From Candidatus Curtissbacteria bacterium RIFCSPLOWO2_02_FULL_40_11 (GTDB lineage Bacteria; Patescibacteriota; Microgenomatia; Curtissbacterales; GWA2-41-24): DNA of 32,993 bases. Shown here in pieces: positions 1 through 32,993 of this stretch; positions within the stretch are counted from its first letter, which is position 1; each line of letters opens with the position of its first letter. The stretch is taken from contig MFBV01000006.1 in assembly GCA_001776505.1 (NCBI GenBank), forward strand, positions 21,507 through 54,499, read 5' to 3'. Position numbers and translations under genes: made by a program. The notes beneath the pieces were generated by a model, which saw only the letters and a list, made by a program, of their open reading frames with translations, did no database searches and was not told the DNA's origin.

Positions 1-51
1 CGAGGCGAGCCCGCTCCGACTCGGAATCGAGGCGAGCGAAGCGAGGCGAGC
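1..51. repeat. GC-rich short-repeat tract (CGAGGCGAGC x3)
   Basis: CGAGGCGAGC at 1-10, 28-37 and 42-51; far more GC-rich than neighbouring sequence. Confidence 0.8.
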
Positions 52-1252
52 AACTGTTAACCGACAACTGCTAGCCCTTCTTGATATCGGCGATTTTATA
101 AGTGTGCTGGGCAAGGTCGACAAAACTCAGGCAGGACAAATCACTATATTTGTCGAAAGTTTTAGTCTGCTTACAAAATCATTGCGACCTATTCCTAAAG
201 CATTTTACGGACTTAAAGATATTGAAACAAGGCTTCGAAAAAGATATTTAGATTTTCTTACAAATCAAGACACGTTTGAGATTTTTCTTAAGAAAAACAA
301 ATTTTGGCAGGCAGTTCGCGAATATCTAATAAAAAAAGATTTTTTGGAAGTGGAGACGCCTGCTCTTGAGCCTATTCCTGGCGGCGCTGATGCAACACCC
401 TTTGTTACTCATTACAATGCACTCAACACTGATTTTTATTTAAGAATTTCTTTAGAGCTTTATCAAAAAAGGTTACTTGTAGGGGGTTTTGAGAAGATAT
501 TTGAAATTGGCAAAATTTTCAGAAACGAAGGTATAGACGCTGAACACTTGCAGGATTATCTACAAATGGAATTTTACTGGGCTTATGCAGACTACGAAAT
601 GTTAATGGATTTTGTAGAAGATTATTACCGCTATATCGTAAAAGAAACCTTGGGGACAGAAAAATCAAAAATAGGAGATAAAGATGTTGATTGGGGAAAG
701 AGATGGGAAAGAATAGATTATTTTGATTCATTTAAACAGCAAACCGGTATTGATCTTAATAAAAACCCCAAAGTTTCGGATTTAAGCAAACTGGCAGAAA
801 AAGTTAGCGCAAAACCATCTAAAAATCTTGGGCAGGGAAGATTAATTGATTTAATTTATAAAAAAACTATCAGACCTAAGATTATCCAGCCTTCATTTTT
901 AATAAACCATCCGGTTTCGGTTTCCCCTCTGGCTAAAAGAAGCCACAAAAACCCTAAACAAGTCGAAAGAATCCAAGTATTAGCAGCTGGTACAGAAATT
1001 GGAAACGGCTGGTCGGAACTTAATAACCCAATTGATCAGGAGGAAAGATTTAAACAGCAGCAGGAACTGCGAAAAAAGGGTGACGATGAAGCCCAGATGT
1101 ACGATAAGGATTTCGTCGAAGCTTTGGAATATGGAATGCCACCGGCAGCAGGTTTTGGTTTGTCTCAAAGATTTTTTGCTGTTTTGGTCGATAAACCAAT
1201 CAGAGAAACAGTCTTTTTCCCTCACGTAAAGCCAAAGTTAAAAGGTAAATAA
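2..1252 (+). CDS. lysS: Lysyl-tRNA synthetase, class II (5' end truncated by window edge)
   Basis: Frame is open from base 2 to the TAA at 1252. Contains LLDIGDFISVLGKVDKTQAGQ (OB-fold end) and class II motifs (RKRYLDF, VETPALEPIPGGADATPF, FEIGKIFRNEGID, FGLSQRFFAVL). The track start at 104 (GTG) lies inside the conserved OB-fold, so it is not the true start. Confidence 0.9.
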   Translation, partial: EASPLRLGIEASEARRATVNRQLLALLDIGDFISVLGKVDKTQAGQITIFVESFSLLTKSLRPIPKAFYGLKDIETRLRKRYLDFLTNQDTFEIFLKKNKFWQAVREYLIKKDFLEVETPALEPIPGGADATPFVTHYNALNTDFYLRISLELYQKRLLVGGFEKIFEIGKIFRNEGIDAEHLQDYLQMEFYWAYADYEMLMDFVEDYYRYIVKETLGTEKSKIGDKDVDWGKRWERIDYFDSFKQQTGIDLNKNPKVSDLSKLAEKVSAKPSKNLGQGRLIDLIYKKTIRPKIIQPSFLINHPVSVSPLAKRSHKNPKQVERIQVLAAGTEIGNGWSELNNPIDQEERFKQQQELRKKGDDEAQMYDKDFVEALEYGMPPAAGFGLSQRFFAVLVDKPIRETVFFPHVKPKLKGK

Positions 1253-1253
1253 A

Positions 1254-1823
1254 ATGACTCGAGAAGATGCCTTAAAAATTCTCGACGAACTTAAAAACTC
1301 TCCCAACATGAAAAAACATGGTTTAGGTCTTGGCTTCACGATGGCTGAGCTTTTTGACTATTTCGAGAAAAAAAACAAAAAACCCGAACTGACTAAAAAT
1401 GACTGGGAAATTGTCGGCTTGCTTCATGATGCAGATTACGAAATAACAAATAAATCACTGGAACTTCACACAGAAGAAACAACAAAAAAATTAAAAGAAA
1501 TTGGCGCTGAGCAAATAATTATTGATGCCATCCGCGGACACTGTGACAAAGAACCACGAAAAACGCTTATGGCAAAGAGCGTCTATGCAGCAGACGAGCT
1601 GACAGGTTTAATTGTTGCCTGCGCGCTGGTTCAGCCGGAGAAAAAATTAGCAACAGTTACAAAAGAATCAGTTTTGAAAAAATTAAAAGACAAATCATTT
1701 GCTGCTAACGTAAATCGAGATCAAATTAAAACCTGCGAGACAGAACTGAACATTTCTCTGGAGAAATTTGTTGAGATGGTTTTAAAATCAATGCAGGAAA
1801 AATCAGACGAACTTGGACTTTAA
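1254..1823 (+). CDS. HD-domain phosphohydrolase-like protein
   Basis: Contains LLHDADYE and AIRGHCD...AKSVYAADELTG, typical of HD-superfamily proteins. ATG directly follows the lysS stop. Confidence 0.75.
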   Translation: MTREDALKILDELKNSPNMKKHGLGLGFTMAELFDYFEKKNKKPELTKNDWEIVGLLHDADYEITNKSLELHTEETTKKLKEIGAEQIIIDAIRGHCDKEPRKTLMAKSVYAADELTGLIVACALVQPEKKLATVTKESVLKKLKDKSFAANVNRDQIKTCETELNISLEKFVEMVLKSMQEKSDELGL

Positions 1824-1863
1824 AACTTTAATGATTTAAATCAATAAAGTTGGAATAGCAAAA

Positions 1864-2475
1864 ATGAAAAGTAAAACCCTTAAAAAAATTCTCAAAGTTT
1901 TTTTGACTTTGCAATGGGCAAAAGAACTCCCAAGACAAGGCTTTATCGCGCTTGGTTTCAAAAGAAATGAAGCAGACAGCGTCGCTGCCCATTCCTGGTC
2001 TACGGCTATGCTAGTCTATCTTCTTGCGACCGAACTTAAAAAACAAGGGGAACGTATAGATGTAGATAAAGCCGTAAAAATGGCCCTTTTTCATGATATG
2101 GCAGAAACTATTGTTGGCGATGTCGGAACTTTTGTTAAAGGGATGGCAAGAGGTGCATTCAGCGAAATCGAAAAAGAAGGCCTTGAATATTTAGTTAAAG
2201 ACCTTCCTTCAAACAAAGAAATTGTGGATTTAGTTGAGGAATATATGAAAAGAAAAACTCTGGAAGCACGAATTTGTAAAGTAGCGGACAATTTAGACGC
2301 ACTGGCCCAAGCTAAAGGTGTTCCCGCTGCGAAATCCGGATTAAAATATTTTAAGGAGGTATATCATATAACTAAAGTACCTTGGCACAAAACTGCAGTT
2401 GAAATGATAATTAAAGACGAAATAGAACCGGAGAGGTCTTGGCAGAAGAAAGGTAAAATAGTTAATCGTTTATAG
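1864..2475 (+). CDS. HD-domain hydrolase, YfbR/HDDC2 (5'-deoxynucleotidase-like) family
   Basis: LQWAKELPRQGF...ADSVAAHSWSTAML...ALFHDMAETIVGDV...VADNLDAL matches the YfbR/HDDC2 pattern. Confidence 0.8.
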   Translation: MKSKTLKKILKVFLTLQWAKELPRQGFIALGFKRNEADSVAAHSWSTAMLVYLLATELKKQGERIDVDKAVKMALFHDMAETIVGDVGTFVKGMARGAFSEIEKEGLEYLVKDLPSNKEIVDLVEEYMKRKTLEARICKVADNLDALAQAKGVPAAKSGLKYFKEVYHITKVPWHKTAVEMIIKDEIEPERSWQKKGKIVNRL

Positions 2476-2525
2476 TTAATAGGGGAAATTCCCTGATTAA
2501 CGATTCACGATGAACAATTAACATC

Positions 2526-3746
2526 ATGTTAGATATAAAGTTCATTCGCGAAAACGCCCAAAAAGTCGAAGAGAGCGCTCAAAATAAGGGTTATAAAGTA
2601 GAGATTAAAAAACTTCTAGAAGTTGATAAAAAAAGACGCGATCTAATAGGAGAGGTAGATAAACTTAGATCAAAACGAAAGGAAATAGCCCAAAAACGGG
2701 ATGAAAAGCAAGGCCAAAAACTAAAAAAAGAATTAAAAAGAAAAGAAGACGAATTAGAAGATCTTAATGAAGATTTTTATAAATTGATTCGCGAAGTTCC
2801 CAATCTAGCTAAAGAAGATGTCCCTATTGGCAAAGATGAATCCCAAAATAAAACCATCCGAGAAGTGGGCAGGAAAACCCAGTTTAATTTTAAGCCTAAA
2901 GATCACCTGGAACTTGGCGAAGGTTTAGACTTAATAGACATTGAGCGCTCGTCAAAAATTTCCGGCTCACGACAGTCATTTATAAAAAATGAACTTGTTA
3001 CACTTGAATTTGCCCTTATTAAGTTTGCATTCGAAATATTAAATAAGGAAGGATTTGTATCAATAATTCCACCCGTAATCATAAATAAAAAAGCAGTAGA
3101 AGGGTTAGGCTATGTGGAATATGAAAGGGGAGAAGGATACAAGCTCGACGATCAATATTTGGTTGGTACGAGTGAACACTCAGTGGTCCCAATGCACATG
3201 GACGAGACGTTAGATGTTAAGAATCTCCCCCGCCGCTATGCGGCTTTTTCCACATCTTTTCGAAAAGAAGCCGGAAGCTGGGGCAAAGATACCAGGGGCA
3301 TATTTCGCTTGCACCAATTCGACAAAATCGAGATGGTTTCTATAGTAAACCCTAAAGACGAAGAAAAAGAATTAGAATTTTTACTTTCTCTCGAAGAAAA
3401 ACTTGTAAAAGCGCTTGAAATACCTTATCAAGTTGTCGAAATGTGCACAGGCGATTTAGGTTTCCCTACTGCTAAAAAATATGATATTGAATGCTGGATG
3501 CCGGGGCAAAATAAATACAGGGAGACACATTCAGTATCAACCACCACCGATTTCCAAGCTCGCAGACTTAATATTAAATACAGAAATGGTGACCAAACAG
3601 GGTTCGTCCACATTTTAAACGGAACAGCTTTTGCCATCGGCAGAACCTTAATTGCCATTATGGAAAATTATCAGCAAAAAGACGGTACAATCGAAGTTCC
3701 GAAAGCGCTCCAAAAATACACAGGATTTTCCAAAATCCCTTCATAA
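2526..3746 (+). CDS. serS: Seryl-tRNA synthetase
   Basis: N-terminal coiled-coil arm (MLDIKFIRENAQKVEESAQNKG...) and class II core (LVGTSEHSVVPMHMDE, RYAAFSTSFRKEAGSWGKDTRGIFRLHQFDKIEM, LNGTAFAIGRTLIAIMENYQ). Confidence 0.96.
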   Translation: MLDIKFIRENAQKVEESAQNKGYKVEIKKLLEVDKKRRDLIGEVDKLRSKRKEIAQKRDEKQGQKLKKELKRKEDELEDLNEDFYKLIREVPNLAKEDVPIGKDESQNKTIREVGRKTQFNFKPKDHLELGEGLDLIDIERSSKISGSRQSFIKNELVTLEFALIKFAFEILNKEGFVSIIPPVIINKKAVEGLGYVEYERGEGYKLDDQYLVGTSEHSVVPMHMDETLDVKNLPRRYAAFSTSFRKEAGSWGKDTRGIFRLHQFDKIEMVSIVNPKDEEKELEFLLSLEEKLVKALEIPYQVVEMCTGDLGFPTAKKYDIECWMPGQNKYRETHSVSTTTDFQARRLNIKYRNGDQTGFVHILNGTAFAIGRTLIAIMENYQQKDGTIEVPKALQKYTGFSKIPS

Positions 3747-3772
3747 CTACCGATTACTGATAAACTAAAGGA

Positions 3773-4129
3773 ATGAAGTCAGGATTTTCAATTTTTCTTT
3801 TAATTTTATTTCTATCAGGTTTAACCATAGGGACAATATTCGTCGTAAATTATTATTTTGACAACAATCAAGAGAAAGGTATTCAAAGCAACAACACGCA
3901 AGAGGAAACCGATTATTTGGTTTCAGGTGAATTTACAATAAATGCAAACGATGCCGACGTCAAAGATTTCCAAGAACAAATGAATGTGTTACAAGCAGAG
4001 GTATATATTATGGAAAGTCACCCTATGAAGTTTCAAATTTACGTTCTAACTTATAACGAATGTTACCGGATAAAAGACATATTTGATTTTGCCGCATATA
4101 TCGAAACTGTTCAGTGTAATAAGCTCTAA
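3773..4129 (+). CDS. Small membrane-anchored hypothetical protein
   Basis: 118 aa, N-terminal TM segment, short extracytoplasmic domain; AAGGA SD-like sequence before the ATG. Confidence 0.6.
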   Translation: MKSGFSIFLLILFLSGLTIGTIFVVNYYFDNNQEKGIQSNNTQEETDYLVSGEFTINANDADVKDFQEQMNVLQAEVYIMESHPMKFQIYVLTYNECYRIKDIFDFAAYIETVQCNKL

Positions 4130-4202
4130 ATTTCAATTATTGCACCGATAATTAGTTCATAATCAGTTGACAATCTAGTTTTCATATCATAATTTAATTT
4201 CA

Positions 4203-4233
4203 AAGCCTCCCGCTGCTCGAGGAGGCTTTTCTT
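4203..4233 (+). terminator. Rho-independent terminator
   Basis: AAGCCTCC (4203-4210), loop CGCTGCTCGA, GGAGGCTT (4221-4228), followed by a T-rich tract TTCTTTT. Confidence 0.85.
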
Positions 4234-4316
4234 TTAGGTCAAACAAAATAACTCCCTAGGTGTCAACCTAACACACACCGGGGGTGTACGAGCTTAACAC
4301 ATAAGGATTAATGGCT

Positions 4317-4345
4317 TTGATGGAAAAACAGATGGTTGTTATAAT
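4317..4345 (+). promoter_or_regulatory. Sigma70-type promoter for the small ORF-secA operon
   Basis: TTGATG (4317-4322), 17-nt spacer, perfect TATAAT (4340-4345); ATG follows at 4354. Confidence 0.75.
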
Positions 4346-4353
4346 TAATCACT

Positions 4354-4506
4354 ATGATTCCTCTGCCCGACGACGAAGAAAGTCTTAAAAAGAGAAATCG
4401 CATTAAAAAACTTTCACCAAAAAAGCATAAAATTGCTCATGAATCCGGCAGATCGACAAAAAATCTCTGGGTACAGATCTTATCAAGATCAAAAAGGAAA
4501 AAGTAA
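4354..4506 (+). CDS. 50-aa basic small protein upstream of secA
   Basis: MIPLPDDEESLKKRNRIKKLSPKKHKIAHESGRSTKNLWVQILSRSKRKK*; below the ORF-track cutoff. Directly follows a strong promoter and its stop overlaps the secA start (TAATG). Confidence 0.65.
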   Translation: MIPLPDDEESLKKRNRIKKLSPKKHKIAHESGRSTKNLWVQILSRSKRKK

Positions 4507-7388
4507 TGTTTGGTATTTTGAATAAGTTCTTAGATTCAAACGAAAAGCAAATCAACAAACTGCAGTCATTAATTGACGAAGTCGCAAGTTTTGAGAAAAA
4601 AGTTCAAAAGCTAACGGATGGCAAGCTCAAAGCAAAAACTGCCGAATTCAAACTGAGGTTTGAGCGCGGAGCAACACTAGACGAACTTTTACCAGAAGCT
4701 TATGCAGTTGTCCGCGAAGCATCCAAAAGAACTTTGGGACAGCGTCATTTCGATGTCCAGATTATGGCTGGCATTGTTTTGCACCAGGGCAAAATTGCCG
4801 AACAAAGAACCGGAGAAGGTAAAACTTTAACAGCGTCACTGCCTCTTTATTTAAACTCACTAAGTGCAAAAGGTGTGCATCTTGCCACTGTTAATGATTA
4901 CCTTGCTCGGGTAGGCCTTGGATGGATGGGTCCAATTTATAGCGCACTTGGAGTGTCCGCCGGCTGTATTATGCAGGAGAAAGCATTTATTTATGATCCA
5001 AAGTTCGAAGACAAAAACCAATTCGATTGGCGTCTTCGTCACCTGAAACCTATCGATAAAAAAGAAGCTTACTTGGCAGACATAACTTACGGTACAAATA
5101 ACGAATTCGGCTTTGATTATCTCAGAGACAATATGGTTTGGGCGCTTTCAGACAAAGCCCAACGCAGCCACCATTTTTCAATTGTCGACGAAGCAGACTC
5201 AATATTAATTGACGAGGCTAGGACACCGTTGATAATTAGTGCCCCCGCAGCTCAAGCTACCGACAAATACTTTCAATTTGCAAAACTTGTAAATGAATTA
5301 TCAGCCGATACTGATTATGTTATCGACGAAAAATTAAAAACTGCTAACCTGACAGAACATGGAATTTCCAAAGTAGAAAAACGACTTGGTGTTGCTAATC
5401 TCTACGAAAAAGATTTTGGCACTATTCATCATATTCAACAAGCGTTGCGAGCAAGAACCCTCTATCACAAAGATAAAGATTATGTTGTTAAAGATGGAGA
5501 AATAATTATCGTTGATGAGTTTACTGGCCGCTTGATGCAGGGCAGACGCTGGTCTGAAGGTTTGCATCAAGCAATCGAAGCTAAAGAAGGCGTAGAAATT
5601 CAAAAGGAATCACAAACTCTGGCAACTATATCTTTCCAAAATTATTTCCGCCTATACGAAAAACTTGCGGGAATGACAGGTACTGCAGCAACAGAAGCCG
5701 AGGAATTTCACAAAATTTATGGCGTGGAGGTAATAGTGATTCCTACAAACAAACCGATGATAAGAAAAGATACTTCGGACGTAGTCTACAAAACAGCTAA
5801 GGCGAAATTCACCGCTGTTGCCAACGAGGTAGCAGAACGCAATAAAAAAGGCCAACCTGTTTTAATCGGAACGACATCTATTGAGAAAAATGATTTTCTT
5901 GCAGCACTTCTTAAAAGGAAAGGAATTAAACACGAAGCACTTAATGCTAAAAACCACCAAAGAGAAGCAGAAATTATTGCTCAAGCTGGAACCAAAAGTA
6001 CAGTTACGCTTGCAACAAACATTGCTGGGCGTGGTGTAGACGTAATTTTAGGTGGGATACCGCCAACAGACAAATTAGGAAGACCTGATATGAAAGGAAA
6101 AGATTTTGAAAAATGGCAAAAAAATCATGACGAAATTATTGAACTTGGTGGCTTGCACATTGTAGGTACAGAAAGACACGAGGCAAGAAGAATCGATAAT
6201 CAACTTCGAGGCCGTTCCGGTCGACAAGGAGACCCTGGGTCTTCAAAATTCTATGTATCACTCGAGGACGAAATAATGAGACTTTTTGGGGGAGAACAAA
6301 TTGCCAATATTATGACATCTTTTAAGCTTCCGGAAGACACACCAATTGAGCATGGAATGGTTTCTAAAGCGATAGAAAATGCCCAAGTTAAAGTAGAAAC
6401 TCACAACTTTGATATCCGCAAACACTTAGTTGAATATGATGATGTAGCAAATAAGCAAAGAGAAATTATATACCAGCGAAGAAACGAAATATTAGAAGCT
6501 GCTCAGGATGAAAAAAAGGCAAATAAAATAAAGGATGAAATTCTAGATAAAATTCACGTAGAAATCGAAAATTTAGTAGCAATGCATTCCCCCGAAGGGA
6601 TCTCCCAGCCAAAGCACGAAAAAATAATTAAGGAGTTTACAACAATTGTTTCGTTTGACGAGTCGAGTGAGCAGGCACTGCTAGTAGATGCCCAAAAAAT
6701 TAAAGATCCGGATAAGCTTTCCGCTTTTCTTGAAAATATTATCGATAAGCTTTACGAAGAGAGAAACAAATCTTTAGGAGAAAAACAAGCTAGAGATATA
6801 GAGAAATTTGTCAGCCTTTCTGTTATCGACACTTTATGGATTCAACATCTAGATTCACTGGATGATCTTCGTGAAGGAATCGGTCTTCGCGCTGCCGGTC
6901 AACGTGATCCATTAGTTGAGTATAAACAAGAAGCTTACTCTATGTTTGAGAAATTAGTAGCGAATATTGATTACGATATTGTTCATAGAATTTTCAAGGT
7001 CCAGGTTAGACGCGAGCCGGCAATCGAAAAATTAGAGGAACAAGGAATTGAAGTTCACCCGCAAGCCCAGCTAAAAGGGGCAACTCAGGAGCAAGACAAA
7101 AGTAGAGTGCAAAAACCTAACGGACCGACTCTGCAATCTACAGCCGAGAAAGATCCAAAGCAAATGACAGACAATGAGCTGGATGCGGAAATTGCTAGGC
7201 TCGAAGAACTTCAATCAAAAGGAGATCAGCCGGAAGGGAAAGTCTCATCTCAATTTAGTAATCCTTTCGACGCGACAAGTAAGCCAATCAAAGTCACCAA
7301 AATCGGCCGTAATGACCCCTGCCCATGCGGCTCAGGTTTAAAATGGAAAAAATGCGGGCTTATAGACGCCCCCGAGCACAAAAGGTAA
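4506..7388 (+). CDS. secA: Preprotein translocase ATPase SecA
   Basis: GEGKTLTASLPLYL, VDEADSILIDEARTPLIIS, GMTGTAATEAEEF, TNIAGRGVDVILGG, LRGRSGRQGDPGSSKFYVSLEDE; C-terminal SEC-C-like motif DPCPCGSGLKWKKC. Confidence 0.98.
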   Translation: MFGILNKFLDSNEKQINKLQSLIDEVASFEKKVQKLTDGKLKAKTAEFKLRFERGATLDELLPEAYAVVREASKRTLGQRHFDVQIMAGIVLHQGKIAEQRTGEGKTLTASLPLYLNSLSAKGVHLATVNDYLARVGLGWMGPIYSALGVSAGCIMQEKAFIYDPKFEDKNQFDWRLRHLKPIDKKEAYLADITYGTNNEFGFDYLRDNMVWALSDKAQRSHHFSIVDEADSILIDEARTPLIISAPAAQATDKYFQFAKLVNELSADTDYVIDEKLKTANLTEHGISKVEKRLGVANLYEKDFGTIHHIQQALRARTLYHKDKDYVVKDGEIIIVDEFTGRLMQGRRWSEGLHQAIEAKEGVEIQKESQTLATISFQNYFRLYEKLAGMTGTAATEAEEFHKIYGVEVIVIPTNKPMIRKDTSDVVYKTAKAKFTAVANEVAERNKKGQPVLIGTTSIEKNDFLAALLKRKGIKHEALNAKNHQREAEIIAQAGTKSTVTLATNIAGRGVDVILGGIPPTDKLGRPDMKGKDFEKWQKNHDEIIELGGLHIVGTERHEARRIDNQLRGRSGRQGDPGSSKFYVSLEDEIMRLFGGEQIANIMTSFKLPEDTPIEHGMVSKAIENAQVKVETHNFDIRKHLVEYDDVANKQREIIYQRRNEILEAAQDEKKANKIKDEILDKIHVEIENLVAMHSPEGISQPKHEKIIKEFTTIVSFDESSEQALLVDAQKIKDPDKLSAFLENIIDKLYEERNKSLGEKQARDIEKFVSLSVIDTLWIQHLDSLDDLREGIGLRAAGQRDPLVEYKQEAYSMFEKLVANIDYDIVHRIFKVQVRREPAIEKLEEQGIEVHPQAQLKGATQEQDKSRVQKPNGPTLQSTAEKDPKQMTDNELDAEIARLEELQSKGDQPEGKVSSQFSNPFDATSKPIKVTKIGRNDPCPCGSGLKWKKCGLIDAPEHKR

Positions 7389-7422
7389 ACCACTAAATCT
7401 TCAATTTTGATAAAATTTTAAA

Positions 7423-8949
7423 GTGAAATCAAAGATTCCCATCTTCTTAGTATTAGTTGCAGCTTTATTCGTAAGGATATATTTAATTGTTAGAGATTCG
7501 GTTCCCTTTGCATATGATATGGGTAGGGATTTGCTTTGGGCCAAAGATATAAGTTTTTATCATATACCTACGTTAATTGGACCTGCAGCCAGTATCTGGG
7601 GAGTTTATTTTGGGCCATTATGGTATTATTTTTTATCAATTCCATTGTTAATTTCCGGTGGCCATCCACTTTCTGCAGTGTTCTTCACAGCTTCAACGAT
7701 AATTTTAACCGGAGCGCTTGCATATTTTTTATTTTTTAAATACATAGGAAAACAATTAGCATTTATTTTAGCAATTATTATTTTGTTTAGTGCGGCACTG
7801 ATTAATATTTCTACTTTTGCCTTTCACGCAAATTTATTACCACTGTTGACGCTTCTGACAATTTATTTCAGTTTTCTTGCGATAGTTAAGAATCCACTTT
7901 GTATTTCGCTATCATTTTTGTTCGTTAGTTTGATGTTTCATGCGGATCCGGCGCCTGCTGTTGTTTTTACTTTTTTCCCAATCATCATTTTTATAATATT
8001 TAAACTTTATAAAAAAAGACCAGTCCAGACTTTATTGTCATCCCTAGTTTTGTATTTAGTTCCCTTTTTACCACAAATATTGTTTGAACTTAGGAATGAC
8101 TTTATTCAAACTAAATCGCTAATCGCTTATTTTAGTGGTAATAACCCGTCCCTGTCTGGTCAACTACCGGTAGTTGAAAGATTTTTTAATAGAATTCAAG
8201 TTTTTTTTGAATTCTTTACATCAAGTTTTTCACCAGAAAATATTTTGCTTTCCACTGTCCTGATTATTTTAATAATTTTCGGGGCAGTGAAAATTAACAC
8301 TAGTAGATTTAAAAACGAGTTAAAAATTCTATTCAACATTAACCTTACTGCATTGATTTTAAGTTTCTTAATATTTACATTTCCAATAACCGTAGAAATT
8401 AAAACATGGTATTTATACGGTTTACCCATTGTTTTTGCATTCCAAATAACATTAGCAATTGTAGCAATTAGAAAATTTCACAAGCTTATTCCAATTTTTA
8501 TTATTGTATTTTTACTAGTTAACTTAAAACCATTGCTGTTTAGAAACTCTGAAGCTTTAAAATCAGATCCGGCTTTGCTGAGTAACCAAATCGAGGCTAT
8601 TAAATTTATAGAATCTGATTCAGAGGGTATAGATTATACTGTATACGTTTACACGCCTACAATTTACGATTATAGTTACCAATATCTTTTCTGGTGGCAA
8701 GGAAAAGTTAAAAAGATAAGGTTTCCACAGGAGTTTGCATATTTACCAGGTCAACCGTCTTACGTCAGAAATAAGAATTTTTACACAGTAGACCCTGAAG
8801 AAACAGATATTGTTTATTTAATTATTGAAGAGAATCAAGAAAATGAATTCTATACAAAAGAAAATTGGCTGAAAAATTTCGAATCTTATCAATTAGCTTG
8901 GGAAAATAACATAAACGGCGCAATTAAAATCCAGAAAAGAGAAAAATGA
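7423..8949 (+). CDS. Multi-TM GT-C (ArnT/PMT, GT39/83-like) glycosyltransferase
   Basis: GTG start; many TM segments; N-terminal luminal motif DMGRDLLW...GPAASIWGVYFGPLWYYF as in ArnT/PMT-like proteins. Confidence 0.7.
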   Translation: MKSKIPIFLVLVAALFVRIYLIVRDSVPFAYDMGRDLLWAKDISFYHIPTLIGPAASIWGVYFGPLWYYFLSIPLLISGGHPLSAVFFTASTIILTGALAYFLFFKYIGKQLAFILAIIILFSAALINISTFAFHANLLPLLTLLTIYFSFLAIVKNPLCISLSFLFVSLMFHADPAPAVVFTFFPIIIFIIFKLYKKRPVQTLLSSLVLYLVPFLPQILFELRNDFIQTKSLIAYFSGNNPSLSGQLPVVERFFNRIQVFFEFFTSSFSPENILLSTVLIILIIFGAVKINTSRFKNELKILFNINLTALILSFLIFTFPITVEIKTWYLYGLPIVFAFQITLAIVAIRKFHKLIPIFIIVFLLVNLKPLLFRNSEALKSDPALLSNQIEAIKFIESDSEGIDYTVYVYTPTIYDYSYQYLFWWQGKVKKIRFPQEFAYLPGQPSYVRNKNFYTVDPEETDIVYLIIEENQENEFYTKENWLKNFESYQLAWENNINGAIKIQKREK

Positions 8950-9623
8950 AAATATCTATCATAATTCCTGTATACAATGAAGAGAAAACCGTCGCAGAAA
9001 TTATCAATAGAGTGAAGCGCGTCCCATATCCTGGGAAGAAAGAGATTATAGTTATCGATGATGGATCAACCGACATGACACAAAAAGTACTTCGTTCCAC
9101 TCATGGAATCACACTTCTGAACAACAAACAAAATAGAGGTAAAGGCTATTCTCTGCGTAAAGGGTTTAGTACCGCGACCGGAGATATTATTTTAATTCAG
9201 GATGCCGATCTTGAATATGATCCAAATGATCACTTAAAAATGATTAAATTGTTTGATGATAATTCAGTAAATATAGTTTATGGATCCAGGTTCCTAAAAC
9301 CCAACCATAAACCCAGATATACGATTTACTATTACGGAAACATATTTTTATCTTTTATTACGAAAATACTATATGGGAATAAAATTACTGATATGGAAAC
9401 TTGTTATAAATCCTTTAGAAGGGAAGTATTAACAAAAATTACTCTTAATGCTGATAGGTTTGATATTGAACCTGAACTGACGTGTAAACTGCTAAAAAAT
9501 GGCTACAAAATTGTTGAAGTTCCTATAAAATACAAAAGCAGAAGTTATTCAGACGGCAAAAAAATCGGCGTATTAGACGGTTTATACGCAATTTACGTTT
9601 TGTTAAAACTAAAAATTAATTGA
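8946..9623 (+). CDS. Family 2 glycosyltransferase, DPM1-like (polyprenyl-phosphate sugar synthase)
   Basis: IIIPVYNEEKTVAEIINRV, VIDDGSTDMTQ, IQDADLEYDP; ATGA overlap with the upstream GT-C gene. Confidence 0.88.
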   Translation: MKISIIIPVYNEEKTVAEIINRVKRVPYPGKKEIIVIDDGSTDMTQKVLRSTHGITLLNNKQNRGKGYSLRKGFSTATGDIILIQDADLEYDPNDHLKMIKLFDDNSVNIVYGSRFLKPNHKPRYTIYYYGNIFLSFITKILYGNKITDMETCYKSFRREVLTKITLNADRFDIEPELTCKLLKNGYKIVEVPIKYKSRSYSDGKKIGVLDGLYAIYVLLKLKIN

Positions 9624-9660
9624 TTTTATAATATACAGTAATTATTAGTCACGACATTAT

Positions 9661-10437
9661 ATGAACTACTTTTTAGCTATCTTAGCCGGCACTGTTCAGG
9701 GCCTAACAGAATTTTTACCAGTCTCGTCTACGGGACATTTAATAATTTTCGAAAATATATTTGGTATTTCTCAAGATGATTTTGGTTTAGCATTTGATGC
9801 GTCGCTTCACCTTGGTACACTGTTTGCGGTTATACTCTTTTTTTATAAGGATTATTTAACAATATTTAATTTTAAGAATAAACTTTTGTCGCTGCTTTTT
9901 ATCGGGACTTTACCTGCCGTTTTCTTTGGAATAATCTTTGAACAGCAGATATCAACAACATTTAGAAGTACTACCCTTGTCGCGGTTGCACTAATAGTAT
10001 TCAGCGTGGTGATTTTATGGGCAGAAAGACTTGGCGAAAAGGTGAAAAAAAGAAAAGATATCACATTAGCAAACGCATTAATAATAGGTATATTTCAAGC
10101 AATTGCCTTAATTCCCGGAGTATCAAGAAGTGGTGCGACAATTTCAGGCGGTTTATTTTTAGGTCTAACTAGAGAAGAATCTGCTAGATTTGCCTTTCTT
10201 CTATCAGGCCCGATTATTGCTGGTGCAGGCACAAAAAAATTTCTCGAGGCCTCTCTAAATAATATATCTGCCTCAGATTTTAATTTTTTTATAATCGGAA
10301 TTATTTCGTCAGCAGTTTTCGGTTTTCTTACTATAAAATATTTCTTACAATTTTTACAAAAAAATACGCTAATTCCGTTTGTAATTTATCGAGTCGGTCT
10401 CGCGATACTCTTGATTCTTGCAATATTTATTTCATAA
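9661..10437 (+). CDS. uppP: Undecaprenyl-diphosphatase UppP (BacA family)
   Basis: GTVQGLTEFLPVSSTGHLII and LIPGVSRSGATISGGLFLGLTREESARFAFLLSGP motifs. Confidence 0.95.
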   Translation: MNYFLAILAGTVQGLTEFLPVSSTGHLIIFENIFGISQDDFGLAFDASLHLGTLFAVILFFYKDYLTIFNFKNKLLSLLFIGTLPAVFFGIIFEQQISTTFRSTTLVAVALIVFSVVILWAERLGEKVKKRKDITLANALIIGIFQAIALIPGVSRSGATISGGLFLGLTREESARFAFLLSGPIIAGAGTKKFLEASLNNISASDFNFFIIGIISSAVFGFLTIKYFLQFLQKNTLIPFVIYRVGLAILLILAIFIS

Positions 10438-10455
10438 CTGCAAAATTCTACTGTC

Positions 10456-11541
10456 ATGGACACAGCACAAAAAATCGAGGACCTAAAAAGTCGTTTTGAG
10501 TTAATTAAAAATAATTTCAACGTTGAAAACGAACAAAAAGAGTTGAGAGAACTTGAAGCTCAAAGTAACAAGCCTGATTTTTGGCAGAAAGACTCTCAAA
10601 AAGCAAAGTCTGTTATGAAAAAGATTTCATCAATCTCAGAAGACATTGATAAATTCGAAACGCTCAACAAAGATCTTAGTGAAATAAAAGAAATAATGAA
10701 CCTATCAAAGGAGGATTCAAGCATAGCGAAGGCCATCAATAAGGAGATCAAGAATTTAGAAAAAAATGTAGAAGAGTTCGAAATAAAAATGTTTCTAGCG
10801 GGTAAATATGATGAAAACGATGCGATTCTCTCTATTCATGCAGGTCAAGGAGGAACTGAAGCAATGGATTGGGTCGAAATGCTCTCTCGTATGTATCAAA
10901 AATATTTTTCATCTCAAGACTGGGATTTTGAAGTCATAAATGAAGATCCTGGTGAAGAAGCGGGTTTTAAAACAGTTTCCATTAGCATTCGGGAAAGATA
11001 TTCTTATGGACTTTTAAAGAGAGAAGCAGGTGTTCACAGGTTAGTCAGACAATCTCCATTCAATGCGAATAATTTAAGACAAACCTCATTTGCTTTAGTC
11101 GAGGTAACGCCAGAAACAGGAGACGAGTTAGAGATTGATTTAAAACAAGATGATATCGAGTTTGAAGCATTTCGCTCAAGTGGGCACGGTGGCCAGAACG
11201 TAAACAAAGTTTCAACCGCAGTGCGTCTAAAGCACAAGCCTACGGGTATAACAGTTACCTCACAAACGCAGCGTCAGCAGGCTCAAAACAAAGACAATGC
11301 CTTAAAACTTCTAAAAGCTAAACTTTGGGTTCTATATCAAAAGGAGCAAGAGGAGAAAAAAGCGGAAATTAAGGGGTCTCATATTATGCCGGGGTGGGGT
11401 AATCAAATACGTTCCTATGTACTTCATCCCTACAAAATGGTTAAAGATCTGCGCACAAACTATGAAACCTCAAATGCTCAAGCTGTATTAGATGGAGATT
11501 TAGAAGAGTTTATAAAACAAGAAATTACCCTCAAGTCTTAA
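10456..11541 (+). CDS. prfB: Peptide chain release factor 2
   Basis: GGQ motif in FRSSGHGGQNVNKVSTAVRLKH; QQAQNKDNALKLLKAKL; RF-2-like N-terminus. Read as one uninterrupted frame. Confidence 0.95.
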   Translation: MDTAQKIEDLKSRFELIKNNFNVENEQKELRELEAQSNKPDFWQKDSQKAKSVMKKISSISEDIDKFETLNKDLSEIKEIMNLSKEDSSIAKAINKEIKNLEKNVEEFEIKMFLAGKYDENDAILSIHAGQGGTEAMDWVEMLSRMYQKYFSSQDWDFEVINEDPGEEAGFKTVSISIRERYSYGLLKREAGVHRLVRQSPFNANNLRQTSFALVEVTPETGDELEIDLKQDDIEFEAFRSSGHGGQNVNKVSTAVRLKHKPTGITVTSQTQRQQAQNKDNALKLLKAKLWVLYQKEQEEKKAEIKGSHIMPGWGNQIRSYVLHPYKMVKDLRTNYETSNAQAVLDGDLEEFIKQEITLKS

Positions 11542-11563
11542 ATCTTGTTAAATCAAGTTTGGT

Positions 11564-11760
11564 TGATATATATCAGGAAGCTTGTTTGAACAGGCTTAGC
11601 TGATATATATCAGCCTTCAGTAAAACTGAATCTGATATATCAGAGGAGCGCTATTAACTACTTTGCAGTTAAAGCGACCTGCTGATATGTCTTCCTTTAT
11701 TCTGAAATAAAGCGACATATATCAGGAAGCTTGTTTGAACAAGCTTAGCTGATATATAAT
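11564..11760. repeat. Array of six TGATATATATCA-type palindromes separated by five self-complementary spacers
   Basis: Palindrome-like units at 11564-11576, 11601-11613, 11632-11643, 11682-11691, 11714-11725 and 11749-11760 (degenerate). Each intervening segment contains its own inverted repeat. 11568-11609 and 11717-11758 are 42-nt direct repeats with 1 mismatch. Confidence 0.9.
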
Positions 11761-11772
11761 AACTTCACGCTT

Positions 11773-12273
11773 ATGGAAGCTCAAAGTTCAAATCAAAATC
11801 AAACACAGCAACAATCCAAACCACAAACATCAGGCTCTGGGACGCAACCTATAGAACCAATAAAATCAGGCAAGCCACTAGCAAAATTACTGCCATTTCT
11901 CCTTTTTATCGTCATAATCGGAGCCGGAATTGTAACCGGACTTGTTTTATCATCAATAAACAAAGCCCAATCTCAATCAGGAGATATCTTGTCAGAGGAA
12001 GACCTTAGCCCCGAAATTAAACAAAACTTTTCCCAGACATTTAAAGATGAAGCTGAGGGCATAGTTGAAAAAAACGAAGATTTCGACGAATATGCTCAGG
12101 GTCCTTGGAAACTTATTCGCAGTGGGGGAGAAAGTCAAGCCGCGTACCTAACTTCTTCCGTAATGGATTTAGATGAATTCGTAGGTAAAAAAGTCAAAGT
12201 TTATGGTGAAACCTTCGGATCTGATCAAGTTTCATGGCTTATGGATGTCGGAAAAGTTGAAGTTATTGAATAA
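11773..12273 (+). CDS. Membrane-anchored hypothetical protein
   Basis: Q/S/T-rich N-terminus, one TM segment (LLPFLLFIVIIGAGIVTGLVL), small C-terminal domain. Confidence 0.65.
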   Translation: MEAQSSNQNQTQQQSKPQTSGSGTQPIEPIKSGKPLAKLLPFLLFIVIIGAGIVTGLVLSSINKAQSQSGDILSEEDLSPEIKQNFSQTFKDEAEGIVEKNEDFDEYAQGPWKLIRSGGESQAAYLTSSVMDLDEFVGKKVKVYGETFGSDQVSWLMDVGKVEVIE

Positions 12274-12291
12274 AAAACGGATTACTGCCTC

Positions 12292-12978
12292 ATGATAGAA
12301 TTCCAGTCTGTTTCTAAAAAATACCCATCCGGGCAAACGGCTCTCGATGGTATCAGCCTCAAAATAGAAAGTGGCGAATTTGTATTTATAGTCGGTCTCT
12401 CCGGTGCGGGCAAGTCAACGATGATAAAAATGCTGACAAGAGAACTGTCTCCGTCAAGTGGAAAAGTTTTATTTAATAATGAGGACATCAATGCATTTAA
12501 AAAGAGTAGAATCCCACTCCTTCGGCGAAGAATCGGCACCGTATTTCAGGATTTCAAATTGCTACTAACAAGGACCGTTTTTGAAAATGTTGCAGTTCCC
12601 TTAGAAGTGCTTTCTAAAAGCGAGGCCGAAATAGAAAAAGAAGTTTCAAGCGCTCTGGAAAAAGTCGGCATACTTGATAAAGCCAACAGTTTCCCCTCAC
12701 AACTTGCGGGTGGAGAAGTCCAGAGAACAGCTATTGCAAGAGCTATAATTTCAAAACCAGAAGTTATACTTGCTGATGAGCCTACAGGAGATCTAGATCC
12801 AAAAAATTCTTTATCCGTTGTCGGACTCCTTGAAAAGATTAACAAAGAAGATAAAACAACTATTATTATGGCAACGCATAATTCTCAAATTGTGAACCAT
12901 TTCAAAAAAAGGGTAGTAGTCTTAGAAAAAGGTAAAATGGTAAAGGATCAAAAAGAAGGTCGATATGAAGCAGGCTAA
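12292..12978 (+). CDS. ftsE: Cell division ATP-binding protein FtsE
   Basis: Walker A GLSGAGKST, signature LAGGEVQRTAIARAI, Walker B VILADEPTGDLD; followed by ftsX. Confidence 0.95.
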   Translation: MIEFQSVSKKYPSGQTALDGISLKIESGEFVFIVGLSGAGKSTMIKMLTRELSPSSGKVLFNNEDINAFKKSRIPLLRRRIGTVFQDFKLLLTRTVFENVAVPLEVLSKSEAEIEKEVSSALEKVGILDKANSFPSQLAGGEVQRTAIARAIISKPEVILADEPTGDLDPKNSLSVVGLLEKINKEDKTTIIMATHNSQIVNHFKKRVVVLEKGKMVKDQKEGRYEAG

Positions 12979-13837
12979 AGATACCCTAAAACAGATCCGC
13001 AGAAGCCCTTATCAGGCAATCGCAGCAGCGCTTGCAATGTCTCTGACATTTTTCGTAGCCTCTCTTTTTATTATTTTGATATTCGGTGGCCAACTTGTGT
13101 TGCTGTATCTTGAACAAAGACCACAAGCTATAGCGTTCTTCAGTGATGAAACCAAGGAATCCAGAATTTTGGAAATTGCCAAGGAAATAGAGGCAACCGG
13201 GCTTTCAAAAGAAATCAAATATGTTTCAAAAGAAGAAGCCTACGAAATATATCGCGAACGATTTAAAGATGACCCTCTGCTACTCGAATCAGTAACTGCT
13301 GACTTCTTGCCGGCTCATTTAGAGGTTTCGGCTCAAAAGGTGGATGATATTAAGATTTTGACAGAGGGTTTTCGCCAACGAGAAGAAGTGGAAAGCATAG
13401 TTGCACCTGAAGACGTTGTTGGGAAGTTGGCGAACGTCACTCGTACCGTTAGGACAGCAGGCCTTATTTTCGTTTCAGTTCTAATTGCAATTTCTTTTTT
13501 GATAATAATTATGGTTGTGGGTATGCGAATAGCCCTAAGACGAGACGAAATTTCGATAATGAATTTGGTAGGAGCAACTAAATGGTATATAGCCAGACCA
13601 TTTTTTATAGAGGGTGCTCTCTACGGTATTATTGGTGCAAGCATCGCCACGTTTTTAGTTTACTCGCTTCTGCTTTTTTACTCACCGCAAATTCAAAATT
13701 TCTTAGGTCCGATCCAAATCTTCCCAATTAGTCCCCTGTTTTTCCTCTATCTCTGGCTTGCTCAAGTCTTTGCGGCCATAACTGTGGGTGTTTTAGGAGC
13801 AGCGATTGCCCTTTACAGATACCTTAGAGTTAAATGA
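12965..13837 (+). CDS. ftsX: Cell division permease-like protein FtsX
   Basis: FtsX topology with extracellular loop (AIAFFSDETKESRILEIAKEIEATG) and C-terminal TMs with MNLVGATKWYIARPFFIEGALYGIIGA; overlaps ftsE by 14 nt. Confidence 0.93.
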   Translation: MKQAKDTLKQIRRSPYQAIAAALAMSLTFFVASLFIILIFGGQLVLLYLEQRPQAIAFFSDETKESRILEIAKEIEATGLSKEIKYVSKEEAYEIYRERFKDDPLLLESVTADFLPAHLEVSAQKVDDIKILTEGFRQREEVESIVAPEDVVGKLANVTRTVRTAGLIFVSVLIAISFLIIIMVVGMRIALRRDEISIMNLVGATKWYIARPFFIEGALYGIIGASIATFLVYSLLLFYSPQIQNFLGPIQIFPISPLFFLYLWLAQVFAAITVGVLGAAIALYRYLRVK

Positions 13838-15030
13838 AGAGACTCACAATATTTTTATTACTCCCTCTATCTCTGCTTATTTTTTCTACGACAAGAATCC
13901 ACGGCGTTAGCTTAGAGGAGTGCGAAAATGATTCTTCCGCAAACATCAATGAATGTATCGATTTATTCTCGCAAAAAATAGATGAACTGGGGAATCAGAA
14001 AAATACTCTTGCTTCTCAAATTGCCCAATATGATACTCAGATCAAAGTCACTCAATTAAAAATTTCCGAAGCCACCAACACAATTGAGCAACTCGAAAAA
14101 GAAATTGGCGTATTAGGTTTTCGCATAGGTTACGTTTCCGAAAGTATAGGCAGATTAGAAGAACTTGTTAAAAAGCGAATAGTTGCCACCTATCAGCAAA
14201 GTTTTACCTCAAACTTGGAATTAATTTTAGCATCAGACGACTTTGCGGATGTAATGCTCAGACTTCAGTATCTTAAACAGGTTCAGGAAAACGACAAAAA
14301 AGTTTTAGCTTCACTACAGGAAACGCGTTCAAATTATGCTAATCAAAAAGACGAAAGAGAAGAAAAACAAGCAGCGATAGAAGAAAATAAAAATAAACTT
14401 GAAATACTGGGTGCGTCTTTAGATGCCCAAAGAAAAGATAAAGCGGCATTTTTAGCCGTTACTAAAAACGATGAGAGTAGGTATCAACAACTACTTTCTC
14501 AAGCAAGGGCAGAGTTTGAAGCTATTCAGGCTATTATTGCCGGTGGCGGTGTTGAAACGCAAGTGGGTCAAGTAAATCAAGGTCAGAAGATCGCTACCAT
14601 TATTCAGGGGGCATCCTGTAATTCGGGCGGTACTCATATTCACTTTACTGTAAGAAGGCCAGGGGGAGTAACAGACAATCCGTTTAAGTATTTGAAGGCT
14701 GGCGTAAGTTATGAAGAAAATTCCGGAGGTGATCCTTTTAACCCATCTGGCGACTGGGAGTGGCCAATAAGCCCTCCTATAAAATTCAATCAAGGGTATG
14801 GGGTCACTTGGGCTGTGCAGAACGACCCGTTTATCAAACAAATTTACAGCTTTCATAATGGTATAGATATCAACAGCTTATCCTCCTCGGAGGTAAAAGC
14901 TGTCCAAAACGGAACTCTTTACCGCGGAACCTACTCTGGTCTAAGTGGGTGCGCCTTGCGATATGTTAGAGTCGATCATGAAAGTTCGGATCTAGATACC
15001 CTTTACTTACACGTAAACTATTTACTGTAA
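13834..15030 (+). CDS. Secreted coiled-coil protein with M23/LytM-like peptidase domain in permuted motif order
   Basis: Signal peptide, long coiled coil as in EnvC/CwlO-type FtsEX partners, then GGTHIHFTV followed by FHNGIDI...VKAVQNGTLYRG...YVRVDHE...TLYLHV; ATGA overlap with ftsX. Confidence 0.85.
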   Translation: MKRLTIFLLLPLSLLIFSTTRIHGVSLEECENDSSANINECIDLFSQKIDELGNQKNTLASQIAQYDTQIKVTQLKISEATNTIEQLEKEIGVLGFRIGYVSESIGRLEELVKKRIVATYQQSFTSNLELILASDDFADVMLRLQYLKQVQENDKKVLASLQETRSNYANQKDEREEKQAAIEENKNKLEILGASLDAQRKDKAAFLAVTKNDESRYQQLLSQARAEFEAIQAIIAGGGVETQVGQVNQGQKIATIIQGASCNSGGTHIHFTVRRPGGVTDNPFKYLKAGVSYEENSGGDPFNPSGDWEWPISPPIKFNQGYGVTWAVQNDPFIKQIYSFHNGIDINSLSSSEVKAVQNGTLYRGTYSGLSGCALRYVRVDHESSDLDTLYLHVNYLL

Positions 15031-15068
15031 TTTGATGAAAAGAATTCTCCTGGTCCACCTGGTATCTT

Positions 15069-15175
15069 CATGTGGTTCCACAGTAGAAGAAATAGAAACT
15101 AATATGTTTAAATTAGCCTATTCTAATAATCTATTTTAAGGTCCGACCTTAAAGAACATATGGTTCCACAGTAGA
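15069..15175 (+). repeat. 19-bp direct repeat flanking a short palindrome
   Basis: CATGTGGTTCCACAGTAGA (15069-15087) and CATATGGTTCCACAGTAGA (15157-15175); TTAAGGTC-C-GACCTTAA at 15136-15152. Confidence 0.8.
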
Positions 15176-15213
15176 GGCGAGTCGTTTTGATTCGGGTTGA
15201 GTCGGGAATTAAT

Positions 15214-15642
15214 TTACTTTGCTAGTGCCCTCAACAGTTCTCCTGGACTTACTACCACAAAAGGAAGTACAGCCTCTTTAACCTTTTTAGTTAAAAAATG
15301 TTTCCTGTCAAGAGTAACAAGGAAATCTACTTTTGTTTTTCTTGCTCCTTCAAGAACATGGATATCTTTTTTGTCAATTATCTTTGAATAATGTGATTCT
15401 GCACTGCGCTTATAAATGGTGACTATCTGTGGATTTAAGTCCACCATCAATTCGTAAAAACGAAGGCGCACGGAAATAGGTTCTTTTTCTCGAACGTTAC
15501 GTTCCGCTTCACGCAAGACTTGTCTTGTCGCATACAAAGTGACCTTTTTCTTCTTAATCAGTTCGCAAACAATACTAGAGCCTCCGGACACTGAACGAGC
15601 AGCAGAAAAGTAAACGTTAGCATCTAGGAAAACACGCATCAC
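15214..15642 (-). CDS. PIN-domain toxin (putative ribonuclease)
   Basis: MRVFLDANVYFSA... ILE-type spacing to DIHVLEGARKTKVDFLVTLDRKHF acidic residues; adjacent to a Phd/YefM-like antitoxin. Confidence 0.82.
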   Translation of the reverse strand: MMRVFLDANVYFSAARSVSGGSSIVCELIKKKKVTLYATRQVLREAERNVREKEPISVRLRFYELMVDLNPQIVTIYKRSAESHYSKIIDKKDIHVLEGARKTKVDFLVTLDRKHFLTKKVKEAVLPFVVVSPGELLRALAK

Positions 15643-15906
15643 TTACGAGGCTAGGAGTTTATTAGCAATTGCTTGCTCTTTAGTACTTAAACGGTCTTCT
15701 TTTTCGAACTGGCGAATACGTTTATTGGTATAGAGCTCGATGTCGCTATCGTCGCCAATGAAAAGCTGATAATCCTCAAGCGGCACCAGGACAGCAACTG
15801 CCTTATCTTTACGTTTGATTAAAAAACGATCTTTATTATAAATAGACCTGTCGATGACTTGGCCTATCTTCTTTCTCAGATCTAGCATTGTAATTGCCTG
15901 TAACAT
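15643..15906 (-). CDS. Phd/YefM-like antitoxin
   Basis: MLQAITMLDLRKKIGQVIDRSIYNKDRFLIKRKDKAVAVLVPLEDYQLF. ATG at 15906 preferred over the track's TTG at 15918 because a GGTGG SD-like element lies just upstream. Confidence 0.82.
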   Translation of the reverse strand: MLQAITMLDLRKKIGQVIDRSIYNKDRFLIKRKDKAVAVLVPLEDYQLFIGDDSDIELYTNKRIRQFEKEDRLSTKEQAIANKLLAS

Positions 15907-15929
15907 GTCGTCCACCAACTATCACAATT

Positions 15930-15958
15930 ATAATAGTTGATATAGTTTACTCTGTCAA
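15930..15958 (-). promoter_or_regulatory. Promoter of the TA operon with operator-like inverted repeat
   Basis: On the - strand: TTGACA (15953-15958), 17 nt, TATTAT (15930-15935). Inverted repeat CAACTAT (15916-15922) / ATAGTTG (15933-15939) overlaps the -10. Confidence 0.75.
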
Positions 15959-15974
15959 GTAACCAGGCACTTAT

Positions 15975-16003
15975 TTGACAAATTCCAGCTAAGGCATTAT
16001 TTT
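15975..16003 (+). promoter_or_regulatory. Promoter of the lamin-tail protein gene
   Basis: TTGACA (15975-15980), 17 nt, TATTTT (15998-16003); ATG at 16015. Confidence 0.6.
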
Positions 16004-16014
16004 TGATTGTCACT

Positions 16015-16902
16015 ATGGCAAAATTACTTTGCCTGCCCCTTATTATTTTTATATTCTTAATTTTTCCTAAAGAGATACACTCTGACTCCAATATAGTTAT
16101 CAACGAAATAATGTACGATTTAGAGGAATCTGATGAAAAGAGAGAATGGATAGAGTTATTTAATTTAGGTACGGAAGCTATAGATTTAACGTCTTGGCGT
16201 TTCGAGGAAAATGGTGTCCAGCATACCTTGATACTAAAGCAAGGAGACGCTTTTGTTGCGGGAGGCCGGTTTGCTCTGATAGTAGACGATTATGATACGT
16301 TTTTGCAGGATAACCACGGTTTTACTGGCACGGTTTTCGACAGTTCTTTCTCGCTTTCAAACAAAGGGGAAAATTTAAAAATAAGAAACTCCCGCGACGG
16401 AAATATAATTGACGCGATAACCTATTCTTCTGATTTGGGTGCTTCCGGAGATGGAAACTCTCTGCAAAGGAAGTCTGACGGGAGCTGGGTAGCTGCGGCT
16501 CCCACACCGGGTAACCAGAATTCTTCCAAGCCATTGCCATCACCATCGCCGACACCTTCTTCAACATCCAGTAGCAGCAATAAATCATCTTCTACTAAAT
16601 CCACTTCTTCAACTTCAACAAAAGCTTCCCCTAAAGAATCGCCTTCGGCAGCAAAATCAAGTCCGTCAATTTCCAGAACTTTAGGAGAAAAAAATATATC
16701 AGTCACAAAGCTATTACCATCTAGCACGCCCTCAGCATCGCCCAAATCACAGGATGAAGCACCACCATCGACCAAAGTAGCCGGTTTTCTAACAGGATTT
16801 GGCGCGTTGTTAGTCGGAGCATCACTGTTCTTCTACTTCTGGTACTATAAAATTAAAAACAAGGCCAAAGACCCCATTGAAGAGAAAAATAGTGACAGTT
16901 AA
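16015..16902 (+). CDS. Secreted lamin-tail-domain (LTD) protein with Ser/Pro-rich stalk and C-terminal TM anchor
   Basis: Signal peptide; IVINEIMYDLEESDEKREWIELFNLGTEAIDLTSWRFEE (LTD signature); PSPSPTPSSTSSSSNKSS linker; TM near the C-terminus. ATG 16015 preferred over TTG 16003. Confidence 0.85.
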   Translation: MAKLLCLPLIIFIFLIFPKEIHSDSNIVINEIMYDLEESDEKREWIELFNLGTEAIDLTSWRFEENGVQHTLILKQGDAFVAGGRFALIVDDYDTFLQDNHGFTGTVFDSSFSLSNKGENLKIRNSRDGNIIDAITYSSDLGASGDGNSLQRKSDGSWVAAAPTPGNQNSSKPLPSPSPTPSSTSSSSNKSSSTKSTSSTSTKASPKESPSAAKSSPSISRTLGEKNISVTKLLPSSTPSASPKSQDEAPPSTKVAGFLTGFGALLVGASLFFYFWYYKIKNKAKDPIEEKNSDS

Positions 16903-17269
16903 AAATCCAACGCAACTTGCAATTTGGTTTCCGCCTTTACTGTGGGCAGTCGTAATATTTACTCTTTCATCGCTGGAAACCATAAAAGTAACAGAACTTT
17001 TCTTTTGGGATTTTTTACTTAAAAAGAGCGCGCATGTTTTAGAATATGCTGTTTTATTTACGCTTACTTTTAGAGCTACAAGGAGAAACTGGTTTTTAAC
17101 CTACGCCCTGTGTATCATTTACGCAACATCAGACGAATTTCACCAGAGCTTCGTTGCTGGAAGGACGGCATCTGTTTTTGATTTGGTATTTGATGTTTCT
17201 GGAATGAATATTGCAAGCTATATAATATGGAAGTTATATCCAAGTCACCGCAAGAAACAAGAAAGATAG
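16877..17269 (+). CDS. VanZ-like membrane protein
   Basis: KKSAHVLEYAVLFTLTFRA...IIYATSDEFHQSFVAGRTASVFDLVFDVSGMNIA is VanZ-like. Confidence 0.85.
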   Translation: MKRKIVTVKNPTQLAIWFPPLLWAVVIFTLSSLETIKVTELFFWDFLLKKSAHVLEYAVLFTLTFRATRRNWFLTYALCIIYATSDEFHQSFVAGRTASVFDLVFDVSGMNIASYIIWKLYPSHRKKQER

Positions 17270-17655
17270 CCAAACAATTGGGCAGAAATCTCAAGCTTGG
17301 AGACATAGTGGCTCTATATGGAGAATTGGGAGCGGGTAAGACTGTATTTATCCAAGGATTAGCCGAAGGCTTAAATATAAAGGGGAAAATCACATCACCC
17401 ACTTTTGTTTTTGAAAAACGGTACCCCGTTATTATCGGAAACAGACATGGTATTTTTCACCATCTGGATTTGTACCGCGGTGATTCTATCAAAGAGCTTC
17501 TAAGTTTAGGCCTTGAAGAAATTTTTTCCGGTGATTCAATTGTCGTTTTGGAATGGGCTGATAAAATTAAAGAAGAGCTACCAAAAAAAAGGATCGATAT
17601 CAGTATTGAAGTTTTAGATGAAAAATCACGAAGAATCTCAATCAAAAGAAATTGA
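17227..17655 (+). CDS. tsaE: tRNA t6A biosynthesis ATPase TsaE
   Basis: P-loop GELGAGKTVFIQGLAEGL, KITSPTFVFEKRY, HHLDLYRG, VLEWADKI. Confidence 0.93.
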   Translation: MEVISKSPQETRKIAKQLGRNLKLGDIVALYGELGAGKTVFIQGLAEGLNIKGKITSPTFVFEKRYPVIIGNRHGIFHHLDLYRGDSIKELLSLGLEEIFSGDSIVVLEWADKIKEELPKKRIDISIEVLDEKSRRISIKRN

Positions 17656-18178
17656 GCAGGCAGTAAAAATCCTGAGAAGTGGTGGGGTGGTAATATTCCC
17701 TACGGATACTGTTTACGGTATAGGTTGTCGTTACGATTTTCCGCATTCAGTTCAAAGAATCAAGAATATAAAAAAATCTACTCAGAATTTCCCTGTGCTG
17801 ATTGTAAATATTAATCAGGCTCATAAACTGGCAAACATGACCCCCTCAGCTATGCACCTTGTAAACAAACATTGGCCTGGAGGGTTAACCATTTTAGTTC
17901 ATAAAAAATCAGACGAAGAAAAAATAGGTCTTCGTATTCCCGCCTCAGATTTGGTTATAAGCATAATTAACAGACTTCAAGTGCCTATCATTGGTACTTC
18001 TGCTAACTTCCATCGACAACCAAGTGTTACAAAATTTGAAAATTTAGACGAGAGACTAGTTAAACTTGCAGATTACGTTATCAAAGGAGAATGCATCTAT
18101 AAAGTTGAATCAACAGTTGTTGATGCTACAGTTAATCCGGTTAAAATTTTGCGCGAAGGTTTAGTGAAAATCCGATGA
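17618..18178 (+). CDS. tsaC: Threonylcarbamoyl-AMP synthase (TsaC/Sua5/YrdC family)
   Basis: GGVVIFPTDTVYGIGCR, HWPGGLTILVHKK, LRIPASDL, IIGTSANFH. Confidence 0.93.
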   Translation: MKNHEESQSKEIEQAVKILRSGGVVIFPTDTVYGIGCRYDFPHSVQRIKNIKKSTQNFPVLIVNINQAHKLANMTPSAMHLVNKHWPGGLTILVHKKSDEEKIGLRIPASDLVISIINRLQVPIIGTSANFHRQPSVTKFENLDERLVKLADYVIKGECIYKVESTVVDATVNPVKILREGLVKIR

Positions 18179-18498
18179 AGCTGAAGATAGAAAGCACAAA
18201 TCCGAAAAAGATCTCGGTAAAATTATTTAAAGGAAATAAGAAACTAGGTTATCTTTCAAAAAATCAAAAAGTAGGATCTCAGGTACTTCTACCTATGATA
18301 ATAAAGGTTCTCAAGCAAAACGAAATTAAGTTTTCCGACGTTACTTCAATCGAAGTTGATACCGGACCAGGGTCATTCACGGGAACTCGTGTGGGTGTAG
18401 CTATTGCTAATGCCTTAGGTTATGCACTCAAAATTCCTGTCAATGGTAAAAAAGGTAAAATAGCCCTGCCTAGATACGCAAAAAGTAAATTTGATTAA
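18175..18498 (+). CDS. tsaB: Minimal TsaB-like protein (t6A biosynthesis)
   Basis: IEVDTGPGSFTGTRVGVAIANALGYALKIPVNG is the TsaB signature; only 107 aa; ATGA overlap with tsaC. Confidence 0.82.
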   Translation: MKLKIESTNPKKISVKLFKGNKKLGYLSKNQKVGSQVLLPMIIKVLKQNEIKFSDVTSIEVDTGPGSFTGTRVGVAIANALGYALKIPVNGKKGKIALPRYAKSKFD

Positions 18499-18499
18499 A

Positions 18500-19408
18500 A
18501 TGAATGTTTTAGTAACTGGTGGCGCTGGATTCATTGGGTCTCATGTTGTAAGGTTTCTCCTTGAAGATGGTTATCAAGTAAAAGTCGTTGACAATTTATC
18601 ACGCGGGAATAAGGAAAGTGTCGATTCACGCGCTGAATTAATCGTTGCCGATATTAATAATTCAAAAAAAGTTAAAGAGGCACTAAAAGGAGTTGACGCC
18701 GTTATTCACATGGCAGGGCTGATTGTTGTTCCTGAATCTGTCAAAGATCCGATCAAATACTGCGAAAACAATGTCATTGGCGCGGTTAGTTTAATAGAGT
18801 CAATGCGCAAAGCGGGAGTTAAAAAAATAATTTTTTCGTCTTCAGCTTGCGTCTATGGAACACCGGACAAGCTTCCTATCAAAGAAGATGCGCCTGTCAG
18901 GCCGGATAATCCTTATGGTGCCTCCAAAGCATCTATTGAAACCTTCTTGCAAACTTACAATGTTATTCACGGATTTGATTCAATTATTCTTCGTTATTTC
19001 AACCCTTATGGCCCAGGGGAAGAACACGTGCCGGAAACTCATGCAATCCCCAATTTTATTAAGGCAACACTCGCTAAAAAACCGATTCCACTTTATTGGC
19101 AAGGGGAACAAATTAGAGATTTTATTTATATTGAGGATCTTGCAAGAGCGCATATCGATGTTTTAGACCAAAAAGGATATCAAGTCTTTAATATCGGAAC
19201 GGAAAAAGGCATTAAAGTCAAAGATGTAATTAGTGAAATTTTTAAAATAGTGGGTTACGAAGTACCGATCAAAGATTTAGGCGAAAGACTTGGCGATGTC
19301 CACGCCAATTTCGCTTCAAGCGAAAAACTCAAAAAAGCAGTAGGATGGAGGCCAAAAGTCGAACTTAAAGATGGTCTGAAGCGCACTGTAGACTATTACG
19401 AAAGTTAA
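18500..19408 (+). CDS. NAD-dependent epimerase/dehydratase, UDP-glucose 4-epimerase-like
   Basis: VTGGAGFIGSHVVRFL, SSSACVYG, NPYGASKASIE, ILRYFNPYGPG. ATG 18500 preferred over TTG 18491. Confidence 0.87.
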   Translation: MNVLVTGGAGFIGSHVVRFLLEDGYQVKVVDNLSRGNKESVDSRAELIVADINNSKKVKEALKGVDAVIHMAGLIVVPESVKDPIKYCENNVIGAVSLIESMRKAGVKKIIFSSSACVYGTPDKLPIKEDAPVRPDNPYGASKASIETFLQTYNVIHGFDSIILRYFNPYGPGEEHVPETHAIPNFIKATLAKKPIPLYWQGEQIRDFIYIEDLARAHIDVLDQKGYQVFNIGTEKGIKVKDVISEIFKIVGYEVPIKDLGERLGDVHANFASSEKLKKAVGWRPKVELKDGLKRTVDYYES

Positions 19409-19494
19409 AAATAATTTCTCCCGGCCAGCATTATTAAATAATCTATTGTCTTACACACTTGACACGATTGGGAAAGTATTGTTTCATTTCTCCA

Positions 19495-21732
19495 TTGAAA
19501 CTTCCACTTGTTCTTCTTAATCTTGCAGTCTTTTTTACGGCAGCACTTGTAGCGGCCTTGTTCGGCTCGGTTCATGCAGAAGACCTAAAGCCCGAGTTGG
19601 TATGGCAAAGAAGCACGGAAGAGCCCGGCAAAGTTGTTCAGGAAACGTCCATCGGCTCAAAAGTTAATGAAGCCTTAAACCTTCCTCTTGATCCAAACCA
19701 AGTAGTTTTTGATAACGGCGTTTACAATTCTAATGCAAACGGATCTTCTATCCCGTCTCACATTTCCTACGCCTCGTGGAGACAATACTCGTCAAATGGC
19801 GCTAGTTGCGGACCAATTTTCGACCTCAGACATTTTCAGGCGAAATTCAATTTAGGAAATCATATTGATATTTCAAAAATCGAAAACTTTATCCTCAGAA
19901 GCCCTTACTACCCGGGGAATACTTTCCCAATAAACGACAATGCTTATATTTACTTGAACGGCAATGAAATCTCGAAACTCGGTACTAGTTACGGTGCAGC
20001 AAATTTAGGTTTTAACGGAACGGCGCCATATGCCAATGAAACTGATGGCTGGTTTGCTAATGGTAATCTTGGGCTCATTCCTGTCCAGTTTTTAAAACAT
20101 GGTGAGAATGTAATAGATATTGTTGCTGGTGAGTGGTGTCTCTGGGGAGGAATGGGCAAATTGGAACTGGTTCTGGAAATCGACGGCCCAATTCCGCCGC
20201 CTCAACCCGACCCGGTAATAATTGTGCCAGGAATCGTCGCTTCTTTCAATTGGGAAGTTTTGGGTGACTTTGTTGATTTTACGGATGCAAATTGGTCATG
20301 GTCACCGGGCGCCGAAAATGCCTGGAAAGATTTCCAGAGATCATTGGAGCTTGCAGGTCTTGTCGAGAACCAGGATTATTTCGTGGCATTTTATGATTGG
20401 CGCAAAACTAATGATTGGACAACCAGCACCGATTTTCAGCCGCAAGATTACTTGAGAGCGAAAATAGACGAGGCGAAAGCAAAAAATCCGCAAGCGCAAA
20501 AAGTCGATATTATTGCCCACAGCTTCGGCGGAATTGTTGCCAGAAGCTACATACAGTCCCCTTTTTACCGAAATGACATTGACCAGCTTATCACTATAGG
20601 AACCCCGCACCAAGGAGCAGCATTTTCTTATTATACTTGGGAAGGCGGAGTTGCACCCCCAACTTGGGATTTAATCACAAGGATAGCTCTTGAAGGTTAC
20701 GCAAAATATTTAGAAGCAAAACATAATAAAGATCGTTTTGATATAGTTCACCAATTTATAAAATCAATAAAAGATCTTTTACCCATTAACTATAATTTCC
20801 TCTACAGACAGGAAGACGGTTCGGAAATTAACTGGCTTGCAATGACCGAAATCAATACGTTTCTCAAAGATGTTTTGACTGCGAACAATGCGGTCGAATT
20901 GATCGTCGGTAAAGGTGTCCAATTAATAAACGTTGCCAGCCAAACCGAGCAAACATGGAGACAAATTGAAGTTGTACCTTATCAAGAAGCTTTTGGTAAA
21001 TTCTGGAAAGACGGTAAGCCGACCGATAATCATCTGGACGAAGCAGGGGATAGAACGGTTCTATACTCCAGCGCCGTTTTACCAGGAGCCCAAGTAATAG
21101 AAGCAGATGGAGACCATTCGGCAATTATTAAAAACGTTTCGGAAGAAATCTTCGCAGAATTGGAAATCCCTTATCAAGAACCAGCGGAATCAACGCCTAT
21201 AATTGAGCGGATATTTGGAATATTCGGAGGTTCTCCTATTGAAATCGAAGTTAGAGATCCAAGTGGCAATTTAGTTGGGGAATCTACTCAAGACCCGGAA
21301 ACCGGCTTCATAATTTTGCTTGTCGAAAATCCGCTGGACGATATTTATCAAATTACAGTCAATGGAACAGACAACGGGACTTACCATTTGACGTTACTTT
21401 GGGCAGACGAAGATTCAACCTTGGAAACGGAAATTTCCGGTTTTTCGACTGCAGGATCGCAAACGACTTACGAAATTGATCTGTCCGATCAGGACAATAT
21501 CTTGGATTTTACAAGGTCGGACACAATTGACAGTTTAATCGAAAATGTACAAACTGCCTACAGTTTAGGTTTAATCAAAAACAAGGGACTCAAAACTTCT
21601 CTTCAAAATACAGCTAAAAATAATTTACCTGCATTTATTAACCACCTTCAAGCACAAAGAGGTAAGGGTGTCGAAGAAAAAGCTGTGAATATTTTTATCG
21701 AGATAGCTAATTATTTAATTAAAAATTTTTAA
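19495..21732 (+). CDS. Large secreted alpha/beta-hydrolase (lipase/PGAP1/LCAT-like)
   Basis: Signal peptide MKLPLVLLNLAVFFTAALVAALFGSVHA; N-terminal beta-rich domain; IIVPGI...FYDWR...VDIIAHSFGGIVARSYI...LITIGTPHQG hydrolase motifs. TTG 19495 proposed instead of TTG 19459, which is itself part of a TTGACA box. Confidence 0.82.
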   Translation: MKLPLVLLNLAVFFTAALVAALFGSVHAEDLKPELVWQRSTEEPGKVVQETSIGSKVNEALNLPLDPNQVVFDNGVYNSNANGSSIPSHISYASWRQYSSNGASCGPIFDLRHFQAKFNLGNHIDISKIENFILRSPYYPGNTFPINDNAYIYLNGNEISKLGTSYGAANLGFNGTAPYANETDGWFANGNLGLIPVQFLKHGENVIDIVAGEWCLWGGMGKLELVLEIDGPIPPPQPDPVIIVPGIVASFNWEVLGDFVDFTDANWSWSPGAENAWKDFQRSLELAGLVENQDYFVAFYDWRKTNDWTTSTDFQPQDYLRAKIDEAKAKNPQAQKVDIIAHSFGGIVARSYIQSPFYRNDIDQLITIGTPHQGAAFSYYTWEGGVAPPTWDLITRIALEGYAKYLEAKHNKDRFDIVHQFIKSIKDLLPINYNFLYRQEDGSEINWLAMTEINTFLKDVLTANNAVELIVGKGVQLINVASQTEQTWRQIEVVPYQEAFGKFWKDGKPTDNHLDEAGDRTVLYSSAVLPGAQVIEADGDHSAIIKNVSEEIFAELEIPYQEPAESTPIIERIFGIFGGSPIEIEVRDPSGNLVGESTQDPETGFIILLVENPLDDIYQITVNGTDNGTYHLTLLWADEDSTLETEISGFSTAGSQTTYEIDLSDQDNILDFTRSDTIDSLIENVQTAYSLGLIKNKGLKTSLQNTAKNNLPAFINHLQAQRGKGVEEKAVNIFIEIANYLIKNF

Positions 21733-21783
21733 AGATTAATAAACAGGTGGATTAAGATATGATGTATTATAAAGTAAATTTTT

Positions 21784-21999
21784 ATGCAAGCTCGAATTGA
21801 AATCGCTATATTTCTCCTAGTTGTCTTTTCATTACCTCTTGCTGTTATACTTTTCTTTTTGAAAAAGAAGAGACTAGAATTCCGGTGGTATCATTTATTG
21901 ATTAGTATTCTTATCTCATTATTTTTAATTCTTGCCACAATTTATCTGATCTTTGCTGGTCTTTATGCTGGTTTCGAGAAAAGCGGTAAGTTTTGGTAA
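21784..21999 (+). CDS. Small two-TM hypothetical protein
   Basis: 71 aa with two hydrophobic helices separated by a basic segment (KKKRLEFRW). Confidence 0.5.
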   Translation: MQARIEIAIFLLVVFSLPLAVILFFLKKKRLEFRWYHLLISILISLFLILATIYLIFAGLYAGFEKSGKFW

Positions 22000-22190
22000 C
22001 ATAAACACCATTACACGCTTATGTAACTTAATCTAATATTTCTTGTCAACATCGCCAAATTTCTTTACTGTCTTCTCTAAAATAATCTCCTCTTCCGATC
22101 GTACGACCCCCAAAACATAACATGACCCAAATGCACAAAAATTCAAAAACAACTCCGCAAACCCAAAACCCAAATAAAACCTCATAGTTT

Positions 22191-22218
22191 TCCTTCGATA
22201 CTCTAGAGTATCGAAGGA
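22191..22218. promoter_or_regulatory. 28-bp perfect palindrome abutting the 3' end of the trpR-like gene
   Basis: TCCTTCGATACTCT|AGAGTATCGAAGGA, exactly self-complementary; no T-run on either side. Confidence 0.85.
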
Positions 22219-22659
22219 TTAGAGCAAGGTTTTCTTTTTGTTGTGACCAAGGCGGTATGTGACTACTTCGTCAGGGAGAAACACCTTTCCTGGAGAACTC
22301 ATCCTATATAAAAGATTTTCTATATCCTGCCAGAACTGTCTTCCAGCCTCGCTTCTGATAATTTTATCGATAGCAATTTTGTACCCTCTATTTAGCCTTA
22401 AAGCTAAAGCGATCTTAGATATGGTTTCGTTGGAAACTCTAAGAATATCAATTATTGTCTCGTAATTGTGCCCCTTCAAAAGCATTACGGCAATTGCAAG
22501 TCTTTTTGCTACCATTATTCTTTCGACCGGGCTTAAAAGATCACCCAAAAACAACTTAACATCCTCCTTATTTTTCACCTGTGAAACCGATTCCCATAAA
22601 GTTTCAAACATTTGTTCTTCAATTTGTCTATTTAGCACTTTTTTAGAAACTCTACTCAC
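22219..22659 (-). CDS. TrpR/YerC/YecD-family transcriptional repressor
   Basis: FLGDLLSPVERIMVAKRLAIAVMLLKGHNYETIIDILRVSNETISKIALALRLNRG matches the TrpR-superfamily helix-turn-helix layout. Confidence 0.85.
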   Translation of the reverse strand: MSRVSKKVLNRQIEEQMFETLWESVSQVKNKEDVKLFLGDLLSPVERIMVAKRLAIAVMLLKGHNYETIIDILRVSNETISKIALALRLNRGYKIAIDKIIRSEAGRQFWQDIENLLYRMSSPGKVFLPDEVVTYRLGHNKKKTLL

Positions 22660-22682
22660 TCTAACACTCTAGAGTATTAGAG
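22659..22682. promoter_or_regulatory. Operator-like palindrome at the trpR-like gene start
   Basis: CTCTAACACTCT|AGAGTATTAGAG, one mismatch; shares the ACTCTAGAGTAT core with 22191-22218 and overlaps the predicted -10. Confidence 0.8.
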
Positions 22683-22699
22683 TAAAAACGGATTGTCAA
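22671..22699 (-). promoter_or_regulatory. Predicted promoter of the trpR-like gene
   Basis: On the - strand: TTGACA (22694-22699), 17 nt, TACTCT (22671-22676). Confidence 0.5.
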
Positions 22700-22741
22700 A
22701 TTTAAATTATCTGTCCGGTTTATAATATAATAATTCCAATC

Positions 22742-23479
22742 ATGAAAGGTGTGATACTAGCAGGTGGTAATGCAACCCGTCTCCGGCCTCTAACTTGGGT
22801 TACCAACAAGCACTTGCTCCCAATTTACAACAAGCCGATGATTTTTTATCCGCTTGAAGCGATGGCTCGATCCGGAATAAAAGATGTTTTAATAATAACC
22901 GGACCTAGTCATAGTGGTGCTTTCATTAACCTACTTAAAAGCGGAAAAGACTTCGGACTGCGTCTATCTTATGAAATTCAAGAGGAATCAGGAGGGATCG
23001 CTCAAGCTATTAATCTTGCTTACGATTTTGCCGACAATGGGAAGATCCTAGTTATTTTAGGTGATAATATTTTTACCCAGTCTCTTAAAAAAGATGTTGA
23101 AGAGTTTAATAAGAAAGAAAGGGGAGCAGTCGTTTACGGCAAAAATATGGCTACTCAAAGTAAGCAATACGGTGTGATAGAAAGCAAGAACGGCAAAGTC
23201 ATTTCGATTGAAGAAAAACCGGAAAATCCTAAATCAGAAATCGGCCAAACAGGAATTTATATGTACGACAGGCGAGTTTTCGATTTTATAAAAAATCAAA
23301 AACCTTCGAAAAGAGGAGAATTGGAAGTAACAGATCTCAACAACAATTACGTAAAAGAAGGAACAATGATCTGTAGGATTCTTTCCGGTTGGTGGGTAGA
23401 CGCTGGTACCTCTTTTGACGAACTCCTCAAAGCAAATATTCTAGTCGCCAAAGAAATAAAAAAGGAATCCAAAAAATAA
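22742..23479 (+). CDS. rmlA: Glucose-1-phosphate thymidylyltransferase
   Basis: MKGVILAGGNATRLRPLTWVTNKHLLPIYNKPMIFYPLEAMARSGI; followed by rmlB. Confidence 0.92.
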   Translation: MKGVILAGGNATRLRPLTWVTNKHLLPIYNKPMIFYPLEAMARSGIKDVLIITGPSHSGAFINLLKSGKDFGLRLSYEIQEESGGIAQAINLAYDFADNGKILVILGDNIFTQSLKKDVEEFNKKERGAVVYGKNMATQSKQYGVIESKNGKVISIEEKPENPKSEIGQTGIYMYDRRVFDFIKNQKPSKRGELEVTDLNNNYVKEGTMICRILSGWWVDAGTSFDELLKANILVAKEIKKESKK

Positions 23480-23482
23480 ATT

Positions 23483-24493
23483 ATGAAACTTTTAGTAACC
23501 GGCGGAGCCGGGTTCATTGGCTCAAATTTTATTCACTATTGGCTTAAAAATCATCCGGATGATAAGATCGTAAATTTAGACAAACTAACTTACGCTGGAA
23601 ATCTTGAAAATTTAAAGACGATTGAAAAAAATCCCAATTATACATTTATAAAAGGTGATATTGCGAGCGCGAAAGATGTCGAGAAAGTTGTCAGGGAAGT
23701 TGAAGTCATAGTTAATTTCGCCGCTGAATCACATGTAGACAGATCAATTATTGACCCGGCCCCTTTTATTACAACGAACGTTTTAGGCACTCAAATACTA
23801 CTGGATGCTGCATTAAAATCTAAAGTATCAAGGTTCCATCACGTATCAACAGACGAAGTATACGGTGCCTTAACTCTTGATTCCCAAGACAAATTTAGCG
23901 AAGAAACACCTTATCATCCAAATAGTCCCTACGCTGCATCAAAGGCGGCTTCCGACCACTTAGTAAGGGCATATTTTGAAACTTACAAGCTTCCCATTAC
24001 AATCTCGAATTGTTCAAATAACTTTGGCCCATATCAATTTCCGGAGAAATTAATTTCTCTCACAATCACCAACCTCCTTGAGGGTAAAAAAGCGCCAGTA
24101 TATGGAGATGGAAAATACATGCGCGATTGGCTTTATGTCGAAGACCACTGCAGCGCAATTGACCTCATCTTGAAAAGAGGTAAAGAAGGGGAAACTTATT
24201 GCATCGGTGTAGATAACGATATTTCGAATCTAGAGGTTATCAAAAAGATACTCGAAATTTTAGGAGAAACAAGTGAAAAAATCGAATACGTCAAAGACAG
24301 ACCCGGGCATGATAGAAGGTATGCCATTAATGCTGATAAGATTAAGAAATATCTTGGCTGGCAATCAAGTTTCGATTTTGAGCAAGCATTAAAGTTGACA
24401 GTTAAATGGTATCAAGATAATAAAAGTTGGTGGCAAAAGCTAAAAAATAAAGAATTCGAAAAATATTATAAAAAGCAATATAAAAGAAGATAG
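23483..24493 (+). CDS. rmlB: dTDP-glucose 4,6-dehydratase
   Basis: VTGGAGFIGSNFIHYWL, NLDKLTYAGNLENL, NFAAESHVDRSI, STDEVYG, SPYAASKAASDHLVRAY, NCSNNFGPYQFPEKLI. Confidence 0.95.
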   Translation: MKLLVTGGAGFIGSNFIHYWLKNHPDDKIVNLDKLTYAGNLENLKTIEKNPNYTFIKGDIASAKDVEKVVREVEVIVNFAAESHVDRSIIDPAPFITTNVLGTQILLDAALKSKVSRFHHVSTDEVYGALTLDSQDKFSEETPYHPNSPYAASKAASDHLVRAYFETYKLPITISNCSNNFGPYQFPEKLISLTITNLLEGKKAPVYGDGKYMRDWLYVEDHCSAIDLILKRGKEGETYCIGVDNDISNLEVIKKILEILGETSEKIEYVKDRPGHDRRYAINADKIKKYLGWQSSFDFEQALKLTVKWYQDNKSWWQKLKNKEFEKYYKKQYKRR

Positions 24494-24497
24494 AATC

Positions 24498-25028
24498 TTG
24501 CAATATCAGTATCTAAATTTAGATAATCAAAAAGATTTAATTGAGGGAGTTGTACTTAGAAAATTAAAAGTGCACGAAGATAGTACGGGCGAGTTGGTGG
24601 AAACTCTAAGAAAGGATTGGAGTGATGTTTTTAATGAAAGTGATTTAAATTTTGCAATGCAATATATGTCCACCACACCCTCTGGTATTGCTCGCGACGA
24701 AGACAAATGGCACGTTCACCAATTCCAAAAAGACAGATTCATTTGTGTCTCAGGGAGAATTGTTACGGCAATTTATGACCCGAGAGAGAATTCCAGAACT
24801 AAAGGGATTTTAAATTTATACACAATGAGTCCATATAAAGAAAATGAAATGTATATGATTATTATTCCTGAAGAAACATATCACGGCTTCATAGTTACAT
24901 CTAAAACCTACGGATACTTACTAAACTTTCCGACGCAACTTTATAATCCGACAGATGAAGGCCGGGTAGACCATAAAGGAGAATTTGATTGGGATATCGT
25001 CAGAAAGGATTTTTCCATTGAAACGTAA
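24498..25028 (+). CDS. dTDP-4-dehydrorhamnose 3,5-epimerase-like protein
   Basis: Cupin-type sequence (DKWHVHQFQKDRFICVSGRIVTAIYD...IIIPEETYHGFIVTS); TTG start; lies between rmlB- and rmlD-like genes. Divergent from canonical RmlC. Confidence 0.78.
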   Translation: MQYQYLNLDNQKDLIEGVVLRKLKVHEDSTGELVETLRKDWSDVFNESDLNFAMQYMSTTPSGIARDEDKWHVHQFQKDRFICVSGRIVTAIYDPRENSRTKGILNLYTMSPYKENEMYMIIIPEETYHGFIVTSKTYGYLLNFPTQLYNPTDEGRVDHKGEFDWDIVRKDFSIET

Positions 25029-25923
25029 TAAGGAACTTGGCGTTATCGGAGCCAACTCAATGGTCGGCTCAAGATTTTGTGAACTTTCAGAGTTGCAATT
25101 AGTAAAGGCAGATTTAAATGGTGAAATTTCCGTAGATATTACAGAGCAAGAATCGGTCGAAAATTTTTTTCAAGACAATAAGTTTGAAACAGTAATATTA
25201 TTTTCAGCCTTCACCGATGTGGACAGTGCAGAAGGGCAAAGAGGAAACAAAAGTGGAACTTGCTGGCGAGTCAATGTGGCTGGAGCAAAAAATGTTGTGG
25301 AAGCCTGCAGGCATTTTAAGAGAAAGTTAATTTTCATATCTACTGATTTTGTTTTTGATGGGGAAAATGGTCCATATTCAGAAACCGATCTGGTGGGTCC
25401 AAATCTGGAGAAAGTATCTTGGTATGGAATTACTAAAATTGAGGGCGAAAAATTGATAAACAACAGCCTGGATGATTTTATGATAATAAGAATTTCGTAT
25501 CCTTATAGATCAAGGTTTGGCAGTAAAGCAGATTTTGCAAAACAAATATTGCAAAGGTACGACAACCATGATCTTTATCCCCTTTTTGCGGATCAACAGA
25601 TTACACCAACTTTTATAGATGATCTTGCACCCTGTATTAGTTTACTATTATCTAAAAATGCTGGCGGTATTTATAATTTGGCAAGTCCTGAGCCCGTTTC
25701 TCCATATGAGTTTGGTATAGAACTTATAAGGATTTTTGGATACGATCCACATTATATTGAAAGAGGTAAATTAAAAACTTTGTTAAAAAAACCAGGAATG
25801 ACACCTAGACCTTTAAGGGGCGGCATGAAAACGGACAAGATCGAAAAGCTTGGGTTCAAGCCGACTGATTGGAAGAATGGCATAAGGGAAATATTTAGAC
25901 AATCAAATGGCCGATTGATTTAA
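25018..25923 (+). CDS. rmlD: dTDP-4-dehydrorhamnose reductase-like protein
   Basis: GVIGANSMVGSRFCE, VDITEQESVENFF, STDFVFDGENGPYSE, WYGITKIEGEKLI. TTG 25018 preferred over the track start 24985. Confidence 0.83.
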   Translation: MKRNKELGVIGANSMVGSRFCELSELQLVKADLNGEISVDITEQESVENFFQDNKFETVILFSAFTDVDSAEGQRGNKSGTCWRVNVAGAKNVVEACRHFKRKLIFISTDFVFDGENGPYSETDLVGPNLEKVSWYGITKIEGEKLINNSLDDFMIIRISYPYRSRFGSKADFAKQILQRYDNHDLYPLFADQQITPTFIDDLAPCISLLLSKNAGGIYNLASPEPVSPYEFGIELIRIFGYDPHYIERGKLKTLLKKPGMTPRPLRGGMKTDKIEKLGFKPTDWKNGIREIFRQSNGRLI

Positions 25924-26050
25924 GGTTCCGGATTTCGCTAAAATTGCGTTTAGCCCGCCAAAATTCGTTCAGTAAACCTATTTTAATCGAGCCAGATTCG
26001 ACGAATACGTTGAAAAGATGAATGGTAAGAATTGGTGGGAAAAATTATGA
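25922..26050 (+). pseudogene. Possible decayed coding remnant ahead of ugd
   Basis: One frame reads KVPDFAKIAFSPPKFVQ*TYFNRARFDEYVEKMNGKNWWEKL*, with a single internal TAA; its TGA overlaps the ugd ATG (ATGA). Confidence 0.3.
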
Positions 26051-27351
26051 CAATTACAGTAGTCGGGGCGGGTTATGTTGGTTTAGTAACAGCCGCTGTT
26101 TTCTCAGATCTTGGCAACAAAGTTTACTGCGTTGATGTTGATGAAAAGAAGATAGAAGACCTAAAAAAAGGCAAAGTACCATTTTTCGAACCTTCTCTGT
26201 CGGAATATCTAGAAAGAAATATTAAAGAAAAAAGACTTTTCTTTACTAAAAGTTACAGTGATTCGGTTTCAAAATCTCAGACAATCTTTATTTGTGTAGG
26301 AACCCCGTCGAAGGAAAACGGTGAAGCTGATTTAACTTATCTTTTTAGTGCAGTGGAGGAAACTGCGAAGAATTTATCAGGGTATACACTGATTACCATA
26401 AAAAGCACTATCCCAATAGGATATGAAGATGACTTAGAAGCCACGGTAAAAAAGCATGCAAAAGCTAAATTTGAATTTGCTGCTTCCCCTGAATTTTTAA
26501 GAGAAGGTACTGCAATTGAAGATACGCTTCACCCTGACAGAATTGTAATCGGTACTCATAGCAAAAAAGCTGAGAAGATTTTACTTGAACTCCATGCACC
26601 AATTTCCGGAGAAAGAATTACCTGCGATATGAGATCTGCTCAGCTTGTTAAATATGGGTCAAATGCACTTCTAGCGACAAAAGTTTCATTTGCAAACGCT
26701 ATCTCGATTCTTTGCGAAAAAATGGAGACTGATGTCACTAAGGTAATGGAGGGTATTGGGGCGGACAAAAGAATTGGTAACGCGTTTTTATATCCGGGCG
26801 TTGGTTATGGCGGTTCTTGTTTACCAAAAGATGTACTCGCTTTTATAGCTCAGGCAAGCAGATTCGATTATGATTTTGAACTGCTACGTGCTGTTGATGC
26901 AATTAATGATCTTCAGGTTGAAAGATTCGTAAATAAAATTAGGCGAATATTAAATGCTGCGGAAGATAAGAAAAACAATTTGTATGGATTTGAGATAGCA
27001 ATACTTGGACTTGCTTTTAAACCAAATACAGATGATATGAGAGATGCTCCGTCAATAAAAATAATTAATAGATTATTAAATTTAAAAGCTAATGTTACTG
27101 CATTTGACCCACAATCCATGATCAATGCTAAAAGAATTCTCCCACAAATCTCGTATGCGAAGGACGTTTACAGGGCCATTGAGGGTAAACACGCAATGAT
27201 TATTGTTACAGAATGGCCGGAGTTTTCTCAAATTGATCTTAGTAAGGCGAAAAAACTTCTAAAAAAACCAAATATTGTCGACGGCCGCAACATTTTTGAC
27301 CCCCACAAAGCCAAAGTTGCAGGTTTTAAATATATCGGTGTTGGCAGATGA
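26047..27351 (+). CDS. ugd: UDP-glucose/GDP-mannose 6-dehydrogenase family, likely UDP-glucose 6-dehydrogenase
   Basis: MTITVVGAGYVGLVTAAVFSDLG, ASPEFLREGTAIEDTLHPDRIVIG, NAFLYPGVGYGGSCLPKDV, LGLAFKPNTDDMRDAPS. ATG 26047 preferred over GTG 26032. Confidence 0.93.
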   Translation: MTITVVGAGYVGLVTAAVFSDLGNKVYCVDVDEKKIEDLKKGKVPFFEPSLSEYLERNIKEKRLFFTKSYSDSVSKSQTIFICVGTPSKENGEADLTYLFSAVEETAKNLSGYTLITIKSTIPIGYEDDLEATVKKHAKAKFEFAASPEFLREGTAIEDTLHPDRIVIGTHSKKAEKILLELHAPISGERITCDMRSAQLVKYGSNALLATKVSFANAISILCEKMETDVTKVMEGIGADKRIGNAFLYPGVGYGGSCLPKDVLAFIAQASRFDYDFELLRAVDAINDLQVERFVNKIRRILNAAEDKKNNLYGFEIAILGLAFKPNTDDMRDAPSIKIINRLLNLKANVTAFDPQSMINAKRILPQISYAKDVYRAIEGKHAMIIVTEWPEFSQIDLSKAKKLLKKPNIVDGRNIFDPHKAKVAGFKYIGVGR

Positions 27352-28295
27352 GAAAAGCTCTAATTACAGGAATAGGTGGTTTTGTCGGCGGCCACCTCAC
27401 TGATCACCTGATATCTCAAAAAATTGCTGTAACCGGTTTCATTCATCCATCTCACCACTCTCACAATCTGGACAACCTCAAAAAAAAGGCGAATTTGGTA
27501 GAATGCGATATTTTAAACAAACAACTTATTGCAAAAAAATTGAGCAATTCGTTCGACTGTATTTTCCATTTAGCAGCATTTTCGTCTCCTTCAAAGAGTT
27601 TTGAAAACTCTAAAGAAACACTAGAGAATAATATTTTAGGGGAGTTGAATTTGTTAGAAGCATTGAAAAAAATTAACTCAAAAGCAAAAATTCTTATAGT
27701 AGGATCATCGGACGAATATGGGGATATAAATCATAATCGGCTCGTCAACGAAGAATTTCCATTAAATCCTAGCTCTCCATATGCTGTCTCAAAAGTAGCT
27801 CAAGACCTGCTAGGTTGGCAATATTTTTTAAACTATGGATTGCAAATAGTAAGAGTCAGACCCTTTAATCATATCGGTCCAGGACAGTCCACAGCTTTTG
27901 TTGTGTCTGCTTTTGCTTCTAGAATCGCCCAACTAGAAAAGAAAGGTGGAGGCATTATGAGAGTTGGAAACTTAGATGCTTATCGAGACTTTACGGATGT
28001 CAGGGATATGGTAAGAGCATATCTGTTAGCCCTTGAAAAAGGTAAATTAGGCCAGGTTTATAATATCGGGTTAGGGAAATTGTATAAAATCAGCGATATT
28101 TTTAAAAAATTAATTTCACTATCAAAGGTAAAAGTAAAAGAAAAGCAAGACAAAACTTTGCACAGATCATCCGATACAAATAAAATTACTTGTGACTACT
28201 CTAAATTTAAAAAAAAGACAAACTGGAAACCTAGTATTCCTATAGAGAAAACTTTATCTGATACAATTAATTACGAGAGAGAAAGATTAAATTAA
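27348..28295 (+). CDS. NAD-dependent epimerase, GDP-4-dehydro-6-deoxymannose reductase (Rmd)-like
   Basis: [68 protein letters not shown]; adjacent to gmd. Confidence 0.82.
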
Positions 28296-28296
28296 A

Positions 28297-29274
28297 ATGC
28301 TGAATAAAAGAGCTCTAATTACAGGTATTACGGGGCAAGATGGATCATATCTGGCAGAATTTTTACTCGCAAAGAGTTACAAAGTATTTGGAATAACCAG
28401 AAGAACATCTACACCAAATTACGAAAGAATACGTCATTTTCAAGACAAAGTAGAATTAATTCCCGGTGATCTTCTCGATCAACAATCATTAACAAGCGCA
28501 GTGAAAATAGCTGATCCGGATGAAATTTATAATTTAGCTGCTCAGAGTTTTGTTGCAACCTCATGGTCCCAGCCTGTGTTAACCGGTGAGTTTACTGCAC
28601 TTGGTACTACGAGAGTCCTTGAAGCAATGAGGCAAGTTAAACCTGAAGCAAAATTTTATCAAGCATCTTCATCTGAAATGTTCGGCATGGTCAAAGAAAC
28701 ACCACAAAATGAAAAGACGTCTTTTCATCCTAGAAGCCCATATGGAGTCGCCAAAACATATGGGCACTGGATTACTATCAACTATAGAGAATCGTATGAT
28801 TTGTTTGCTGTCTCTGGTATTTTATTCAACCATGAATCTCCGAGACGAGGCCTCGAGTTTGTAACTAGAAAGGTTACAAATGGAGTCGCCAAAATAAAAT
28901 TAGGGCAGGCAAAAAGTATCACACTTGGCAATTTGGACGCTAAAAGAGATTGGGGATTTGCGGGGGATTATGTGGAGGCAATGTGGTTGATGCTCCAACA
29001 ACCAAAGGCTGACGATTATGTAATTGCTACTGGAGAAAATCATTCTGTTGCCGATTTTGTTAAAGAAGCATTTCTAGTAATTGGTGAGAAAAATTGGAGA
29101 AAATACGTAAAAACTTCCAAAGAATTCATTAGACCGGCTGAAGTTGATTTTCTAATAGGAGATTACTCAAAGGCAAAAAGAGTTTTAAAATGGGCACCAA
29201 AAACATCATTTAAGAGTTTAGTTAAGATGATGGTAGAGGCTGACATCGAACTTCTCAAAAAAAATTCGAGATGA
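28297..29274 (+). CDS. gmd: GDP-mannose 4,6-dehydratase
   Basis: [90 protein letters not shown]. Confidence 0.95.
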
Positions 29275-30497
29275 GACTTGTTGTCAATATTCCAACTTAC
29301 AATGAGAAGGAAAACATTGAGGAGATTATCAATAAGGTTCTTGATCAAAACAAAAAAATTCCCCAAGTAGATCTTCATGTATTAGTTTCTGATAGCCATT
29401 CAGCGGACGGGACCGGCGATATAGTAAAAAGAATGTCGAGGGAAAATTCTAGAGTCCACTACTTAGATGTTAAAGAAAGAGGCATAGGTGTGGGTTTAAT
29501 TAAGGGACATAGATTTTCACTTAACAAGCTGAAAGCAGATATTCTAGCCCAGATGGATGGTGATTTATCCCACGACCCGTCCACTTTACCTAAGATGTTG
29601 AGATATATCCAAGAAGGATACGACTTAGTAAATGGTTCAAGGAGCATGGCTGGAGGCAAAAACCTTCTTGGTTGGCATCGCAGGTTTTTTAGTAGAGGAA
29701 TGTCTCTATACTGTCGATTAGTATGGGGAACATTTAATCTTACAGAATACGCCAATTCATATAGAATGTTTACAAAAAAACTCTTCAAAAAGATAAACTT
29801 TAACAATGTTCCATGGAAGTCAAAAACATATATTGTTCAGCCAGCATTTTTATATGCTGCACTGATATCCGGTGCAAGAATTAAAGAAGTTCCTATTATT
29901 TTTGAAGATCGTAAAAAAGGATATTCTAAGGCGCAAATTGTAGCCTACATTCTTGACGTAATTAAATTTGGAGTTAAAGTCCGTTTTCAAAAATCCAAAA
30001 CAATCATAAAGTTCTTGATGGTTGGCAGTGCCAGCTATGTAATCAATGCATTTCTTTTAGGCATTTTAAATAGAGGTGATTTATTCTTTCTACCATTTTT
30101 AGACGAGCCGCTTTTATTAATTGTTCCCTCTATCGGATCAGCACCTCATTTTTTATTTATCACTTTTGATAGATTATTAGTCTCGTCAATTATTGCTATT
30201 CAAGCATCAATTATATTCAATTTTATATTCCATGATAATTGGACTTTTAAATACAGATCTCGTAAGGGTCCGAAAATAAGAAGGTTTTTAAAGTTCAATT
30301 TAACTTCAATCGGCAGTCCTCTAATTCAACTTTTAAGTATTTTATTTTTTGCAAGAGTTTTTAATCTTCATGAGCAAATAGGTTTAGCAATTGGAGTAAT
30401 AATAGGTTTGTCTTTTAATTATGCGGTGAATCTTCTTTGGATATGGAAGGCTCCGGAGCAATCGGAACTTCAATCCGTTAGGGCAAAGACTATATAG
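29271..30497 (+). CDS. DPM1-like GT2 fused to a GtrA-like membrane domain
   Basis: [41 protein letters not shown]-terminal four-TM region [21 protein letters not shown]...[14 protein letters not shown] is GtrA-like. Confidence 0.88.
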
Positions 30498-30499
30498 CT

Positions 30500-32002
30500 A
30501 TGACCAAAGTGCCTAATAATTACAAATTAATTATTTTATTGGTTTTGATTACAGTCACTGCTTTCTTTAGATTTTGGGAAATTAGAAATTACGTTGTATT
30601 TTTGGGAGATGAAGGAAGAGATATGATTGTAATGAGAAATATTTTTGTTGAGAAAAACTTGCCATTTCTGGGACCAACAGCCTCAGTCGGTGGCTTTTAC
30701 CTAGGCCCAATATATTACTGGATGGCAGCTCCCTTCTTATTGTTATTGCAGTTTGATCCTGTCGGACCTTCGTATTTTGTGGCAATTATCGGGGTTGCCA
30801 CAGTCTTGCTTCTTTATAAATTCCTTAAAGAAGCAATAGGTTTCTGGCCCGCTGTTTTATCAAGCTTCTTATATGCGGTCGCACCGCTAATAGTAAGATA
30901 CTCCCGCTCTTCGTGGAATCCTAATCCCCTGCCTTTTTTTGCGCTTTTGATGATTTACTTTATCTTTAAAGGTATTAAAGATAAAAAGTTACTTTATTTT
31001 TTAGGCGCTGGTGCATCTTTTGGTATCGCAATACAGCTTCATTATTTAGCTTCAATTCTAATTGCGATAACTGGTCTTATTGTTGTTTTTAATTCGAACT
31101 TAAAGAAATTACCTAGCATAGCTTTCTTTTCTATAATTGGTTTTTCAATAACTTTTAGTCCCTTCCTACTTTTTGAAATCAGACACGGATTTCCCAACTT
31201 TAACACAATTATTGATTTTGTTACGCGAGGCACTACGGCAGGTTTTACGTCGGCGAATTTTATATCGCTTATTTCAAGCTTGGGCAACACTTTTCTCGAA
31301 GAAATTTCTCTTGTTAAAGGAACTTTAGGTACGAAAATATTTTTCTGGTTTTTAACATTAGGAGGCATTTTAGGATTTTACCTAAATCGCAATTCAAATG
31401 ATAAGATATTAATCTTTTCGATAGGCCTAATTTGGTTTCTGGGAGGAATATTAGGCTTAAGGTTTTATTCCGGTCAAATTTATGATTATTATTTCGGTTT
31501 TATGTTCCCTGCGCCCTTTATACTTTTCGGGCTAATTTTATATGTGATGTGGAAAAAATTTATTTTACGACTTATCGGTATTGTCTTATCTATTGTTTTA
31601 ATAGTGTTTTTTTTAGACAATGCTTTTTACAAAAATCCGCCAAATCGTATAATTAATCAGACTTCTCAAATCGCAGATCTAGTCATAGACAAAACAGGTG
31701 AAGATCCATACAATTTTGCTTTAATTTCGGAAAGTAATTCAGATCACGCTTACAGGTACTTTTTAGAATTAAGAGACAAAAAACCTATTGATTTGGAAAC
31801 CATGGTAACTGAACAGTTGTTAGTTGTTTGTGAATCAAAAAAGTGTGAACCCTTGGGACATCCTGTTTGGGAAATTGCAGGATTTGGCAGAGCAGAAATT
31901 GCACAAGAGCAAGATTTGGAATACGGAATAAAAGTATTTCGCCTGATTCATTGGCCAGGTGTTCCATCACCAGCCGGTAAACCCGCCATTAAGGGAAGCT
32001 AG
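30500..32002 (+). CDS. Multi-TM GT-C (ArnT/PMT-like) glycosyltransferase
   Basis: FLGDEGRDMIVMRNIF...LGPTASVGGFYLGPIYYWMAAPFLLL; same N-terminal motif set as the 7423-8949 protein. Confidence 0.72.
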   Translation: MTKVPNNYKLIILLVLITVTAFFRFWEIRNYVVFLGDEGRDMIVMRNIFVEKNLPFLGPTASVGGFYLGPIYYWMAAPFLLLLQFDPVGPSYFVAIIGVATVLLLYKFLKEAIGFWPAVLSSFLYAVAPLIVRYSRSSWNPNPLPFFALLMIYFIFKGIKDKKLLYFLGAGASFGIAIQLHYLASILIAITGLIVVFNSNLKKLPSIAFFSIIGFSITFSPFLLFEIRHGFPNFNTIIDFVTRGTTAGFTSANFISLISSLGNTFLEEISLVKGTLGTKIFFWFLTLGGILGFYLNRNSNDKILIFSIGLIWFLGGILGLRFYSGQIYDYYFGFMFPAPFILFGLILYVMWKKFILRLIGIVLSIVLIVFFLDNAFYKNPPNRIINQTSQIADLVIDKTGEDPYNFALISESNSDHAYRYFLELRDKKPIDLETMVTEQLLVVCESKKCEPLGHPVWEIAGFGRAEIAQEQDLEYGIKVFRLIHWPGVPSPAGKPAIKGS

Positions 32003-32016
32003 TGATAAAATAAATT

Positions 32017-32925
32017 ATGATGAAACTTAAGCATATTATTTCCGCACGCCAATTAGATAAAAAAACACTTCAGAAAATTTTTTCTGTTACCGATAAAATC
32101 AAATCACAAAAGTTTAATAAAAATGCCCTATCAGGCAAAATAATGGCTACTCTTTTTTACCAACCGTCAACCAGAACTAGGTTATCATTCGAGTCGGCAA
32201 TGTTAAGACTTGGCGGATCGGTTATTACAACGGAGGATGCAGCCGAGTTTTCGTCGGCTATTAAAGGCGAAACTTTAACGGATACAATTCGGGTCGTTAA
32301 TTTTTACTCAGATGTTATAGTCATCCGTCATCCAGAAAGTGGTATTGCAGATTTGGCAACAAAATACTCAAACATTCCAATAATCAACGCAGGAGATGGG
32401 GTAGGAGAGCACCCGACTCAGGGGATACTGGATCTGTATACAATTTTTTCTAAATTTCACTCACCAGATTTCACGGTTGCGATCTGCGGTGATCATGCAA
32501 ATTATCGTCCGCACCATTCACTTTCCTATTTATTATCACTTTACCCGAAAATAAAAATTATCTACGTCTCGCCCAAGCTTCTCTCAATGCCACGAGAGCT
32601 AAAACAACATTTAATAAACAAAAAAATAAAATTTTCAGAAACTGAAGATTTTCAAAGTGCAGTTGCTCGGGCTGATGTTGTCTACCAAGGGAGAATTCCT
32701 AAAGAATATTTAGGAAAAGATTATAAAAAGTATTTGGATCGCTACGTTTTGGACAAAAAAGTTCTAAAAAATATTAAAAAGAATGCCATTATAATGCATC
32801 CTCTTCCAAGACTTAATGAAATAGCTCCAGAAGTTGATAGTGACCCCAGAGCAATTTATTTTGAACAGGCCCAAAACGGCCTTTTCATAAGAATGTCTCT
32901 TCTTCTTTTACTCCTTGGCCCGTGA
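32017..32925 (+). CDS. pyrB: Aspartate carbamoyltransferase catalytic subunit
   Basis: FYQPSTRTRLSFESAMLRLGG, ETLTDTIRVVNFYSDVIVIRHPE, INAGDGVGEHPTQGILDLYTI, IIMHPLPRLNEIAPEVDSDPRAIYFEQAQNGLFIRMSLL. Confidence 0.96.
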   Translation: MMKLKHIISARQLDKKTLQKIFSVTDKIKSQKFNKNALSGKIMATLFYQPSTRTRLSFESAMLRLGGSVITTEDAAEFSSAIKGETLTDTIRVVNFYSDVIVIRHPESGIADLATKYSNIPIINAGDGVGEHPTQGILDLYTIFSKFHSPDFTVAICGDHANYRPHHSLSYLLSLYPKIKIIYVSPKLLSMPRELKQHLINKKIKFSETEDFQSAVARADVVYQGRIPKEYLGKDYKKYLDRYVLDKKVLKNIKKNAIIMHPLPRLNEIAPEVDSDPRAIYFEQAQNGLFIRMSLLLLLLGP

Positions 32926-32993
32926 GAATTCTGATTTTCTTCATGATCATATTAATTTAACAGTTAAAGATGGATTTAATACAAGTAAATTAT

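Follow-up and report, generated by a model that had tools for sequence, protein, structure and literature searches.

A hairpin array in the genome of Candidatus Curtissbacteria bacterium RIFCSPLOWO2_02_FULL_40_11, located at 11561-11763 of the window (the whole 32,993-nucleotide stretch analyzed here), probably combines five modules belonging to a family of modular, hairpin-forming interspersed repeats that are non-autonomous, mobile, associated with -10 boxes, and capable of nesting. On this reading, each module would fold into a hairpin as DNA and would rely on an enzyme supplied in trans for its movement, and the pile-up in the window would cover the promoter of the gene after prfB, which encodes a membrane protein.

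Five hairpin modules tile the array

The array lies in the 231-base gap between prfB (release factor 2; 10456..11541, + strand; Pfam PF03462 and PF00472) and the first gene 3' of it, an ORF for a 166-aa membrane protein (11773..12273, +) without a Pfam match. Five hairpin modules tile it almost without gaps. HP4a (11570..11606, - strand; R1 match at 11563-11615, 26.6 bits) is of the HP1 type, reversed, and reads ATATCAG-G-AAGCTTG..CAGGCTT-AG-CTGATAT; HP1 (11607..11638, +; R1 match on the - strand at 11598-11643, 36 bits) reads ATATCAG-CC-TTCAG..CTGAA-T-CTGATAT; HP3 (11637..11688, +; R2 match, 66.7 bits) runs from ATATCAGAGGAGC through a stem with a bulged A to GCGACCTGCTGATAT; HP2 (11687..11718, +; R1 match at 11682-11764, 76.1 bits, and pattern search) reads ATGTC-TTC-CTTTATT..AATAAAG-C-GACAT; and HP4b (11719..11755, -; R1 matches and folding), again of the reversed HP1 type, adjoins the -10 box of the membrane-protein gene. 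All have AT-rich terminal inverted repeats, ATATCAG/CTGATAT (~7 bp) in HP1, HP3, and HP4 and ATGTC/GACAT in HP2, and an asymmetric internal loop: CC/T in HP1, AG/A in HP3, TTC/C in HP2, and G/AG in HP4. Because these asymmetric loops are conserved and HP3 additionally has its bulged A, the modules are not simple palindromes.

All motifs quoted in an earlier note on this DNA are present in the window sequence, including its five inverted-repeat spacers (the first, AAGCTTG..CAGGCTT, with one imperfect pair) and its copies of TGATATATATCA, which are exact at 11564-11575 and 11601-11612 and degenerate at 11633, 11683, 11713, and 11750. The note took TGATATATATCA for the repeat unit; the units are instead the hairpins, and TGATATATATCA is mainly the joint formed by the terminal repeats of two modules (CTGATAT + ATATCAG). 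Its question of whether copies occur only here or genome-wide has a split answer, with exact TGATATATATCA restricted to this array within the host genome and the modules dispersed. The predicted folding into a string of hairpins was borne out: the RNA fold of 11541-11772 reached -87.8 kcal/mol, compared with -46.9 +/- 4.4 for dinucleotide shuffles (z = -9.4), and RNA and DNA folding parameters gave nearly identical hairpin strings over the prfB gap. We also agree that the CRISPR-like geometry does not reflect a CRISPR array, as Tandem Repeats Finder reported no array in the window and the spacers are hairpins, two of them near-identical.

Farther downstream lie an ABC ATPase gene (12292..12978, +; PF00005), an FtsX-like permease gene (12965-13837), and a gene for a coiled-coil peptidase-like protein (13834-15030); from their context, the first two would be FtsE-like and FtsX-like. 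On the - strand, a PIN-domain protein (15214-15642) beside a Phd/YefM-like antitoxin (15643-15918) likely forms a type II toxin-antitoxin pair. A gene at 16003-16902 encodes a protein that looks secreted, with a lamin tail domain (PF00932) and a C-terminal part rich in Ser and Pro.

The modules are dispersed in one family and differ between orthologous sites

A blastn search with the prfB gap found matches in 10 of 36 genomes, all from one family. Across 374 genomes of the class, the HP3 pattern occurred in 12 of the 15 family genomes and in 4 others, and a reversed control pattern matched none of the 374; among the 4, the G312 match (L102), which has no left terminal repeat, probably arose by chance. 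Copy numbers rest on covariance-model and pattern searches: the HP3 covariance model matched 157 times in 14 of the 15 family genomes, with 17 copies in this genome, 28 in G002, and 32 in G007, and 10 genomes together hold 13 strong HP2-HP1 composites. Scanning 85,462 GTDB species genomes with the HP3 pattern returned 50 stretches, the credible ones in Candidatus Curtissbacteria, four Daviesbacteria, and a few further MAGs (copies coincide with G003 and G014); by inspection, the Dyadobacter and Poseidoniales matches are chance. Eight IMG/VR pattern matches, considered as possible viral carriers, lacked the terminal repeats and the stem and were likewise judged to be chance. We found no earlier paper on palindromic repeats of Curtissbacteria in the open-licence literature.

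Modules combine variably, with HP3 alone, HP1-HP3, HP1-HP2-HP3, and the five-module array at prfB all represented. The apex of HP3 is often a palindrome, CCTGAGC..GTCGAAGG (e.g., L006, L016, and L170), which also stands alone in family genomes. A further hairpin type, TATAATTT-CTCG..CGAG-AAATTATAAT, follows TATAAT at the HP3 end at L142, L153, L174, L295, L298, L299, and L300, often ending in another TATAAT or in ATTATG near a gene start.

The congeneric genomes G003 and G014 share genes at ~80% DNA identity and carry elements at non-orthologous sites that are 92-94% identical. At one orthologous site, G014 carries several palindromes, HP3 among them, and G003 a single small hairpin preceding TATAATTATGG; at a second, HP3 is present in G003 and absent from G014; at a third, both have HP3, and only in G003 does its loop contain a palindrome, CCCCGTCAGACGGGG, between two TTTCA. 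The first two sites (L327 versus G003; L189 versus L349) thereby show empty orthologous positions of the kind looked for in MITEs. The polarity of the G003/G014 differences could possibly be loss instead of gain. Target-site duplication gave no general signal, with direct repeats of 8-12 nt at 3 of 61 copies (0.56 expected). An exception lies upstream of a MurJ-like gene at L178 (G010:C9, 2634-2718), where a 12-nt direct repeat, TATTAGGTCAAT, brackets an HP1-HP3 copy and, unlike the flanks of most copies, looks like a target duplication. Among the four roles offered in the earlier note, a nested palindromic mobile repeat fits best, given the dispersal, the presence/absence differences at orthologous sites, the near-identical copies at unrelated sites, and the palindrome nested in a loop.

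Module ends are enriched for TATAAT

The modules are intergenic and show an unusual association with -10 boxes. Predicted ORFs, mostly short ones, contain no more than 9 of 104 HP3 copies, whereas ORFs cover 86% of the loci. In tandem gene contexts HP3 runs against the gene direction 48 times and with it 17 times (p = 1.5e-4), and it lies between divergent genes 17 times and between convergent genes 6 times (p = 0.03). The terminal GATAT is followed by AAT, creating TATAAT, in 16 of 106 cases at each end, versus 2.1% after other GATAT, a roughly sevenfold enrichment; a link between the TATAAT end and an outward-facing gene is only suggestive (p = 0.09). Of the HP2-HP1 composites, 12 of 12 point in one direction and 11 of 12 end in TATATAAT; in 9, an ORF or tRNA begins right after the composite. 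GCTGATATAAT is likewise used by promoters of the family that have no hairpin, so the module end equals a motif of host promoters.

In the window, TATAAT at 11755..11760 (+), within a CTGATATATAATAACTTCACGC stretch whose 22 nt are identical in G006, would be the -10 box of the membrane-protein gene, and with the ATG following at 11773 the transcript would have a short leader or be leaderless. Upstream of the array, TTGTTA (11545..11550, +) is a possible original -35 element, now parted from the -10 box by the array, as judged from relatives with short gaps, whose promoter lies in this interval. The left flank GGTTGATAT (11561..11569, +) would be half of a presumed original TGATAT(A)TAAT site, a reading based on TGATATAAT/TGATATATAAT at the same position in G003, G006, G009, and G014. 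HP4b contains TTGTTT 18 nt before TATAAT, which may serve as a new -35 element with an 18-nt spacer.

Among relatives, the prfB gaps of G003, G009, and G014 are short and contain GCTGATATAAT, that of G006 shares the 22 bases of the array's right flank, and in that of G013 TATAAT comes after HP2 and an HP4-like hairpin; the remaining relatives have different hairpins or none. Because G006 has a candidate degenerate HP4-like hairpin (CAGGTGAC..GTCATCTG) and the G009 gap contains CCTGCTGATAT, which equals the HP3 end, the apparently empty prfB sites may partly be reduced ones, and because of the former HP4b may be an ancestral feature and not an insertion. The prfB site clearly differs from genome to genome, and the part retained is the -10 box.

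These features suggest how such arrays might form. TGATAT(A)TAAT-like -10 boxes and the CTGATAT/ATATCAG joints of other modules would be the preferred insertion targets, and by inserting at each other's joints the modules would make arrays grow by nesting. Inserted modules would replace the upstream promoter DNA, and the -10 box would survive beside the gene because module ends equal the host (TG)CTGATATAAT promoter motif. In its fullest form, with terminal repeats that are the host extended -10 motif and each insertion keeping or creating a promoter, the proposal is of a mobile hairpin system that targets and rebuilds -10 boxes, nests into promoter arrays, and is driven by a non-RAYT enzyme; we put this forward tentatively, as possible but on balance doubtful.

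A regulatory explanation of the promoter link would have the hairpins selected in place, with extruded cruciforms or a structure-specific protein tuning a set of genes. The fixed polarity of the HP2-HP1-TATAAT composites toward gene or tRNA starts and the TATAAT enrichment at module ends are consistent with this, as are elements at rpmF, tuf-rpsJ, htpX, and an HTH gene across genera, whose stems have changed and still pair. Upstream of rpmF in G000, G007, G008, and G009, position and orientation are kept while the stems differ, and between tuf and rpsJ the elements of G002 and G007 are retained with changed stems; such persistence could reflect retained function, and purely neutral insertion does not need the 48:17 tandem preference. 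Most HP3 copies, however, have no TATAAT at their ends, the downstream genes are unrelated in function, presence at orthologous sites is patchy, and near-identical copies occur at unrelated sites, so that we consider regulation unlikely as the whole explanation, although it can coexist with mobile repeats.

Y1 transposase genes are flanked by other palindromes

If the modules are mobile repeats, the RAYT (Y1) transposases of the genome are candidate enzymes, and the modules would then be REP/REPIN elements. Y1_Tnp genes occur in 13 of 15 family genomes, with 8 matches in this genome, and GGAG stands at the foot of the imperfect HP3 hairpin. Nevertheless, the Y1 flanks that we examined contain no GAGGAGC modules and have other palindromes in their place (AAGGCCAGGCCTTGG, AAGGGACGGTCCTTGA, and others), and G012 has no Y1 match despite its 11 HP3 copies (though G012 is only 88% complete), making mobilization by RAYT proteins improbable. 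No mobilizing enzyme was found among the Y1_Tnp genes of the family genomes, and we know of no parent transposon for the modules. The palindrome families flanking the Y1 (RAYT-like) genes at L129-L136 and L037-L056, among them CGATCCGGTATCG, apparently follow one type per gene lineage.

Stem covariation and mismatches point to DNA hairpins

Covariation, which the earlier note had expected in homologous regions, is strong in the stems of both HP2-HP1 and HP3 copies. In the HP2-HP1 alignment, 97% of cells are paired, and both sides are changed in 11 pairs and 29 cells, versus 6.6 cells after shuffling; in the HP3 alignment, 92% are paired, with 36 both-side changes versus 9.6, the information here coming from the inner stem only because the search pattern fixed the terminal parts. 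There, 52 of 61 HP3 copies have a complementary basal triplet (shuffles: mean 21, maximum 29). Mismatches at 755 stem positions in 106 HP3 copies (two of them chance matches) comprise 3 G.T and 7 A.C; RNA would favor G.U, so the missing G.T excess points to DNA hairpins, small as these mismatch counts are.

The same counts bear on a structured RNA made from this region, be it a leader, a processing element, or a small RNA. Such an RNA would account for the strong fold, the covarying stems, and the orientation bias in tandem contexts; set against it are copies in both orientations, composites located upstream of the -10 box, G.T pairs that are no more frequent than A.C, and the lack of any Rfam match above the gathering threshold in the window, which together leave this role quite improbable. 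From TGATATATATCA palindromes repeated in a row one might read several operator sites for a sequence-specific dimeric regulator, or a segregation or nucleoid site. Both are hardly credible, since exact TGATATATATCA is absent from the rest of the genome, conservation lies in the module ends and internal loops, and copies are dispersed; against the operator there is also the free exchange of stem sequences while pairing stays.

Discussion

As a family of mobile hairpin modules, these elements would be lineage-specific repeats that rearrange promoters in Patescibacteria, a group of mostly uncultured bacteria with small genomes. Their freely changing stems, with pairing kept apparently at the DNA level, would offer a good natural data set on shape recognition of DNA hairpins and on whether promoter boxes serve as insertion targets.

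Several known repeat families share part of this organization. MITEs (reviewed in PMC10969869) are likewise short and non-autonomous, with AT-rich ends and terminal inverted repeats; the modules differ from them in having terminal repeats of only ~7 bp and no general target duplication. CGTC-tagged repeats and Rickettsia palindromic elements (PMC3733652) are also palindromic families without a dedicated transposase, although the CGTC tag is absent here. REP/REPIN/BIME repeats and their RAYT proteins (PMC2817692, PMC3116915, PMC3733652) are paralleled by short imperfect palindromes in intergenic mosaic clusters, with Y1 genes in the same genomes. Unlike them, the Curtissbacteria modules have no GTAG or CGTC tag, carrying AGGAGC/GACCT at the HP3 foot and GTCTTCC/GCGAC at the HP2 foot, and do not lie beside the Y1 genes, which own other palindromes.

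BOX elements of Streptococcus pneumoniae (PMC3049150) are similarly modular, hairpin-forming, variable in size, interspersed, nearly restricted to one lineage, non-autonomous, and able to affect neighboring genes, and they too combine several module types in variable order and number. In contrast to BOX, each Curtissbacteria module forms a hairpin by itself and carries terminal repeats of its own, AT joints are where nesting occurs, and the ends form TATAAT; moreover, BOX is over-represented between convergent genes (PMC3049150), whereas divergent sites outnumber convergent ones here. The GTDB species scan gave no streptococcal match to the exact HP3 pattern, a weak hint against sequence homology to boxA, boxB, and boxC. 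On this comparison, the family is closest to BOX in its plan (PMC3049150) and to REPs in its scale (PMC3733652), and it is restricted to one candidate lineage.
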